Below are positions 1-64,000 of a stretch of DNA of 64,000 nt, in pieces. Within the stretch, counting starts at the first letter, position 1, and each line of letters opens with the position of its first letter. The translations under genes and the position numbers were made by a program. This DNA comes from Desulforamulus hydrothermalis Lam5 = DSM 18033 (GTDB taxonomy: Bacteria > Bacillota > Desulfotomaculia > Desulfotomaculales > Desulfotomaculaceae), in assembly GCF_000315365.1 (NCBI RefSeq), contig NZ_CAOS01000013.1, positions 62,001 to 126,000 of the forward strand. Reading direction: 5' to 3'. The notes below the pieces were generated by a model, which did not search any database, had not been told where the DNA came from, and was given only the letters and a program-made list of their open reading frames with translations.

Positions 1-814
1 TGCCGCAGGTTTTTTCCCACAGTTTACGGCCTGTGGGGTCGGTTTTAATTAAGTAAATGTCGTAGTTACCCGTTCCCAGGGAGCAGGTGGTACCCGCCAG
101 GAGATAGCCGCCGTCCGCCGTAGGCCGGACACAGGCAGCGGCGTCTGCCCTGGGGCCGCCAAAGGTTTGTTCCCATTGCAGTTTCCCGGCAGCATCGGTT
201 TTAATTAAAAATGCATCTTGATTATCCGACCCGGCAGCAGTTGTTTCGCCGGCGATGATATAGCCGCCGTCGGCAGTTGGCCGGACACAACGGCCGGCCT
301 GCTCGCCCGGGCCGCCGAGATTGCAGGACCACTGCATTTGGCCGGCAGCGTCGGTTTTCAGCAGGTACACGTCCTGATCCGTCCGCCAGGGGTTAGACTG
401 GGTAACCCCGGTCAGGATGCAGCCGCCGTCATTCGTCGGGCAAAGGGCCAAAATCCGGTCGTCTTTGGCGCCGCCGTAAGTTTTCTGCCACTTTACCAGG
501 CCGTTGGCATCCAATTTGGCCAGGTAAGCATCGTATTCCCCGGCGCCGTGCATATAGTAAGACAGTGATTCCCCGGCCACCAGGCAGCCATCGGCGGTTG
601 CCACAGCCGTTAAGCCACGGTCAACCTGCCGGTAACCGAAGGTTTTTTCAAAGGCCGGCGACGGTGCGGCGGCCCAGGCCAAGGAGCAGCTGAGCAAGCC
701 GCCCCAAATCGCCGCCAACACCCACCAAAACCAAAGGAACCCCTGTCTGCCGGGCCAACACCGGTGGACCTGGCTGCTATAGTTTAACCCATCTTGGCTG
801 TTATTGTTGAGCAA
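1..814 (-). CDS. Secreted beta-propeller-like repeat protein (5' part; runs off the left edge)
   Basis: Reading the - strand from 814 gives an open frame of 271 codons with no stop before the window edge, so the C-terminus is missing. It starts with a short polar stretch, then a hydrophobic segment rich in Trp and Leu ending in Ala-Trp-Ala-Ala, which looks like a signal peptide. Four repeats of about 50 residues follow, each containing a T-x-D-G-G-(Y/C)-(I/L)-(I/L)-x-G strand, a D-x-(Y/F)-L-(I/L)-K-(T/L)-D-A-x-G turn, and W-x-x-x-(T/L)-x-G-G. This is the pattern of bacterial propeller-type repeat proteins exported to the cell surface. TTG at 814 is chosen because AGAGGGTG lies 6 bases upstream; an in-frame GTG overlaps that SD. 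A TATAAT-like box is at 843-853 on this strand. The ligand and function are unknown. Confidence 0.7.
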   Translation of the reverse strand, partial: MLNNNSQDGLNYSSQVHRCWPGRQGFLWFWWVLAAIWGGLLSCSLAWAAAPSPAFEKTFGYRQVDRGLTAVATADGCLVAGESLSYYMHGAGEYDAYLAKLDANGLVKWQKTYGGAKDDRILALCPTNDGGCILTGVTQSNPWRTDQDVYLLKTDAAGQMQWSCNLGGPGEQAGRCVRPTADGGYIIAGETTAAGSDNQDAFLIKTDAAGKLQWEQTFGGPRADAAACVRPTADGGYLLAGTTCSLGTGNYDIYLIKTDPTGRKLWEKTCG

Positions 815-969
815 ACGGTTCACCCTCTAACTGATTTATTAAAGATATTATATCAAAAATTTACCAGGTTTCTTGCATCAGGCCGGCACGAGCAATAAAT
901 TTTTGCTCAGGGGCCGCAGGTAAGTGTTTTTGCGGGTTAGCCGGAAAATTAAAGGATTGAGGCAGGTTT

Positions 970-1719
970 ATGGAAATATATGTTCTTTGGTTCATCCTGG
1001 GATTAATTACAGGCAGTTTTTTAAACGTGTGTATAGTCCGGGTGCCCCTGGGCCGGTCGGTAGTTACCACACCGTCCCACTGTTTTTCTTGCGGCACCAG
1101 GTTAAGGCCCCGGGACTTAATTCCCCTGGTCGGTTTTCTTTTGCTGCAAGGCCAATGCCGCTACTGCGGGGCAGGCATTGCCTGGCATTACCCCCTGGTT
1201 GAGCTGGCCGGCGGCTTGTTGTTCACGGGCACCCTGTATTACTGGGGGCTGTCCTGGCGGGCCGCTGCCATGCTGGTGTTTTTTTCCCTGCTGCTGGTTG
1301 TTGCCGTGATCGACCTGCAGCACCAAATTATTCCGGACGGCATCCTGCTGGCCGGCGCCTTGCTGGGTATGCCCTTTTTATACCTGCAAGGCCCGGCGCT
1401 GCTGAAAGACGGTATGGCAGGTTTGCTGGCCGCCGGCCTGTTTATGCTGGCCCTTGCCCTGCTGGCCCAGGGGGGGATGGGGGGCGGCGATATCAAATTG
1501 GCTGCCGTCATGGGACTGTTCCTGGGCGTAAAGCAGGTGGCAGTGGCCCTGCTGATAGCCTTTTTACTGGGGGGCACCGCCGGCCTGGTATTGCTGGCCA
1601 CCGGCCGCAAAGGCAGGAAAGATCCCATTCCCTTTGGGCCTTTTTTAGCCCTGGGCTCCCTTATAGCGGCGGTGGCAGGAGAGCGGCTGGCAGCCTGGTA
1701 TATTAATTTGCTCTCGTAA
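970..1719 (+). CDS. Prepilin peptidase (A24 family, PilD/ComC type)
   Basis: This 249-residue polytopic membrane protein cleaves the leader of type IV prepilins or competence pseudopilins and may N-methylate the mature end. The N-terminal cytoplasmic domain carries two zinc-type Cys pairs, C38-x-x-C41 and C63-x-x-C66. The two catalytic aspartates of the aspartyl A24 peptidases are visible at about D115 (in VIDL) and D174 (in GGGDIKL). The length fits the bifunctional family. The ATG has a GAGGCAGG ribosome site. No pilin or assembly genes lie next to it; the upstream gene is on the other strand, so it is probably a single transcript. Confidence 0.93.
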   Translation: MEIYVLWFILGLITGSFLNVCIVRVPLGRSVVTTPSHCFSCGTRLRPRDLIPLVGFLLLQGQCRYCGAGIAWHYPLVELAGGLLFTGTLYYWGLSWRAAAMLVFFSLLLVVAVIDLQHQIIPDGILLAGALLGMPFLYLQGPALLKDGMAGLLAAGLFMLALALLAQGGMGGGDIKLAAVMGLFLGVKQVAVALLIAFLLGGTAGLVLLATGRKGRKDPIPFGPFLALGSLIAAVAGERLAAWYINLLS

Positions 1720-1856
1720 GATATCGGCAAAGAACCTTGCTAAAAAGAATTCGTGGCCAGACACACCTGACAGCCGGACGTCATATGTTAATGTAGAAAA
1801 CGGCAGAGGACTCATGAGTTTTTTGTTTAGAACAGGCGTCTAGGGGGTCGTGGCTG

Positions 1857-2066
1857 GTGAAAATAGGTGATATCGTAACCAGAAAAATTTATGGGGAAGA
1901 CATGCAGTTTTGTGTTTTGGGCTTTTATACTAACCAGAGAACCGGTGAAAAGGTTGCTATATTGGCTTTGTTGGATCCAAACCTGATTGTGGAAGCGTCT
2001 GTGCAGGAATTAAATCCCGTCTCAGCCAGAAAACTCTTCGCTTTAACCCAAAACTTTGTGCATTAA
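1857..2066 (+). CDS. Small protein resembling the N-terminal domain of the sporulation protease YabG
   Basis: This is a 69-residue protein that starts at GTG behind an AGGGGG ribosome site. Its first 16 residues, with the G-D-I-V-T-R-K-x-Y-G-x-D pattern, resemble the KOW/SH3-like start of YabG, the protease that processes spore coat proteins. The rest of YabG, including its catalytic part, is absent. It could be a stand-alone homologue of the small domain or a remnant. The reading frame is intact and well initiated, which favours a real short gene. The function is not known. Confidence 0.5.
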   Translation: MKIGDIVTRKIYGEDMQFCVLGFYTNQRTGEKVAILALLDPNLIVEASVQELNPVSARKLFALTQNFVH

Positions 2067-2097
2067 GCCAACCGTTCCAGGCCGCCCGGCAGGCGGC

Positions 2098-2156
2098 TCA
2101 GAGTGTCGACAAACATCATCTTTGATATTGTTTCGCAGCCTTTGTCTACAGTCTGG
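2098..2156. repeat. Minimal copy (A) of a dispersed inverted-repeat element
   Basis: This 59-bp segment is bounded by 2098-2113 (TCAGAGTGTCGACAAA) and 2141-2156, which is its near-perfect inverted partner. The same terminal sequence bounds copy B (24186) and copy C (36431). The interior of the larger copies is missing. It is flanked by two near-identical GC-rich hairpins (2080-2097 and 2156-2175). Confidence 0.6.
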
Positions 2157-2185
2157 GCCGCCCGGCAGGGGCGGCTTCGTTTTTT
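2157..2185 (+). terminator. Rho-independent terminator
   Basis: The stem GCCGCCC/GGGCGGC has a GGCA-type loop and is followed by TTCG and six T. It would end transcripts from the small gene at 1857-2066. A second copy of the stem without a T-run lies at 2080-2097, on the other side of the small repeat. Confidence 0.75.
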
Positions 2186-2287
2186 ATGAAGGCAAAGTTT
2201 TGTTAACTGAATCACCCTGCCCCCGGAAGGAATATTTTGTCTGTGAGAGAACAATACTTATGGTGTAAGAAAGGAGATGCTGTTTCC

Positions 2288-3634
2288 TTGGATAATCACA
2301 ACTATCTAACCATTGCCGAAAACGCTGTGCAAAAAGCCAAAGCCGCCGGGGCGGCCCTGGCCGAGGCTTACCTGTTGAGCAGTAAAGAACTGCTGATAGA
2401 AGTGCGCCGGCAAGAAGTGGAAACCATGAAACTGGCGGCAGATCGTGGTTTGGGGCTGCGCATCATCAACCATGGGCGGGTGGGTTTTGCCTATACCACC
2501 GAGCTTAACGAAAGCGGTCTGGCCCGGGTGGTGAGCCAGGCCCTGGCCAACAGCGCCATTGCCGAGCCGGACCAATTCTATACGTTGCCGGAAATAACAG
2601 GCACCTATCCGGAGCTGGCAATTTACGACCCGGCCATTCGCGCAGCCACCGTTGAGCACAAAATAGACCTGGCCCTGGCCATGGAAAGGGCGGCCAAAGC
2701 CTTTGATGCAAGGATAAAAGTCATCGAGAGTGCCGCTTATCAGGACGCCGAGGTTGCTGTCAGCGTGGTAAATTCTTTAGGTTTACAAGCATGGTACAAA
2801 AGTGCCTATTGCGGTCTCTACCTGTCCCTGGTGGCGGGAGAAGGAGAGGACAGCCAGACCGGCTTTGCCATGAAATACAGCCTGCAGTTGGCCGACCTGG
2901 ATCCCGCCTTCATTGGGCGGCAGGCTGCGGAGCGGGCGGTTCGCATGCTGGGCGCCAAACCGGTTAATTCCCAGCGGGCCACGGTGGTGCTGGATCCCTA
3001 TGTGGCGGCCGGTTTCCTGGGGTTGCTGGCCCCCGCCCTGTCGGGGGAAGCAGTGCAAAAGGGACGTTCCCTGTTTGCGGGCAAAGTGGGACAAAAGGTG
3101 GCCAGCCCGCCGGTCACCGTCGTAGACGACGGGCGGCTGCCCGGCGGCATTGCTGCCGCTCCCTTTGACGGGGAAGGGGTGCCGACAGCCGAAACCGTCC
3201 TGATCAAAGACGGCGTGCTGCAGGGTTTCCTGCACAACACCTATACCGCCGCCAGGGAAGGTGTCCGCTCCACCGGCAACGGTGTGCGGGGCTCCTTTAA
3301 AAGCACCCCGGAGGTGGGAACCACCAACTTCTTTATCCGGCCGGGCCAGGTCAGCAGTGAGCAAATTATTAAAGATGTTGAACGGGGCCTGTATGTTACC
3401 GAAGTGCTTGGCATGCACACCGCCAACCCCATTTCCGGCGATTTTTCACTGGGGGCGGCCGGCCTTTGGATTGAAAACGGCCAATTTACCAGGCCGGTGC
3501 GCGGCGTAGCCATTGCCGGCAACATTATGGATTTGCTTGGTTCGGTTGACGCTGTAGGCAATGACCTGGAGTTTTTTGGCGGCAAAGGCTCCCCCACCCT
3601 GCGCATTGCCTCTATGGCTTTAAGCGGCAGTTAA
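2288..3634 (+). CDS. TldD/PmbA family protein, PmbA (TldE) type
   Basis: This is the PmbA-like half of the TldD/TldE metalloprotease pair, which trims modified peptides such as microcin precursors and also acts on some antitoxins. The protein has about 448 residues. The C-terminal third has the family signature (S-G-D-F-S-x-G-A-x-G-x-W-I-E-N-G, then I-A-G-N-I-M-D). The HExxxH zinc motif of TldD is not seen, which fits the non-metal PmbA subunit. TTG at 2288 is chosen because AAAGGAG lies upstream and the product then starts close to the family's N-terminus. An in-frame TTG at 2237 with GGAAGG upstream is a real alternative. No tldD gene is adjacent in the window. Confidence 0.88.
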   Translation: MDNHNYLTIAENAVQKAKAAGAALAEAYLLSSKELLIEVRRQEVETMKLAADRGLGLRIINHGRVGFAYTTELNESGLARVVSQALANSAIAEPDQFYTLPEITGTYPELAIYDPAIRAATVEHKIDLALAMERAAKAFDARIKVIESAAYQDAEVAVSVVNSLGLQAWYKSAYCGLYLSLVAGEGEDSQTGFAMKYSLQLADLDPAFIGRQAAERAVRMLGAKPVNSQRATVVLDPYVAAGFLGLLAPALSGEAVQKGRSLFAGKVGQKVASPPVTVVDDGRLPGGIAAAPFDGEGVPTAETVLIKDGVLQGFLHNTYTAAREGVRSTGNGVRGSFKSTPEVGTTNFFIRPGQVSSEQIIKDVERGLYVTEVLGMHTANPISGDFSLGAAGLWIENGQFTRPVRGVAIAGNIMDLLGSVDAVGNDLEFFGGKGSPTLRIASMALSGS

Positions 3635-3646
3635 TAAAATACCAAG

Positions 3647-3703
3647 AACCCGGGCAACCAGGTAAACAGCCTGTAAAACTTTTGCCGGTGCCCGGGTTTT
3701 CTT
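3647..3703 (+). terminator. Probable rho-independent terminator
   Basis: AACCCGGGCA (3647-3656) pairs with TGCCCGGGTT (3689-3698) around a 32-base loop and is followed by TTTTCTT. It closes the PmbA-like gene. Confidence 0.6.
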
Positions 3704-3811
3704 GTGCAACTCATCTCAGCAAGCCCCTTTCCAAAGAGGTATTAAATATGGTAAAATGTGTGTCGGTAATGCGGCTCCGGCATGTTGGCCGGATCTGGGG
3801 AGAAGATAAAT

Positions 3812-4267
3812 ATGCAGGTTTTGGTTTTGCACGGTCCTAACCTCAACCGGTTGGGTAAAAGAGAACCGGCGGTTTACGGCACGGTCACGCTGGAACAAAT
3901 AAATTCCCAGTTGGCAAAACTGGCCCAAGAGTTAGGCGTGACGGTGGCATGCTTTCAGTCCAACCACGAGGGAGAACTAATCGATAAACTGCAGGCAGCT
4001 GCCGAAATTATGGATGCAGTGGTGTTTAATCCGGGCGCCTATACCCACTACAGCATTGCCCTGCGGGATGCGGTGGCTTCCCTGGAGATTCCGGTGGTGG
4101 AGGTGCATTTATCCAACATCCATGCCCGGGAGACTTTCCGCAGCCGGTCGGTTATTGCGCCGGTGGCGGCCGGTCAAATCAGCGGCTTCGGCCCGGCCAG
4201 TTACCTGCTGGGGCTGCGGGCGGCGGTTGCCCTGGCCCAATCAAACTCCGGGAGGAAACCAAGTTGA
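3812..4267 (+). CDS. aroQ: 3-dehydroquinate dehydratase, type II
   Basis: This enzyme dehydrates 3-dehydroquinate to 3-dehydroshikimate, step three of the shikimate pathway, as a cytosolic dodecamer. The 151 residues match the family length. The N-terminal H-G-P-N-L-N-x-L-G-x-R-E-P motif, catalytic Tyr22, N-P-G-A-Y-T-H-Y-S (73-81) and the E-V-H-L-S-N-x-x-x-R-E block around His99 are all present. ATG 3812 is chosen over an upstream ATG because GGGGAGAAG precedes it and the product starts exactly at the family's beta-strand 1. The stop overlaps the TTG of the next gene by 4 bases, so the two are translationally coupled. It joins aroF-pheA nearby in supplying aromatic precursors. Confidence 0.96.
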
Positions 4268-5337
4268 AAACACGTTTGGCTAAGCTGCGCCGGCTGATGG
4301 CCCAAAGGGAGATTACCTATTTGATGGTTACCAAACCGGAAAACCGTTTGTATCTCAGCGGCTTTACCGGTACCGCCGGCATCTTGTTAATCGGCCCGGA
4401 CACAGCAGATTTTTTTACGGATTTCCGGTATATCGAACAGGTTAAACAGCAAAGCCCGCATTTTCGGGCGGTTAAGGTTGACCAGGGATCACCCTTTGAG
4501 GCGGTTGCCGAAGTATTAAGGCAGTATAAAAGTGATAAGCTATTTTTTGAAGACGAGCATTTGACGGTTAAACAATACCACCGGCTAAAAGAACACCTGG
4601 GGCAGATTAACCCGGTGCCGGCGGGCGATTTGGCAGAAGAACTGCGAATGGTTAAAGACCAACAGGAAATCGGCATCATCCGCCGTGCCATGGAAATAGG
4701 CGACCGAGCCTTTGCGCATATATTAAACTATATTAAACCCGGCGTTGCCGAACGGGAGCTGGCCTGTGAACTGGAGTTTTTTATGCGCCGGCAGGGGGCG
4801 TCAGGCGCCGCCTTTGCCACCATTGTCGCTTCGGGGCCGCGCTCTGCCTTGCCCCACGGCGTGGCCGGCGACCGGCGGCTGCAGCCCGGCGATTTTATAA
4901 CCATGGACTTCGGTGCGGTTTACCAGGGCTATCATTCGGATATGACCCGCACTGTTGTGCTGGGTGAGCCGGATGAAAAACAGCAGGAAATATACAACAT
5001 TGTACTGGCGGCCCAACTGGCCGGTCTGGCAGCCGTCCGCCCGGGGGTTAAGGCCAGGGAGGTAGACGAGGCGGCCCGGCAAGTAATTGAGCGGCGGGGC
5101 TACGGAGAATATTTCGGCCACGGCACCGGGCACGGGGTCGGGCTGGCCATCCACGAAAACCCCCGGCTGGCCGCCAAAGATGAAACCGTGCTGCAGGCGG
5201 GCATGGTGGTGACGGTAGAACCAGGCATTTACCTGCCCGGCTGGGGCGGGGTGCGGATAGAAGACAGTGTGCTGGTAACAGATGAGGGTTGTGAGGTGTT
5301 AACTTCATCACCCAAACATGAGCTGTTAAAACTTTAA
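4264..5337 (+). CDS. Xaa-Pro aminopeptidase/dipeptidase, M24B family
   Basis: This 357-residue metallopeptidase removes the residue N-terminal to proline, or splits Xaa-Pro dipeptides. The N-terminal creatinase-like domain (about 1-125) precedes a pita-bread catalytic domain with the dinuclear metal ligands visible: Asp in M-D-F-G, Asp in H-S-D-M-T-R-T, His in H-G-T-G-H-G-V-G, Glu in V-E-P-G-I-Y, and Glu in R-I-E-D. It starts at TTG overlapping the aroQ stop, with GGGAGG upstream. The aroQ-peptidase-efp order is common in Firmicutes. That suggests co-transcription and a possible link between proline-containing peptides and EF-P, which relieves stalling at polyproline. Confidence 0.93.
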
Positions 5338-5360
5338 CAATATTACAGGAGGCGATTTTG

Positions 5361-5918
5361 TTGATTTCCACCAGTGATTTCAGAACCGGTTTAACGGTCG
5401 AGGTTGATAACGATGTCTATCAAATTATTGAATTCCAGCATGTTAAACCCGGTAAAGGCGCTGCTTTTGTGCGCACCAAAATGAAAAACATGCGTACCGG
5501 AGCGGTAATTGAAAGAACCTTTAACCCCAACGAAAAATTAGCCCCGGCCAGAATTGAACGCCAGGAAGTGCAGTACCTCTATAATGACGGCGAAAACTAC
5601 AATGTAATGAATATGGAAACCTTTGACCAGTTTACCATTTCCAAAGCAGATATGGGCGATGCCGTTAAATGGCTGAAGGAAAACATGACCCTCACGGTGG
5701 CCAGCTACAACGGGCAAATCATCGGTGTCGACCTGCCCAACGTAGTGGAACTGGAGGTAGTGGAAACCGCCCCCGGCATTAAAGGTGATACTGCTTCCGG
5801 CGGCGGCAAGCCGGCTACCTTGGAAACAGGCGCGGTGATCACCGTACCGTTCTTTGTTAACGTGGGCGATGTGCTGCAGGTGGATACCCGCACCGGCAGC
5901 TATGTCAAAAGGGTATAA
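5361..5918 (+). CDS. efp: Translation elongation factor P
   Basis: EF-P binds between the P and E sites and relieves ribosome stalling at consecutive prolines. The 185 residues and three beta-barrel domains (KOW-like, OB, OB) match the family. The exposed loop of domain I reads V-K-P-G-K-G with Lys32 at the tip, the position modified in other bacteria. TTG 5361 is chosen because it lies 8 bases after AGGAGG and gives the usual start M-I-S-T-S-D-F; another TTG at 5358 would add one residue. No epmA/epmB-type modification gene lies nearby. Confidence 0.97.
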
Positions 5919-5933
5919 CTGCATAAGATGTTT

Positions 5934-5997
5934 AAAACCCCCTGGATTGCGGCATAATACTGTAGTGTTACTACGGTACCAAGTCAAAGGGGGTTTT
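5934..5997 (+). terminator. Terminator-like stem overlapping the next ribosome site
   Basis: AAAACCCCC (5934-5942) is perfectly complementary to GGGGGTTTT (5989-5997). The second arm runs into more T and also contains the AAAGGGGG ribosome site of the gene at 6001. The stem could end efp transcripts or mask translation of the next gene. The 46-base loop makes it uncertain. Confidence 0.4.
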
Positions 5998-6000
5998 TTG

Positions 6001-6441
6001 ATGGACAGTTTAAAGTCAAAGGTGGCTTATTTGCAGGGGTTGGCAGACGGTATGGACTTACCGGCGGAAAGCAAAGAAGGTCGTTTGTTAAACGGCATTA
6101 TTGATGTCTTGGAGGATTTCGCTGACCATCTGGAGGGTTTGGCAGAGGCCCAGGAACAGCTGGAGGACTATGTGGAGACCATTGATGAGGATCTTTACAC
6201 GCTGGAGGAGGATTTAACCCAGAGCCAGGATGACGATTATGTGGAAGTTGATTGTCCCGGCTGCGGTGAAACCGTCATGTTCGATGCGGGTATTCTGGAA
6301 GACGATGATGTCGTTGAAGTCACCTGCCCCAACTGTGATGAAGTAGTGTTTGTTAACGACGACACCTATGCCAGCGCTGATGAAGCTGAACTGCTGGAGG
6401 GCCGGGAGGCAAACGGCAACGGCAAACAGCGGCGGGAATAA
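6001..6441 (+). CDS. CD1247-domain zinc-ribbon protein of unknown function
   Basis: This 146-residue acidic protein has an N-terminal helical part (residues 1-75, with L-x-G-L-A-x-G-M typical of the CD1247 N-terminal domain). A compact zinc ribbon follows, made of C-P-x-C-G-E and C-P-N-C-D-E knuckles about 25 residues apart. The C-terminus is low-complexity and charged. It starts at ATG behind AAAGGGGG. Such proteins are widespread in Clostridia, usually next to efp, but no activity is known to me. Two CxxC pairs suggest one bound zinc and a nucleic-acid or protein-binding role (inference). Confidence 0.75.
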   Translation: MDSLKSKVAYLQGLADGMDLPAESKEGRLLNGIIDVLEDFADHLEGLAEAQEQLEDYVETIDEDLYTLEEDLTQSQDDDYVEVDCPGCGETVMFDAGILEDDDVVEVTCPNCDEVVFVNDDTYASADEAELLEGREANGNGKQRRE

Positions 6442-6459
6442 AAAAGTACAAGGATGCCC

Positions 6460-6488
6460 TTGCCAATCCGGGCAAGATTGTATAAAAT
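6460..6488 (+). promoter_or_regulatory. Sigma-A type promoter of the T-box/aroF operon
   Basis: TTGCCA (6460-6465) and TAAAAT (6483-6488) are separated by 17 bases. They lie about 30 bases upstream of the T-box stem I. The -35 also falls in a short CTTGCC/GGCAAG hairpin that may end the upstream gene. Confidence 0.5.
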
Positions 6489-6521
6489 AAATAACAAATT
6501 TTATACCCTAATGTCCATGAA

Positions 6522-6786
6522 GGAGAAAAGTAGGTCAGACCCAGTCTCACAGGGAGGAAACGTCAGCGACTGAGAGCGTTTCCAGTTATGGCTGATTGAA
6601 GTTCTCTCCGGAGATGCCGACTGAACTGACAGTAGGTTAGGCCGTAGTTCCCACGTTACAGGGAAGGGGGTATCGGACATTGTTCCCGTACTCTGCACAG
6701 AGGGGGTCTCGTTGAACGGGATCAACTAGGGTGGTAACGCGGTAGCCTTGAGCTTCTCGTCCCTAAAGGGATGAGAAGCTTTTTTA
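6522..6786 (+). promoter_or_regulatory. T-box leader (probably tRNA-Phe specific) with transcription attenuator
   Basis: T-box RNAs sense uncharged tRNA and let transcription continue when the amino acid is short. Stem I is closed by GGAGA (6522-6526) and TCTCC (6605-6609), with the conserved AGTA at 6529-6532. The triplet just before the closing strand, at the specifier position, is TTC (6602-6604), a Phe codon, which suits a DAHP synthase-prephenate dehydratase operon. The T-box acceptor-binding sequence AGGGTGGTAACGCGG is at 6728-6742; TGGT there would pair with the ACCA end of tRNA. The terminator stem AGCTTCTCGTCCC/GGGATGAGAAGCT (6751-6780) plus T-run follows. The specifier assignment is an inference from alignment of the stem. 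Confidence 0.85.
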
Positions 6787-6787
6787 T

Positions 6788-6923
6788 TGGCCTCCCTGTG
6801 TTTGTACGGGCAACCCGGTCCTGTATCCTGCTGAGGGGGCCTTTGGGCCAATAAGGGTGGTACCGCGGAAGTCTATGGCTTTCGTCCCTTAGTAGATTTA
6901 GCAATCTAAATTTTACGGAGGGA
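6788..6923 (+). promoter_or_regulatory. Second, stem-I-less T-box module overlapping the aroF ribosome site
   Basis: A second consensus acceptor-binding sequence, AAGGGTGGTACCGCGG, lies at 6853-6868, only 67 bases after the first terminator. This leaves no room for a full stem I. Its partner CGTCCCTT (6883-6890) can pair either with AAGGG (6853-6857) or with AGGGA (6919-6923), which is part of the GGAGGG ribosome site of aroF. The second pairing encloses a TAGATT/AATCTA hairpin and lacks a terminator T-run. The module therefore looks like a translation sequestrator rather than a terminator. Confidence 0.55.
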
Positions 6924-6929
6924 TGATCA

Positions 6930-7958
6930 GTGGTAGTAGTAATGCAGCCTCAGGCAACTCAACAACATATTGCGGCTGTGGATGACCGGTTAACGGCGGA
7001 AGGTTTCCGCACTCAAGTAATTTACGGCGAAAAAAGAACTGTGGTAGCTGCTGTGGGTGACCGGCGGGTTATGGAAACCCTGGGGTTAGAAGCCCTGCCC
7101 GGTGTGGAAAAGGTGGTTCCCATTATGAAGCCCTTTAAACTGGCCAGCCGGGAAGTAAAAGAAGAAAACACCGTCATCCGGGTAAAAGGAGCTTCTGTTG
7201 GCGGTTCCGAACTGGCAGTTATTGCCGGACCCTGTGCGGTGGAAAGCCGGGAACAATTACTGGCAGCTGCCTGGGCAGTGCGAGCGGCCGGCGCCAAGTT
7301 TTTAAGGGGAGGGGCCTTCAAACCCCGCACCTCGCCTTACAGTTTCCAGGGCATGGAAGAACAGGGGTTAAAACTGCTGGCTGAAGCATCCGAACTGACC
7401 GGACTGGTGACGGTCAGTGAAGTAATAGATGAAGAAAGCCTGGCTATGGCCCTTGATTATATTGATATACTGCAAATCGGGGCCCGCAATATGCAAAACT
7501 TCCGCCTGTTAAAGGCAGCGGGCAAAAGCGGCAAACCCATCTTGTTGAAAAGGGGTCTTTCGGCCACAGTGGAAGAATGGCTGATGGCAGCCGAATATAT
7601 AATGTCGGAAGGCAACCAGCAGGTTATTCTGTGCGAACGGGGCATTCGCACCTTTGAAACATATACCCGCAATACCCTGGATTTAAGCGCTGTGCCGCTG
7701 GTAATGGGTTTGAGCCACCTGCCGGTGGTGGTGGATCCCAGCCACGCCACCGGCAAGCGAGATTTGGTGCTGCCCATGGCCATGGCGGCTGTGGCGGCCG
7801 GTGCCGGCGGCCTGCTGGTGGAGATGCATCCGGAACCTGCCCGGGCTTTATGCGACGGCCAGCAATCCCTGTCACCCCGGGAATTTGCCCAACTCATGAC
7901 AAAGTTAAAGCCGGTGGCCAAGGCCGTTGGCAAATCCCTCTGGGGGGTGGGGGCATGA
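6930..7958 (+). CDS. aroF: 3-deoxy-7-phosphoheptulonate (DAHP) synthase, type I-beta
   Basis: This enzyme condenses phosphoenolpyruvate and erythrose 4-phosphate to DAHP, the committed shikimate step. The 342 residues contain an N-terminal ferredoxin-like (ACT-like) regulatory domain (1-70), as in Thermotoga-type enzymes, and a TIM barrel with A-G-P-C-A-V-E, the K-F-L-R-G-G-A-F-K-P-R-T-S-P block, G-A-R-N-M-Q, L-K-R-G, and D-P-S-H-A-T-G-K-R near the C-terminus. GTG 6930 lies 6-8 bases after GGAGGG. Its stop overlaps the pheA start, so the two genes form one operon under the T-box leader. The regulatory domain predicts feedback inhibition by an aromatic amino acid. Confidence 0.96.
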   Translation: MVVVMQPQATQQHIAAVDDRLTAEGFRTQVIYGEKRTVVAAVGDRRVMETLGLEALPGVEKVVPIMKPFKLASREVKEENTVIRVKGASVGGSELAVIAGPCAVESREQLLAAAWAVRAAGAKFLRGGAFKPRTSPYSFQGMEEQGLKLLAEASELTGLVTVSEVIDEESLAMALDYIDILQIGARNMQNFRLLKAAGKSGKPILLKRGLSATVEEWLMAAEYIMSEGNQQVILCERGIRTFETYTRNTLDLSAVPLVMGLSHLPVVVDPSHATGKRDLVLPMAMAAVAAGAGGLLVEMHPEPARALCDGQQSLSPREFAQLMTKLKPVAKAVGKSLWGVGA

Positions 7959-9097
7959 ATAAGATTGCCTATCTGGGGCCCCGGGGCACCTTTTCCGAAC
8001 AGGCGGCGCAGGCTTATGCCGCCGCTCAGCCGGCGCAACCGGTTCCCTGTGCCACCTTGCAGGATGTTTGCCAGGGGGTGGCTGAGGGGCGCTATGCCCA
8101 GGGAGTGTTGCCCTTTGAAAACCTGCTGGAGGGCACGGTCAACCCGGTGCTGGATTTATTGTTGGAACTGCCCGGTTTGAAAATTCAGGCTGAGCTGCTG
8201 CTGCCGGTGGCCCATCATCTGCTGGTCAGGCCGGGCAGCAATTTTCGGGATATCCGGGCCGTGCTGTCCCATCCCCAGGCCCTGGCCCAGTGCCGTCGGT
8301 TTTTAGCCGATAACCTGCCGGCGGCCCAACTTATTCCGGTAGAAAGCACGGCCCGGGCGGCCGGCCAGGTGGCCGGCGGGGATAACACACTGGCGGCCGT
8401 TGCCACCGACGCCGCCGCCCAATATTACAACCTGACCGTCCTGGCCCCCAATATTCAAGACCGGTCTGATAACTGTACTCGTTTTGTGGTGGTGGGGCGG
8501 CAGGAGATACCCTGCCGGGGACCGTCCTGCAAGACCTCCCTGGCGGTATCCCTGCCTGACCGTCCCGGCTCCCTTTACAGTATTTTAAAAGAGTTTGCCT
8601 GGCGGGGTATTAACTTAACCCGCATTGAATCCCGCCCCGCCAGAACCAGCCTGGGTGAATATATCTTTTTAATAGAACTGGCAGGCCACCGGGCAGACCC
8701 GGACGTCAGCGAGGCCCTGGCCAATCTTGCTGACCAGGCCCGGCAAATCCGTTTGCTTGGCTGTTATCCGGCCTGCCGGCAGGAGCCCGGCGCGTCCCGG
8801 CAGCCGGCCGCAACCCTGGCAGAACTGCGGCAAGCCATTGATATTATTGACGGGCAGATTATTGCTTTACTGGGTCAAAGGGCCAGGCTGGTGACTGAGG
8901 TAGGCAAGCGAAAACCCGCCGGCGGGGCGGTGCGGGATCAGGCCAGAGAAGCCCAGGTACTGGCCCGGGTGCGCCGGTTGGCCCGGCACCATGGTTTTGC
9001 CGAACCCATGGCCGAAACCATTTACCGTACCCTGCTGGACCATTTTGTGGAATTGCAGACCGAACGGCAAACAGCCGGTTTGCCAAACCCCCATTAA
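7955..9097 (+). CDS. pheA: Prephenate dehydratase with C-terminal chorismate mutase
   Basis: This 380-residue fusion converts chorismate to prephenate and then to phenylpyruvate, the Phe branch. The prephenate dehydratase domain spans about 1-182, with the catalytic T-R-F at 175-177. An ACT domain (195-270) carries the Phe-binding E-S-R-P motif at 225-228. An AroQ-class chorismate mutase helix bundle follows at about 286-372 (L-R-x-x-I-D-x-I-D; Arg and Lys residues of the active site are present). In the well-known enterobacterial PheA the mutase is N-terminal, so the domain order is reversed here. ATG 7955 overlaps the aroF stop. The ACT domain predicts Phe feedback in addition to T-box control. 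Confidence 0.93.
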   Translation: MNKIAYLGPRGTFSEQAAQAYAAAQPAQPVPCATLQDVCQGVAEGRYAQGVLPFENLLEGTVNPVLDLLLELPGLKIQAELLLPVAHHLLVRPGSNFRDIRAVLSHPQALAQCRRFLADNLPAAQLIPVESTARAAGQVAGGDNTLAAVATDAAAQYYNLTVLAPNIQDRSDNCTRFVVVGRQEIPCRGPSCKTSLAVSLPDRPGSLYSILKEFAWRGINLTRIESRPARTSLGEYIFLIELAGHRADPDVSEALANLADQARQIRLLGCYPACRQEPGASRQPAATLAELRQAIDIIDGQIIALLGQRARLVTEVGKRKPAGGAVRDQAREAQVLARVRRLARHHGFAEPMAETIYRTLLDHFVELQTERQTAGLPNPH

Positions 9098-9153
9098 GGT
9101 TGCCAAAATGATCACCGGGTGGTTTGATGGTCCCCTGCGGGATCATTGACCAC

Positions 9154-9178
9154 CTAAAACCGGCAAGCCGGGTTTTAG
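9154..9178 (+). terminator. Possible terminator after pheA
   Basis: CTAAAACC and GGTTTTAG form an 8-bp stem with extra CGG/CCG pairing inside. The T-run is short (TTTT within the stem), so termination may be weak. Confidence 0.45.
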
Positions 9179-9219
9179 TTCCTATACTAATGATTTTTGG
9201 CAATACGATGGTATGGCTA

Positions 9220-9249
9220 TTGAATCTTTTCCAACGTTAGCGTTATAAT
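9220..9249 (+). promoter_or_regulatory. Sigma-A type promoter
   Basis: TTGAAT (9220-9225) and TATAAT (9244-9249) are separated by 18 bases. They lie about 38 bases upstream of the CoA-disulfide reductase gene. Confidence 0.6.
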
Positions 9250-9287
9250 GTTATTGTTGAAATTTTGCATAAACGGGGGTGGACTGT

Positions 9288-10982
9288 TTGTCCAACAAAA
9301 AAATTCTTATCATCGGCGGTGTGGCCGCAGGCCCCAAGACAGCAGCCAGGGCACGCCGCTTGGATCCGGAAGCGCAAATTACCATTCTGGAGAAAGGTAA
9401 ATACATATCTTATGCCGGTTGCGGCATGCCTTTCTATCTGGCCGGCAAGATTCACGATTTTGACCACCTTTACTCTACCTCCTACGGGGTGAAACGGGAT
9501 CCCGATTTCTTTAAATCGGAACGGGGTGTGGAAGTATTTACCGGTATGGAAGCCATTGCCATCGACAGGGACCGCAAGCAGGTCATTGCACGCCATGTTG
9601 ATACCGGCGAAGAAAAGGTTTTTGATTATGATAAACTGGTGCTGGGCACCGGGTCTTATCCCATCACGCCTCCCATTGAAAACCTGGATTTAAAAGGTGT
9701 TTACCGGTTAAACCACCTGGAAGACGCCCAGTTGATTAAACAGGCCCTGGACGCCGGGGAAGTTAATGATGTGGTGGTTATCGGTTCCGGCTTTATCGGC
9801 ATGGAGGCCGTTGATGCCATTTTCAGCCCGCGGCGCACCGTTACGGTGGTGGAATTTAAAGAAACCCTGCTGCCCGGCATTTTGGATCAGGATATGGGAA
9901 ACCTGCTTTACAAGAGCCTGTATGAGCAGGGTTTAGAAGGCCGTTTTGGTGAGAAAGTGCTTAAACTGGAAGGCGAAGACGGCAGGGTGGCCAGAGTGAT
10001 TACCGATAAGGGGGCCATTGATGCGGATGCCGTTATTTTAGCGGTGGGCGTGCGACCCAATGTGCAACTGGCTCAGGCCGCCGGGCTAACCATCGGAGAA
10101 ACCGGTGCCATTGTAGTCAATGAATACATGCAGACCAGTGACCCGGATATTTATGCCTTGGGTGACTGCGTTGAGAATACCCATCTGCTGACCGGCAAGA
10201 AAGTATTCGCTCCCATGGCTACCTATGCCAACCGCCAGGGCCGTGTAGTGGGGGATAACGTGACCGGCGGGCAATCAACCTTTAAAGGTGTATTGGGTAC
10301 CGGCGTACTGCATTGCCTGGGAATTAACGTGGCCCGCACCGGTTTGGGCGAAGCGCAAGCCCGTGCCCTGGGTTATGAGGTGGAAACAATTCGGGTGGCT
10401 ACCTTTGACATGACCCACTACCATCCCAACAGCAATAAAATTTTATTAAAAATGATTGCTGATAAAAAGACCCGCCGCTTGCTGGGAATCCAGGGAATTG
10501 GCAAAGGGGAAGTGGCCAAGCGCATCGATGTGGCTGCAACCATGATTTACTATGGCGGCACCCTGGACGATTTGCTGAACATCGACCTTGGTTACTCACC
10601 GCCGTATAATACCCCCATTGATCCCATGGTGCATACCGGTATGGCGCTCAAGAACAAGCTGGAAGGAGTTGCCGTTACCTATACGCCGGCCGAAGTTAAA
10701 GAAAAGTTGGACCGGGGCGATGATTTTATCCTGTTGGATGTACGGACGGCACCCCAGTTTAACATGCGCCATATTGAAGACCCGCGGATTCAGCAGTTGG
10801 CCCTGGGCGAACTGCGGCAAAAACTGGATCAGGTACCCCGCGATAAAGAAATCGTTACCGTTTGCGTCATGGGCTCCCGGGCCTATGAAGCCTCCCGCAT
10901 CCTGCAGGGTGCCGGATTTACCAATGTTAAGTTTATGGAAGCCGGCATGGAAGGCTGGCCCTACGATATGGATGAATTTTAA
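9288..10982 (+). CDS. CoA-disulfide/persulfide reductase with C-terminal rhodanese domain
   Basis: This 564-residue flavoprotein of the pyridine-nucleotide disulfide reductase superfamily has a rhodanese fused at its C-terminus. The FAD-binding start is I-I-G-G-V-A-A-G. The single active-site cysteine is Cys45 in Y-A-G-C-G-M-P, as in CoA-disulfide reductases. An NAD(P)H-binding site (V-V-I-G-S-G-F-I-G-M-E), a dimerisation domain, and a rhodanese (about 460-564) with Cys526 in C-V-M-G-S-R follow. Relatives reduce CoA disulfide, CoA persulfide or polysulfide with NAD(P)H, so a role in sulfur or redox metabolism is likely. TTG 9288 is chosen because GGGGGTGG lies 7 bases before it. The gene has its own promoter and terminator. 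Confidence 0.93.
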   Translation: MSNKKILIIGGVAAGPKTAARARRLDPEAQITILEKGKYISYAGCGMPFYLAGKIHDFDHLYSTSYGVKRDPDFFKSERGVEVFTGMEAIAIDRDRKQVIARHVDTGEEKVFDYDKLVLGTGSYPITPPIENLDLKGVYRLNHLEDAQLIKQALDAGEVNDVVVIGSGFIGMEAVDAIFSPRRTVTVVEFKETLLPGILDQDMGNLLYKSLYEQGLEGRFGEKVLKLEGEDGRVARVITDKGAIDADAVILAVGVRPNVQLAQAAGLTIGETGAIVVNEYMQTSDPDIYALGDCVENTHLLTGKKVFAPMATYANRQGRVVGDNVTGGQSTFKGVLGTGVLHCLGINVARTGLGEAQARALGYEVETIRVATFDMTHYHPNSNKILLKMIADKKTRRLLGIQGIGKGEVAKRIDVAATMIYYGGTLDDLLNIDLGYSPPYNTPIDPMVHTGMALKNKLEGVAVTYTPAEVKEKLDRGDDFILLDVRTAPQFNMRHIEDPRIQQLALGELRQKLDQVPRDKEIVTVCVMGSRAYEASRILQGAGFTNVKFMEAGMEGWPYDMDEF

Positions 10983-11003
10983 GTTAACCTGAGTTGCACC
11001 CTG

Positions 11004-11031
11004 ACCCGTACCAAGGCGTACGGGTTTTTTT
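11004..11031 (+). terminator. Rho-independent terminator
   Basis: The perfect stem ACCCGTAC/GTACGGGT with a CAAGGC loop is followed by seven T. It closes the reductase transcription unit. Confidence 0.85.
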
Positions 11032-11050
11032 ATTTGTCAACAAACTAATT

Positions 11051-11079
11051 GGTATAAATTGGCGGTGCAGTCATATGTA
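11051..11079 (+). promoter_or_regulatory. Possible sigma-E type promoter of the spoIIIA operon
   Basis: GGTATAA (11051-11057) and CATATGTA (11072-11079) are separated by 14 bases. They weakly resemble the mother-cell sigma-E pattern (ATA-type -35, CATA-type -10). spoIIIA is a sigma-E operon in Bacillus. The match is partial. Confidence 0.35.
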
Positions 11080-11101
11080 TAAAACAGGGAGGGGACAAAC
11101 T

Positions 11102-12115
11102 ATGTCTGTCTTGCGATCATTGCCAACCCCGCACGCCCCAAAACACACCGCCCTGGATGAAGTATTAAACTTGCTGCCGCCGAACTTGCGGCAAATGCTC
11201 AGTGCGCTGCCGCCGGCCGTCAAAGACAGCGTTGAGGAAATCCGGATCCGGCAGGAGCGGCCTCTGATGCTGGGGCTGGCCCAGGGGGATTGTTTTGTTA
11301 CCGATCAGGGGGTACCGGTTGCCGGAACGGCTGCTGCTTATACAGTAAGCGCCGCTGATGTAGCAAGAGTTACCCAACTGGTAAGCCGCAGTTCCCTGTA
11401 TGCCCTGGAAGAAGAACTGCGCCACGGCTTTATCACCCTGCCGGGCGGTCATCGGGTGGGCATCACCGGCAAGGTACTTACAGACCAGGGGGTGGTACGG
11501 CATATTAAATACATTTCCGGTTTTAACTTGCGCATTTCGCGGGCCATTAAGGGAGTGGCAGACAGGGTATTGCCGTACCTTATTTCGCCCACGGGAAAAT
11601 TTTATCACACGGTGCTGGTGTCGCCTCCCCGTTGCGGCAAAACCACCCTGTTAAGGGATCTGGTACGCCGGCTCAGTGAAGGAATACCGGAACTGGGTTG
11701 GCCGGGCAGCAACGTGGGGGTGGTGGACGAGCGCTCAGAAATTGCCGGCTGCTACCGGGGTATTCCCCAGCAGGATGTGGGGCCCCGTACAGATGTGCTG
11801 GACGCCTGTCCGAAAGCAGCGGGCATGATGATGCTGCTGAGGTCCATGGGACCGGCGGTAATTGCCACGGATGAAATCGGACGCCGGGAGGATGTGGCAG
11901 CCCTGGAAGAGGTTTTGCATGCCGGCGTCAAGGTTTTAACCACTGTGCACGGCGGTTCGCTGGCAGAACTGGCTGACCGCCCGGCCCTCCAATATTTATT
12001 TAAGATAAAAGCCATTGAACGTTTTGTCATCTTGGGACGCTCAAAGGGTGTGGGCACGGTGGAGGATATTATTGACGGCCGTACCATGAAGTCTCTGGGG
12101 GTGAAAGGATGTTGA
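11102..12115 (+). CDS. spoIIIAA: Stage III sporulation protein AA
   Basis: SpoIIIAA is the secretion-type ATPase of the SpoIIIA-SpoIIQ channel that links mother cell and forespore. The 337-residue protein shows Walker A (S-P-P-R-C-G-K-T-T, near 174-182), Walker B-like V-V-D-E-R-S-E-I, the conserved D-V-G-P-R-T-D-V, and A-T-D-E-I-G-R. ATG 11102 lies behind GGGAGGGG, so the longer in-frame extension is rejected. It is the first gene of a complete eight-gene operon and its stop overlaps spoIIIAB. Confidence 0.96.
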   Translation: MSVLRSLPTPHAPKHTALDEVLNLLPPNLRQMLSALPPAVKDSVEEIRIRQERPLMLGLAQGDCFVTDQGVPVAGTAAAYTVSAADVARVTQLVSRSSLYALEEELRHGFITLPGGHRVGITGKVLTDQGVVRHIKYISGFNLRISRAIKGVADRVLPYLISPTGKFYHTVLVSPPRCGKTTLLRDLVRRLSEGIPELGWPGSNVGVVDERSEIAGCYRGIPQQDVGPRTDVLDACPKAAGMMMLLRSMGPAVIATDEIGRREDVAALEEVLHAGVKVLTTVHGGSLAELADRPALQYLFKIKAIERFVILGRSKGVGTVEDIIDGRTMKSLGVKGC

Positions 12116-12627
12116 AATTTATCGGGGCAGCGGCAGTGCTGTTATCCTGCACCTTGATGGGTCTGCTGGTAGCGGGCAGCTACAGCAGGCGGCCGGTGGA
12201 AATCAGGTGCCTGCTTAACGCCCTGCAGATGTTGGAAACAGAGGTAACTTACGGGGCGACGCCCCTGCCGGAAGCCCTGGCGGCAGTGGCAGAACGGTGC
12301 GATCCCCGGGTAGCCTTGTTATTTAACCGTGCCGCTCAGGAATTGCTCACCATGCGAGGCCTTACTGCCCGGGAAGCCTGGGAAGCAGCTTTGCGTGAAT
12401 TTTATCCCGGATCAGCCCTCACCAACAGCGAGCGGGCGATCTTGCTGGAATTGGGGAACAGCCTGGGGATTTCCGACCGGTCAGACCAGGTCAAACACCT
12501 GGTGCTGGCTAAGGAACAACTAAAGCTGGAACAGGCTAAGGCGGAGGAAGCATCCCTGAAAAACAGCAAAGTATACAACTACCTGGGTTTTTTGGGAGGT
12601 TTAACCATCGTACTGATCCTGATATAG
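12109..12627 (+). CDS. spoIIIAB: Stage III sporulation protein AB
   Basis: This 172-residue protein is the GspF-like partner of the SpoIIIAA ATPase. It has an N-terminal hydrophobic helix, a helical cytoplasmic domain with L-x-x-L-E-T-E-x-x-Y-x-x-x-P-L, and a C-terminal membrane helix. Its ATG overlaps the spoIIIAA stop by 7 bases. Confidence 0.95.
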   Translation: MLKFIGAAAVLLSCTLMGLLVAGSYSRRPVEIRCLLNALQMLETEVTYGATPLPEALAAVAERCDPRVALLFNRAAQELLTMRGLTAREAWEAALREFYPGSALTNSERAILLELGNSLGISDRSDQVKHLVLAKEQLKLEQAKAEEASLKNSKVYNYLGFLGGLTIVLILI

Positions 12628-12643
12628 GAAAGGGGACAAAAGC

Positions 12644-12844
12644 ATGGGGAATATTGATTTAATCTTCAAAATTGCCGGGGTGGGGCTGCTAACTGCTGTG
12701 TTAAGCACGCTGCTGAAAGAATATAAAAAAGACGATTATGCTGTATTGGCCACCCTGGGCGGCCTGGCGGTGGTTTTATTCTGGGTGGTGCAGCTGCTGG
12801 GCAGCTTGTTTGACCAGGTAAAATCGGTGTTTAAACTTTTTTAA
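12644..12844 (+). CDS. spoIIIAC: Stage III sporulation protein AC
   Basis: This 66-residue protein with two membrane helices begins with the typical short stretch before I-F-K-I-A-G-V-G, followed by L-L-K-E-Y-K-K-D-D-Y-A. It is a small membrane component of the engulfment channel. An AGGAAAGGGG ribosome site precedes the ATG. Confidence 0.95.
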   Translation: MGNIDLIFKIAGVGLLTAVLSTLLKEYKKDDYAVLATLGGLAVVLFWVVQLLGSLFDQVKSVFKLF

Positions 12845-12936
12845 GCCAGACAAGCAACAGGAAATGCAGTCAGGTGTAACCGGGGGCTGCTCACCGTTCA
12901 GCTCATTGCTCAATCTCGCAAGCGAGGTGCCGGAAA

Positions 12937-13323
12937 ATGGATATCTTACAAATTGTCGGCCTTGGCCTGGTGGTTTGTGTCCTGGCTGTTATTTTACGCC
13001 AGCAAAAGCCGCCGATGGCCGCCTTGCTGACCATGACCGCCGGGGTCATCATTTTCTTGTTGATGATGCCCCAGATTGCCGGAGTATTCAACATTTTAAA
13101 GGACCTGGCCGCCCAGGCCAATATCAACATGGCTTATATGGGCACTATTTTAAAAATTGTCGGCATAGCTTACATTGCTGACTTCGGCTCGCAAATCTGC
13201 CGGGATGCCGGTGAGAGTGCCCTGGCCGCCAAGATAGAGTTTGCCGCTAAAATCATTGTACTGGTAATGGCGGTACCCATCATTGTTGCAGTATTACAGT
13301 CCCTGATCAAACTGGTACCTTAA
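12937..13323 (+). CDS. spoIIIAD: Stage III sporulation protein AD
   Basis: This 128-residue polytopic protein resembles SpoIIIAC (I-L-K-I-V-G-I-A-Y-I-A-D-F-G-S-Q-I-C-R-D-A-G is the family hallmark). It belongs to the membrane part of the SpoIIIA channel. The 92 bases between spoIIIAC and this gene hold no feature I can recognise. Confidence 0.95.
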   Translation: MDILQIVGLGLVVCVLAVILRQQKPPMAALLTMTAGVIIFLLMMPQIAGVFNILKDLAAQANINMAYMGTILKIVGIAYIADFGSQICRDAGESALAAKIEFAAKIIVLVMAVPIIVAVLQSLIKLVP

Positions 13324-13336
13324 GGTGGGGAGAAGG

Positions 13337-14506
13337 TTGCCCAAGATTATTTGTACCCTGTTGCTTTTATGTATGCTGCTGGCCCCGGGCCCGCTGCAGG
13401 CAGCCCCTGAACTGCCGGCCGTAAACCCGGCGGATCAACTGAATGAACTGGATACGGGCAAGCTGGAGGAATTTGTGCAGCATTTGAACACAGAAATTCA
13501 GGGAGCGGTACCGGAACTGAATTTTAAAGAACTGGTGGTTCAACTGCTGAAGGGAAATTTAAATTGGCAGGCTACAGATCTCCTGGCCGGCTTGTTTAAG
13601 TTGTTTTTTAAAGAAGTGGTTGCCAACGCCTCCCTGCTGGGGAAACTGGTGGTGCTGGCCGTGATCTGTGCGGTGCTGCAGAATTTAATGGCTTCCTTTG
13701 CCAAAGGCACCACCGGTCAATTAGCTTATGCGGTCAGTTATATGGCCTTGATCAGCCTGGCGGTGGGCAGTTTTGCCCTGGCGGTTAATACCGGCCGGGA
13801 AGCGGTAGATAATATGGTTCACTTTATGCAGGCCTTACTGCCTCTTTTGTTAACCCTGCTGGCAGCTATGGGCGGTATTGCCTCGACAGCCATTTTCCAT
13901 CCGGTAATTTTTGGTTCTATTACCGCTATCAGCACAATTATTAAAACAATAGTGTTTCCTTTAATCTTTTTTTCCGCTGTATTAACCATACTGAGCAATT
14001 TATCGGAAAAATTTCAGGTGTCCCGCCTGGCGGATTTAATGAAAACGCTGGCGCTGGGGGTGCTGGGTTTATGTTCTACGGTTTTCCTGGGTCTTCTGGC
14101 CATCAAGGGAGTAGCCGGCTCAGTCACCGACGGGGTGGCCATACGGACGGCCAAATTTGCCACCGATGCTTTTATCCCGGTGGTGGGAGGCATGTTTTCA
14201 GACGCCCTGGATGCGGTGGTAGGTTCTTCATTATTAATAAAAAACGCCCTGGGTATGGCCGGAGTCATTATCATCTTTTTCTTAACAGCTTTACCAATGC
14301 TGAAAATTTTTGCGGTAGCCTTTGTGTATAAACTGGCAGGTGCCCTAATCCAACCGGTGGGCGATCAACAAATGGCTGAGTGTCTTACGGCCCTGGGTAA
14401 AAGTTTAATAACTGTTTTTGCGGCTGTGGCCACGGTGGGATTGTTATTCTTCTTTGCCCTTGCCATTGTGGTGGGCATGGGCGATTTGATGACCATGCTG
14501 CGCTAA
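13337..14506 (+). CDS. spoIIIAE: Stage III sporulation protein AE
   Basis: This 389-residue multi-pass protein has a cleavable-looking signal peptide ending at Gln-Ala-Ala-Pro, a short extracytoplasmic region and about seven membrane helices. It is the largest membrane component of the SpoIIIA complex. TTG 13337 lies just after GGGGAGAAGG and is preferred. GTG 13325 would put the ribosome site inside the coding region. Confidence 0.94.
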   Translation: MPKIICTLLLLCMLLAPGPLQAAPELPAVNPADQLNELDTGKLEEFVQHLNTEIQGAVPELNFKELVVQLLKGNLNWQATDLLAGLFKLFFKEVVANASLLGKLVVLAVICAVLQNLMASFAKGTTGQLAYAVSYMALISLAVGSFALAVNTGREAVDNMVHFMQALLPLLLTLLAAMGGIASTAIFHPVIFGSITAISTIIKTIVFPLIFFSAVLTILSNLSEKFQVSRLADLMKTLALGVLGLCSTVFLGLLAIKGVAGSVTDGVAIRTAKFATDAFIPVVGGMFSDALDAVVGSSLLIKNALGMAGVIIIFFLTALPMLKIFAVAFVYKLAGALIQPVGDQQMAECLTALGKSLITVFAAVATVGLLFFFALAIVVGMGDLMTMLR

Positions 14507-14515
14507 GGAAGGGTG

Positions 14516-15160
14516 ATGATCGGTTTGGAAATAATAAAAATGCTGGTGCAATCTTTAGTCATCATCATCGTGCTGGCAGTGTTTTTAGAGATGCTGCTGC
14601 CCGGCAGCCAGATGCACGCTTATGTAAAAATGGTCATGGGATTGCTGGTAATTGTGCTGGTGCTGGAAGCCGGGGCCAAACTGGTCAGGCAGGATTTTCA
14701 GTTGGCCTTGCCGGCCATCAGTCAAAGAACGGCACTTCCCTCAGCGGCCGGGATCATGGCTGAAGGACAAAAGCTGCGGGAACAACAAAAACAACTGGCG
14801 GCGGCTGAGTACCGGCAGGGTCTGGAGAAACAAGTATTGGCTTTGGCCCGCCTGCAAAACCGGCTGCATGTTACCGGGGTACAAGTAAAGATAAATCAGC
14901 AGGCGGGCAACCAGGATTTCGGCCGGTTAACAGGCATTGTGCTGGAAATTGACCGGTCTGCTGCGGAGGGCAAGACCGGGATCGCCGACATTGAGCCGGT
15001 TAAGGTAACTTGGGAAGCCAACAGCCAACCGGAAACCGCCCCCGGGGACGGTCTGGCCGGCAGCGAACAGGCCCGCCGGCTGGCTCAAACAGTGGCCAAC
15101 TTTTACAATTTGCCGCTGGAGCAGGTACAGGTGGTAGAAAAAAGCCGGCAGGCTGACTGA
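14516..15160 (+). CDS. spoIIIAF: Stage III sporulation protein AF
   Basis: This 214-residue protein has two N-terminal membrane helices (about 5-25 and 35-55) and a soluble domain with a coiled-coil stretch. The soluble part is the ring-building-like domain of the family. ATG 14516 follows AAGGAAGGG; an in-frame GTG lies one codon upstream. Confidence 0.93.
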   Translation: MIGLEIIKMLVQSLVIIIVLAVFLEMLLPGSQMHAYVKMVMGLLVIVLVLEAGAKLVRQDFQLALPAISQRTALPSAAGIMAEGQKLREQQKQLAAAEYRQGLEKQVLALARLQNRLHVTGVQVKINQQAGNQDFGRLTGIVLEIDRSAAEGKTGIADIEPVKVTWEANSQPETAPGDGLAGSEQARRLAQTVANFYNLPLEQVQVVEKSRQAD

Positions 15161-15179
15161 TATGCAAAGGAGGTTATGT

Positions 15180-15803
15180 ATGAGCTGGTTTAAGAACCTG
15201 ATCAGAGACGGTGAAACGGGTGAGCCCAAAAAGGAACTAATAAGAAAATTAAAACTGCTGGCTGCCGCTGCTGCGCTGGGGGTGGCTCTAATTTTGCTGG
15301 GCGGCCTGGGTGGCAAGGCCGACCAAACTGTGCCGCCGGCAGCCCGGGAACAAACCGCCGAACGGGCCACCGACCCGGTTCCGGTAAAGACCGCCATGGC
15401 TTCCGAAGAAGAATACCTCTCCCAGCGTTTATGCCAGATGCTGGAACAGGTGGAGGGGGCCGGAAAAGTTAAGGTCACTGTCAGGCTGCAAAACTCCACC
15501 CGCACTGAATATGCCGTTAATACCTCCACCGGCAAAAAAACCACCCAGGAGAAAGACCAGTCCGGTGGCACCCGGGTGCTGACAGAAGACACTGATACCG
15601 GGCAGCTGGTATTGGTTACCCGCAACGGTGAACAAACCCCGGTGCTGAGCCGGGAGGTGGCTCCTGCTGTGGCAGGGGTGCTGGTGGTGGCAGACGGCGC
15701 CGGTGACCCGGCAGTAAAGGCCCGGCTGTTCAGGGCAACCCAGGTGGCGCTGGGGGTAGAACCCCAAAAGGTTGTCGTGATGGCCAGAAAGGCGGGTGAA
15801 TAA
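15180..15803 (+). CDS. spoIIIAG: Stage III sporulation protein AG
   Basis: This 207-residue protein has one N-terminal membrane helix (about 22-42) and a secretin-like ring-forming domain in the intermembrane space. The L-E-x-V-x-G-A-G-x-V-x-V motif and V-L-V-V-A-x-G-A-x-D are typical. ATG 15180 lies 6 bases after AAAGGAGG. Confidence 0.95.
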   Translation: MSWFKNLIRDGETGEPKKELIRKLKLLAAAAALGVALILLGGLGGKADQTVPPAAREQTAERATDPVPVKTAMASEEEYLSQRLCQMLEQVEGAGKVKVTVRLQNSTRTEYAVNTSTGKKTTQEKDQSGGTRVLTEDTDTGQLVLVTRNGEQTPVLSREVAPAVAGVLVVADGAGDPAVKARLFRATQVALGVEPQKVVVMARKAGE

Positions 15804-15804
15804 A

Positions 15805-16404
15805 ATGTTAAAACGCTTTTGGCTGCTGGGTTTGTTAACCGTCATGGGTGTCACCATGCTGCTGGCAGGTTACCGGGGGGGAGCCGGGGAAATTTTCCGG
15901 TCCCTTGACGGGGCAAGCAGGCAGCAGCCTGCCGCCCTTTCCCCTGACAAGCAAACGGCGGCATCGGATCATCCACAGCCGGCGGCCGGCAGCAGCGTTA
16001 AGCAAGACCGACCGCCTGCCGGCCAGGCCGTGCAGGTGGAGCGGCAGGAATCCGACAGCAGCTTTTTCGTGGAATACCGTTTAGAGAGGGAAAGAAACCG
16101 CGGGCAGCAAATAGAAATTGCCCGGGAGATCATTAACAATCAAAATGCCGACCCGGAAATTCGCAAAAAAGCCCAGGAACAGCTGTATAATATCAGTAAC
16201 CAACTGCAAAAGGAATTGGAAACAGAAAGCCTGATCCGGGCTAAAGGGTACCGGGATGCGGTGGTATTTCTTGAAGGAAAAACCGTGACGGTGGTTATTC
16301 AGGCTGACCGACTGAACCAGGAAGACGCTATAAAAATTACCGATCTGGTATCCCGCAGCACCCAGGTTAACCCACAAAACATTGTTATTATACCCAAGGC
16401 TTAG
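15805..16404 (+). CDS. spoIIIAH: Stage III sporulation protein AH
   Basis: This 199-residue protein is the mother-cell ring protein that pairs with SpoIIQ across the engulfing membranes. It has an N-terminal membrane helix (5-24), a charged low-complexity linker and a C-terminal domain with D-x-V-V-F-L-E-G-x-x-V-x-V and V-N-P-Q-N-I-V-I-I-P. ATG 15805 follows GGCGGGTG; the upstream GTG would overlap it. Confidence 0.94.
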   Translation: MLKRFWLLGLLTVMGVTMLLAGYRGGAGEIFRSLDGASRQQPAALSPDKQTAASDHPQPAAGSSVKQDRPPAGQAVQVERQESDSSFFVEYRLERERNRGQQIEIAREIINNQNADPEIRKKAQEQLYNISNQLQKELETESLIRAKGYRDAVVFLEGKTVTVVIQADRLNQEDAIKITDLVSRSTQVNPQNIVIIPKA

Positions 16405-16420
16405 CAGGCATTTGAAGAAT

Positions 16421-16429
16421 TTTGTCGAA
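16421..16429 (+). promoter_or_regulatory. Possible Spo0A box
   Basis: TTTGTCGAA matches the Spo0A target consensus TTTGTCRAA exactly. It lies 194 bases upstream of the carboxyltransferase gene and just after spoIIIAH. A nine-base match can arise by chance. Confidence 0.3.
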
Positions 16430-16622
16430 ATACTATTATTGCTTACAAAAGCTAGAAATATTGTATACTTGAACCCCTTTGCTAGCCAAACCTTCCCCCG
16501 TCTTATATAATTTATATTGTAATGAAATTCAAACATTTTATGGCAACTGACGGACCTGCTCAGGTTGTTAATTGTGCAATAACCTGAGTTTTCTGTTGTA
16601 TTTGTTGGGGGGAGGACTTGCA

Positions 16623-18521
16623 ATGACGCATCGTTTAAAAATCACCGACACGACCCTGCGGGACGGGCACCAGAGTTTGTGGGCTACCCGGATGGCTACC
16701 GAAGATATGCTGCCGATTCTGGAAAAGCTGGATCAAATGGGGTATCACTCCCTGGAGGTTTGGGGCGGCGCCACCTTTGATGTTTGCCTGCGTTTTCTGA
16801 ACGAAGACCCCTGGGAACGTCTCCGGTTGATTAAAAAACATGTTAAAAATACCCCTCTGCAGATGCTGCTCCGGGGGCAGTCCCTGCTGGGCTATACGCA
16901 CTACCCCGATGATATTTTGGAAGCCTTCATTCATAAAACCGTAGAAAACGGTATGGATATCATCAGAATCTTTGATGCTTTAAATGATATCCGCAATATG
17001 GAAAAGGCCCTGCAGGTTACCAAGCGAGCCGGAGCCCATGCACAGGCGACGGTGGTTTATACCGTCAGCCCGGTGCACACTATCCAGCATTATTTGGAGA
17101 CCGCCCTGCGTTTAGAAGAAATGGGGGCTGATTCCATTTGCATCAAAGATATGGCCGGCCTGCTGGCGCCCTTTAAAGCCTATGAACTGGTTAAATTGTT
17201 TAAAGCTCATTTGAGTGTTCCGGTACAGCTGCACTGCCACTATATCGGCGGTATGGCGGTGGGGGCTTATTTGAAAGCGGCCGAGGCGGGTGTGGACGTG
17301 GTGGACACCGCCTCGGTGCCGATGGCCTTCGGCGCCTCGCAGCCACCTGTGGAGACGGTGGTCCGGGCCCTCAAGGGAACCCCCTATGATACAGGTTTAA
17401 GTATTAAAGCCTTGTTTGAAGTAGCCCAGTATTTTGAAGACCTGCGCAAAGAATTAGGGCAGCAGCGGGGAGTAACCCGCATTAGTGATATGCGGGTATT
17501 TGAACACCAGGTGCCGGGGGGTATGATTTCTAACCTGGTGTCCCAACTGGAAGAACAAAAAGCACTGCACCGGCTGGACGAAGTGCTGGAGGAGATCCCC
17601 CGGGTGCGGGAGGAACTGGGTTTTCCGCCTCTGGTGACGCCCACCAGCCAGATTGTGGGTACCCAGGCCGTCTTAAACGTCCTCACCGGCCAGCGGTACA
17701 AATTGATTCCCGGGGAAGTAAAGCTGTATGTCCAGGGCTATTACGGACGACCGCCGGCTACCATTGACCCGGCCATCAGTCGCAAAGTACTGGGAGATAA
17801 GGAACCCATCACCTGTCGCCCGGCGGACTTGTTGGAACCAAAAATGGATAAACTAAGAGAAGAAATAAAAGATTTGGCCATTAGCCAGGAAGATGTGCTG
17901 ACTTACGCCATGTTTCCCCAGGTGGCCCGCAAGTTTTTTGAAGCCCGGCGCCGGGGCGAAACCGGTCCCCGGCGGAAGGCGGCATCATACAAAGCGGGGT
18001 CACCGGCCGATGCTAGTGGCAACAAGCGTACCAAGGAGGCCAAAAACGTGAACCTTAATGAATTAAAAGAACTGATTAAGGTGCTTGACCAAACGGATAT
18101 TACAGAAATAGATTTGGAAAGTGACGGGGTAAAAGTGTCCATCCGCAAGGGAGGTAAAATGGCAGCCGCTGTAACTGCGGCGGCAGCACCTTTGGCGGAA
18201 GTGCCGGCGGCAGAGACGGCCAAAACTCCCGAGGCTGTTCCGGCAGCCCCGGCAGCCCCGGCGGCTCCGGCGGCCGAGGACCTGGTAGCGGTTACGGCGC
18301 CTATGGTGGGAACCTTTTACCGGTCCCCGGCACCGGATGCCGATCCCTTTGTCAAGGTGGGGGATGTCGTGCAGACCGGCCAGACCCTGTGCATTATTGA
18401 AGCCATGAAGTTAATGAACGAAATTGAAGCGGAGACAGCCGGTGAGATTGTGGAAATCCTGGTGGAAAACGGCCAGCCGGTAGAATACGGACAAAAATTG
18501 TTTTTGATCAAAAAGAAGTAG
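16623..18521 (+). CDS. pycB: Carboxyltransferase (pyruvate carboxylase subunit B / OadA type) fused to biotin carrier AccB
   Basis: The first part (about 1-465) is a carboxyltransferase barrel with [11 protein letters not shown], the C-I-K-D-M-A-G-L lysine that binds the carboxyl group, a metal-site L-H-C-H, and the conserved PYC C-terminal region. After a basic linker, residues 476-632 form a full AccB protein: the N-terminal [11 protein letters not shown] start, an Ala-Pro-rich linker, and a biotinyl domain with E-A-M-K-L-M. No sodium-pump subunits (OadB/OadG) are present and accC follows, so pyruvate carboxylation to oxaloacetate is more likely than decarboxylation (inference). ATG 16623 follows GGGGGGAGG. 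Inside the frame, at 18033-18050, sits a complete ribosome site and GTG for AccB alone. Confidence 0.9.
18033..18050 (+). promoter_or_regulatory. Internal ribosome site and GTG start for a free AccB
   Basis: AAGGAGG (18033-18039) is followed after 8 bases by GTG (18048-18050), in frame with the fusion. Translation from here gives a 157-residue protein that begins exactly where stand-alone AccB proteins begin and ends at 18521. Confidence 0.6.
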
Positions 18522-18530
18522 GGAGAGCGC

Positions 18531-19880
18531 ATGTTTAAAAAAATACTGATTGCCAACCGGGGCGAGATTGCCCTGAGAATTATTCGGGCCTGTCAGGAAT
18601 TAAACATTAAGACTGTGGTGGTATATTCAGAGGCGGACAGGGACAGCTTGCCGGTCCGCCTGGCTGACGAGGCTTATTGTATCGGGCCGGCCCCCTCGGG
18701 CAAAAGCTACTTAAATATTGCCAATATTATCAGTGCTGCCGAAGTTTCCGGGGCGGATGCCATCCACCCCGGTTACGGGTTCCTGGCTGAAAACTCACAA
18801 TTTGCCATGATCTGCGAGGATTGCGGCATCACCTTTATTGGCCCCTCCCCCCATGCCATTGAATACATGGGCAACAAGGCGCTGGCCCGCCAGACCATGA
18901 TTGAGGCCGGAGTGCCGGTGGTGCCGGGATCTGAAGGGGCGGTAAAAAGCGACGAGGAAGCGCTTGCCATTGCCAGGGAAATCGGCTATCCGGTATTAAT
19001 TAAGGCTTCCGCCGGCGGCGGCGGCCGCGGCATGCGGGTGGCCCACAGCGAGGAGGATTTACTGAAGGCCATCAGCACTGCCCGCAACGAAGCCCAGGCA
19101 GCCTTTGGCAACGGGGATGTCTATTTAGAGAAATATGTTGAACAGCCTCGACACATTGAAATTCAAGTGCTGGGGGACAAGGAAGGTAACCTGGTTTACC
19201 TGGCGGAGCGGGATTGCTCAGTGCAGCGCCGTAACCAGAAGGTTATCGAAGAAGCCCCTTCCGTGGCGTTGAGTCCTTCCCTGCGCCGCAAGATGGGCGA
19301 AGCAGCCATTAAAGCAGCCAAAGCAGTTGGTTATTACAATGCGGGTACCGTTGAGTTTTTGCTGGACAAACACAACAAATTTTATTTTATTGAAATGAAT
19401 ACACGTATTCAGGTGGAGCACCCGGTTACCGAACTAATTACCGGCATTGATTTGATAAAAGAACAAATTCGCATTGCCGCCGGGGAGCCCCTGGGTTATG
19501 GTCAAAATGATGTGCGCATTGACGGGTGGGCCATTGAGTGCCGGATTAATGCGGAAGACCCTGATAAAAATTTCATGCCCCATCCCGGCACTATTCAGTT
19601 ATATCACCCGCCCGGCGGCCCCTGGGTAAGGGTGGACAGCGCTGCTTACACAGGGTATGTTATCCCGCCTTATTATGATTCGATGATTGGCAAGTTAATT
19701 GTCTGGGGTAGGGATCGTGAGGAGGCCATCCGGAGGATGCAGAGGGCCTTGGATGAATTTGTGGTCGAAGGAATTCCTACCACCATTCCCTTTCATAAAA
19801 AGGTACTTAACAATGCCTTTTTCCGCCGGGGTGAGGTTTATACCAACTTTATCCAACGTCGAATTTTGCCTGAACCCTAG
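18531..19880 (+). CDS. accC: Biotin carboxylase (AccC / PycA type)
   Basis: This 449-residue ATP-grasp enzyme carboxylates biotin on the carrier protein. It shows the N-terminal I-A-N-R-G-E-I-A, the glycine-rich [11 protein letters not shown] loop, E[11 protein letters not shown], and the catalytic [14 protein letters not shown]. Pairing with the fused carboxyltransferase/carrier upstream makes a two-gene pyruvate carboxylase likely. It could also serve acetyl-CoA carboxylase if free AccB is made. The spacing to the previous stop is 9 bases. Confidence 0.94.
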
Positions 19881-19885
19881 CATGG

Positions 19886-19915
19886 TTGCTGTGTGTTACC
19901 AGAATATGTTATAAT
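19886..19915 (+). promoter_or_regulatory. Sigma-A type promoter of the Asp23/amaP/nusB group
   Basis: TTGCTG (19886-19891) and TATAAT (19910-19915) are separated by 18 bases. They lie 32 bases upstream of the Asp23 start. Confidence 0.6.
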
Positions 19916-19946
19916 GCACTTGGAAGTGGATTAACGGAGGTGTAAC

Positions 19947-20360
19947 ATGGCAGATAATAAACGTGATATTGTAGTGATGACTCCCCAGGAGGGTTTGGGC
20001 GGTATCCGCATCGCGGATGATGTGGTTGGTGTAATAGCCGGCATGGCGGCCACCGAGGTGCCCGGTGTGGCAGGCATGAGCGGCGGTATCGGCGGCGGTA
20101 TTGCCGAAATGTTAGGCCGCAAAAACCTGTCCAAGGGCGTTAAGGTAGAAGTGGGCGAAAAAGAAGCCGCTGTGGATCTGTTTGTGATTGTGGAATACGG
20201 CGTGCGCATTCCGGATGTGGCAACGCAGATTCAAATGAATGTAAAGCGTGCCATTGAAGGCATGACCGGCCTTTCGGTGGTGGAAGTCAATGTCCATGTG
20301 CAGGGAGTAGCCTTTGCCAGCTCTGACAATAAGGAAGAAGAACCCCAGCGAGTAAGGTAA
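19947..20360 (+). CDS. Asp23/Gls24 family envelope stress protein
   Basis: This 137-residue protein has the Asp23 core (I-A-D-D-V-V-x-V-I-A-G-M-A-A-x-E-V-P-G-V, then G-V-x-V-E-V-G-E-x-E-A-A-V-D, and I-Q-x-N-V-K). Family members polymerise under the membrane and are tethered by AmaP, the product of the next gene. A Gly-rich stretch (44-52) sits between the first helix and strand. ATG follows GGAGGTG. The cluster Asp23-AmaP-DUF2273-NusB after accC is a conserved Firmicute arrangement. Confidence 0.93.
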   Translation: MADNKRDIVVMTPQEGLGGIRIADDVVGVIAGMAATEVPGVAGMSGGIGGGIAEMLGRKNLSKGVKVEVGEKEAAVDLFVIVEYGVRIPDVATQIQMNVKRAIEGMTGLSVVEVNVHVQGVAFASSDNKEEEPQRVR

Positions 20361-20385
20361 GCCAAGTTAACAGCAATGACAAATT

Positions 20386-20416
20386 CGGAACCAATGCTGC
20401 GTTGGTTCCGCATTTT
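20386..20416 (+). terminator. Probable (partial) terminator
   Basis: The perfect 9-bp stem CGGAACCAA/TTGGTTCCG is followed by CATTTT. It sits between the Asp23 gene and amaP and may lower expression of the downstream genes relative to Asp23. Confidence 0.6.
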
Positions 20417-20460
20417 ATATGTATAAGTTATGTTTGTATTATCCCATAAGGGAGGGGAAT

Positions 20461-21000
20461 ATGGTGAGCCCCTTTGATCGAGGTTTGCTTTTTCTTTATA
20501 CTCTGGTAATGACGTTCTTTTGTGCCGTGTTACTGCTTATTGTCACCGGCTGGTGGCAGCAGCCCCTATACTTTCTATGGCAGAGCGGCTATGCTTATGA
20601 ACTGCAGATTTATCTGGCGGCTTTGCTGGGGTTGCTGCTGCTGGTGGGAGTGCGGCTTTTCTGGGTTGCCCTGGTTCGCCGGGAGTCCGGCAAAGCGGTG
20701 GTGCACGACTATATGCTGGGCCAGGTGCGTATCTCTTTGCAAGCTGTTGAAAACCTGGTTAAAAAAGCAGTTTATCAAATTGCCGGCGTTAAAGATGTGA
20801 AACCCCGGGTAACCCAAACCCCGGGCGGTATGGGGCTGCATATCAGAGCCATCGTGGCTCCGGATATCAGCATTCCTGAGGTCAGCCGCCAAATCCAGCA
20901 CAGGGTGCAGGAGTATCTTGCCCAAACCACCGGCATTACCGTAAACGATATCAAGGTTATAGTTGAAAATATTTCCACTACCCGCCCCCGGGTTGAGTAG
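20461..21000 (+). CDS. amaP: Alkaline shock response membrane anchor protein AmaP
   Basis: This 179-residue protein has two N-terminal membrane helices (about 8-30 and 46-68) and a C-terminal Asp23-like soluble domain. It anchors the Asp23 layer to the membrane. ATG 20461 is preferred because GGGAGGGG lies just upstream; the longer reading frame has no ribosome site. Confidence 0.9.
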   Translation: MVSPFDRGLLFLYTLVMTFFCAVLLLIVTGWWQQPLYFLWQSGYAYELQIYLAALLGLLLLVGVRLFWVALVRRESGKAVVHDYMLGQVRISLQAVENLVKKAVYQIAGVKDVKPRVTQTPGGMGLHIRAIVAPDISIPEVSRQIQHRVQEYLAQTTGITVNDIKVIVENISTTRPRVE

Positions 21001-21022
21001 GCCCTTTGGAGGGGAGGTTACT

Positions 21023-21244
21023 ATGATTTATAAATTAATCCAGGATATTTTGGAAAACCACCGGGGAAAAGCCGTCGGCATTTTCTTGGGGCTTGTTTTC
21101 GGCTGGTTTGCCATCAACTATGGTTTTTTTAAGGCGCTTTTTGTCGCTTTCTGCGTCACGCTTGGTTATTATGTGGGCAAAGGGGTGGACGAAAGGTTCG
21201 ATTTTCGCGGGGCCTTTGACCGGCTGTTTCGGGACCGCTGGTAG
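21023..21244 (+). CDS. DUF2273 small membrane protein
   Basis: This 73-residue protein has two membrane helices and the DUF2273 pattern (H-R-G-K-x-x-G-x-x-x-G-L-x-F-G and G-Y-Y-V-G-K). It is a regular partner of Asp23 and AmaP. Its role is unknown, probably in the same envelope-stress complex. GGGGAGG precedes the ATG. Confidence 0.9.
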   Translation: MIYKLIQDILENHRGKAVGIFLGLVFGWFAINYGFFKALFVAFCVTLGYYVGKGVDERFDFRGAFDRLFRDRW

Positions 21245-21327
21245 CAGGCTGCGGTTAGTGTTTATGCAAATAAGTTGCACGGGAAAAACTAGACACAATA
21301 TCATTGACTTTCAGAGGAGGTCCTAAC

Positions 21328-21726
21328 TTGGGTAGAAGGCAAGCCAGGGAAACTGCGCTGCAGGCTTTATTTCAAATTGATGTAGGAAAAATCGAGCCTG
21401 ATTTTGCTATCCACAATACGGCCAGGGAGTTTGGCAGCGGTCCTGAAGAATTAGCGTTTGCCCAACAATTAGTTAAGGGTACCCTGGAGCATATGCAGGA
21501 AATAGACGAGCTGATCAGCCAGGTCAGCAAAGACTGGCAGCTTAACCGGATGGCCAATGTGGACCGCAATATTATTCGTTTGGCCCTGTATGAAATGAAG
21601 TTCCGGGATGATATACCTGCCAGCGTGTCGGTTAACGAAGCAGTGGAATTGGCCAAAATTTTTGGCGGGGCGGATTCCGGCCGGTTTGTTAACGGCATCT
21701 TAGGGAAATTTGTGTCTGTTGAATAA
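21328..21726 (+). CDS. nusB: Transcription antitermination factor NusB
   Basis: This 132-residue all-helical protein binds boxA RNA with S10 (NusE) and supports rRNA antitermination. It has the N-terminal R-R-Q-A-R-E-x-A-L-Q-A-L-F-Q motif and the C-terminal [10 protein letters not shown]-x-F-G-x-x-x-S-x-x-F-V-N-G-I-L motif. TTG 21328 lies 7 bases after AGAGGAGG. Confidence 0.96.
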
Positions 21727-21872
21727 ACCGGTGGGCAGGTTTTATTACTTAAATACATAATATTCTTTAATCATCAGTTAAATGGCGAAGCGTAGTTTTG
21801 GCCCGGCCAGGCTGCCTGCGCGCATTTTTATATATTATGCACTGTGCAATACCGGAGAGGAGGCAACCGGGG

Positions 21873-22724
21873 ATGTATCAGATTGTGTCTAAAAAAACTC
21901 TGGCACCGGCTATTCACGAGTATGAAATCCTGGCACCCAAGGTAGCCAAAAAAGCCAGAGCAGGTCAATTTGTTATTTTAAGGGTTGATGAGGACGGGGA
22001 GAGAATTCCCCTTACCATCGCCGACTATAACCGGGAGGCAGGTACCATTACCGTCGTATTTGCCGAGGCGGGCTATTCCACCGGAAAACTGGGCAAATTA
22101 GAGGCCGGTGACGCCGTGCAGGACTTTGTGGGGCCGCTGGGCGTTCCTTCCCATGTGGACAAGTTTGGCAAAGTAGTTATGGTTGCCGGCGGGGTCGGGG
22201 TGGCACCGGTTTTTCCGATTGCCAGGGCCATGAAGGCGGCCGGCAACCATGTGGTGGGCATTATGGGTGCCCGCAGCAAAGACCTGATTTTCTGGGAACA
22301 GCGCATGCAAGAAGTTTGTCACCAATTGCTGGTTACTACCGACGATGGTTCCTATGTACGCAAGGGCTTTGTGACTGATGTACTGCGGCAATATATAGAA
22401 GAAGCAGGCCGGCCTGATCTGGTTATGGCCATCGGGCCGTTGCCCATGATGCGGGCGGTGGCAGACCTGACCAGAGAATACGGCATTAAAACCATGGTTA
22501 GCTTAAACTCTATTATGGTGGATGGCACCGGCATGTGCGGTGCTTGCCGGGTTACGGTGGGCGGCGAAACCAAGTTTGTCTGTGTGGATGGGCCCGAATT
22601 CGACGGTCACTTAGTTGATTTTGCGGAACAGTTAATGCGCTCTCGCAAATATAAGGCCGAGGAACAGCTTGCCCTTAACCGGGCCGGTTGCGGCTGTGGC
22701 GGAGGAGGTAAATGCCATGGCTAA
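21873..22724 (+). CDS. NADH-dependent ferredoxin:NADP+ oxidoreductase (Nfn), FAD/[2Fe-2S] subunit
   Basis: This is the small subunit (283 residues) of the electron-bifurcating transhydrogenase NfnAB, which couples NADPH, NADH and ferredoxin pools in anaerobes. An FAD-binding beta-barrel (1-95) is followed by an NAD-binding Rossmann domain (G-G-V-G-V-A-P). A Cys motif near the C-terminus (M-C-G-A-C-R, then F-V-C-V-D-G-P-E-F-D) binds [2Fe-2S]. The last residues are Cys/Gly-rich. ATG 21873 follows GAGAGGAGG. The stop overlaps the next gene by 8 bases. Confidence 0.93.
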   Translation: MYQIVSKKTLAPAIHEYEILAPKVAKKARAGQFVILRVDEDGERIPLTIADYNREAGTITVVFAEAGYSTGKLGKLEAGDAVQDFVGPLGVPSHVDKFGKVVMVAGGVGVAPVFPIARAMKAAGNHVVGIMGARSKDLIFWEQRMQEVCHQLLVTTDDGSYVRKGFVTDVLRQYIEEAGRPDLVMAIGPLPMMRAVADLTREYGIKTMVSLNSIMVDGTGMCGACRVTVGGETKFVCVDGPEFDGHLVDFAEQLMRSRKYKAEEQLALNRAGCGCGGGGKCHG

Positions 22725-24123
22725 GCAAATTATTCCCCAAAAGCATGCCATGCCCCAGCAAGACCCGCTGGTACGGTCGAAAAACTTTGCCGAAGTGGCT
22801 TTGGGATACGATGAAGAACTGGCAGTGGCAGAAGCAGAGCGCTGCCTGAATTGCAAGAAACCTTTGTGCAAACAGGGCTGTCCGGTGGGAGTTGATATTC
22901 CGGAATTTATTGCGCTGGTGAAAGAAAGGAAGTTTGCCGAAGCAGCCAGGGTTATTAAGCGCACCAACGCCCTGCCGGCCGTTTGCGGCCGGGTGTGCCC
23001 CCAGGAACACCAGTGCGAAAAATACTGTGTAGTGGGCAAGAAACACGAGCCGGTGGCCATCGGCCGGCTGGAGCGCTTTGTGGGCGACTATGTGATGAAT
23101 ATGGAAACCGAGATAGAAAAGGCGGCGCCAACCGGTTACCAAGTGGCCATTGTGGGGTCCGGCCCGGCAGGGTTGGCCTGTGCGGCTGATTTGGCGCGCT
23201 GGGGCCACAGTGTTACCGTTTTTGAAGCGCTGCATACACCCGGCGGCGTGTTGATGTACGGTATTCCGGAATTCCGTTTGCCCAAGCGGATTGTCCAACT
23301 GGAAATTGAAAATCTAAAAAAAATGGGTGTCAAAATTGAAACCAATGCTGTTATCGGGCAAATTGCTTCGTTAGATGAATTGTTGAACGAAGAAGGTTTT
23401 GATGCTGTATTCCTGGGTACCGGTGCAGGTACGCCTTACTTTATGAATTTGCCGGGTGAAAATTTAAACGGCGTGTATTCCGCCAATGAATTTTTAACCC
23501 GTGCCAATTTGATGAAAGCTTACCGTTTCCCCCAATCGGCTACCCCCATTAAAGTGGGTAAAAAGGTGGCCGTACTGGGCGGCGGCAACGTTGCGATGGA
23601 TGCTGCCCGTACTGCCCTACGCCTGGGGGCTGAGGAAGTTTACATTGTGTATCGCCGCTCACGGGCTGAATTGCCGGCCCGTTTGGAAGAAATTGAACAT
23701 GCAGAGGAAGAAGGAGTTAAGTTTTTGTTCCTGACCAATCCCACCAGGTATATTGGCAACCAGGAGGGATGGTTAACCGGTTTGACATGCATAAAAATGG
23801 AACTGGGCGAACCTGACGCTTCCGGGCGACGCAAGCCGGTGCCCGTTGACGGCTCTGAATTCTTACTGCCGGTGGATGTTGCCATTGTAGCCATCGGCCA
23901 GGGGCCCAACCCGCTGATTACCAAAACCACGCCCGATCTGGCTACCAACCGGCGCGGCAACATCCTGGCTGACGAAACCGGTAAAACCTCTAAAGAAGGG
24001 GTATATGCCGGGGGTGATGTGGTAACCGGCGCTGCCACTGTGATTAAAGCCATGGGAGCCGGCCGGGCAGCCGCCCGGAGCATTCATGATTATCTCATGT
24101 CCAAGGGGCCGCAGAAAAACTAA
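22717..24123 (+). CDS. gltA: NADPH-dependent glutamate synthase-like Nfn large subunit (GltA-type)
   Basis: This 468-residue subunit has two [4Fe-4S] clusters and the bifurcating FAD. The N-terminal Cys-rich segment (C-L-N-C-K-K-P-L-C-K-Q-G-C-P, then C-G-R-V-C-P-x-E-x-x-C-E-x-x-C) precedes two Rossmann folds (G-S-G-P-A-G-L-A-C-A and G-G-G-N-V-A-M-D-A-A-R). It is paired with the FAD/[2Fe-2S] subunit and has no glutamate synthase large subunit nearby, so it is read as NfnB rather than GltD. ATG 22717 follows GGAGGAGG. Confidence 0.93.
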   Translation: MAKQIIPQKHAMPQQDPLVRSKNFAEVALGYDEELAVAEAERCLNCKKPLCKQGCPVGVDIPEFIALVKERKFAEAARVIKRTNALPAVCGRVCPQEHQCEKYCVVGKKHEPVAIGRLERFVGDYVMNMETEIEKAAPTGYQVAIVGSGPAGLACAADLARWGHSVTVFEALHTPGGVLMYGIPEFRLPKRIVQLEIENLKKMGVKIETNAVIGQIASLDELLNEEGFDAVFLGTGAGTPYFMNLPGENLNGVYSANEFLTRANLMKAYRFPQSATPIKVGKKVAVLGGGNVAMDAARTALRLGAEEVYIVYRRSRAELPARLEEIEHAEEEGVKFLFLTNPTRYIGNQEGWLTGLTCIKMELGEPDASGRRKPVPVDGSEFLLPVDVAIVAIGQGPNPLITKTTPDLATNRRGNILADETGKTSKEGVYAGGDVVTGAATVIKAMGAGRAAARSIHDYLMSKGPQKN

Positions 24124-24138
24124 CCAGAACGTGACCGG

Positions 24139-24169
24139 GTGTATCGCTCCTCAAGGGCGATACACTTTT
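24139..24169 (+). terminator. Rho-independent terminator
   Basis: The perfect stem GTGTATCGC/GCGATACAC is followed by TTTT. It closes the nfn operon. Confidence 0.7.
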
Positions 24170-24185
24170 AGCTTGCGAAGCTAAA

Positions 24186-24300
24186 TCAGAGTGTCGACAA
24201 AGGTTGTCAAACAAGTTCGAGATGATTTTATGATCCCCTGCCAGCAACTTGTCGAAGCGGCGGTAACAGCACTTGATAAGCGAAAGGAGCCACTGGGATA
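24186..24300 (+). repeat. Half copy (B) of the dispersed foldback element, leading into xseA
   Basis: The left terminal sequence TCAGAGTGTCGACAAA (24186-24201) and the left arm (GGTTGTCAAAC, TTTTATGATCCCCTGCC, ACTTGTCGAAGC, GTAACAGCACTTGATAAGCG, GGAGCCA) match copies C and E. The sequence then breaks off at about 24300. The right arm is absent. The AGGAG nearest xseA lies inside the element. Confidence 0.75.
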
Positions 24301-24304
24301 TTGT

Positions 24305-25501
24305 ATGAAGATACTTTCTGTAACCGAAGTTACCAGGTACATTAAAGATAAACTGGAAAACGACCTGCTGCTGGCTAATGTGTGGGTAAAAGGGGAGATT
24401 TCTAACCTTAAAATACACACCTCCGGCCATATGTATCTGACATTAAAAGATCGGGATGCCTGCCTGCGGGTAGTCATCTTTCGATCCCGGGCCCGTAGCT
24501 TGCCGTTCCGGCCGGCCAACGGCATGTCGGTGATTGTTCGGGGCTATATTTCGGTCTACGAGCGGGACGGCAGCTACCAGCTTTATGGCGAAAGCATGGA
24601 ACCTGACGGGTTGGGCGCCCTTTACCTGGCCTTTGAGCAACTAAAACAAAAACTGGCCGCCCAGGGGCTGTTTGACCGGGGCAGAAAACGCCCCCTCCCT
24701 AAAATACCCCGGGTGGTGGGTATTGTCACCTCCCCCAGCGGGGCAGCGGTGCAGGATATGCTGAATATTATCGGCCGCCGCTGGCCGATGGCGCAGGTTA
24801 TCCTGGCACCTGTTCTGGTGCAAGGCGAAGGAGCGCCGGCCTCCATCGCCCGGGGCATTGCCCAAATGAACGGTTTACCCGGGGTAGATGTATTGATTGT
24901 GGGCCGGGGCGGCGGTTCGCTGGAGGAACTGTGGGCCTTTAATACCGAGGAAGTGGCACTGGCCATTGCCCGCTCACAAATTCCTGTCATTTCAGCGGTG
25001 GGTCACGAAACGGATTTTACCATAGCCGATATGGTGGCCGATTTGCGTGCGCCAACACCTTCGGCAGCGGCCGAACTGGTGGTGCCCGATACCCGAGAAA
25101 TGGCACGTTACCTGCAACTGCTGGAACAACGAATAGTGAAAGGCATGACGAACGGACTGGCCCGGGCCAGGCAACGGCTGCAACAGTGTACCGAACGCCA
25201 GCCGCTGCGGCGGCCTTATTTGATTACCGGCAACCGCCAGCAAATGCTGGATGCGCTGACCGGCAGCCTGCAGCGGGCAGGCAAACTGCTGTTGGCTGAC
25301 AAAACAGCCCGGCTGGCCGGCCTGGCCGGCAAGCTGCATGTGCTAAGCCCGCTGGCTACCATGGCCCGGGGCTATAGTATTACCACCACCCGTGAGGGAA
25401 AAGTAGTAACGGATGCCGGCAGCATTGACATCGGGCAAACTGTTTTGGTATTGTTGCATCAAGGCAAATTGGCCTGCCAAGTTGAATCAAAATCAGATTA
25501 A
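24305..25501 (+). CDS. xseA: Exodeoxyribonuclease VII large subunit
   Basis: This 398-residue catalytic subunit of ExoVII degrades single-stranded DNA. The N-terminal OB fold starts at S-V-T-E-V-T-R-Y-I-K, with V-x-G-E-I-S-N. The catalytic domain has V-G-I-V-T-S-P-S-G-A-A-V-Q-D, G-R-G-G-G-S-x-E-E-L-W-x-F-N and V-G-H-E-T-D. The frame is open further upstream to 24191, but those 38 codons are encoded by a dispersed repeat, so ATG 24305 is chosen. Its nearest SD (AGGAG) lies about 15 bases away inside the repeat, so initiation may be weak. It is separated from xseB by the folate genes. Confidence 0.95.
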   Translation: MKILSVTEVTRYIKDKLENDLLLANVWVKGEISNLKIHTSGHMYLTLKDRDACLRVVIFRSRARSLPFRPANGMSVIVRGYISVYERDGSYQLYGESMEPDGLGALYLAFEQLKQKLAAQGLFDRGRKRPLPKIPRVVGIVTSPSGAAVQDMLNIIGRRWPMAQVILAPVLVQGEGAPASIARGIAQMNGLPGVDVLIVGRGGGSLEELWAFNTEEVALAIARSQIPVISAVGHETDFTIADMVADLRAPTPSAAAELVVPDTREMARYLQLLEQRIVKGMTNGLARARQRLQQCTERQPLRRPYLITGNRQQMLDALTGSLQRAGKLLLADKTARLAGLAGKLHVLSPLATMARGYSITTTREGKVVTDAGSIDIGQTVLVLLHQGKLACQVESKSD

Positions 25502-25527
25502 CAAGCTACACCAGGGAAGGAGACACC

Positions 25528-26403
25528 ATGGCACAAATTTTAGACGGCAAAAAAGTAGCGGCCATGCTGAGAGAAGAATTAAACCAGCAGGTTGCCGCCT
25601 TAAAGGGAAAAAATATACAGCCCACATTGGCTGTGCTGCTGGTGGGTGAAGATGCGGCTTCGGTGGCTTATGCCAGGTTTTTGGAAAAAGTAAGCGGCAA
25701 TGCCGGGGTTAACTTTCAACTGCATCAGTTGCCCGCCAATGCCAGCGAACTTTATGTAAAGCTGACCATAGAGGATCTCAACCAGGATGCCGGCGTGCAC
25801 GGCATTTTACTCATGATGCCCTTGCCGCCCCATATTAACAAGCAGCGTGTGATGGAAGCAGTATCGCCCCTGAAAGATGTGGACGGCCTGCATCCCTTTA
25901 ATCGCGGTCACCTGATCAGCGGCGGCGTTTGCCTGCAGCCGGCCACGCCCATGAGCTGCCTGGAGATTGTTAAAAGGTCCGGTATTTCCTTAGCAGGCAA
26001 GCACATGGTGATTGTGGGCCGGGGTGAAACGGTAGGCAAGCCGCTGGTGTTCATGGCGCTGGCGGAAAATGCCACCGTGACGGTATGCCACACCGGCACC
26101 AAAGATCTGGCATACATGACCAGGCAGGCCGACATTCTTGTTTCCGCTGTGGGTAAGCCCGGCTTAATAACTGCGGCTATGGTGAAACCGGGCGCTGTGG
26201 TGGTGGATGCCGGTATCAGCGAAGTGGCAGGACAAATAACCGGCGATGTGGATTTCGCCGGGGTTAAAGAGGTGGCCGCTGCCATTACCCCGGTACCCGG
26301 CGGGGTAGGAAGTTTAACTACGGTTTTAATGCTGAAGAACTTGATCAAAGGTATTCAGCTGCAGGAACAAGCCCGACAATGGGAGGAGGCGGAGGAATTA
26401 TGA
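25528..26403 (+). CDS. folD: FolD: methylene-THF dehydrogenase/methenyl-THF cyclohydrolase, catalytic Lys missing
   Basis: This 291-residue cytosolic enzyme belongs to the family that interconverts methylene-, methenyl- and formyl-tetrahydrofolate. The folate site K-D-V-D-G, the NADP Rossmann segment V-G-R-G-E-T-V-G-K-P and the C-terminal T-P-V-P-G-G-V-G are present. In the family the motif Y-x-x-x-K carries the lysine needed for cyclohydrolase chemistry. Here Tyr48 is present, but residue 52 is Leu, with no gap in the surrounding alignment. The usual P-C-T-P-x-G is P-A-T-P-M-S. It may work mainly as a dehydrogenase, with the FchA-like product of the overlapping next gene doing the cyclohydrolase step (inference). 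Confidence 0.93.
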   Translation: MAQILDGKKVAAMLREELNQQVAALKGKNIQPTLAVLLVGEDAASVAYARFLEKVSGNAGVNFQLHQLPANASELYVKLTIEDLNQDAGVHGILLMMPLPPHINKQRVMEAVSPLKDVDGLHPFNRGHLISGGVCLQPATPMSCLEIVKRSGISLAGKHMVIVGRGETVGKPLVFMALAENATVTVCHTGTKDLAYMTRQADILVSAVGKPGLITAAMVKPGAVVVDAGISEVAGQITGDVDFAGVKEVAAAITPVPGGVGSLTTVLMLKNLIKGIQLQEQARQWEEAEEL

Positions 26404-27035
26404 TGAATTACTTGCAGTGGTCAGTGGAAGAATTATTTGCCCGGACCGCCTCGCCGGCCCCGGAACCGGGCGGCGGCGGGGTAGCCGCCATGACCGGCTG
26501 CCTGGCTGCCGGGCTTTTAAATATGGTAGCCGGCATTACCGCAGGGAAAGAAAAATACCGAGCCTTTGCCGGTGAAATACAGTCATTAATCAGTGACCTG
26601 CAGCAGTGTACAGACCGCCTGAAACTCCTGGCCCAAAGGGATATGGAAGCCTTTCACATGTTTATGGCTGCTCTGGCCATGCCCAAGGGTACACCGGCTG
26701 AAAAAACGCTGCGGGAAGAGCATAAGCAGCAGGCAGCATTGCTGTGTGCCGACGTGCCCCTGCAGGTTGCCCAAACCTGCCTGGACTGCTTAAAGGCAGC
26801 GCACCGGCTGGCTGATGTGGCTGCCAAAACGGCTGTCAGTGATGTGGGTGTGGCAGCTCACCTGTTAGCTGCATCGCTTAAAGGCGCCCTGCTGATGGTG
26901 GATGACAACCTGGGCTATATCAATGACCTGGCCCGGGTAAAAGCTCTCATTACGGAAAAGGAACAGTTGCTGTCGGCTGCAGAAGAACTGTGCGCAAGTA
27001 CACTGGCCAGGGTTAAAGGCCGTATGGCGGAATGA
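26403..27035 (+). CDS. FchA-type methenyl-THF cyclohydrolase / cyclodeaminase family protein
   Basis: This 210-residue helical protein of the formiminotransferase-cyclodeaminase fold has the substrate-loop signature E-P-G-G-G-G-V-A-A and the helix K-T-A-V-S-D-V-G-V-A-A-H. Members act as formimino-THF cyclodeaminase or, in Clostridia and acetogens, as methenyl-THF cyclohydrolase (FchA). Its start (ATG 26403, with another ATG at 26400) overlaps the folD stop, so the two are coupled. No histidine-degradation genes are nearby, which favours the cyclohydrolase role. Confidence 0.88.
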   Translation: MNYLQWSVEELFARTASPAPEPGGGGVAAMTGCLAAGLLNMVAGITAGKEKYRAFAGEIQSLISDLQQCTDRLKLLAQRDMEAFHMFMAALAMPKGTPAEKTLREEHKQQAALLCADVPLQVAQTCLDCLKAAHRLADVAAKTAVSDVGVAAHLLAASLKGALLMVDDNLGYINDLARVKALITEKEQLLSAAEELCASTLARVKGRMAE

Positions 27036-27047
27036 CGGGGGTGTAAC

Positions 27048-27278
27048 ATGGAGGCAGCAAAACTTAGTTTTGAAGAAGCCCTGGGCAGGTTGGAAGAAGT
27101 TGTGCGAGAATTGGAAGCAAACCAACTTCCACTTGACCGGGCGCTGGAATTATTTGCCGAGGGCATTGCTCTGTCTAAGTATTGCAACGGTTGTTTAGAA
27201 AAGGCTGAGCAGAAAATAAGCCTGCTGATGGCGGACGGCGAAATTAAAGAAGCCCCCTCTGTCGGCCAGGGAGGTTGA
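27048..27278 (+). CDS. xseB: Exodeoxyribonuclease VII small subunit
   Basis: This 76-residue helical protein has the XseB pattern (S-F-E-E-A-L-x-x-L-E-x-x-V-x-x-L-E, P-L-x-x-x-L-x-L-F-x-x-G-x-x-L). It forms the multimeric arm of ExoVII. It lies 12 bases after fchA and 3 bases before ispA. Confidence 0.95.
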
Positions 27279-27281
27279 CTA

Positions 27282-28166
27282 ATGTCTTTTAAGGAACAAT
27301 TAACAGCGTGGGCCCGGCAGGTGGATGAGGCACTGCATAATTACCTGCCGCCCGCTGATGCATACCCGGCTGTACTGCACGAGGCCATGCGCTATAGTGT
27401 CTTTGCGGGCGGCAAAAGGCTGCGTCCCATTTTGGTTTTGGCCGCCGCCAAGGCAGTAGGGGGCAATACCGACAAGATTATGCCTGTGGCCTGCGCCCTG
27501 GAGTTAATCCACACCTATTCTTTGGTGCACGATGATTTACCGGCCATGGACAATGATGATTACCGGCGGGGACGTCCCACCAACCATAAAGTATACGGCG
27601 AGGCGACGGCAATCCTGGTGGGAGACGCCCTGCTCACCCTGGCCTTTGAACTGGTGGCCCGCTGCGGCGAAGACTGTCCGCCGGCGGCTGTCAACCGGGT
27701 AGCCCGGGAAATTGCCCAGGCGGCCGGCAGCCGCGGCTTAATCGGCGGTCAGGTGGTGGACTTGCTTTCTGAAAACAAACAAATTGAAAGCAGCGTGCTG
27801 GAATACATCCACCGCCATAAAACGGGCGCCCTGTTTAGAGCGGCTGTCCGGGCAGGCGCTATTCTGGGCGGGGCCGGAGAGGCACAACTGGCGGCTTTAA
27901 CCACCTACGCCGAGCAAATGGGTTTAGCTTTTCAAATTAAAGACGACCTTTTGGATATTGAAGGGGACGAAGCAAAAATCGGCAAGCCGGTAGGCAGCGA
28001 TATAAAAAATCAAAAAGTTACTTACCCGTCCTTATACGGGCTGGACGGGGCCCGCCGGATGGCTGACGAGGCAGCCCGGGAAGCTGTCACGGCATTAAAT
28101 ATTTTTGGTCCGGAAGCGGAATTTTTAAGACTGATGATGCATTTTATTATCAATAGAGATCACTGA
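27282..28166 (+). CDS. ispA: Farnesyl diphosphate / polyprenyl synthase
   Basis: This 294-residue prenyl transferase makes farnesyl (or geranyl) diphosphate for undecaprenyl and quinone synthesis. The first Asp-rich motif is D-D-L-P-A-M-D-N-D, with R-R-G-x-P-T-x-H next to it. The second is D-D-L-L-D. G-G-K-R-L-R-P near the N-terminus binds diphosphate. It precedes the OLE RNA-oapA-dxs segment, the arrangement in which OLE RNA is typically found. Confidence 0.95.
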   Translation: MSFKEQLTAWARQVDEALHNYLPPADAYPAVLHEAMRYSVFAGGKRLRPILVLAAAKAVGGNTDKIMPVACALELIHTYSLVHDDLPAMDNDDYRRGRPTNHKVYGEATAILVGDALLTLAFELVARCGEDCPPAAVNRVAREIAQAAGSRGLIGGQVVDLLSENKQIESSVLEYIHRHKTGALFRAAVRAGAILGGAGEAQLAALTTYAEQMGLAFQIKDDLLDIEGDEAKIGKPVGSDIKNQKVTYPSLYGLDGARRMADEAAREAVTALNIFGPEAEFLRLMMHFIINRDH

Positions 28167-28275
28167 AAAGAATGCTACAGCCAGCCAGAGCAATCCCGCA
28201 AATGATTAACCGAGTTTTCATTGCAAAAACCGACTGTTACAGTACAGGCGGGTCCGGTTTAGGTTAACAGCGTAT

Positions 28276-28304
28276 TTGTGACGAAGACCGCAGCATGTTA
28301 TAAT
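28276..28304 (+). promoter_or_regulatory. Sigma-A type promoter of the OLE RNA
   Basis: TTGTGA (28276-28281) and TATAAT (28299-28304) are separated by exactly 17 bases. Initiation would fall near 28311, just before the first OLE stem. Confidence 0.7.
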
Positions 28305-28310
28305 TCATAA

Positions 28311-28922
28311 CGTGCAAGCGACATACTTAAAAAATAAGTGATGCAGTATCCTAGTCAGCATCACCTTTCTGAAGGCGGGCCTAAAAATCCGTCAAGGGCA
28401 CATCGATGAAGTTCCTGGTGCTGGCTTTTGACGCCCAGTTGGGGGCTGGTACTGGGAGTTAAGGGGATGGGGCGACCTGCAACGGCATGTGGGCATCGAC
28501 CCCGTCCCCGTGGAGACCCAAGTGCGTGGGGAGTCGGCAACGACAAACTATGGCTTGGTTGTTAACCTGCATGTGGTAGGAAGCTGCGTGCAGTGTAGCC
28601 TGACTTGAAGTGGCACTGGTGAATTCCTCTGGTACAACAGCTGCCTACGGGCCCGTAAGCGGTTGTTGTGGGATGAAACCTTTGCTGCAAAAGAGTCTAA
28701 GAAAGCCTGATGCTGTTGAGGAAAACTCCTAGGCTGTCCGGTACACGCCGGGGCAGGTCAGGGATTAAAGTGTGGACTAAGTGGTAATCCAGCCCTGAGA
28801 GCGGCGACGCCTCTGATAGGGTTTAATGGGAAACCGCCGGTTTGGCGACAGCCGGTACCGCTATGGGAAAACCTGCTGGACCTAAGCCACAACGTTTACC
28901 TGATCTGCTACCACTTATTAAA
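28311..28922 (+). ncRNA. ole: OLE RNA (ornate, large, extremophilic RNA)
   Basis: A 785-base gap between ispA and oapA carries no convincing reading frame but has a dense, structured sequence of about 600 bases. Its ends close on each other: AATAAGTGATGCAG (28333-28346) pairs with CTGCTACCACTTATT (28905-28919). Position between ispA and an oapA-dxs pair, size and closing stem all agree with OLE RNA, one of the largest bacterial structured RNAs. OLE forms a membrane-bound ribonucleoprotein with OapA and is linked to magnesium, cold and alcohol stress in Halalkalibacterium halodurans. A promoter lies directly upstream and no terminator separates it from oapA. The exact ends were not determined. 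Confidence 0.9.
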
Positions 28923-28950
28923 TTTACATACACTATGAGGTGAAATATTT

Positions 28951-29553
28951 TTGCATAACCACAAATCCAGCGTGTCTAAAAGATATATTCTTTTTATTTT
29001 CGTTGGATCTTTCCTGTTGGCGGTTGCCTTTTCCCTGCTTTCGGAAACCTTAACCAGAAGCGTTAAAAGTGTAGCTATATCCTTGACAGGTTTATTATTT
29101 ATTATACTGATCGGGATCCTGGCTGATATTATCGGAACAGCTGTTACCGCTGCCCAGGAAGCACCTTTTCATGCCAGAGCGGCCAAGCGTGTCCGCGGGG
29201 CAAAGGAAGGTGTTTTTTTATTACGCAATGCTGATAAGGTGGCCAATATATGTAATGATGTCATCGGTGATATTGTGGGTACGGTCAGCGGTGCGTTAGG
29301 CATTTCCATAGTGGTTAAAATATTAAATAACAATCCTGGCTGGCCTGCCCTCTGGGCCAATATTATAATGACCGCCTTAATTGCCTCGCTGACGGTTTCC
29401 GGTAAAGCATTAGGAAAAACACTGGCGTTAACCAGGGCAAATGATGTAATATTTTTGGTAGGGAAGATTTTGGCTTACTGGCAGAAAATTACCGGTAAAA
29501 GATGCACCAAAAAGAATCGCCCAGTTAATAAAAAGAGGGTGAACAAAGTTTGA
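28951..29553 (+). CDS. oapA: OLE-associated membrane protein OapA
   Basis: This 200-residue integral membrane protein has about four predicted helices (near 12-30, 38-62, 108-126 and 132-152). A basic loop after the second helix ([15 protein letters not shown]) and a very basic C-terminal tail fit RNA binding. OapA binds OLE RNA and holds it at the membrane. TTG 28951 lies 7 bases after GAGGTGA. The stop overlaps the dxs start. The position right after OLE supports the call. Confidence 0.88.
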
Positions 29554-31463
29554 CCTCATTATTGAAAAATATTTACAGTCCTCAAGATTTGCAAAATCTA
29601 AGCCTCAAACAACTGGAAGAATTGGCAGCGGAAATCAGGCAGCGGATTATTGAAACCGTGTCGGTAACCGGCGGCCACCTGGCACCCAATCTGGGTGTGG
29701 TGGAACTTACCCTGGCTTTGCACCGGGTGTTTAACTCTGCAGTGGATCGCATTATCTGGGATGTTGGCCACCAAAGCTATGTGCATAAGTTGCTGACCGG
29801 GCGGCAAAACCGGTTTGCCAGCCTGCGCCAGTACGGCGGTATCAGCGGCTTTCCCAAGCCGGCCGAGAGTATCCACGACGCCTTTGCCACCGGTCACAGC
29901 AGCACCTCCGTATCCGCCGCCCTGGGCATGGCGCTGGCCAGGGATTTAAACGGAGCCACCTATGATGTGGTGGCTGTGATCGGCGACGGTTCCCTGACGG
30001 GCGGCATGGCCTTTGAGGCCATGAACCATGCCGGGCATTTAAAAACTAATGTAATTGTGGTTTTAAACGATAACGAAATGTCTATCGCACCCAATGTAGG
30101 GGCATTATCCGGGTATTTAAGCAGGTTAAGGACCGATCCCAAGTATTCCAAGAGTAAAGATGAAATTGCTGAATTGCTGCAAAAACTGCCCCACGGCAAT
30201 AAACTGTTAAAAGTTGTCGACCGGTTGAAAGACAGTTTGAAATATCTGGTGGTACCCGGCATGCTGTTTGAAGAGCTGGGTTTTACCTACCTGGGGCCGG
30301 TGGACGGACATGATATTAAAGCGGTGATGACCCTCTTGCAGCAGGCTAAATCTGTCAACGGTCCGGTTCTGGTGCATGTACTCACCCGGAAAGGCAAAGG
30401 ATACTGGCCGGCCGAAGAAAATCCGGATCGTTTTCATGGCGTAGGGCCCTTTGACGTGGCAACCGGCAGGGTGAAAAAAGCCGGGGGAGCTCCCAGTTAC
30501 ACTGAGGTGTTTGGTCAAACGCTGGTTAAACTGGCCCGTCAAGACTCTAAAATTATCGGCATCACTGCCGCCATGCCCAGCGGCACCGGATTACAGGATT
30601 TTGCCAGGGAATTTCCCCGGCGTTATTTTGACGTGGGTATTGCAGAACAGCATGCGGTGACCATGGCGGCAGGCCTGGCAACCGCCGGGTACCGCCCGGT
30701 GGCGGCCATTTACTCCACCTTTTTGCAACGGGCCTATGATCAAGTATTGCATGACGTTTGCCTGCAAAACCTGCCGGTGACCTTTGCGCTGGACAGGGGC
30801 GGTTTGGTGGGAGATGACGGCCCCACTCATCACGGGGTGTTTGACATTGCCTATTTACGGCATATACCGAATATGGTGATTATGTCTCCCAAGGACGAAA
30901 ACGAGCTGCAGCACATGCTGAAAACCGCGGTAACGCACAACGGCCCGGTGGCGGTGAGGTATCCCAGGGGGCAGGGATTAGGGGTACCCCTGGATCAAGA
31001 AATGCACTGCCTGCCTATCGGTCGAGCCGAAGTGCTGCGTGACGGCAGTGATTTGCTGCTGTTGGCCGTTGGCAATATGGTGGCTGAGGCTATGGCAGCG
31101 GCAGAAGAATTAAGCCGGCAGGGCATTACGGCGGCTGTCATTAACGCCCGTTACGTCAAACCGCTGGACGAGGAGTTAATTTTGGCATATGCCGGCAAAA
31201 CTAAAAATGTCATTACCATCGAAGAACATGTTCTGATGGGCGGTTTTGGCAGTGCCGTTGTGGAGCTGCTGCAGCAGGCCGGGCTGCCGGATGTGCAAGT
31301 TAAACGAATAGGCCTGCCTGATGAATTTGTGGAACACGGCAAACAATCTTTGTTAAGGCAACAATACGGACTGACGGCTGAGGGCATTGTGGAAGCTGCG
31401 CTGGCCTGGGGAAAGGATGTTAAAAAAGTTCGCAAGTTAAAGGCTATCCGGGCGAAAGGCTAA
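29550..31463 (+). CDS. dxs: 1-deoxy-D-xylulose-5-phosphate synthase
   Basis: This 637-residue thiamine-diphosphate enzyme makes DXP from pyruvate and glyceraldehyde 3-phosphate, the first MEP-pathway step. It shows the ThDP motif [15 protein letters not shown] with a later N-D-N-E-M-S-I, the transketolase pyrimidine-binding part ([13 protein letters not shown]) and [15 protein letters not shown]. The TTG overlaps the oapA stop behind AGAGGGTG. Together with ispA it ties OLE/OapA to isoprenoid supply. Confidence 0.97.
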
Positions 31464-31483
31464 AAATTTAGGAGGCTGTTCAG

Positions 31484-32290
31484 TTGGCAGTAACAAAAGA
31501 ACGTCTGGATGTTTATCTTGTCAATAACGGTTATTTTTCCAGCCGGGAGAAAGCCCGTGCCGCGGTAATGGCCGGGCTTGTTTTTGTTGACGGGGCCAAG
31601 GTGGACAAACCCGGCCACCAGGTAAAAGAAACCGCCCGGGTAGAGGTGCAGGGGAACCCGTTGCCCTATGTCAGCCGCGGCGGCTTAAAGCTGGCCAAGG
31701 CTATCCGGGCATTTGGGATTGATTTAAAGGATAAAGTGGTCATTGACATCGGAGCTTCCACCGGGGGATTTACAGACTGTGCGCTGCAGCAGGGGGCCAG
31801 GCTGGTATACGCAGTGGACGTAGGCTACGGGCAGCTGGCCTGGAAACTTCGTTCCGATCCCCGGGTGATATCCCTGGAGCGGACCAATATTCGGTATTTG
31901 GAGCCCCGGCTGCTGCCGGAAAAACCCTCCTTTGCCACCATTGATGTGTCTTTTATTTCCCTGGCGCTGGTGTTGCCCCGGGTTGACCTGTTGACCGAAG
32001 CCCAGGCAGCCGGTATCGCTTTAATCAAACCGCAGTTTGAGGCGGGGAAAGAAAAAGTCGGTAAAAAAGGCGTGGTTCGCGATCCGGCGGTGCACGTTGA
32101 GGTTATTCATAAAATATTAGGCGTGGTGACAGACCTGGGCTGGCAAGTGGGCGGTCTGGATTTTTCTCCTATCCGCGGCCCGGAAGGAAATATCGAATAC
32201 CTGCTGTATTTTCTGAAGGGATATCAAACAGGTGCAGCCACGCCCAAGGTCAGCGAAGTGGTTGGGCAAGCGCATCAGACTTTGGGGTAG
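31484..32290 (+). CDS. TlyA family rRNA (cytidine-2'-O)-methyltransferase
   Basis: This 268-residue protein has an N-terminal S4 RNA-binding domain (R-L-D-V-Y-L-V, S-R-E-K-A-R-A-A-V-M-A-G) and a RrmJ-like methyltransferase domain with D-I-G-A-S-T-G-G-F-T-D and D-V-S-F-I-S-L. TlyA methylates 16S and 23S rRNA at sites that affect capreomycin sensitivity; the Bacillus relative is YqxC. TTG 31484 follows TTAGGAGG. It sits in the conserved dxs-tlyA-nadK-argR-recN order. Confidence 0.94.
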   Translation: MAVTKERLDVYLVNNGYFSSREKARAAVMAGLVFVDGAKVDKPGHQVKETARVEVQGNPLPYVSRGGLKLAKAIRAFGIDLKDKVVIDIGASTGGFTDCALQQGARLVYAVDVGYGQLAWKLRSDPRVISLERTNIRYLEPRLLPEKPSFATIDVSFISLALVLPRVDLLTEAQAAGIALIKPQFEAGKEKVGKKGVVRDPAVHVEVIHKILGVVTDLGWQVGGLDFSPIRGPEGNIEYLLYFLKGYQTGAATPKVSEVVGQAHQTLG

Positions 32291-32303
32291 GACATCCGGG
32301 GAG

Positions 32304-32840
32304 GTGTTAGCCCTGCTGCCGGTAGATCTTTTAATTATTGGCATGATTGCGGGTGCCCTGATAATTTATAATATAATCAAGCGGTGGCAGTCCTTTAGGG
32401 CCAGGCACCGTGTACGGCAGGCCGGCAAAGCTGAGGCGGCGGCCGGCAGGTTGCTTGAAACGGCGGGATACCGTATCCTGGCTGTGCAGGAGAGGGTGCC
32501 CGTTGTCACTAAAATTAACGGCAAGCCGCATAAAAGCCATATCCAGGCTGATTTTATTGTACAAAAAGGCAAGCAGGTTTTTGTGGTGGATGTAAAAACC
32601 GGCGAGGCCGCCCAAAAACCCGCCGCGCCGGAAAACCGCCGTCAACTGTTGGAGTATTATCTGGTGTATCGCCCGGACGGCGTGCTGGTGCTTGATATGG
32701 ACAAGCTAAAATTGTATCACCTGGAATTTGAGGTTGAATTTCCCTCCCCGCGGGGTGTTAGTCCGGTTCCCTGTATCCTTTCTTTTTGTGCCGGGATTCT
32801 GGCGGCGTTACTAATCATCAAAGGGGGAAAAATCAGTTGA
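32304..32840 (+). CDS. Membrane-anchored PD-(D/E)XK nuclease-like protein
   Basis: This protein of about 178 residues has a membrane helix near the N-terminus (L-L-I-I-G-M-I-A-G-A-L-I-I-Y), a soluble domain and a second hydrophobic stretch at the C-terminus. The middle has a helix with E-A-A-A-G-R-L-L-E, then Q-A-D-F-I-V and V-V-D-V-K-T-G, the acid and D/E-x-K spacing of restriction-like nucleases. The start is uncertain: GTG 32304 overlaps the GGGGAGG site, and ATG 32343 lacks a site. It overlaps nadK by 4 bases. I do not recognise a named family. A DNA- or RNA-cutting role is only suggested by the motif. Confidence 0.6.
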   Translation: MLALLPVDLLIIGMIAGALIIYNIIKRWQSFRARHRVRQAGKAEAAAGRLLETAGYRILAVQERVPVVTKINGKPHKSHIQADFIVQKGKQVFVVDVKTGEAAQKPAAPENRRQLLEYYLVYRPDGVLVLDMDKLKLYHLEFEVEFPSPRGVSPVPCILSFCAGILAALLIIKGGKIS

Positions 32841-33703
32841 ACACCATTGGCCTGGTGGTCAACAGCAATAAAGGCAATGTATCGGAGCCTGTGAGCAAAG
32901 TGGTTGACTGGCTTAACCAGCAAAACATTAAGGTTTTGTTTAACCAGGAAAGCGCCGCTTTGCTAGGGCGCCGGGGGGAAGGCATGCCTACCTGGGAGCT
33001 GGCACAGCAGTGCGACTGCATTATGGTGTGGGGCGGCGACGGGACGCTGCTGAACTGTGCCCGGCAAACGGCAGCCACCGGGACCCCCATTTTTGGTGTT
33101 AATTTGGGCCGGTTGGGCTTTTTGACCGAAATTGATATGCCGGATTTGCGCCATAAGATGCAAGCCTTAATTGCCGGCCATTACTACATAGAAGAAAGAA
33201 TGATGCTGCAAACCACCGTGCTGCGGCAAGATGAAATAATAGACCGGGCATTATGCTTAAACGATGCTGTGGTAGCCAAGGGATCTTCCTTTCGTATGGC
33301 ACGGTTAAACATAAAAGTTAATCAACAGTTTGTGGGAGCATTTGCTGCCGACGGCGTGATTATCGCCAGCCCAACCGGTTCCACGGCTTATTCCCTGTCG
33401 GCCGGCGGGCCCATTGTGACGCCGGAAGTACAAGTGATGTTAATTACGCCTATTTGTCCCCATTCCTTGGCCAACCGTTCTATTGTCATTGCGCCTGACA
33501 GCGTTGTGGAAGTTGAGGTTTTGCCCTGCGTGGAGGATGTGCATTTAAACTTAGACGGGCAGTACAGCTTCCCCTTAAGGGCCGGTGACAAGGTCGTGGT
33601 AAAAAAGGCGTCAGTTAAGGCACGCTTTTTAAAAATACACAAGACGAGTTTTTTTGCAGTTCTGCGGGAAAAATTAAAGGAGTGGCAGCAGGGACTTGAT
33701 TAA
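32837..33703 (+). CDS. nadK: NAD kinase
   Basis: This 288-residue enzyme phosphorylates NAD to NADP. The G-G-D-G-T motif is at 66-70, L-N-D-A-V-V in the middle, and the D-G-V-I-I-A-S-P-T-G-S-T-A-Y-S-L-S-A-G-G-P block follows. TTG 32837 follows GGGGGAAAAA and overlaps the previous stop. The stop overlaps the next gene. Confidence 0.95.
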   Translation: MNTIGLVVNSNKGNVSEPVSKVVDWLNQQNIKVLFNQESAALLGRRGEGMPTWELAQQCDCIMVWGGDGTLLNCARQTAATGTPIFGVNLGRLGFLTEIDMPDLRHKMQALIAGHYYIEERMMLQTTVLRQDEIIDRALCLNDAVVAKGSSFRMARLNIKVNQQFVGAFAADGVIIASPTGSTAYSLSAGGPIVTPEVQVMLITPICPHSLANRSIVIAPDSVVEVEVLPCVEDVHLNLDGQYSFPLRAGDKVVVKKASVKARFLKIHKTSFFAVLREKLKEWQQGLD

Positions 33704-34268
33704 CTGGTTTATGGCAGCCAAACTGGGGCATTATTTTTTGGCAGAAATTTTGCAAGAGGGACATACTGCGGTGGACGGCACCATGGGCAACGGGCATGAT
33801 ACCTTAATGCTGGCTGAGCTGGTGGGGGCCCGGGGCAAGGTTTATGCCTTTGATATCCAGAGCCAGGCTCTAAACAACACCCGCCGGCGGCTGGCGGAGG
33901 CGGGCCTGCTGGATGGACGGGTGCAGCTTATTCAAGACGGCCACCAGCATATTAAACAATATGTTCAACAGACCATTCAGGGGGCCATTTTTAATTTGGG
34001 TTATTTGCCAGGCGGTGACCACTCAGTTATTACCCGCCCTGATACTACCCTGACGGCCATCCGACACACCCTGGAACTGCTGGCCCCTGCCGGGCGCCTG
34101 GTGGTAGTGGTCTACCCGGGACACCCGGGCGGGCGGGTCGAGCAGGAGGCGGTGGAAGCACTGGCAGCCAGGTTGGATTCTCTGCAGTTCAGGGTTTTGC
34201 GTATGACTTTGCTCAACCGGCCACCCTCAGCACCGGGAGTAATTATGATAGAGAAGGTGAGGGATTAA
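33696..34268 (+). CDS. SAM-dependent methyltransferase, YtqB/MnmM-like
   Basis: This 190-residue class I methyltransferase has [10 protein letters not shown] as its SAM-binding motif I and [10 protein letters not shown] in the active-site region. These are hallmarks of the YtqB group, now known to methylate the 5-aminomethyl-2-thiouridine in tRNA wobble positions (MnmM). TTG 33696 overlaps the nadK stop; ATG 33711 is an alternative without a ribosome site. Confidence 0.88.
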
Positions 34269-34270
34269 GG

Positions 34271-34729
34271 GTGAAGGCGCAGCGCCAGGCTAAAATATTA
34301 GAAATAGTTCGTGAAAGAATTATAGAAACCCAGGAAGAATTGGCGGCTGCCCTGCGGGCAGAAGGATTTGAAGTGACCCAGGCTACGGTATCAAGGGATA
34401 TCAAAGAATTAAGTTTAATTAAAATCCCGGGTGAAAACAATACCTCTTACTACGCTTCACCTGACGAACCGGTGTTGCGACGGGGCAATGAAGACCGGCT
34501 CAGACGCTTGGTTCGCATGTCTCTGACCGATATTAATTCCAGCGAAAACCTGATTATTATTAAAACACCTCCGGGGGAAGCCCAGGGCCTGGCTTCCGCC
34601 ATTGACCAGTCCCACTGGCCTGAGATCATTGGTACCGTGGCCGGCGACGATACCATCCTCATTATCACCAAACCTAAAGAAATCACACCGCAGGTTGTGC
34701 AGCGATTCCTGGAATTGGCAAGGGGGTAG
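34271..34729 (+). CDS. argR: Arginine repressor ArgR/AhrC
   Basis: This 152-residue hexameric regulator has an N-terminal winged helix ([12 protein letters not shown]) and a C-terminal arginine-binding domain with [10 protein letters not shown]. It represses arginine synthesis and activates catabolism in Bacillus. No arg genes are nearby; the position before recN is conserved in Firmicutes. It starts at GTG 2 bases after the previous stop. Confidence 0.95.
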
Positions 34730-34733
34730 AGTT

Positions 34734-36428
34734 GTGCTCCTTTCGTTATATATTAAAAATTTTGCCTTGATTGATGATGTTGAAGTGACCTTTGCCAAGG
34801 GGCTGAACATTATAACAGGCGAAACCGGTGCCGGTAAGTCCATGTTGATTGATGCCCTGCAAGTGGCGCTGGGCAGCCGCGCTTCAACGGAATTTATCCG
34901 TACCGGTCGTGACAGGGCCACCGTGCAGGCTATCTTTGACGTTTCCGAGTTAGACTGGATGAAGCAGCGGATGGCAGAACTGGGTGTTGAATGGGAAGAA
35001 GACGGGTTGCTGGTGCTGGCCAGAGAGATCAGCCACAGCGGCAAGAACACTTGCCGCCTCAACGGGCGGCCGGTTAGCCTGAGTCTTTATCGCCGGATGG
35101 GCAGCGGGCTGGTGGACATGCTGGGCCAGCATGAACAGCAAATTCTTTTAGATCAGGACAGGCACCGGCAACTGCTGGATAAATGGGGCGGTCCCCGGCT
35201 GTTGGCCCAGGCCGCCAAAGTGCACGATATTTACAGCCGCTGGCGGGAGGCCTCCGACAGTCTGCAAAGCCTGGAGTCCAACGCCAGAGAAGTGGCCCGG
35301 CGGCTGGATATGCTTTCTTTTCAAATTGAGGAAATCAGCCGGGCACAGTTGTCAGAACAGGAGGAAGACGGGCTGGTGGCCGAGCGGCGGCTGCTGGTGA
35401 ATGCTGAAAAAATTTCCCGTCTGGCCGGCGAGGTCTATGACTACCTGTACGGGGGAGAAAGGGGGATAACCCCGGCCGTTGAAACAGCGGGCAAAGCCCT
35501 TGCATCACTTAAGGAACTGGCAGAGATTGACCCCCAGCTGGCCGGTTTAACGGAGATACTGGAACCGGTTCTTTACCAGGTGGAGGATGTGGCCCGGGAA
35601 ATTGCTTCCTATCGTGATAACCTGGAATATCATCCGGGGCGGCTGGACGAAATTGAACACCGCCTTTCCTTAATTAAGCAGCTGAAGTACAAATACGGCA
35701 CTACTGTTAAAGAGATACTGGCCTACAAAGAGTCAGCCGAGGCTGAACTGCACCGGTTAAGCCATCGAACAGAAGAAGCCGAAGCATTACAGGCAAAAAT
35801 TAAAGCTGCGGCCGAAGCATGGCAGCAGGAAGCACAAGCTCTCAGTCAACTGCGTAGGCAAGCGGCCCGCACATTGGAAGAAAGAGCCGCCGGAGAGCTG
35901 CGCTATCTGGAAATGGGCGGCGTGGATTTTCGGGTTGGTTTTACGGAGGTGCCGGAATTATCACCCCGGGGTAAAGAAGAGATAGAATTTCTTATTGCCC
36001 CCAACCCGGGCGAACCGCTTAGGCCCTTGCGAAAAACAGCTTCCGGGGGCGAGCTTTCCAGGATTATGCTGGCCCTCAAGGTGCTGTTAGCCGGTGTGGA
36101 TGAGGTGCCCACCCTGATCTTTGACGAAATTGATACAGGGGTGGGGGGCAAAGCGCTGCAGGCCATCGGCGAAAAGTTAGCCCAGGTGGGACGGCAGCGT
36201 CAGGTTATTTGCGTCACCCATGGGCCGCAGGTAGCCTGTTTTGCCGACACTCATTACTTAATCAGCAAAAAAGTAATGGCCGGACACACCCGGACAACCG
36301 TTGAGCGTTTGGATGAACAGGGCCGCGTGGAGGAACTGGCCAGAATGCTGGCGGGCCGGCAAATTACCGATGTGGTGAAAAACCATGCCCGGCAAATGTT
36401 AAAAATGTCTGCTGCCTATAAAAAATAA
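34734..36428 (+). CDS. recN: DNA repair protein RecN
   Basis: This 564-residue SMC-like ATPase acts in double-strand break repair. It has Walker A G-E-T-G-A-G-K-S near residue 30, a central coiled coil (about 155-370), signature S-G-G-E-L-S-R and Walker B L-I-F-D-E-I-D-T-G-V-G-G. GTG 34734 follows AGGGGG; upstream in-frame codons belong to argR sequence. A repeat element begins 3 bases after the stop. Confidence 0.96.
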   Translation: MLLSLYIKNFALIDDVEVTFAKGLNIITGETGAGKSMLIDALQVALGSRASTEFIRTGRDRATVQAIFDVSELDWMKQRMAELGVEWEEDGLLVLAREISHSGKNTCRLNGRPVSLSLYRRMGSGLVDMLGQHEQQILLDQDRHRQLLDKWGGPRLLAQAAKVHDIYSRWREASDSLQSLESNAREVARRLDMLSFQIEEISRAQLSEQEEDGLVAERRLLVNAEKISRLAGEVYDYLYGGERGITPAVETAGKALASLKELAEIDPQLAGLTEILEPVLYQVEDVAREIASYRDNLEYHPGRLDEIEHRLSLIKQLKYKYGTTVKEILAYKESAEAELHRLSHRTEEAEALQAKIKAAAEAWQQEAQALSQLRRQAARTLEERAAGELRYLEMGGVDFRVGFTEVPELSPRGKEEIEFLIAPNPGEPLRPLRKTASGGELSRIMLALKVLLAGVDEVPTLIFDEIDTGVGGKALQAIGEKLAQVGRQRQVICVTHGPQVACFADTHYLISKKVMAGHTRTTVERLDEQGRVEELARMLAGRQITDVVKNHARQMLKMSAAYKK

Positions 36429-36430
36429 TT

Positions 36431-36644
36431 TCAGAGTGCAGACAAAGGTTGCCAAACAAAGTGAGGCGGTTTTATGATCTCCTGTCGGCGACTTGTCGAA
36501 GCACCGGCAACAGCACTTGATGAGCGAAAAAAGCCATTGGGCCGGGCCGGCATGGCCCGTTTGAGTAGCGAATCATAGTGCTGTCGGTGCGTAGACCAGC
36601 CAAAGGGGATCATAAACCACCGATAATGTTTGTCGACACGCTGA
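36431..36644. repeat. Full copy (C) of the dispersed foldback (MITE-like) element
   Basis: The 16-bp terminal inverted repeats are at 36431-36446 and 36629-36644 (13 of 16 match). Inside, the left arm (GGTTTTATGATCTCCT, CGAAGCACCGGCAACAGCACTTGAT) and the right arm (GGTTTATGATCCCCT, CGCACCGACAGCACTATGATTCGC, read on the - strand) are further imperfect inverted repeats. No protein is encoded. TAATT occurs before the left end and one base beyond the right end, so a 5-bp target duplication is possible but not exact. Confidence 0.8.
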
Positions 36645-36662
36645 TTAATTTTTTGTTTTTTT

Positions 36663-36692
36663 AACAGCTGTTAAGCAGCTGTTATTTTTTTT
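36663..36692 (+). terminator. Rho-independent terminator
   Basis: The perfect stem AACAGCTG/CAGCTGTT with loop TTAAG is followed by A and eight T. It ends the long xseA-to-recN cluster downstream of the repeat. Confidence 0.85.
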
Positions 36693-36912
36693 CGGTAAAC
36701 CAAACAAAACTTACAAAAAGGTTTGCAGCAGGCATATAGCTTGAATTCGGCAATTTCAGGCAGAATTAGCATGAGTAAAAGTGTTTTCGTAAGGTTATCT
36801 TAAAAATACTTAAGAAAGATTCAAATTTTACCGATTTACTTGTTTTTCTGCAATGACAAAATTAGGGGGTGATTTGGCAAAGGTTATTCAAAATAAAAAG
36901 GAGGGGCTGTCA

Positions 36913-38262
36913 TTGGAGCAAAAAAATAAAACACCACTGCTTTGCCTGGTGGTTATATTTTTGGGCCTTTGTTTACAGCTACCGTTCCAAACTATTAATA
37001 ACCTGCCGGTTCACCAGCGGGTTACAGTGGGCGAAAGATTAAACCTAAATCTTAGTTTGCCCAAATTTTTAGCGCCTCATTGCCGGTATACCGTTGACGG
37101 CATGCAACCGTCAAATTTTGGTTTAAATGATATAACACCGGTTGCCGCTACCCCTGGTCGGCTGGATGTGCAGATAAAACTGTTTGGGTTTATCCCGGTC
37201 AGACACCTGACTGTCAGTGTAGTGCCGGAAATCAGGGTTATTCCGGGCGGTCAAGCCATTGGCGTGATGGTCGAATCAGAAGGCGTGATGGTGGTGGGCA
37301 GGTCGGTAATTATTGACCGGCAGGGCCGCCGGCACAACCCGGCTGCAGCAGCCGGCATCGAATTGGGCGATGTGCTGCTGAAAGTCAACGGCATAAAAGT
37401 AGAAACCGAAAGCCAGGTCAGGGATTTAATAAATAACTTAGGGCAGGCCGGCAAGCCGCTGCAAATGGAATTAAAGCGCCGGCAGTCCCGGGTAACCTAC
37501 CGTACCACGGTAAAACCCATATATTGCCAGGAAACAAAACGCTATCGTATCGGTTTATATGTCAGGGACGGTACGGCGGGCGTAGGCACCATGACATTTT
37601 ATGAACCAAGAACCAAAAGCTATGGCGCCCTGGGACATATCATCAGTGACCTTGATACCTGCCAACCCATTGAACTGGGCCGGGGAAAGGTTATGGGAGC
37701 CCGCATTGAAGGAATCAGAATGGGAAAAAAAGGCCTGCCCGGCGAGAAAATGGGGGTTTTCAGGGGTGATGCCGATCTTTCCGGCAATATTATCAAAAAC
37801 ACCAACTGTGGTATTTTCGGCAAGCTCACCCAGGAACCTAAAAATATATACCGAAAAGATGCCCTTCCGGTAGCCATGGCCCATGAAATTAAAGAAGGCC
37901 CCGCTGAAATATATACAGTGGTGCAGGGAGAGCAGATAGAAAAATTTAACATAGAAATTCAGCAGGTGCATCCCCAGGGCAGGTCAGAGGGTAAGGGGAT
38001 GATAATTAAAATTACAGACCCACAATTGCTGCGAAAAACCGGCGGCATAGTACAAGGTATGTCAGGTAGTCCCATTATTCAAGAGGGCAAGCTGGTTGGT
38101 GCCGTAACTCATGTTTTTGTCAACGACCCCGCCAGAGGTTATGGAGTATTGGCAGAATGGATGTTAGATGACTCAGGCATATTGCCCGAACAAGTGAGCA
38201 AAAGAAATGTGGAAAAAATGACGATATTAGCCTTAAAGCTTGGTTATAGTTTAAAAATTTAA
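36913..38262 (+). CDS. spoIVB: SpoIVB peptidase
   Basis: This 449-residue serine peptidase (S55) is secreted from the forespore and triggers pro-sigma-K processing. It has an N-terminal membrane anchor (about 8-30), a PDZ domain (around 100-185, with G-I-E-L-G-D-V-L-L-K-V-N-G) and the catalytic domain. The catalytic His lies in G-A-L-G-H-I-I-S-D and the Ser in Q-G-M-S-G-S-P. TTG 36913 lies 6 bases after AAGGAGGGG; upstream in-frame starts (ATG 36853, TTG 36874) would add about 13-20 residues. It is followed by spo0A, as in Bacillus. The 484 bases before it hold repeat C, a terminator and AT-rich DNA without a clear sporulation promoter. Confidence 0.94.
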   Translation: MEQKNKTPLLCLVVIFLGLCLQLPFQTINNLPVHQRVTVGERLNLNLSLPKFLAPHCRYTVDGMQPSNFGLNDITPVAATPGRLDVQIKLFGFIPVRHLTVSVVPEIRVIPGGQAIGVMVESEGVMVVGRSVIIDRQGRRHNPAAAAGIELGDVLLKVNGIKVETESQVRDLINNLGQAGKPLQMELKRRQSRVTYRTTVKPIYCQETKRYRIGLYVRDGTAGVGTMTFYEPRTKSYGALGHIISDLDTCQPIELGRGKVMGARIEGIRMGKKGLPGEKMGVFRGDADLSGNIIKNTNCGIFGKLTQEPKNIYRKDALPVAMAHEIKEGPAEIYTVVQGEQIEKFNIEIQQVHPQGRSEGKGMIIKITDPQLLRKTGGIVQGMSGSPIIQEGKLVGAVTHVFVNDPARGYGVLAEWMLDDSGILPEQVSKRNVEKMTILALKLGYSLKI

Positions 38263-38279
38263 ATATACAGCCCAATATA

Positions 38280-38286
38280 TGTCGAA
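38280..38286 (+). promoter_or_regulatory. Possible Spo0A box 1 upstream of spo0A
   Basis: TGTCGAA matches the core of the Spo0A target. With the second copy at 38349-38355 it suggests autoregulation of spo0A, which is known in Bacillus. Confidence 0.35.
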
Positions 38287-38341
38287 ATGAATTAATATAA
38301 GCATTTTGGTAAAAATTTACGTTTTCCGGAAGGAGATTATG

Positions 38342-38420
38342 CCCCGCCTGTCGAATGACTTAAAGCATAAAAATCAATTTCCATTTTATGGAAATTAGAA
38401 AGAGAAAATAGGAGGCGGGG
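38342..38420 (+). promoter_or_regulatory. spo0A leader hairpin covering the ribosome site, with a second 0A-like box
   Basis: CCCCGCCT (38342-38349) is perfectly complementary to AGGCGGGG (38413-38420), which overlaps the AGGAGG of spo0A and is followed by TTTT. An inner hairpin AATTTCC/GGAAATT (38378-38398) lies within the loop. TGTCGAA is at 38349-38355. The stem could act as an attenuator or mask translation. Confidence 0.45.
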
Positions 38421-38429
38421 TTTTAAATT

Positions 38430-39200
38430 ATGATGAGAAAGGCTATTAAGGTTTTAATTGCTGATGATAACAGAGAATTCTGTGAATTATTGAAAGAATT
38501 TATCAATCAGCAGGATGATTTTATTTTGGCCGGCATTGCCAATAATGGATTGGAAGCCTTGGAAATAATTAACCAACAGGCACCCGATGTGATGGTTCTT
38601 GATATTATTATGCCACACCTGGATGGCATCGGTGTGCTGGAGAAAATATCATCCGGAGCGGTCGGTCATAAACCAAAGGTTATTATGCTTACCGCTTTCG
38701 GACAAGAAAGTGTTACCGCCCGGGCGGTTGAGCTGGGTGCAGATTACTATATTTTAAAACCCTTCGATTTTTCTGTTCTGGCCACCCGTATTCGCCAGCT
38801 GGCCGACGGGGTTGCTGTATCCCAATATATCTCTTCGCTTAAGCCTCGCAACCTGGATGTTGCCGTTACCAACATCATCCATGAAATGGGTGTTCCTGCT
38901 CACATCAAAGGTTACCACTATTTAAGGGAAGCTATCCTTTGTGTTATTAACGAAGTTAATTTATTGGGGGCTGTTACCAAAGAGCTGTACCCCATGATTG
39001 CCCAAAAATACCAGACTACACCCAGCCGGGTGGAACGGGCCATCAGGCATGCCATTGAGCTGGCCTGGGATCGCGGCAATGTTGAGATGATGACCAAATT
39101 CTTTGGCTATACCATAAATTTAGAACGGGGCAAGCCCACCAACAGTGAATTTATTGCTATGGTGGCGGATAAACTGCGCATTGAGAGTAAAGTGAGTTAG
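38430..39200 (+). CDS. spo0A: Sporulation transcription factor Spo0A
   Basis: This 256-residue response regulator is the master switch for sporulation. The receiver domain (1-125) has acidic pocket D12-D13, phosphoacceptor Asp58 (V-L-D-I-I-M-P) and Lys in L-K-P-F-D. The DNA-binding domain has the conserved [24 protein letters not shown] and F-F-G-Y-T. There are two ATG codons, at 38430 and 38433; AGGAGG is 14 bases away, with GGGG closer. A histidine kinase gene faces it on the other strand. Confidence 0.97.
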
Positions 39201-39204
39201 ATTT

Positions 39205-39358
39205 TTACGCCATTGGGGTCGCCTCAACGGTCCCTCCTGGCTTGGTTCGGCCGGCGACCGCATCCTGTGAGCGCCACCCCAATGGCTCCTTTCGCACATC
39301 AAGTGCTGTGACCCTGTTTCGACTGTCGCCGGCAGGGGGAACATAAAATCACCTTTAA
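39205..39358. repeat. Partial copy (D) of the dispersed foldback element
   Basis: This copy matches the second half of copy E in the same orientation (GTCGCCTCAA, GGTTCGGCCGGCG, CATCCTGTGAGCGCCACCCC, AATGGCTCC, CAAGTGCTGTGACC, GTCGCCGGCAGGGG, CATAAAATCACC). It forms its own hairpin from GCCATTGGGGT (39209-39219) and ACCCCAATGGC (39276-39286). The ends are degenerate. Confidence 0.7.
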
Positions 39359-39372
39359 TGTCTATTGTCTGT

Positions 39373-39397
39373 AATCCCTATGGTTAGGGATTTTTTT
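39373..39397 (+). terminator. Rho-independent terminator after spo0A
   Basis: AATCCCTA/TAGGGATT with a short loop is followed by a run of T. It separates spo0A from the convergent kinase gene. Confidence 0.75.
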
Positions 39398-39401
39398 ATT
39401 T

Positions 39402-41633
39402 TTATTCAGACGGTATGTTGAATTTAACGTAAAAAGCAGTGCCGGCAGGGGAAGTGTCAACCGCTACAGCAGCCCGGTGCCGTTCGGCAATACTGTAACA
39501 GGTTGCCAAGCCCAGGCCGGTGCCCTCAGGTTTGGTAGTGACAAAGGGTGTACCCAGTTTATCCAGCAGTGACGGGTCGATGCCTTTGCCCTGGTCCTTT
39601 ACAAACAATACCACCCGGTCGTCTTCCACATAAGTTCCTACTGTTACTTGCTTACCGGTTTCTGTTGCTTCCAGACCGTTGCGGACAAGGTTAAGAATTA
39701 ACTGGTGAATTTCCCGGCGATCCAACAGCAGCCAGGGGGTATCCGAAGGTTCCAATATCAGGTTAACGCCAAAATTCAAGGCATCCGCTTGCAGCAACGG
39801 GAACAGTTCTTCGATAATCAGGTTAAGTTTATAGGGCCTTAATTCAGCAGGCTTGTTTTTAGCCAGGGCAAGAAAATTAGTAATAATATCGTTAATGCGG
39901 TCTATTTCACTTTGCATAAAGTCAAAATAATGCTTGTGCCGGTGATACATCTCGTTGCTGCCCAGCAGCTGCAAAAAACCTTTTAAAGAGGTAAGGGGTT
40001 GTCTTACTTCGTGGGCCAGTGTTCCCGCCATTTGCCCAATAATGTTTAAGCGTTCCAAACGGGCCATTTCTTTTTGATATTGTTTAAATTCTGTAATGTC
40101 GTTGCAAATGCTCAAAACATGTGTTTGTCCGGAAAAGTTTAATAACTGGGCAGAAAACAAACCGGTAATAATTTTACCTGATTTGCTGCGGATTTCCAAT
40201 TCAAAATTATAAAGCCGGCCGGTTTCCAACAGCCTATTAATCACCATTTGACGCCTGTCCGGGTTAACCCACAGGTTTAGGTCCTGAAAGGTGCGCCCCA
40301 ATACCTCACCAAGCCGGTATTCTGTCAGTTCAAGAAATTTGCTGTTAACGCTTAATATTTTATTGGTATGTAAGTCGGTAATGGCCATGGGGAAGGGGCT
40401 GTTGTTAAAAATTTTATAAAATCGTTCCTCGGAGGAGGCCAAGGCCAATTCAGTATTTTTCTGGGCCGTAACATCCCGGAAAAATACCGACAAACCGGGG
40501 CCGGCCGGATAGCAATGAATCTCAATCCACTTGTTAACAGCGAATGTTTCAAAATGAACCGGCACCTGGTTGGCCAGTGCATAATGCAGCTTTTGGCTGA
40601 TGGCCGTAAAACAGGGATGGCTGCCCAGGGCGCTTTTGCCAATCAGGTCACCGGTAGCCATTACTTTACTGAAGATTTGTTTGGCCGCCTGGTTGAGGTA
40701 AATAAACCTGAGCTGTTGGTCTAAAGCCACAAAACCGTCGCAGATGCTTTCCAACAGCCGGGTTAATTCTTCATTGGCCCTGACCAGCTCTTTGGCCAGC
40801 CTTGTTTCTTCCGTAATATCCAGGCACACGCCGACAATGCCCTGGGCCTGGCCGTTGTGGTCGCAGTAAAGGGCCTTTTGGAAGATAACATGACGCAGGC
40901 TGCCGTCGGCATGCTTGAATATGCTCTCATACTTCTGGATGCCGTGATTGTTTATCAGTTCAGAGTCTTTCTCACCGTACAAGCGGGCGGCATCTTTTGG
41001 GTATAAATCAAACACGGTTTTTCCGATGACGGCTGTCCGGGGCAGGCCGGTAAATTCTTCAAAGGCTTTGTTGCACCCCTTGTAAACGCCGGCTAAATCC
41101 TTATAAAAAATCGGGCAGGGGACGGTATCCAACACCTGCTGCATAAACACCAGCTGCTCCTGCAGCTTGGCCTGAATTTGCTTTAAGGCGGTAATATCCC
41201 TGATGACGCCGCAGGCCCAAGAACCCTTGTCTGTTGTGATGCTGAAGGGCATATCCTGGATGGTAAGGGTTTGGTTGCCGGCGGTTATTTCTTGTTCGAT
41301 GACTTGTTTGTTAAGTGGTACCCGGCCGTTTAACATTTGTTCAAGCATACGTCCCTGACCGGGGCGGCCGCTGTTTGGCCCCTGCTTAATGCGTGAGCGC
41401 ACAGCCAGGGCGGGCTGGCCGAGAACCTCCGGCTTGGGCAGGCCGGTTAACCGCTCCATTTCTTGGTTCCACTTGATTATCAAACCCTGCTGGTCAACCA
41501 GCACGATACCGTCGGTGGCTTGTTCAATAATGCTGTTTAAAATGTCATTTTCATTTTTCAGCCGGCTGTTTTCTTCCTCTAAGGCCCGCAGCCTGGCGGC
41601 AATTTCTTCCTGGGCATGTTCTTGATATTTCAT
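39402..41633 (-). CDS. PAS-domain sensor histidine kinase, candidate sporulation kinase
   Basis: This 743-residue kinase has no clear membrane helix, so it is probably cytosolic. A short coiled coil (about 8-28) is followed by four PAS domains (around 30-135, 155-265, 280-390 and 400-520). The HisKA domain carries the phosphorylated His near residue 541 in L-A-H-E-V-R-Q-P. The HATPase has the N box N-L-V-R-N-G-L-E-A and D-Q-G-K-G-I-D and T-G-L-G-L motifs. It resembles Bacillus KinA/KinE in plan. No response regulator is beside it except the convergent spo0A, so it may feed the phosphorelay (inference). ATG 41633 follows GGTGGG; the upstream ATG at 41648 lacks a site. Confidence 0.88.
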   Translation of the reverse strand: MKYQEHAQEEIAARLRALEEENSRLKNENDILNSIIEQATDGIVLVDQQGLIIKWNQEMERLTGLPKPEVLGQPALAVRSRIKQGPNSGRPGQGRMLEQMLNGRVPLNKQVIEQEITAGNQTLTIQDMPFSITTDKGSWACGVIRDITALKQIQAKLQEQLVFMQQVLDTVPCPIFYKDLAGVYKGCNKAFEEFTGLPRTAVIGKTVFDLYPKDAARLYGEKDSELINNHGIQKYESIFKHADGSLRHVIFQKALYCDHNGQAQGIVGVCLDITEETRLAKELVRANEELTRLLESICDGFVALDQQLRFIYLNQAAKQIFSKVMATGDLIGKSALGSHPCFTAISQKLHYALANQVPVHFETFAVNKWIEIHCYPAGPGLSVFFRDVTAQKNTELALASSEERFYKIFNNSPFPMAITDLHTNKILSVNSKFLELTEYRLGEVLGRTFQDLNLWVNPDRRQMVINRLLETGRLYNFELEIRSKSGKIITGLFSAQLLNFSGQTHVLSICNDITEFKQYQKEMARLERLNIIGQMAGTLAHEVRQPLTSLKGFLQLLGSNEMYHRHKHYFDFMQSEIDRINDIITNFLALAKNKPAELRPYKLNLIIEELFPLLQADALNFGVNLILEPSDTPWLLLDRREIHQLILNLVRNGLEATETGKQVTVGTYVEDDRVVLFVKDQGKGIDPSLLDKLGTPFVTTKPEGTGLGLATCYSIAERHRAAVAVDTSPAGTAFYVKFNIPSE

Positions 41634-41752
41634 GGTACCCACCGTCATTTCGTATAAATTATTTTTATAGAAAATTATATAATAGAATACAAACTTTTCC
41701 TACTGTTAGCTTTATGTACAACACAAAACAAACCGGACAGGTTTTCAGCAAA

Positions 41753-41784
41753 ATAAAAAAGCTGCGCTGACACACAGCACAGCT
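41753..41784 (-). terminator. Terminator of the chemotaxis receptor gene
   Basis: On the - strand AGCTGTGC/GCGCAGCT forms a stem with one mismatch and is followed by TTTTTTATTT. It lies 34 bases after the stop of the receptor gene. Confidence 0.7.
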
Positions 41785-41817
41785 AAATGTTAATTAGGCT
41801 TGTCCGGGCGGCCTGCC

Positions 41818-43746
41818 CTAGTTGATGCGAAACTTCTCAATTAGTTCTTTCAGTTCCTGAGCAAGTTTGTCCAGGGTTTCGGAGGTGGCTGACACTTCTT
41901 CCATGGTGGCGGTTTGTTCCTGGGTAACCGCAGCAATGTTTTCGATGCCGGCGGACATATCGCCGGTGGCTGACACAAGTTCTTCGATTTGCCTGGTCAG
42001 GCCCTGGACAGCAGTGATAATCTCTTTAAAGTTGCCGCCGATATCCTGCACCAGGGTGGATCCCTTAGTTACCTTTTGGACGTTTTCATCAATACTGGCC
42101 ACAGCTTTTTCGGCGCCGTCTTGTACCGCTTCAATCAAGCTGCTGATACGCTTGGTGGCTGCGCTGGTTTGTTCGGCCAGCTTTCTCACTTCCTCCGCCA
42201 CCACAGCAAAGCCGCGGCCTTGTTCCCCTGCCCGGGCCGCCTCAATGGCCGCGTTTAAGGCCAACAGGTTGGTTTGCTCGGCCACACCGTTAATCAACTC
42301 AACAATTTGGTTAATCTCCAGCGATTTTTTACTTAATTCCCGGATTGCTTCTGCCAGGGAGGCGGTTGCGCCGGCAATTTCCTCCATCTGGTGGGTAATG
42401 GCTTTGATCTCGCTGTTACCCTTCGCTGCCTGCCGGGCCGCATGTTCAGACACCTGAGAAATTTCCTGCACCGACAGGTTGAAATTTTCCACTGTAGCCG
42501 ATATTTCTCCCATGGTGGAAGCTGTTTCGTTGGCACTGGCGGATGTTTGCTGGGCGCTGGTGGTTAACTGCTGAGCCGAGCTGGCTACCAGCTGCGATTT
42601 GGCATTTATATCACTGACTAATTGCTTCATATTTGCCACCATCGAACGAAAAGCCCGGGCCAGCTGACCGATTTCATCGTTGGTCTGCTTAGCGGCAGCC
42701 TGGTCATAAATGGTTAAATCGCCGGCAGCCACTTTTTCTGAATCCTTAACCAGTTGATTTAGAGGACCGGTAATTTTTCTTGTAATAAGAGCGTACAGGA
42801 CAAGAGATACCAGGGTTATGGCAATTAAGAAGGTAATGATGTTGGTGGTAAAGTATTTGGCAATGACGCCGTTAACTTCATCTTCCGGCAACATGATCAC
42901 CAGTTTCAGGCCGGTATCGCCCACCGGGGCAAAAAAAGCATGGAAGTTTTCTCCTTTTAGGCTCACCTGTGCCTCACCGGCCTGCGCTTGACTGAGAATG
43001 GTTTTGCCGAGGGCTTGCAGGCCGGCTTCCTTGTCGGCGGTAATTTTTTCTTTAAGGTTTTTGCCGGTATCCCGGTGGCCCAGGTAGTAGCCCTGGGATG
43101 TTACCACAAAGGCAAAACCCGCTTGTCCCACCTTGATTTTAGAAATATAATCCTGCAGTTCTTTAATATTGATATCACAGGTGGTTACCCCCACCACCCC
43201 GCTGTCTTTACGGATAGGGCTGGCGGCAGTAATCATGGCAATATTAGTCACGGTATCCAGGTAAGGTTCGCTCCAGGCAATTTTATGGCCTGCAGAAAGG
43301 CCCTTTTGGTACCAGTCGTATTGAAAATAATCGTATTGCTCGTTGCTGTATTCCCAGGTGGTAACCAGTTGGTTATTATCCTTGTAAATATAAGGGCCGA
43401 AATATTTAAGTCGGCCATCAAAGGCGTAAGGTTCAAACCAAAAGCCGGCCCCCAGGGCCATGGCTTGTTCGGTAATATATGGTTTTATCATGGCCAGCAT
43501 ATAATCTTGATCATAATCGGTCATGGCAGAAATATTGTTGGCCAGGGCCACGCTGACGCGGCCGGTATCCAACAGCTTTTGCGCCAGGTAAGCAGCTTCT
43601 TTCTCAACCTGCAGGGTCAGTTTGTCATTGACATTGGTGGAGTAAATTTGTTTGAATTGATAAAAACCCAGGCCCGTCTGGGCGGTAAAAATTAAAAGAA
43701 TGATGCCTATCGCTACGGAAATAACCAGGGTTTTTAAACTCTTCAC
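41818..43746 (-). CDS. Methyl-accepting chemotaxis protein with dCache sensor domain
   Basis: This 642-residue transmembrane receptor has an N-terminal helix (about 8-28), an extracytoplasmic double-Cache domain (about 35-295), a second helix (about 300-322), a HAMP domain and a long cytoplasmic coiled coil. The hairpin tip has the conserved [19 protein letters not shown] and G-F-A-V-V-A-x-E-V-R-K-L-A. Double-Cache receptors often sense amino acids or organic acids; the ligand cannot be told here. GTG 43746 follows GGAGG at a 10-base distance. It is a lone receptor gene on the - strand. Confidence 0.92.
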
Positions 43747-43895
43747 AGCATAGATACCTCCATCAACATTTTTTTACATATTGTAACACATTGCTGCCTG
43801 TAAAATATTAACTTTTTGTTGTTTTTTTTGTATTAAAATTTTAAATAATAAATTGCTAAGGCTGCTGTAAACCGGGACCATTAAATTTTCGCCAT

Positions 43896-43921
43896 ATTAT
43901 TTTCCATATCAGGAAAATAAT
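43896..43921. promoter_or_regulatory. Perfect 10-bp palindrome, operator candidate
   Basis: ATTATTTTCC (43896-43905) and GGAAAATAAT (43912-43921) are perfect inverted repeats around a 6-base spacer. The site lies between the divergent receptor and steA genes, 24 bases upstream of the steA -35 box. It has no T-run on either side to suggest termination. Confidence 0.45.
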
Positions 43922-43945
43922 AGTATTTTATTCCTGTGGGTATAC

Positions 43946-43974
43946 TTGACTTAACGTATATATAACATTAGAAT
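43946..43974 (+). promoter_or_regulatory. Sigma-A type promoter of the steA cluster
   Basis: TTGACT (43946-43951) and TAGAAT (43969-43974) are separated by 17 bases. They lie 26 bases upstream of the steA start. Confidence 0.65.
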
Positions 43975-44000
43975 GAAGTTGGTAAGGTGGTGATTTGTGA

Positions 44001-45122
44001 TTGAATATTAAAGCAATCGCCCGTATTGATAAAAGAACAAAAGATTTAGCCAAAAGAATTAATGCCAATGAAATTGCCGTAATCTGCCATTACGAGCTGG
44101 ACAAAGTGGCTGCCGATTCTTTGCTTGCGGCTAAAGTTAAAGCTGTCATAAATGCGGTTCCTTCTATGAGCGAAGATTACCCCAACCAGGGCCCCATTAC
44201 CCTTTTAGAAGCAGGCATTCCCATTTTAGATAATGTTGGCAAAGAGATTATGGAAAAAATTCATGAGGGTGAAGAACTGGAAATTCGGGGTAATCTTGTG
44301 CTGCGGCAGGGTGAAGTTGTGGCTGCCGGTACCCGGTTAACTTTGCAGCAAGTTAAAGAGCATATGGAGCAATCCCGCAGCCGGATGGACCGGGTGTTAT
44401 CTCGTTTTATCCACAACACCCTGGATTATGCCCGCAATGAAGTGGATTTTGTCTGTGGGGGGTTGCAAATACCCGAGATTACCACTTCTTTTAAAGGCCG
44501 GCACACTTTGATAGTGGTGCGGGGACATAATTATAAACAGGATTTGAATGCCATTAAATCTTATATTGACGAAGTACGGCCGGTTCTGATCGGGGTGGAC
44601 GGGGGAGCGGACGCACTGTTGGAGTTCGGCTATACTCCGGATTTAATTATCGGTGATATGGACAGCACCACTGATAAAGCCCTGTGCAGCGGGGCGGAAC
44701 TGGTGGTGCATGCTTACCCGGACGGCCGGGCGCCGGGTATGGAGAGGATTAAAGCCCTTGGGCTGCAGGCTAAAGTTTTCCCCGCCCCCGGCACCAGTGA
44801 AGATATTGCCATGATGCTGGCTTATGAAAAGGGTACCGAGCTGATTGTGGCAGTAGGTACCCACTCCAATATGCTGGACTTTTTAGAAAAGGGACGTAAA
44901 GGTATGGCCAGCACCTTTCTTGTGCGGCTGAAGGTGGGGGATATCCTGGTGGATGCCAAGGGTGTCAGCCAGCTTTATAGAAGCCGCATGAAGCTGAAAT
45001 ATGTGGGTCAGCTGTTGCTGGCCGGTTTGGTTCCTCTGGCGGTGGTTATGGCCATGGCACCACCCACCAGAGAATTATTAAGGTTACTGGTATTGAATGT
45101 GAGGTTAATTTTTGGCATTTAG
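44001..45122 (+). CDS. steA: SteA-like protein (putative cytokinetic ring protein)
   Basis: This 373-residue protein has a thiamin-pyrophosphokinase-like core (V-D-G-G-A-D-A-L-L-E, D-L-I-I-G-D-M-D-S-T, then G-T-S-E-D-I-A-M) and a C-terminal membrane helix (about 332-350). The domain lacks a known kinase partner, and relatives are called SteA after an actinobacterial protein that works with SteB at the division site. In Firmicutes the role is not established. TTG 44001 follows AAGGTGGTGA. It heads a cluster with steB and two glycosyltransferases. Confidence 0.85.
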   Translation: MNIKAIARIDKRTKDLAKRINANEIAVICHYELDKVAADSLLAAKVKAVINAVPSMSEDYPNQGPITLLEAGIPILDNVGKEIMEKIHEGEELEIRGNLVLRQGEVVAAGTRLTLQQVKEHMEQSRSRMDRVLSRFIHNTLDYARNEVDFVCGGLQIPEITTSFKGRHTLIVVRGHNYKQDLNAIKSYIDEVRPVLIGVDGGADALLEFGYTPDLIIGDMDSTTDKALCSGAELVVHAYPDGRAPGMERIKALGLQAKVFPAPGTSEDIAMMLAYEKGTELIVAVGTHSNMLDFLEKGRKGMASTFLVRLKVGDILVDAKGVSQLYRSRMKLKYVGQLLLAGLVPLAVVMAMAPPTRELLRLLVLNVRLIFGI

Positions 45123-45135
45123 GAGGATATTCTCT

Positions 45136-46068
45136 GTGATTATTGATTATCGCTACCATGTGGCCTCCCTGGTGGCTGTTTTTATCGCTCTGGGCATTGG
45201 CATCTTGGTTGGCAGTGCCGTGCTGGGCAACGAAGCCATTGTTAAAAGGCAGCAGCAGTTGGCAGACCGGTTGGAAATGCAGTTAGAAGAACTGCGGCAA
45301 AAAAACGAAGCGGTGCAGGCCAGAGCTAACAATCTGGAAATTGACAACAATATACAAAAACAGTTTGAGAAGCAGGTTTTACCGCCGCTGGTAGCCGGCA
45401 AGCTGGCCGGCAAACGGTTGGCCATTGTGGAAACCAACAGTTACGGTTTCCGGGATGATCTGGTCAACACTCTGACCATGGCCGGAGCCACTGTGCAATC
45501 TGTCACCACAATTCTGGACGGTTTTGATTTAGCCGGCCGGAAAGACAAGCTGGTTCGCGAATTAAACCTCAAGGCCACCGAGGACAACGCCATCGTCAAG
45601 CAGTTGGCTGCCGAAACAGCCAGGGGAATTCTAACCGGCGAAAAGCAGGCCTTGTTAAATACCCTGGCGCAGGCTGAACTGTTAAAGTTGTCCGGTGATT
45701 ATGGTGTACCCATTGATGCGGTAATATTCATCGGCGGCAGTCAGGATCAAACCCTTGTCAAAACAGAAATACTGGACTATCCCATGATAGATTATTTTTT
45801 GCAGCAAAAACTGCCTGTTTTCGGGGTTGAAGAAACTGACGTTACTTATTCGTATATGAAGGCCTATCAAAAAAAGAGGATCAGTACGGTGGATAATGTG
45901 GAAACACCTCCCGGACAGCTGGCGCTGGTGATGGCTATGGCCGGAAAACCGGGGCATTATGGAGTTAAGCCCACCGCCAAGCAACTACTGCCGCCTTTTG
46001 ATACCGTAGTGGGAGGTGTGGGTAATGGCCGACCGGGCCAGGGTGTCAGTGGTAATTCCCGCCCATAA
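45136..46068 (+). CDS. SteB/MctB-like membrane protein (annotated elsewhere as copper transporter)
   Basis: This 310-residue protein has an N-terminal membrane helix (about 8-28, A-L-G-I-G-I-L-V-G), a coiled coil (about 35-75) and a soluble domain. The N-terminal I-D-Y-R-Y-H-V-x-S-L-V-A-V-F is diagnostic of the MctB/SteB family. The copper label comes from mycobacteria; pairing with SteA argues for a cell-envelope role here. GTG 45136 lies 9 bases after AGGAGG. The 3' end overlaps the next gene by 44 bases. Confidence 0.83.
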   Translation: MIIDYRYHVASLVAVFIALGIGILVGSAVLGNEAIVKRQQQLADRLEMQLEELRQKNEAVQARANNLEIDNNIQKQFEKQVLPPLVAGKLAGKRLAIVETNSYGFRDDLVNTLTMAGATVQSVTTILDGFDLAGRKDKLVRELNLKATEDNAIVKQLAAETARGILTGEKQALLNTLAQAELLKLSGDYGVPIDAVIFIGGSQDQTLVKTEILDYPMIDYFLQQKLPVFGVEETDVTYSYMKAYQKKRISTVDNVETPPGQLALVMAMAGKPGHYGVKPTAKQLLPPFDTVVGGVGNGRPGQGVSGNSRP

Positions 46069-46729
46069 CGAAGCAGAACGTATTTATGCTACCGTTAAAG
46101 GTGTGCAAGCCATTCCCGAGGTTACAGAGATTATTGTGGTGGATGACGCCTCCACTGACGATACCGCTGCGCTGGCCAGGCAGGCGGGGGCGGCTGTGAT
46201 TTCACTGCCGCACAACCTGGGTAAAGGAGGCGCTCTGAATACCGGGGTAGCTAAAGCCGCCGGTGAGATAGTGGCCCTGCTGGACGGCGATCTGGGCAGC
46301 AGCTCCGGGGAAGCCAGAGCCCTGATTTTGCCGGTTCTTAACGGCCTGGCGGATATGACGGTGGCCCGGTTTCCCAAAGCGCAAAAAAAAGGTGGGTTCG
46401 GACTGGTAAAAAACCTGGCCCGGGCCGGTATCCGCTACTTTGCCGGGCTGGACAGCCAGGCGCCTTTATCCGGCCAGCGGGTGATGACCAGGCAGGTGCT
46501 GGAAAGGGTTGTGCCTTTTGCATCCGGCTATGGTGTAGAAGTGGCCCTTACCATTAAGGTGGCCAGGGCGGGTTTCCGGGTGTTGGAGGTGCCCACCCAG
46601 ATGCGTCACGCCGAAACCGGCAGAGATCTTAAAGGTTTTTGCCACAGGGGCAAACAATTTATTCATGTGGCCCGGGTGTTGGCCGGGTGCTTTTTAAAAT
46701 ACGGCTTTGTTTCCGGGCGGCAACGGTAA
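46025..46729 (+). CDS. Family 2 glycosyltransferase
   Basis: This 234-residue GT-A transferase is cytosolic or membrane-associated. It shows V-S-V-V-I-P-A-H-N-E-A, V-D-D-A-S-T-D-D-T and L-D-G-D-L for nucleotide-sugar and metal binding. A K-G-G-A-L-N-T-G motif follows, typical of polyprenyl-phosphate or UDP-sugar transferases. ATG 46025 lies 8 bases after GGGAGG, which is inside steB. The donor and acceptor are unknown. Confidence 0.88.
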   Translation: MADRARVSVVIPAHNEAERIYATVKGVQAIPEVTEIIVVDDASTDDTAALARQAGAAVISLPHNLGKGGALNTGVAKAAGEIVALLDGDLGSSSGEARALILPVLNGLADMTVARFPKAQKKGGFGLVKNLARAGIRYFAGLDSQAPLSGQRVMTRQVLERVVPFASGYGVEVALTIKVARAGFRVLEVPTQMRHAETGRDLKGFCHRGKQFIHVARVLAGCFLKYGFVSGRQR

Positions 46730-46756
46730 GCGGCCGGCGTTCGGCAAAATTTAATC

Positions 46757-46800
46757 GGGTGCCAGGCAAACGGCAGTTTACAACAGGCCTGGCACCTGAT
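46757..46800 (+). terminator. GC-rich hairpin, possible terminator
   Basis: GGTGCCAGGC and GCCTGGCACC form a perfect 10-bp stem downstream of the glycosyltransferase gene. The T-run is poor (TGATTAGTTTTC). The rest of the 259-base gap is AT-rich with a TATAAT at about 46907 but no good -35 box. Confidence 0.4.
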
Positions 46801-46988
46801 TAGTTTTCAGCCTGTTTTTTTAGGCAATAATATAAATTGCTTAATTTACTTGCACCGGCACAACCCGGTGCCTGCGCAGCTTGGCCAACGTTTGTTAATT
46901 AATACTTTATAATACTTTTGCCAGTGTTATGCAAAATAACGGTTTGGCATCGGCCATGCCGCAACAGACGCTTATTTGAGGTGTTTTT

Positions 46989-47819
46989 ATGCTGCCAAAG
47001 AATGAATGGCTTATTTTACTGGCTCCCTTAATATCTTACGGGATGGCCCGGTTGATGCTGCCCAACCTGTTAAAACTAATTGCCGAGGCAGGGTTTGTCA
47101 GGCCCAATTTCCGGGGTGACTGCATCCCCCTGGGGGCGGGGCTGCTGTTTTTTTTGAGTGTTCTTTTGCCCGCCGGCTTGCTGATTTTTTCTTTCCCGGC
47201 TTACCGGACGGCAGGTTTTTTATACCTGTTTGTCTTCAGCACCATGACCCTGCTGGGGTTGGTGGATGATATTTTTGGTTCCCGGGCGGACAGCGGTTTG
47301 AAGGGGCATCTTAAAAAAATGCTGCGGGGCCAATTAACGACCGGGGGATTAAAATTGGCAGCCGGCGGTGTAATGTCCCTGGTGGCGGCGGCTGCCGTCA
47401 GCCAGGAATGGCAGTCAATCCTTACCAATACCCTGGTGCTTGCCCTGTCGATCAATGCCATTAACCTGCTGGACTTGCGGCCGGGCCGGGCCGGTAAAGG
47501 CTTTTTGTTGGGCGGTCTGCTGTTATGCCTGGGTGGCTGGCCATCTTTTCATTTGATATGGCTTGTTGTTGCGGCGGCAGCTTTACTGGCCTACTTGCCC
47601 ACCGACCTGCGGGCCGGAGCCATGATGGGGGATACCGGCTCTAATGCCCTGGGGGCAACCATCGGCCTGACCGCTGTGCTGGTTTTGCCGGCTTCGGTGA
47701 AAACCGGCTACTTGATTTTTTTAATTTGCTTTCACCTGTTGACTGAAAAATACAGCTTGACCAAGATCATTGAAAAAAATAAAATGCTTAATTACCTGGA
47801 TCGGTTGGGGCGAAGCTAA
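46989..47819 (+). CDS. MraY/WecA-like glycosyl-phosphate transferase family 4 protein
   Basis: This 276-residue polytopic protein has about nine membrane helices. It keeps the family's acidic motif L-G-L-V-D-D-I-F-G, the N-A-I-N-L-L-D loop and M-G-D-T-G-S-N-A-L-G-A. Members transfer a sugar phosphate from UDP-sugar to undecaprenyl phosphate. It is shorter than canonical MraY (about 320-360 residues), and the N-terminal part and loops are reduced, so another envelope glycan or a divergent activity is possible. ATG follows GAGGTG. Confidence 0.8.
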   Translation: MLPKNEWLILLAPLISYGMARLMLPNLLKLIAEAGFVRPNFRGDCIPLGAGLLFFLSVLLPAGLLIFSFPAYRTAGFLYLFVFSTMTLLGLVDDIFGSRADSGLKGHLKKMLRGQLTTGGLKLAAGGVMSLVAAAAVSQEWQSILTNTLVLALSINAINLLDLRPGRAGKGFLLGGLLLCLGGWPSFHLIWLVVAAAALLAYLPTDLRAGAMMGDTGSNALGATIGLTAVLVLPASVKTGYLIFLICFHLLTEKYSLTKIIEKNKMLNYLDRLGRS

Positions 47820-47908
47820 GAAATGGCCACAACCGTTTAATTTTTAAGCAGCTAACGGAAGGGATTTTATTGACACAAAACGAAATATTAAGACATTGGA
47901 GGTGTTCA

Positions 47909-48604
47909 ATGCAAATCAACATTAAACCGGTCACAATTTTTACAGCCAATCTGGGCAGCGGTAAAACCGAAATTTCTATCAATTTTGCCGGTATGCTGCA
48001 AATGCGGGGTGCCAAAGTGTCCCTGGTTGATTTGGATATTATTAACCCCTATTTTCGAACCCGGCTGGCCAAAGATAATTTAGCCGCCCGGGGACTGCGT
48101 GTGATATGCCCGCCCGGCCACCTGGTCAATGCCGATGTGCCTGCCCTGACCCCGGCCATCCGGGGAGCCCTGCAGGCCCCGGAGGGTTATTGTGTATGCG
48201 ATGTCGGAGGGGATGATGTAGGAGCCATTGCTCTGGGTGCTTACCGGCCCTTCCTGCCTGAGGGGAGGTTTGATCTTTACTTTGTTGTCAACACCTGCCG
48301 TCCCTTTACCAGGGATTTTGACGGTGTGGTCAAAATAATGCGCAGCATTGAAACAAACTCTCGCTTGCGGGTTACCGGGCTGGTCAGCAATACTAACCTG
48401 GGTCGTCAGACCGATGTTGAGGTAATGGTAGACGGTTACGGCAAGGTTTCCCGAATGGCTGAAAAGCTGGGTTTGCCGGTAGCCTTTTTGGCGGCTCCGG
48501 CCCCGCTGGCAGCAGAAACGGCAGCGCGGCTGCCGGGTGTTGCCGTGTTGCCCCTGGAATTTCACATGAAAACTCCTTGGGAAGAAGTCTGCGGCGAATG
48601 GTAA
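47909..48604 (+). CDS. P-loop ATPase (MinD/ParA-like) of unknown function
   Basis: This 231-residue cytosolic ATPase has Walker A F-T-A-N-L-G-S-G-K-T-E at 11-21, L-V-D-L-D-I-I-N-P-Y-F-R-T as its Walker A'/switch region, and a V-C-D-V-G-G-D-D Walker B. It resembles CobQ/MinD-type proteins. ATG 47909 follows GGAGGTG; an upstream TTG is less likely. It lies 58 bases before the ketoacid:ferredoxin oxidoreductase genes and may be co-transcribed, perhaps with a maturation or regulatory role (inference). Confidence 0.75.
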   Translation: MQINIKPVTIFTANLGSGKTEISINFAGMLQMRGAKVSLVDLDIINPYFRTRLAKDNLAARGLRVICPPGHLVNADVPALTPAIRGALQAPEGYCVCDVGGDDVGAIALGAYRPFLPEGRFDLYFVVNTCRPFTRDFDGVVKIMRSIETNSRLRVTGLVSNTNLGRQTDVEVMVDGYGKVSRMAEKLGLPVAFLAAPAPLAAETAARLPGVAVLPLEFHMKTPWEEVCGEW

Positions 48605-48662
48605 GGGTTTGCTTATATTTTGAGCAATAGATTAACTAACTGAAATCAAGGAGGGGAAAAAC

Positions 48663-48881
48663 TTGGCCACTGTAACATTCCGGGAAGAGCGCTGCAAAGG
48701 ATGCGAATTATGTATTGCAGTTTGCCCCGAAAATATTATCCGGCTGGCTGACCACTTTAATGCCATGGGTTTTCACCCGGCTACGGTGGTAGAAACGGAT
48801 AAATGCAAGGGCTGTGCCATGTGCGCCCGCATGTGTCCGGATGTGGTTATTGAAGTTGTAAAGGAGGAGAAGCAGGCTTGA
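48663..48881 (+). CDS. 2-oxoacid:ferredoxin oxidoreductase delta subunit (ferredoxin-like)
   Basis: This 72-residue protein has two [4Fe-4S] motifs: C-K-G-C-E-L-C-I-A-V-C-P (residues 11-22) and C-K-G-C-A-M-C-A-R-M-C-P. It carries electrons from the thiamine site to free ferredoxin in KorDABC-type enzymes. It starts at TTG; the stop overlaps the alpha-subunit start. Confidence 0.94.
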   Translation: MATVTFREERCKGCELCIAVCPENIIRLADHFNAMGFHPATVVETDKCKGCAMCARMCPDVVIEVVKEEKQA

Positions 48882-49945
48882 GCAAGGTATTGATGAAAGG
48901 CAACGAGGCTATCGGCGAAGGGGCTATCCGCGCCGGCTGCCGTCATTTTTTTGGTTACCCCATTACTCCCCAGAGCGAGCTGCCACACTACCTGGCCAAA
49001 CGCATGCCGGAAGTGGGCGGTGTTTTTCTGCAGGCGGAAAGTGAAACTTCTTCAATTAACATGGTATATGGGGCGGCCGGTGCCGGTTGCCGGGTGCTGA
49101 CCTCCTCCTCCAGTCCTGGTTTAAGTCTTATGCAGGAAGGCATATCTTACCTGGTGGGGGCTGAGCTGCCCTGTGTGATTGTTAACGTTATGCGCGGCGG
49201 GCCCGGCTTGGGTAATATTGCGCCGGCCCAGTCGGATTATTTCCAGGCGGTTAAGGGCGGCGGCCACGGTGATTATAAATTAATCGTGCTGGCGCCTGCT
49301 TCGGTTCAAGAAATAATTGATTTAATGCAGGTGGCCTTTGACCTGGCTGACCGGTACCGCACCCCTGTCATGCTGGTGGGGGACGGTATCCTGGGGCAAA
49401 TGATGGAGCCGGTGGAACTGGCCGATGAGGTGACCTTACCTGCTATGCCGGCCAAGCCATGGGCTGCCGGCGGCCTGCGGGGCAGAGAAAAGCCCAATAT
49501 TATTAACTCCCTCTATATCGTACCGGAACAGTGCGAAAAACTGAATCAAAGGCTGTTTGCCAAGTATGCGGAAATTGCTGCCAAAGAAACCCGCTGGGAA
49601 GAATATCAGCTGGCGGATGCAGAAATTGTCTTAACAGGTTTTGGCACGGCAGCCCGCATTGCCAAGTCGGTGGTTGATAAAGCACGGGCGGCCGGCATTA
49701 AAGCGGGTTTAATCAGGCCCATTACCCTGTGGCCTTTCCCGTCTGAGGTTTATGCCCGGGCGGCGGCTCATGCGGCAAGCTTTTTATGCATTGAGATGAG
49801 TATGGGGCAAATGGTTGAGGATGTTAAACTGGCGGTCAACGGCCAAAGACCGGTACATTTCTATGGCCGCAGCGGTGGCATGGTGCCCCTGGCCAAAGAT
49901 GTTTTGGCAGAGCTGAAAAAAGTTATGGCAGGGGGTGCTGAGTAA
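48878..49945 (+). CDS. 2-oxoacid:ferredoxin oxidoreductase alpha subunit (KorA/VorB type)
   Basis: This 355-residue subunit carries the transketolase pyrimidine-type and C-terminal domains. [10 protein letters not shown]-x-E-T-S-S-I-N-M and S-S-S-P-G-L-S-L-M are typical of 2-oxoglutarate or branched-chain (3-methyl-2-oxobutanoate) ferredoxin oxidoreductases. The sequence alone does not settle the substrate. It starts at TTG 48878 with AAGGAGGAG upstream. Confidence 0.93.
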
Positions 49946-50694
49946 TGACCAAAGTAATATTTAAGCGACCGCAAGCCCTGACAGACAAGCAATTTCACTA
50001 TTGTCCCGGCTGCACTCACGGTATTATTCACCGGCTGGTGGCTGAAGTAATTGATGAAATGAATATCCGGGATAATACTGTGGGCGTTTGTCCGGTTGGT
50101 TGTGCGGTATTTGCTTATGATTATTTTAACCTGGATATGTTTCAGGCCGCCCATGGCCGTGCGCCTGCGGTGGCCACCGGGATTAAGCGCTCGCTGCCCG
50201 ATCGTATGGTGTTTACCTACCAGGGGGACGGTGACCTGGCTTCCATTGGTACGGCTGAAATTGTTCATGCGGCTGCCCGGGGTGAAAAAATAACCACCAT
50301 TTTTGTAAATAATGCTGTTTACGGTATGACCGGCGGTCAAATGGCCCCTACCACACTGCCCGGTCAAAAGACCACCACCACACCCGGCGGACGCCAAAAG
50401 GAGACAGCCGGGCTGCCTGTTAAGGTTTCCGAAATGCTGGCTACCCTGGACGGGGCCGCTTATATTGCCAGGGTTTCGGTGCACGACCCCAAGCATATTA
50501 TGCAGGCCAAGATGGCTATTCGCAAAGCCTTTGCAGTACAGCAAGCCGGCCTGGGCTTCGCCCTGGTGGAGGTTCTTTCCACCTGTCCCACCAACTGGGG
50601 ATTAACCCCTAAAGAGGCGTTAAAGTGGCTGGCAGACAACATGATCCCGTACTACCCTCTCGGTGTGTACAAAGAACCGGCGGAGGTGAAGTAA
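49945..50694 (+). CDS. 2-oxoacid:ferredoxin oxidoreductase beta subunit (ThDP binding)
   Basis: This 249-residue subunit binds thiamine diphosphate and magnesium through G-D-G-D-L-A-S-I-G and [18 protein letters not shown] near the N-terminus contributes to the cluster or site. It overlaps the alpha gene by one base (TAATG). Confidence 0.94.
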
Positions 50695-51243
50695 ATGTTG
50701 CAGGAAATTTTAATTGCAGGCTTTGGTGGCCAGGGGGTTCTTTCTACCGGCCAGTTGCTGGCTTACGCAGGGATGCTGGAAAACAAGCAGGTGGCCTGGA
50801 TTCCTTCCTACGGCCCGGAAATGCGAGGCGGTACCGCCAACTGTGGGGTGACTATATCTGACGAGCCGATCAGCTCACCCCTGGTTACCGAGCCTACCAC
50901 ATTAATTGTGATGAACCGCCCGTCTTTGGAAAAGTTTGAGCCGGCGGTGGTACCCGGCGGTTTGATTTTAATCAATGCTTCATTGGTTGACCGGCAGGTA
51001 AAGCGAAATGATGTTCAAGTAATGGAAATACACGCCAACCAAATTGCTGAAGAGCTTGGCAACGTTAAAGTGGCCAACAATGTGATCCTTGGTGCTTTGA
51101 TTGAATTAACCGGCATTGTATCCGTTGAGTCGGTGGTGGAATCACTGAAAAAGGTTTTGCCGGCCAGACGTCATAATATGATCCCGGTTAACCGGCAGGC
51201 CCTGGAAAAGGGCGCTCAGTTAGCCAGGGAAATGAAAAAATAA
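50695..51243 (+). CDS. 2-oxoacid:ferredoxin oxidoreductase gamma subunit
   Basis: This 182-residue subunit has the N-terminal G-F-G-G-Q-G-V-L-S-T-G and S-Y-G-P-E-M-R-G-G-T motifs of the gamma domain. It completes a four-subunit enzyme that oxidises a 2-oxoacid to acyl-CoA while reducing ferredoxin, or works in reverse for anabolism. The ATG follows directly on the beta stop. Confidence 0.94.
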   Translation: MLQEILIAGFGGQGVLSTGQLLAYAGMLENKQVAWIPSYGPEMRGGTANCGVTISDEPISSPLVTEPTTLIVMNRPSLEKFEPAVVPGGLILINASLVDRQVKRNDVQVMEIHANQIAEELGNVKVANNVILGALIELTGIVSVESVVESLKKVLPARRHNMIPVNRQALEKGAQLAREMKK

Positions 51244-51259
51244 ATTAAAAGCAACAGGC

Positions 51260-51308
51260 AGCCGGCAGCATAGCAAGCAATCTATGCTGCCGGCTTGACT
51301 TTCTTTTT
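51260..51308 (+). terminator. Rho-independent terminator
   Basis: A perfect 14-bp stem (AGCCGGCAGCATAG / CTATGCTGCCGGCT) is followed by TGACTTTCTTTTT. It ends the oxidoreductase operon. Confidence 0.88.
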
Positions 51309-51361
51309 CGCATATATTAAGTTGATGAACAGCGGGGAGAAAAAATTGGGAGGTGACCCCT

Positions 51362-52495
51362 TTGGTAAATAAAGAAAGAATAATCCAGGAATTTTTGCAG
51401 CTGGTACAGGTGGATAGCGAATCCGGGGCAGAAAGACAGTTAGCCGACCTGCTCAAGGAAAAGCTGACCGACCTGGGACTGGCGGTAGATGAAGATGAAG
51501 CGGGCAATTTTATTGAAGTGGGCCGGCGGACCGGCAACCTTATAGCCACCCTGCCGGCCAACGGCGGAGCCGGTCCGCTTTTATTGCTGTCAGCCCACAT
51601 GGATACAGTCAAACCCGGCCGGGGAGTGCGGCCCCGGCGGGCAAACGGGATTATTGCTTCAGCGGGAGATACTGTTTTAGGTTCGGATGATAAAGCAGGC
51701 ATTACGGCCATCTTAGAATGTTTGCGGGTTATTCAGGAAGAAAAAATTGCTCACGGCGGTATCCAGGTGGTCTTTACCATAGCGGAGGAGATCGGCCTGG
51801 TGGGTGCCAAAAATTTAGATTACAGCCGTATCAAAGCCCGGTTGGGCTTTGTGCTGGACAGCGGCGGGCCGCCGGGAGAAATTATCATCAAAGCTCCTAC
51901 CCAGTACAGCTTTACCGCCACTGTCAAGGGGAAAGCAGCCCATGCCGGTATTGCTCCGGAACAGGGCATCAATGCCATTGTGGTGGCTGCCCATGCCATT
52001 GCCGGTATGCGGGTGGGCCGCATTGACCGGGATACTACTGCCAACATCGGTTTGCTGAACAGCGGTGTTGCCACCAATATTGTGCCGGAACAGGCTGTCG
52101 TTCAAGGGGAGGCCCGCAGTATCGATCCTGTTAAAGCAGAGGAACAAATTCAACACATGGTGGATGAATTTAACAAAGCGGCAGCAAAGTTTGGTGCTAC
52201 CGCCGAGGTCGAAGTAGTAAAAGAATACGATGCCTTTAATTTAAGCCCGGACGCCCTGCCGGTGCGGATAGCCAGGCAGGCGGCAGAGAAGCTCGGTCTT
52301 AAGCCGTTGTTGGGACAAACCGGAGGCGGCAGTGACGCCAACATTTTTAACGGCCGGGGTATTGTTTGTGCGAATTTAGGCATTGGCATGTCTAAAGTGC
52401 ATACAACAGAAGAATTTATCAGTGAAGAAAACCTGGTAACAAATGCCCAATTAATGGTTGAAATCGTTAAAACAGCCCAGCAGACAAAGGAGTAA
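51362..52495 (+). CDS. M20 family metallopeptidase (peptidase T-like)
   Basis: This 377-residue cytosolic zinc peptidase has S-A-H-M-D-T-V, L-G-S-D-D-K-A-G and the catalytic-base block E-E-I-G-L-V-G-A-K. A dimerisation (lid) domain lies at about 180-290 and a final His ligand near the C-terminus (K-V-H-T-T-E-E). Peptidase-T-like members release amino acids from small peptides. TTG 51362 lies 6 bases after GGGAGGTGA; an in-frame GTG overlaps that site. Confidence 0.9.
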   Translation: MVNKERIIQEFLQLVQVDSESGAERQLADLLKEKLTDLGLAVDEDEAGNFIEVGRRTGNLIATLPANGGAGPLLLLSAHMDTVKPGRGVRPRRANGIIASAGDTVLGSDDKAGITAILECLRVIQEEKIAHGGIQVVFTIAEEIGLVGAKNLDYSRIKARLGFVLDSGGPPGEIIIKAPTQYSFTATVKGKAAHAGIAPEQGINAIVVAAHAIAGMRVGRIDRDTTANIGLLNSGVATNIVPEQAVVQGEARSIDPVKAEEQIQHMVDEFNKAAAKFGATAEVEVVKEYDAFNLSPDALPVRIARQAAEKLGLKPLLGQTGGGSDANIFNGRGIVCANLGIGMSKVHTTEEFISEENLVTNAQLMVEIVKTAQQTKE

Positions 52496-52589
52496 ACCGC
52501 CAAGCCGAAGAACAAGGTTTAGATAAAACCTGTTATGTAAATAATGGCTGTTAGCAATATTTCCTGCATGAAATCAAGGAGGTTTTGTT

Positions 52590-53693
52590 TTGATTCGCAC
52601 TCGTTTGGGGGTTGTCAAAGAGATTACCGGCACCAGAAAAGGTCTTACGGAATGCCTGGTGGAAGCGGCCGGTGAAATTCAGCGGGCGGTAAATTATGAT
52701 GAACTTACCGGGCAGTTGCAAGCGGGTGATCAGGTATTGTTAAACACCACCGCTGTTTATAAAAAACTGGGTACCGGCGGCTTTCACTTTGTAATGGCAA
52801 ATTTGTCCAGGCCGGAAAAAGAGGTGCAGCCGGCGGGGCATATTATGAAGATGCGCTACAGCCCTTGCCAGGTCAAGGTGCTGTCAGTGGAAGACCCGGA
52901 CAGCCCTCATGCCGCCGTCATGCAACAAACTGACTCGCTGGACGGCACGCCGGTAATTATAGGTACCTTGCACAGCATGCTGGCGCCGGCGGCGGCAGCC
53001 CTTAAAAAGCTGGGGGGCGGCAGGTTGCAAGTGGCGTACTTGATGACTGACGGAGCGGCCCTTCCTTTACCGCTGTCCAAGCTGGTTGATGAACTAAAGG
53101 CAAAAGGGCTGATACAGCAAACCGTTACCTGCGGCCATGCCTTTGGCGGCGATCTGGAAGCCATCAATATTTATACCGGTTTGTTTGCTTGCAAAGCGGT
53201 GGCCGGGGCGGATGTAATCATTGCTGCCATGGGTCCGGGCATTGTGGGCAGCGGTTCCCGTTACGGCTTTACCGGGGTTGAACAGGGGGAGATTATCAAT
53301 GCTGTGAACATCCTGGGTGGCCGTCCCATTGCCATTCCCCGTCTTAGCTTTGCGGATGCCCGGCCCAGGCACCGGGGCATCAGTCACCACACCCGCACCG
53401 CCCTCGGCCGCATAGCCTTAACGAAAGCAACCGTAACTTTGCCCAAATTAGCACCGGACAAAATGGAGACAGTGCTGCAGCAATTAGAAGCAAGCGGCAT
53501 CAGTCAAAAGCACCAAATTGCCGTGCTGGATGCACAACCGGCTCTGGCAGCCCTGCAGGAATACAACCTGCAAGTTACCACCATGGGCAGGGGAGTCACA
53601 GAGGACCCCGAGTTTTTCCTGGCCGCCGGGGCAGCCGGCATATATGCCGCGGACATATTATCAGGCAGCAAATCGGCCGATTCAACAATTTAA
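52590..53693 (+). CDS. DUF3866 protein of unknown function
   Basis: This 367-residue protein has no membrane helix. Recognisable DUF3866 features are the N-terminal R-T-R-L-G-V-V-K-E-I, a central C-G-H-A-F-G-G-D-L-E-A-I-N-I-Y-T-G-L, and M-G-P-G-I-V-G-S-G-S/T. I know of no function. It starts at TTG behind AAGGAGG in the group xerD-deoB-pdp-dacF, an order seen in related genomes. Confidence 0.82.
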   Translation: MIRTRLGVVKEITGTRKGLTECLVEAAGEIQRAVNYDELTGQLQAGDQVLLNTTAVYKKLGTGGFHFVMANLSRPEKEVQPAGHIMKMRYSPCQVKVLSVEDPDSPHAAVMQQTDSLDGTPVIIGTLHSMLAPAAAALKKLGGGRLQVAYLMTDGAALPLPLSKLVDELKAKGLIQQTVTCGHAFGGDLEAINIYTGLFACKAVAGADVIIAAMGPGIVGSGSRYGFTGVEQGEIINAVNILGGRPIAIPRLSFADARPRHRGISHHTRTALGRIALTKATVTLPKLAPDKMETVLQQLEASGISQKHQIAVLDAQPALAALQEYNLQVTTMGRGVTEDPEFFLAAGAAGIYAADILSGSKSADSTI

Positions 53694-53731
53694 CCACTAA
53701 CCGGCCCTGAAAACCGCTGTCGGATATTATG

Positions 53732-53875
53732 TTAACTGTCATGCCGGTTAAAGGTGGCATTAATTAGGTCCTCCACGGTTTTATGACGACAAGCATATTG
53801 ATTAATGAGTTTACATAAATCTTTAACCTGGCACAAGAAATAAACTTTATCGCTGTAGATATATACCTGGGCCAT
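53732..53875 (-). CDS. 47-residue hypothetical protein
   Basis: This reading frame is too short for routine gene calls but has an ATG placed 7 bases after a perfect AAAGGAGG on the - strand. The product has aromatic residues at both ends of a Y-I-Y-S-D-K-V-Y-F-L-C pattern and ends in a charged, helical stretch; it contains three Cys. No membrane helix is seen. A possible sigma-E-like -10 (CATATACT) lies at 53904-53911 on this strand. It sits between two + strand genes and is divergent from the ComB-like gene. The function is unknown. Confidence 0.55.
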   Translation of the reverse strand: MAQVYIYSDKVYFLCQVKDLCKLINQYACRHKTVEDLINATFNRHDS

Positions 53876-53990
53876 GGATGTCCCTCCTTTCCGGTTATGG
53901 GACAGTATATGAGGAAAGGCCGTGCCTTATGTGTAGCAGATACACGGCAGGAAAGTGAGAAAAGCAAAAGAACTTTGGGGGAGATATCAA

Positions 53991-54662
53991 GTGAAGTTAG
54001 TTACCCTTACAGCCAATGCCAGCGGTGCTGCCCGGGCTGCCCGGGAGGGCCAAGTGGTGATGGTGGTGGATGTTATTGACATGTCCACCACCCTGGAAGC
54101 GGCCCTGGATGCCGGGGCACTGGCTGTTTTAGGTGCCAGTCCGGACGGCGCATCGCCGCCGGTGGAGGTGCGGCCCGAAGCTGTGGGCAGACAGGCGGCG
54201 GCGCTGGCTTTGGCGGCGGGTACCGGTGTGGTGCTGGTCACCGAACCCCGGGTGGGCTCGGACCAGGCGAGGGCGGCCAATGCGTCCCGGTTGCTGGCGG
54301 GGGTGCGCCAGGGGGGAGCGCCGGTAACCGCCATACTGCCCAATCTGGGAGCGGAAACCCCCAAACTTGGCGACCTGGCCGGCAAAATTGTAGTGGCTGC
54401 CACCGGCACCGGCGGTGTTGCTTACGATGCGGCTGTTACCGCCGGCGCCCCGGCAGTGGTTACCGGCACAGTGGCCAGAACACTCAAAAAGAAAGGCGCC
54501 GCCCCGGCTCTGGCAGCCGCCCGGCGTGCCATAGCGGCCGCCCGGCAGCATAATACAGGCATCTGCGTGGTGGCAGCCAGCGCCAATTCATTGGAGGATT
54601 TGTTGGCGGCAGAGTACATTATGAAAACCATTATTCAGGAAGGGTTTTTAAATCAGACTTAA
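53991..54662 (+). CDS. ComB-like (2-phosphosulfolactate phosphatase-like) protein
   Basis: This 223-residue soluble protein is rich in Ala, Gly and Val. The strand V-V-M-V-V-D-V-I-D-M-S-T-T-L-E-A-A-L-D-A-G recalls the D-V-x-R-A-T/S-T core of ComB phosphatases, but Arg is replaced by Met. ComB hydrolyses 2-phosphosulfolactate in coenzyme M synthesis, which is unlikely to be the role here; a different phosphatase or a non-catalytic relative is possible. GTG 53991 follows GGGGGAGA. The family assignment is tentative. Confidence 0.55.
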   Translation: MKLVTLTANASGAARAAREGQVVMVVDVIDMSTTLEAALDAGALAVLGASPDGASPPVEVRPEAVGRQAAALALAAGTGVVLVTEPRVGSDQARAANASRLLAGVRQGGAPVTAILPNLGAETPKLGDLAGKIVVAATGTGGVAYDAAVTAGAPAVVTGTVARTLKKKGAAPALAAARRAIAAARQHNTGICVVAASANSLEDLLAAEYIMKTIIQEGFLNQT

Positions 54663-54782
54663 TTGCCCGGGTCAGCAAGGTTTATTAAAGAACCTTTTTC
54701 AGGCGCCCCACAGGCAATTAGCAACCCGTTTTAGGTTTGGCTGACGACTTGCTACTCACCCGGCCAGGTCATTTTTTATGGT

Positions 54783-54811
54783 ACTATTTAGTTCAATCCC
54801 CGGCATAAATA
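54783..54811 (+). promoter_or_regulatory. Possible sigma-E type promoter of spoIIM
   Basis: ACTATTT (54783-54789) and CATAAATA (54804-54811) loosely match a sigma-E promoter. spoIIM is sigma-E dependent in Bacillus. Confidence 0.3.
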
Positions 54812-54845
54812 TGTACAGGAGTTCCTGGACCGGCGGGGTGATGGC

Positions 54846-55478
54846 TTGGCTAAAGGTATTAAAAACATGTGGAAAGCCTCCTGGCGTGACAGTTGGCCAG
54901 TTTATTTACTGGGCTTGGCAACCTTGCTGGCAGGTCTTTGCTTTGGCTGCTGGGGTGCTTATCATTTGGATGGCTCTCAGGCCGGCCGGCTGTCAGTGCT
55001 TATAGACAGTTTTGTTAACCAGGCGGGCAGCATGACCGTGGATCGCCAGCAGGCGGTGAAAAACGCCATTGCCAACAACCTTTTTTTGGTGGGCCTGTTT
55101 TATTTGCTTGGCTTAACCGTAATAGGCATGCCGGCTGTTCTGGTCCTGCTGTCGGCCAGGGGTTTTTCCCTGGGCTTTACCATTGGGTTTCTTACCCGAG
55201 ATAAGGTGGGAGAAGGCATGGTGATAGCTCTGGCTTCAGTGATGCCGCAAAATGTCTTATTTATTCCCGCCATCTACCTGGCCGGTGTGGCAGCTTTGTC
55301 TTTTTCCTGGCTTCTTATAAAAAGGTTGCTTGATTCCAAGCAGCCGGTGCTGCCGGGACTGTTGGGTTATCATGTGCTAATGCTGGTGGTTTGCTGTATT
55401 GCCGCAGCGGCCGGTCTGGTGGAAGCCTTTGTAACGCCCGACCTTACCAGGGCTGCGATAAATCTGTTAATTAAATAA
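54846..55478 (+). CDS. spoIIM: Stage II sporulation protein M
   Basis: This 210-residue protein has five likely membrane helices. SpoIIM joins SpoIID and SpoIIP in the peptidoglycan-degrading complex that drives engulfment. The family motifs N-N-x-x-x-x, G-x-x-x-x-G-x-P-A/x-x-x-L-x-x-x-G-x-x-L-G and M-P-Q-N-x-x-x-x-P-A are visible. TTG 54846 follows GGGGTGATGG. It lies downstream of an unrelated ComB-like gene with 183 bases between that hold no clear feature besides the possible promoter. Confidence 0.92.
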   Translation: MAKGIKNMWKASWRDSWPVYLLGLATLLAGLCFGCWGAYHLDGSQAGRLSVLIDSFVNQAGSMTVDRQQAVKNAIANNLFLVGLFYLLGLTVIGMPAVLVLLSARGFSLGFTIGFLTRDKVGEGMVIALASVMPQNVLFIPAIYLAGVAALSFSWLLIKRLLDSKQPVLPGLLGYHVLMLVVCCIAAAAGLVEAFVTPDLTRAAINLLIK

Positions 55479-55528
55479 ATAATTGGCAATGCCGGAAATA
55501 TAACTTAACATATTTTGAAGACGCAGGG

Positions 55529-55558
55529 GAATAATAATAGTAAACCAAGGACAAACTA
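55529..55558 (+). promoter_or_regulatory. Forespore-type (sigma-G) promoter of the SASP gene
   Basis: GAATA (55529-55533) and CAAACTA (55552-55558) are separated by 18 bases. They match the sigma-G pattern GAATA / CATACTA with one mismatch, 59 bases before a spore DNA-protein gene. Confidence 0.5.
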
Positions 55559-55617
55559 ATTTCTTGCCTGTCAGAAAAACTTTATGATTAATTTATTTTT
55601 GCCGGGAGGGAGTACCA

Positions 55618-55908
55618 ATGACGCAACAGTTAACCAACATGAATTTGCCCTATGATTTAATTAAAGGCGCTGCTTTTTCCGGTTTGGTCCCCCGGGAATT
55701 GGTACCCTATGTAAAACCCGCTCTGACAGAATTCCGCAATGAAATGGCTGCCGAATTAGGAATGCCCGATTATGCCCGGATTGATAAAGGAGAGCTGCCA
55801 AGTCGGCGTAACGGGGAAGTGGGCGGCGGCATGACTAAAAAAATGGTGGCTTTTGCTGAAGCAGTGCTGGCTTGGCATTATAAAAACAGATGCCTGCTCA
55901 AGGAATAA
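55618..55908 (+). CDS. Alpha/beta-type small acid-soluble spore protein
   Basis: This 96-residue protein coats spore DNA and protects it from UV and heat. Both family signatures are present: A-L-x-x-F-R-x-E-M-A-x-E-L-G (with the E-M-A site that GPR protease would cleave) and D-K-G-x-L-x-S-R-x-N-G-x-V-G-G-x-M-T-K-K-M-V. It is longer at the N-terminus than the usual 60-70 residues, with about 25 extra residues. The ATG follows GGGAGGGAG. Confidence 0.93.
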   Translation: MTQQLTNMNLPYDLIKGAAFSGLVPRELVPYVKPALTEFRNEMAAELGMPDYARIDKGELPSRRNGEVGGGMTKKMVAFAEAVLAWHYKNRCLLKE

Positions 55909-55912
55909 ACGG

Positions 55913-55953
55913 CAGGCTCCCGCCGCTCGTGCAGGCAGGAGCCTGTTTATTTT
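55913..55953 (+). terminator. Rho-independent terminator, overlapping the end of the DUF441 gene
   Basis: CAGGCTCC/GGAGCCTG is followed by TTTATTTT. It ends SASP transcripts and overlaps the 3' end of the convergent gene. Confidence 0.75.
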
Positions 55954-56402
55954 AACCAGTAAATAACTTCCAGGAACAAAGCTGCTAAGCCGGCAGCCAT
56001 TAACGGCCCGATGGGAATGCCGCCCAAAAAAATAATACCGATGAGAGAACCGATTACCATGCCAAAAATTAATTGCGGGTCTAATTTAAGCAGTTTCAGG
56101 CCTTCGCCATTCATGTGAGTGGCCAGGGCGCCGCCAATTAAAGCCAGGATGCCCTGGGGTGACAGGGTGGTTATTAGCAGGTCCCGGTAGATAAGATGAT
56201 CGTTGGCCAGCGGAACCAGTACCGATAACATTAAAAAGATTAACCCCACTTCCAGGCCACGGCGTTCAATGATAGTGATAACTCTGTTCAACCGGCTTAA
56301 TTTTAAAATCAATAAAATACAAGCGGCTGTGGCCAGCAAACCGGAATCGGCGGCAAATCCCATGAACAGCAGTATTAACAAAAATATATTGCCCCTGGTC
56401 AC
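55947..56402 (-). CDS. DUF441 (YtwI-like) membrane protein
   Basis: This 151-residue protein has about five membrane helices and a single conserved A-T-H-M-N-G-x-G loop typical of DUF441. Its function is unknown. GTG 56402 is chosen because GAGGTGA lies upstream and the product then starts like its relatives; a GTG at 56411 would add three residues. The gene is convergent with the SASP gene. Confidence 0.88.
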   Translation of the reverse strand: MTRGNIFLLILLFMGFAADSGLLATAACILLILKLSRLNRVITIIERRGLEVGLIFLMLSVLVPLANDHLIYRDLLITTLSPQGILALIGGALATHMNGEGLKLLKLDPQLIFGMVIGSLIGIIFLGGIPIGPLMAAGLAALFLEVIYWLK

Positions 56403-56468
56403 CAAACTCACCTCACAATATTTACCACCCTCAAATCATCCTATGCTGCATTGAAAAAACAATATGCC

Positions 56469-56494
56469 AAAAAAAAGACCCTGCATTGAGGGCC
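56469..56494 (-). terminator. Possible terminator on the - strand
   Basis: On the - strand GGCCCT/AGGGTC forms a short stem with one mismatch, followed by eight T. It lies just after the small gene ending at 56508. Confidence 0.5.
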
Positions 56495-56507
56495 GGCCGT
56501 TAACTGC

Positions 56508-56750
56508 TTAAATTTGCTTTTTATTTTGCAACTCCATTAACTGGGCATGAAAAGACAACATATTGGCATGCATGTTTTCAAACCCACCCCGGATGCTTTC
56601 CAGTGACCGTTTGGTTTCTAAAATAAAAGTCCTGGCATTGTCAAAATAGCGTTCTATATCTTGTTCAGTGCCTAATATTAATAAAATTAAGATTAAAAAT
56701 AAGGTAAAAGGACTTTGGGCGTTTAGAGCATTGGCGTAATGCTGATCCAT
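56508..56750 (-). CDS. Small single-span membrane protein with a C-terminal helix
   Basis: This 80-residue protein has a short N-terminus, a hydrophobic helix (about 14-28, F-T-L-F-L-I-L-I-L-L-I-L-G) and a long amphipathic helix likely to form a coiled coil. GGAGGTG lies 4 bases before the ATG, which supports expression. The hydrophobic motif is reminiscent of YjcZ-type spore proteins, but the C-terminal half is different. The function is unknown. Confidence 0.6.
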   Translation of the reverse strand: MDQHYANALNAQSPFTLFLILILLILGTEQDIERYFDNARTFILETKRSLESIRGGFENMHANMLSFHAQLMELQNKKQI

Positions 56751-56859
56751 AGGACACCTCCGTTAAGATTAATCCTTACTGACAGGATATGGCTGGCTGT
56801 TTTGATTGGTGACAGTCCATAAACAAAGCAAAATTTTACTGCCCCGGGGAGGGAACGGT

Positions 56860-57066
56860 GTGCTGGTTGTGTTGGTTACCAGGTTAAAGCACAAAATATT
56901 AAAAGGGTTGAGGTTAATGCTGGTTCTTTTAATACTGTCTGTTTTAATTTGCCAGTTGGCAGGTCTGCTGCGGTCGAGCGGTTTCCCTTTGGAAGAAAAG
57001 ATTCCCAGCGGCAATCCGATGAAAGTGTTGGCTCCGATCTCTCAAGTTTTGTGCTGCAAAAATTAA
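56860..57066 (+). CDS. Small membrane protein in the DUF4227 position upstream of xerD
   Basis: This 68-residue protein has one membrane helix (about 18-36) and a short extracytoplasmic tail with E-E-K-I-P-S-G-N-P-M-K-V. A DUF4227 (YqzK) gene usually lies before xerD in Firmicutes, and the tail roughly follows that pattern. GTG 56860 lies 6 bases after GGGGAGGG and is preferred over an upstream GTG that would run through the ribosome site. Confidence 0.5.
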   Translation: MLVVLVTRLKHKILKGLRLMLVLLILSVLICQLAGLLRSSGFPLEEKIPSGNPMKVLAPISQVLCCKN

Positions 57067-57105
57067 CATAAATTAAAAAAGGAAAACTATGGATTTTTGT
57101 TGAAG

Positions 57106-57128
57106 TAGTCCCCCAAGGGACTATTTTT
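57106..57128 (+). terminator. Rho-independent terminator
   Basis: TAGTCCC/GGGACTA with a CCAA loop is followed by TTTTT. It lies just before the xerD ribosome site, so xerD must have its own promoter or rely on read-through. Confidence 0.75.
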
Positions 57129-57149
57129 ATTATAAGGAGGCGGAGGGAA

Positions 57150-58040
57150 ATGGAACGCTGGTTGGAAGAATTTATCCATTACCTGGCAGTGGAGAGGGGT
57201 CTGGCCCAAAATACATTAGCCTCCTATCGTATAGACCTCAATCAGTATATCAATTACTTAAAAAAGCAAGGGGTTACATCACCGCCCCTGATGGAACGCA
57301 ATCATATCTTAGCGTACCTGTATAAATTACAAAAAGAAGGGAAGGCGCCTGCCACCGTTTCACGTTATTTGGCAGCCATCAAGCATTTTAACCGTTTTTT
57401 GCTGGCTGAAGGGGCAATTACGGAAGACCATACGGCCGGTCTGGAATCTCCCAAGTTGGCGCAGCGGCTGCCCAAGGTACTTTCTACGGCGGAAGTGGAA
57501 ACGCTGCTCAGCCAGCCACAGTTGGCAGATCCGGCGGGGATCAGGGATAAGGCTATGTTGGAGCTGCTTTACGCCACAGGTATCCGGGTTTCTGAACTGG
57601 TATCCTTAAATCTGCAGGATGTGGATTTAGATATGGGATATATCCGCTGTTTTGGCAAAGGATCCAAAGAACGAATTATTCCGCTGGGTTCTGTGGCGGC
57701 TCATTATGTACGGGAATACCTGGCCAGGTCAAGGGTCAAACTAACTAGAGGGAAAGCCGAGCACCCGGCCTTGTTTGTTAATATACAGGGCAGGCGCTTA
57801 ACCCGGCAGGGTTTTTGGAAAATTATCAAAAAGTACGCCCGGGAAGGGAAAATTGATAAACATATAACACCTCACACCTTAAGACATTCCTTTGCCACCC
57901 ATCTGTTGGAAAATGGCGCAGACCTGCGGGCGGTGCAGGAGATGTTGGGCCATGCTGATATATCTACCACCCAGATTTATACCCACCTAACCAAGATCAG
58001 GCTGCGGGAGGTATACACTAACGCTCACCCGAGAGCTTAA
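57150..58040 (+). CDS. xerD: Site-specific tyrosine recombinase XerD
   Basis: This 296-residue recombinase resolves chromosome dimers at dif with XerC. An N-terminal SAM-like domain (1-90) is followed by the catalytic domain with Arg146, Lys170, His242, Arg245, His268 and nucleophile Tyr277. Length and gene order (xerD-deoB-pdp-dacF-spoIIA) match the chromosomal housekeeping enzyme, not a phage integrase. ATG 57150 follows AAGGAGGCGGAGG. Confidence 0.95.
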   Translation: MERWLEEFIHYLAVERGLAQNTLASYRIDLNQYINYLKKQGVTSPPLMERNHILAYLYKLQKEGKAPATVSRYLAAIKHFNRFLLAEGAITEDHTAGLESPKLAQRLPKVLSTAEVETLLSQPQLADPAGIRDKAMLELLYATGIRVSELVSLNLQDVDLDMGYIRCFGKGSKERIIPLGSVAAHYVREYLARSRVKLTRGKAEHPALFVNIQGRRLTRQGFWKIIKKYAREGKIDKHITPHTLRHSFATHLLENGADLRAVQEMLGHADISTTQIYTHLTKIRLREVYTNAHPRA

Positions 58041-58067
58041 ACAATACTGCATAAGGGGTGATTCTTT

Positions 58068-59261
58068 TTGACTCAAGCAAAAGTAAACAGGGTTACTTTG
58101 ATTGTTTTGGACAGTGTGGGCATCGGAGAACTGCCGGATGCTGCAGAGTATGGCGATCAAGGAAGCAACACCCTGGCCAATGTGGCCAGGGCGGTAGGAG
58201 GATTAAAACTGCCCAACCTGGGGCGGCTGGGGCTGGGCAATATCCATCCTATCTTAGGGGTGCCTGCGGTTGGCGACCCCCTGGGAGCCTACGGCAAAAT
58301 GGCCGAAGCATCCAAAGGGAAAGATACTACCACCGGACACTGGGAGATGGCAGGCATTATTCTGGAGCGGCCTTTTCCCACTTATCCCCAGGGTTTCCCG
58401 CCGGAAATAATTGCTGCTTTGGAAAAAAGAATCGGCCGGCGGGTACTGGGCAATGTGGTGGCATCCGGCACCCAAATCATTGAGGAGCTGGGACAAGAGC
58501 ACATGGCTACCGGCTACCCCATTGTTTATACCTCGGCAGACAGTGTATTTCAGGTGGCAGCACATGAAGAAATTATCCCCGTACCCGAGCTTTACCGGAT
58601 ATGTGAAATTGCCAGGCAACTGTTGGACGGTGAACACAGGGTGGGCAGGGTGATTGCCCGTCCCTTTGTGGGGCAGCCCGGCTCCTTTAAAAGAACCGCC
58701 AACCGGCATGATTACGCTGTACCGCCGCCAACCCCCAATATTTTGACGGTGCTGCAGCAAGCAGGCATTAAAACCATGGGGGTTGGCAAAATTTACGATA
58801 TATTTGCCGGCGTAGGAGTGGCGGAAAGTTATAAAACCAAAGACAACATGGACGGCGTTGAGCAAACCGTAAATTTAATGAAAAAATGCCCGTCAGGTCT
58901 GATTTTTGCTAATCTGGTGGAATATGATTCGGTTTACGGCCACCGTAACGACCCGTCAGGCTACGCCCGGGCTTTGGAGGATTTTGACCGCAGATTGCCG
59001 GAGATAATGGCTGCCATGCTGCCGGAGGAGGTATTAATCCTGACGGCGGATCATGGTTGTGATCCTACCACCGCAAGTACCGACCATAGCCGGGAATATG
59101 TTCCCTTGCTGGTATACGGGCAGCCGGTCAAGGGCGGCAGCAATCTGGGCATCCGAAGTTCATTCAGCGACGTGGCAGCAACCCTGGCTGATTTCTTTGG
59201 ATTGTCTTTTCATGTAGGAACCAGCTTTGCTGAACAGGTGCTAAGGCGGGGAGGCAACTAA
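58068..59261 (+). CDS. deoB: Phosphopentomutase
   Basis: This 397-residue enzyme of the alkaline phosphatase superfamily converts (deoxy)ribose 1-phosphate to the 5-phosphate. It shows [10 protein letters not shown], the D-T-T-T-G-H-W-E block around the phosphorylated Thr, and the metal-binding T-A-D-H-G-C-D-P-T near the C-terminus. TTG 58068 follows AAGGGGTGA. It works with the next gene in nucleoside salvage. Confidence 0.96.
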
Positions 59262-59263
59262 AA

Positions 59264-60589
59264 ATGCGAATGGTTGACCTTATACTTAAAAAAAGACGGG
59301 GGCAGGAACTGACTGCCGAAGAAATAAATTTTTTCATTAATGGTTATACCCAGGGAGAGATACCGGATTATCAAGCAGCGGCTTTTTTGATGGCGGCTTT
59401 TTTTCAGGGATTATCTCCCCGGGAAACCGGCGATTTAACCATGGCCATGGCTAATTCCGGTGAACAGGCGGATTTATCGGCCATACCCGGCATTAAGGTG
59501 GACAAACATTCCACCGGCGGCGTAGGGGATAAAACTACTTTAATTTTAGGGCCGCTGGTGGCAGCTGCCGGGGTGCCGGTGGCTAAAATGTCCGGCCGCG
59601 GCCTGGGACATACCGGTGGCACCATTGACAAGCTGTCGTCTGTTCCGGGGTTTCAGGTGAACCTGGACAACCGGCGTTTTCTCCGGCAAGTAAAAGACAT
59701 TAAGCTGGCGGTGGTGGCCCAAACCGGGCACTTAGCCCCGGCAGATAAAAAGCTTTATGCCCTGCGGGATGTTACCGCTACTGTAGACAGCATTCCCTTA
59801 ATAGCAGCTTCTGTAATGAGCAAAAAAATTGCCGCCGGTGCAGATGCCATAGTGCTGGATGTAAAGGTGGGCAGCGGTGCCTTTATGAAAAATCCTGAGG
59901 CAGCCTTTACCCTGGCCGGCACCATGGTGGATATCGGCTGCCGGGTCGGACGCCAAACCGTGGCGCTGGTTACTGATATGGACCAGCCCCTGGGCAATGC
60001 TATAGGCAACGCTTTGGAGGTTAAGGAAGCTATTGACACCTTGAAGGGTCAGGGGCCGCAGGATTTGCGCCGCTTGTGCTTAAGCCTGGGCAGTGAAATG
60101 ATCATGCTGGCGGGTCAGGCAGCTGATTTTGCAACCGCCCACAGCCGCCTGAGCCAGATCCTGGACAGTGGTTTAGCCTTAGCCAAATTTAAAGAGTTTA
60201 TCAATGCCCAGGGTGGTAACGGGCAAATTGTTGACCAATACGAGTTGTTGCCCCAAGCCCCGGTTGTTTATGCTGTGGCTGCTGCGACGGCTGGCTATGT
60301 AGAAGCTATTCAAGCGGAACAAATCGGCCTGGCGGCCATGCAGCTGGGGGCCGGACGGGCTACTAAAGAGGCAGCCGTTGATTTAGCGGTGGGCGTAGTG
60401 TTGCGTAAAAAAGTAGGTGACCGGGTGAATACGGGCGAGCCCCTTTGTGATATTCATGCCCGGGATGAGGAAAGTGCACGCCGGGCGGAGAATATCATCC
60501 GCCAGGCTTACACTATCGGCAACCAGGCACCTGAAAAAAGAAAGCTTATCCTTGGCAAAGTAACCGGTGCAGGCAGATATGAATTCTGA
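59264..60589 (+). CDS. Pyrimidine-nucleoside phosphorylase
   Basis: This 441-residue enzyme splits uridine or thymidine with phosphate to release (deoxy)ribose 1-phosphate, the substrate of DeoB. It shows [28 protein letters not shown] and the K-V-G-S-G-A-F-M phosphate-binding region. It starts 2 bases after the deoB stop. Confidence 0.95.
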
Positions 60590-60595
60590 CATTTC

Positions 60596-60648
60596 TCAGG
60601 GAGTATGCCTACAATACTTAACGAGGCGTCTCCCTGATTTATTTTTTC
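60596..60648 (+). terminator. Probable rho-independent terminator
   Basis: TCAGGGAG/CTCCCTGA is followed by TTTATTTTTT. It separates the nucleoside genes from dacF. The loop is long (26 bases). Confidence 0.55.
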
Positions 60649-60742
60649 CAGCAACTCCCTCCTGGTCTGGCGGCATATTACATGGCCAAAAGATAACAAT
60701 AATAGTAAGGAGATGAATAGAGAACCTGGAGGGGGAAAGCCA

Positions 60743-61957
60743 ATGCAACCAAAGTTTAAGTATATCTTGATCATTATCTGTCTGTTATTATCGGCAATTT
60801 TTGCTTTATCAACCGCCCTGGCCGCTCCGGCAAGCCAAAATCAACCTAAGTCGGTTAACCAGGCAAGCCAGGGTGATCAATCAGCTGCCGCTTCGCTGGA
60901 GACTACGGCGGCTACTGCTGTTTTAACGGATTATTTGTCGGGGCAGATTTTATATGATAAAAATATGCATCAGCCCAGGCCCATGGCCAGTGTTACCAAG
61001 CTGATGACCATGCTGTTGATTTGTGAAGCAGAGGCCCAGGGGAAAATTAAATTGACAGACAAAGTGGCAGTCAGTGAGCATGCTGCCGGAATGGGCGGTT
61101 CCCAGGTCTTTTTGGAGCCGGGAGAGGAAATGACCGCCAAGGAATTATTAATTTCCATCGCAACCGGTTCAGCCAACGATGCCAGTGTGGCCATGGCTGA
61201 ACAGGTGGCCGGGTCGGAGGAAGCCTTTGTGGCTATGATGAACGATAAAGCTAAAGAAATGGGACTGAAAAACACCCATTTTGCCAACCCCACCGGCTTA
61301 CCGGCAGAAAACCACTATACTTCTGCCTACGACATGGCTCAAATTTTGCGCGAGTGTTTAAGATATCCTTTATTCCGGGAAGTTTCCGCCATTTATGAGT
61401 ATGACCTGCGGGGCGGCGAATTTAAACTTTGGAATACCAATAAGCTTCTCAAGTGGTATCCCGGCGCGGATGCCGGCAAAACCGGCTGGACCAACGAAGC
61501 CGGCTACTGCCTGGCGGCCACTGCCAAACGGGACGGTTTGCGCTTGATTTCGGTAGTGCTGGGCTGTCCCATGCCGCGTACGCATTTCCAGGAAACCATT
61601 AAAATCTTTAACTACGGCTTTGCCAGATATAAGGCGGTTAACCTGGCGGAAGCAGGACAGGTGGTAAAGGAAATTCCGGTGGGCAAGGGAGAGGTTGAAA
61701 AAGTGCCGGTAATTACTAAGGAGCCGGTTGGTCTGGTGGTACCCAAAGGGCAGGAGAAATCTGTCCGGGGTAAAATCAACCTGCCGGAAATGATTAACGC
61801 TCCTGTGCAAAAGGGGCAGACCGTTGGCAGTTATGTATTAATCAAAGACGGCCGGGAGGTGCTCAAGGTAGATTTAGTGGCAGGCCGGGAAGTCAAAAAA
61901 GCTTCGCCCCTGCAGTTGTTAAATGACATGCTGAACAGGGTGTACAGTTTGGATTAA
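60743..61957 (+). CDS. dacF: D-alanyl-D-alanine carboxypeptidase, DacF type
   Basis: This 404-residue penicillin-binding protein trims the terminal D-Ala of peptidoglycan stems. A signal peptide (about 1-28) is followed by the S11 domain with catalytic S83-V-T-K86, S143-A-N and K-T-G, then a C-terminal PBP5-type domain. DacF regulates cross-linking of spore peptidoglycan in Bacillus and precedes spoIIAA there. ATG 60743 lies 8 bases after GGAGGGGG, so the longer frame is rejected. Confidence 0.93.
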   Translation: MQPKFKYILIIICLLLSAIFALSTALAAPASQNQPKSVNQASQGDQSAAASLETTAATAVLTDYLSGQILYDKNMHQPRPMASVTKLMTMLLICEAEAQGKIKLTDKVAVSEHAAGMGGSQVFLEPGEEMTAKELLISIATGSANDASVAMAEQVAGSEEAFVAMMNDKAKEMGLKNTHFANPTGLPAENHYTSAYDMAQILRECLRYPLFREVSAIYEYDLRGGEFKLWNTNKLLKWYPGADAGKTGWTNEAGYCLAATAKRDGLRLISVVLGCPMPRTHFQETIKIFNYGFARYKAVNLAEAGQVVKEIPVGKGEVEKVPVITKEPVGLVVPKGQEKSVRGKINLPEMINAPVQKGQTVGSYVLIKDGREVLKVDLVAGREVKKASPLQLLNDMLNRVYSLD

Positions 61958-61972
61958 CAAACCTGCCGCCAA

Positions 61973-62207
61973 CCGACTGTGACAAACCTTGTCGGTGGTT
62001 TATGATCCCCTTTAGCTCCGGTCTACGCACCGACAGCACTATGATTCGCTCCGTTCGCCATTGATGTCGCCTCAAACGGGCCATCCTGGCCCGGTTCGGC
62101 TGGCGCCCACGTCCTGTGGGCGCCACCCCAATGGCTCCTACGCTTATCAAGTGCTGTTACCGGTGCTTCGACAAGTCGCCGGCAGGGGATCATAAAACCA
62201 CTTTTTT
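61973..62207. repeat. Long copy (E) of the dispersed foldback element, inverted relative to C
   Basis: On the - strand this copy runs parallel to copy C but is longer in the centre. The left end has ACTGTGACAAACC and GGTTTATGATCCCCTTTAGC; the right end has GCTTCGACAAGTCGCCGGC and GGGGATCATAAAACC. Its centre has a GC-rich hairpin (GGCGCCCACG / CGTGGGCGCC type). No protein is encoded. It fills most of the gap between dacF and spoIIAA. Confidence 0.78.
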
Positions 62208-62259
62208 GTTATTACAGCTTTGTATGCATATTGCACAGTGTTAACCAATGACTGCTTTC

Positions 62260-62266
62260 TTCGACA
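62260..62266 (-). promoter_or_regulatory. Possible Spo0A box upstream of spoIIA
   Basis: TTCGACA is the reverse complement of TGTCGAA, the core Spo0A target. It lies 20 bases upstream of the sigma-H-like -35 box. spoIIA is activated by Spo0A in Bacillus. Confidence 0.45.
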
Positions 62267-62285
62267 TTAGTTTTGGAAATTTTTA

Positions 62286-62313
62286 GCAGGAATTCCCGGA
62301 GATAAAATAGAAA
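62286..62313 (+). promoter_or_regulatory. Sigma-H type promoter of spoIIA
   Basis: The -35 element GCAGGAATT (62286-62294) matches the sigma-H pattern RnAGGAwWW at every position. After 12 bases the -10 ATAGAAA (62307-62313) matches RnnGAAT in all but the last base. The spoIIAA start is 43 bases downstream. Confidence 0.55.
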
Positions 62314-62355
62314 ATGGCATGGCAGGGAATTTCTTGGGAAGGGGAGACTGTCGGG

Positions 62356-62694
62356 ATGCATTTAGATATGGAATATCAACAGGAAACCTTGCTGGTTCGC
62401 CTGGGAGGAGATTTAGACCTGGGTGTGGCCGATCAATTGCGTAAAACTTTAGATAATCAATTAGATGAAAAAAAAATAAAAAATTTAATTTTAAATTTAA
62501 ACCGGGTAACCTTTATCGACAGTTCCGGTTTAGGGGTAATTTTAGGACGATACAAGCGTTTGGCTAATCAAGGAGGTAAAGTTATCCTGGTGGGGGCACA
62601 ACCGCAGGTGAAAAGAATATTAGAGCTGTCCGGCCTGCTGCAGATTATGGAAGATTATCCTGACGAGCCCAAGGCATTGAGCAAGATTGTTTAA
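62356..62694 (+). CDS. spoIIAA: Anti-sigma F factor antagonist SpoIIAA
   Basis: This 112-residue STAS-domain protein releases sigma-F from SpoIIAB when unphosphorylated. The phosphorylatable Ser lies in the I-D-S-S-G-L-G-V motif. ATG 62356 follows GGGGAG; the frame is open further upstream but without a ribosome site and inside the promoter region. Confidence 0.95.
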   Translation: MHLDMEYQQETLLVRLGGDLDLGVADQLRKTLDNQLDEKKIKNLILNLNRVTFIDSSGLGVILGRYKRLANQGGKVILVGAQPQVKRILELSGLLQIMEDYPDEPKALSKIV

Positions 62695-62707
62695 AGGAGT
62701 GGTGGCG

Positions 62708-63154
62708 GTGAAGATGCTTAACCGGTGTACCCTGGAGTTTGCCAGCCAACCGGAAAATGTGGCCTTTGCCCGGGTGGCTGTGGCAGCTTTTGCCTCGCAG
62801 CTGGATTATACTTTGCCCGAATTAGAAGAAATAAAGGTAGCTGTTTCAGAAGCAGTGGGCAATGCAATTATTCATGGTTACCGCAATAAACCGGACGAAA
62901 CGGTACAGGTAAAAGTTGTTATTTACAAAAGCGGCATTGAAATTCAGGTGGTGGATCAGGGCTGCGGCATTGCTGACATTGATTTGGCCATGCAGCCGGC
63001 TTACTCCAGCGACCCGGAACGAATGGGACTGGGCTTTGTTTTCATGCGTTCATTCAGTGATCGCCTGCAGGTGGTATCTGCGCCGGGTCAGGGGACCACA
63101 GTAATCATGTTTAAACACATCAAAATGCGCAAAGCCAAAGCCCGGGCAAATTAA
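62708..63154 (+). CDS. spoIIAB: Anti-sigma F factor SpoIIAB
   Basis: This 148-residue GHKL-fold kinase binds and inhibits sigma-F and phosphorylates SpoIIAA. The N box E-A-V-G-N-A-I-I-H-G-Y, D-Q-G-C-G-I and G-L-G-F-x-F-M motifs are present. GTG 62708 lies 8 bases after AAAGGAG; ATG 62714 is an alternative. Confidence 0.95.
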   Translation: MKMLNRCTLEFASQPENVAFARVAVAAFASQLDYTLPELEEIKVAVSEAVGNAIIHGYRNKPDETVQVKVVIYKSGIEIQVVDQGCGIADIDLAMQPAYSSDPERMGLGFVFMRSFSDRLQVVSAPGQGTTVIMFKHIKMRKAKARAN

Positions 63155-63172
63155 AACAAAGGCGGGCTGCCT

Positions 63173-63955
63173 ATGAGTTCAACCAGGTTACTGGAAATGA
63201 ATCTTCCCCGTTTTCCCCTGCTTAGCGACAAAGAGATGAGAAAACTGTTAAAAAAAGCTCAGGCCGGGGATACAGAAGCCAGGGAACGATTGGTAAACTG
63301 CAATTTAAAATTAGTTTTTAATTTAGTGCAGCGCTTTAATAATCGTGGTTACGAGCTGGAAGACCTGTTTCAAATCGGCTGTATCGGATTAATGAAGGCC
63401 ATAGACAAGTTTGATTTGTCCTATGATGTTAAATTTTCCACCTATGCGGTGCCTATGATTGTGGGTGAGATAAGACGCTTTCTACGGGATGACAGTCCGG
63501 TCAAGGTAAGCCGTTCCTTAAAGGAAACAGCCTATAAAATCCAGCAAACCAGGGATCGCCTGACAGCCAGACTGGGGCGTGAACCCTCCATCAATGAAAT
63601 TGCTGACGAGCTGGGGTTTGGCCGTGAAGAAGTTGTCAATGCTCTGGAAGCTGCCCAAACCCCCACTTCAATTTACGAAACGCTGCATCAAGATGACGGT
63701 GATCCCATTTATATTTTAGACCAGTTAAGCGGTGAGGCGGACGGTGACGCTCCCTGGCTGGAAAAATTGGCGGTTAAGCAACTGTTGATTGAACTGCCGG
63801 AAAGGGACAGGCAGATATTATTATGGAGATTTTTTGAGGATAAGACACAGTCTGAAGTAGCCCTCCGGCTGGGTCTTTCACAGGTACAGGTATCACGACT
63901 GGAACGCCAGGCCCTGAAAAAGTTAAAAGAATTAATACAACAAACCGGCAGCTGA
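63173..63955 (+). CDS. sigF: RNA polymerase sporulation sigma factor SigF
   Basis: This 260-residue sigma factor directs the first forespore-specific transcription. Region 2 (L-V-N-C-N-L-K-L-V, Y-E-L-E-D-L-F-Q-I-G-C-I-G-L-M-K-A-I-D-K-F-D), region 3 and the region 4 helix-turn-helix (T-Q-S-E-V-A-x-R-L-G-L-S-Q-V-Q-V-S-R-L-E-R) are intact. It is the third gene of spoIIA. Confidence 0.96.
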   Translation: MSSTRLLEMNLPRFPLLSDKEMRKLLKKAQAGDTEARERLVNCNLKLVFNLVQRFNNRGYELEDLFQIGCIGLMKAIDKFDLSYDVKFSTYAVPMIVGEIRRFLRDDSPVKVSRSLKETAYKIQQTRDRLTARLGREPSINEIADELGFGREEVVNALEAAQTPTSIYETLHQDDGDPIYILDQLSGEADGDAPWLEKLAVKQLLIELPERDRQILLWRFFEDKTQSEVALRLGLSQVQVSRLERQALKKLKELIQQTGS

Positions 63956-63983
63956 TTCGTTGGGGTAAGCTGCCGGTTTTTAT
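63943..63983 (+). terminator. Rho-independent terminator of the spoIIA operon
   Basis: AAACCGGCAGCT/AGCTGCCGGTTT forms a 12-bp stem that overlaps the sigF stop and is followed by TTTTATTT. Confidence 0.88.
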
Positions 63984-64000
63984 TTGCCTGAAGGGAAAAG

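Follow-up and report, generated by a model that had tools for sequence, protein, structure and literature searches.

A phenylalanine T-box with one stem I and two discriminators upstream of aroF-pheA, and a covarying helix through which a single tRNA reader may serve both

The leader of aroF-pheA in the window (the whole 64,000-nucleotide stretch of Desulforamulus hydrothermalis DNA analyzed here) carries two sites that could bind the acceptor end of a tRNA but only one stem I, and so raises the question of how the second site is informed. A first-pass annotation, made from the sequence alone, had offered two answers: that one tRNA-reading domain is followed by a transcriptional and then a translational decision, or that the second site senses the acceptor end without reading a codon. 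We examined the leader, its relatives and the folds open to them, and found upstream of aroF-pheA one complete Phe T-box and then a stem-I-less discriminator. The linker strand between the two domains of the first module covaries with a second copy of its partner in the second.

Results

The leader begins with a probable promoter, TTGCCA-17-TAAAAT (6460-6488; all features are on the + strand unless stated), which is supported by a consensus match only (10/12) and was the sole promoter-like site in a consensus scan of 6400-6960; the same scan found no second promoter ahead of module 2. The T-box model RF00230 gave one full match at 6508-6767 (106.4 bits, E 1.7e-22, against a gathering score of 93 bits), comprising stem I, stem II, the stem IIA/B pseudoknot, stem III and antiterminator 1. 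The specifier codon is UUC (Phe; 6602-6604) by its place in the RF00230 alignment, and the genome has a tRNA-Phe(GAA). The pseudoknot element GUAGUUCCCACGUUACAGGGAA (6644-6665), with CGU/ACG and UUCCC/GGGAA assigned by reading the sequence, is kept in relatives. Stem III (6700-6724, boundaries approximate from the alignment) is followed by antiterminator 1 (6728-6764), with UGGU at 6732-6735 and helix A1 formed by AGGG/CCCU, and by terminator 1 (6750-6785), a 14-pair stem plus T-run with a core hairpin of -15.3 kcal/mol. CGUCCCU is common to terminator 1 and antiterminator 1, which makes them competing folds. Module 1 thus has the attributes required of a T-box: a score above gathering, a specifier with a matching tRNA, a UGGN sequence and a competing terminator. 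The genes behind the leader are aroF (6930-7958), encoding a DAHP synthase of the ferredoxin-like domain type (Pfam PF00793, PF18152), and pheA (7955-9097), encoding prephenate dehydratase, ACT and chorismate mutase domains (Pfam PF00800, PF01842, PF01817). The window holds two other structured RNAs, a full-length OLE RNA (RF01071; 28322-28930, 529.8 bits) and a TwoAYGGAY RNA (RF01731; 62020-62173, minus strand, 59.3 bits, above the gathering score).

Scanning 6768-7000 with RF00230 returned a single partial match (6768-6892, 27.4 bits, E 1.4e-4) that falls short of the 93-bit gathering score and is concentrated in the stem III and antiterminator of the model. Counting RF00230 matches, a check that the first-pass annotation had proposed, therefore yields one full and one partial, sub-threshold match, and its description of two acceptor-end binding sites with one stem I holds. 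Stem III of module 2 (6833-6851), with GAGGG and AA flanks, fits RRRxG-stem III-AA, a described T-box discriminator motif (PMC7583486). The antiterminator or antisequestrator that follows (6853-6890; UGGU at 6858-6861) folds at -15.4 kcal/mol, and its core is kept in 7/7 members of the window's genus. Module 2 (6833-6890) accordingly combines the two elements of a discriminator, the RRRxG-stem III-AA motif and a UGGN antiterminator. The 3′ end of the genome's tRNA-Phe(GAA), ...GCACCA, i.e. ACCA, matches both UGGU bulges (6732-6735 and 6858-6861). A stem I with a specifier of its own is absent from module 2, as judged by RF00230 and by the interval from terminator 1 to stem III; only ∼70 nt lie between terminator 1 and the second antiterminator, which leaves no room for one.

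We gathered aroF leaders from the order and beyond. Two cores were present in 66 leaders, of which 58 passed the filters for linker analysis, and at least 10 families are represented among the ∼58 aroF leaders that share the two-module layout. The second core, usually 104 to 154 nt after the first, was found in most aroF leaders examined, and module 2 is therefore not a chance motif; the idea would have been refuted had the second motif not been conserved in relatives, and it survived that test. Having a single stem I ahead of two discriminators, an arrangement that relatives conserve, the leader qualifies as a partially tandem T-box. The same genome carries another partially tandem Phe T-box (L292 / L191; G000:C8:218650-219650, minus strand), which precedes an AMP-binding, phenylacetate-CoA-ligase-like gene and then an ACT-domain gene and has terminators in both modules, as well as a fully tandem pair of complete T-boxes (L149; G000:C7:83426-84654).

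What differs within this group is the output of module 2. The Shine-Dalgarno sequence (SD) of aroF, GGAGGG (6917-6922), lies 7 nt before the GTG at 6930, a start position that agrees with relatives. CCCTT of module 2 had been noted to pair either with its own AAGGG (6853-6857 with 6886-6890) or with this ribosome site; both pairings were recovered, the latter longer than noted. It forms a sequestrator hairpin (6882-6926; -19.5 kcal/mol, z -4.5) from UCGUCCCU/AGGGAUGA plus an AU-rich upper stem. The strand UCGUCCCUU, half of antiterminator helix A1, hairpins onto the aroF SD in all seven genus leaders; the sequestrator and the antisequestrator share one strand and so cannot coexist. By folding, all six distinct genus sequences form the SD-covering hairpin (z -2.3 to -4.5), and five distinct genus sequences gave antisequestrator folds of -12.7 to -17.9 kcal/mol. 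The upper stem differs in sequence among the species of the genus and keeps its pairing (for example GUAGAUUU/AAAUUUAC, GUAAAUUU/AAAUUUAC and ACUUU/AAAGU). Each taken alone, the sequestrator is ∼4 kcal/mol more stable than the antisequestrator; in the whole window leader without tRNA the closed form is predicted at -121.2 and the open form at -113.2 kcal/mol, the closed being 8 kcal/mol more stable. Such a computed preference for the closed form in the absence of tRNA is as expected for a switch that uncharged tRNA would turn on.

The absence of a T-run after module 2, also part of the first-pass annotation, was borne out, terminator 1 being the only terminator that a + strand search of 6400-6960 found, at 6750-6781 by that search. 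A hidden terminator 3′ of module 2 was considered for the window and rejected, as the small AU hairpin there proved to be the upper portion of the sequestrator, with no U-run behind it. In leaders from outside the genus, module 2 is followed by a hairpin (-17 to -41 kcal/mol) and its U-rich tail in every one of the 58 that could be scored; one extra leader could not be. Terminator 2 is lacking in 7/7 members of the window's genus, which keep the antiterminator core and the SD-sequestrating hairpin. Since all other sampled families have terminators after module 2, its loss in the genus is the simpler history, and terminator 2 would be ancestral, an inference from the distribution of sequences without a tree. 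A few U's follow the sequestrator beside the start codon in 3/7 genus members (not in the window), which leaves some possibility that it acts there as a weak terminator. AGGGAU-type SDs are also present in outgroups that have terminators, and the lower part of the sequestrator is therefore partly a general trait of aroF SDs. In the window, module 2 meets the definition of a class II platform, in which an antisequestrator is exclusive with an SD-sequestrating hairpin and there is no terminator; that access to the SD depends on tRNA is inferred. The proposed order of one tRNA-reading domain, a transcriptional and then a translational decision is thus supported and agrees with all the computed results, with terminator 1 intact and terminator 2 absent across the genus. 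The second terminator of relatives and the linking helix described below were not available to the first-pass annotation.

How a reader in module 1 might reach module 2 is suggested by the linker that joins the IIA/B pseudoknot of module 1 to its stem III, where nearly all leaders carry GGUAUCGGA (P5) and UUCCCGUACY (P3′-1). P5 in the window is GGGUAUCGGAC (6668-6678), an instance of the near-invariant GGUAUCGGA, and P3′-1, its partner ahead of discriminator 1, is GUUCCCGUACUC (6682-6693); the local hairpin, with one C-C mismatch, is predicted in 58/58 leaders before module 2 is made. The 3′ strand of this helix, and it alone, is duplicated in module 2: P3′-2, GUCCUGUAUCC (6818-6828), conserved in position and sequence, stands ahead of discriminator 2, and in the window its spacing to the stem III motif is 4 to 5 nt, equal to that in module 1. 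A further strand, GUACGGGCAAC (6804-6814), can capture a freed P3′-1 and does so in the unconstrained minimum free energy fold of the window leader. Capture of P3′-1 by the strand upstream of P3′-2 was supported overall (-10.8 versus -9.05, sd 0.46), being strong in the window and variable among lineages. A local partner for P3′-2 within module 2 was also sought; it occurs occasionally (GUACGGG, in the window and G001), is not conserved and is usually weaker than P5.

Pairing of P3′-2 runs on past the core into the loop of the P5:P3′-1 hairpin, and this extension is lineage-specific: GGACUGUUG/CAAUAGUCC in G003, GGAUGAGUG/UACUCAUCC in G007, GGAAUAGAUU/AAUCUAUUCC in L126 and GGAAAGACAC/GUGUUUUUCC in L116. 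Most members of the window's genus have C in place of A after GGA and GUCC in place of UUCC in P3′-2, and their P3′-1 is still UUCC. Cognate P5:P3′-2 duplexes averaged -13.75 kcal/mol versus -11.16 kcal/mol (sd 0.22) for permuted ones, a value matched in 0/20,000 permutations, and with one leader per family 200/200 draws gave p < 1/2000. The extension past the invariant core averaged 2.86 bp versus 1.00 (sd 0.13) in cross-family swaps, and the fraction of paired cells was 0.85 in the correct register versus 0.23 to 0.53 when the strands were slid. Because variation is confined to the extension, the invariant core hardly informs for or against pairing, and its invariance is also why swapped P3′-2 strands still pair fairly well (mean 6.3 versus 11.2 pairs).

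The P5:P3′-1 hairpin pattern occurs in 67/113 genomes of the class and, in a sample of the phylum, in 76/398; most of the loci that were read are Phe-type T-boxes, and a reversed control pattern gave few matches. The hairpin (GGUAUCGGA...CCCGUAC) is thus widespread in Phe T-boxes and is not shown by the RF00230 consensus. Single, non-tandem Phe T-boxes that carry it (L267-L274) have longer paired tops. In other Phe T-boxes of the genus (L283-L289 and L291), P3′-1 often continues as CCGGUAAAG, and terminator 1 is followed by a UUACCGG-like strand; judged by eye and without statistics, module 1 may therefore be closed off by a helix there.

We followed the predicted pairing in growing transcripts, using equilibrium secondary structure without tRNA or the IIA/B pseudoknot, which is not true co-transcriptional folding. 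For the window, P5:P3′-1 reached a probability of ∼0.88 before terminator 1 was made, and P5:P3′-2 reached ∼0.99 once P3′-2 was made, the terminator 1 hairpin being looped out; P5:P3′-2 remained at 0.8 to 0.99 in the full leader. P5:P3′-1 came first in 58/58 leaders and P5:P3′-2 then took over in 53/58. With antiterminator 2 present, P5:P3′-2 was no longer dominant in many outgroups (mean 6.4 pairs at the end), and in the genus member G011 it was gone from the final ensemble.

Discussion

The covariation of P5 with P3′-2 and the predicted shift of P5 from one partner to the other suggest that the one stem I-tRNA reader probably moves over and docks again on discriminator 2. We consider it likely that this partially tandem Phe T-box has a single stem I/II reader that acts on its two discriminators one after the other. 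The anatomy, its conservation, the covariation, the exclusive folds and the genus-wide absence of terminator 2 are observed; strand exchange in vivo, hand-over of the tRNA and actual control of aroF we infer without experiment.

In the mechanism that we propose, P5 would first pair with P3′-1 and tRNA-Phe would be docked on discriminator 1, where an uncharged tRNA would favor antiterminator 1 and let transcription go on, and a charged tRNA would allow terminator 1 to form. As module 2 emerges, P3′-2 could pair with the loop of the P5:P3′-1 hairpin and displace P3′-1, an invasion that would extrude the used module 1, terminator included, as a loop and leave the same reader docked on discriminator 2. 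In most relatives, discriminator 2 would then decide on transcription once more. Its decision in the window's genus would concern translation and could be taken anew for as long as the message lasts: with uncharged tRNA the antisequestrator would be held and the aroF ribosome site open, and with no uncharged tRNA UCGUCCCUU would pair with the ribosome site and close it. We lean, with little more than even confidence, toward the fuller form of this proposal, in which the sensor is handed between platforms by a toehold-type strand displacement, the used terminator module is looped out so that a contiguous T-box is rebuilt, and a single tRNA reading is used at transcription and then at translation for the life of the mRNA.

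The absence of a second stem I could also be taken to mean that module 2 is an independent acceptor-end sensor, with a second uncharged tRNA binding through UGGU, no codon read and only a local role for P3′-2. Its discriminator is complete, and the stem III-antiterminator domain is called the aminoacylation-sensing unit (PMC7583486). P3′-2, however, has no conserved partner in module 2 and yet covaries with P5 of module 1, and without codon reading any uncharged A73 tRNA could activate, a poor design for a Phe gene. We regard this reading as unlikely. The first-pass suggestion of acceptor sensing without codon reading loses ground for the same reason: the strand that docks the stem I/II domain on the discriminator has been copied into module 2, and the copy covaries with that domain.

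Other readings deny that module 2 of the genus is a switch. It might be a relic of the ancestral second terminator, its pairing with the SD being incidental, as the loss of the terminator's 3′ arm and the frequency of GGAGGGAU SDs among relatives that still have terminators would allow. Yet 7/7 genus members keep the T-box core, GGAGGGAU and the UUUCGUCCCUU strand while the spacer diverges, and both antisequestrator and sequestrator keep their pairing despite sequence change, so that we think a relic improbable. We give still less credence to the SD-covering hairpin being a constitutive translation damper, or a processing or stability element, with tRNA sensed by module 1 only. The greater stability of the sequestrator, by ∼4 kcal/mol in isolation and by 8 kcal/mol in the complete tRNA-free leader, would suit such an element, but there would then be no need to conserve the rival fold, an antisequestrator whose UGGU bulge and stem III flanks are intact.

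If the preferred reading of one reader shared by two discriminators is true, this leader would be a rare case in which two expression platforms, at two levels, are driven in series by the same riboswitch sensor. The covarying helix provides a concrete mechanism, testable by mutation, for a widespread set of Phe T-boxes, and the window's genus offers a natural case in which the second output has passed from transcription to translation with the sensor unchanged. We found no description of the shared docking strand, its covariation or the mixed transcription/translation output in the open literature; older T-box surveys lay outside the search, and an earlier description is not excluded. Within that limit, the shared docking strand P5, the P5:P3′-2 covariation and the mixed output appear to be new, and the partially tandem architecture was already known.

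The leader can be set against four kinds of T-box. Like the transcriptional T-boxes described by RF00230, module 1 has stem I with UUC, a IIA/B pseudoknot, stem III, a UGGU antiterminator and a terminator; unlike them, it is followed by a second, stem-I-less discriminator. Translational T-boxes, mostly actinobacterial and upstream of ileS, likewise oppose an antisequestrator to a sequestrator over the SD, but have a single platform and often a shortened stem I; in this leader, from a Bacillota lineage, the translational platform comes after a transcriptional T-box whose stem I is long. The fully tandem T-boxes of trp, ilv and thrS operons (PMC12452182) also make two serial decisions per leader; each of their units is described as complete, having a sensor and a regulatory domain to itself, and as acting on transcription, unlike the arrangement here. 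The closest likeness is to the partially tandem T-boxes, named in a 2020 review that called their mode of action unknown (PMC7583486), which share with this leader one stem I and two discriminators.
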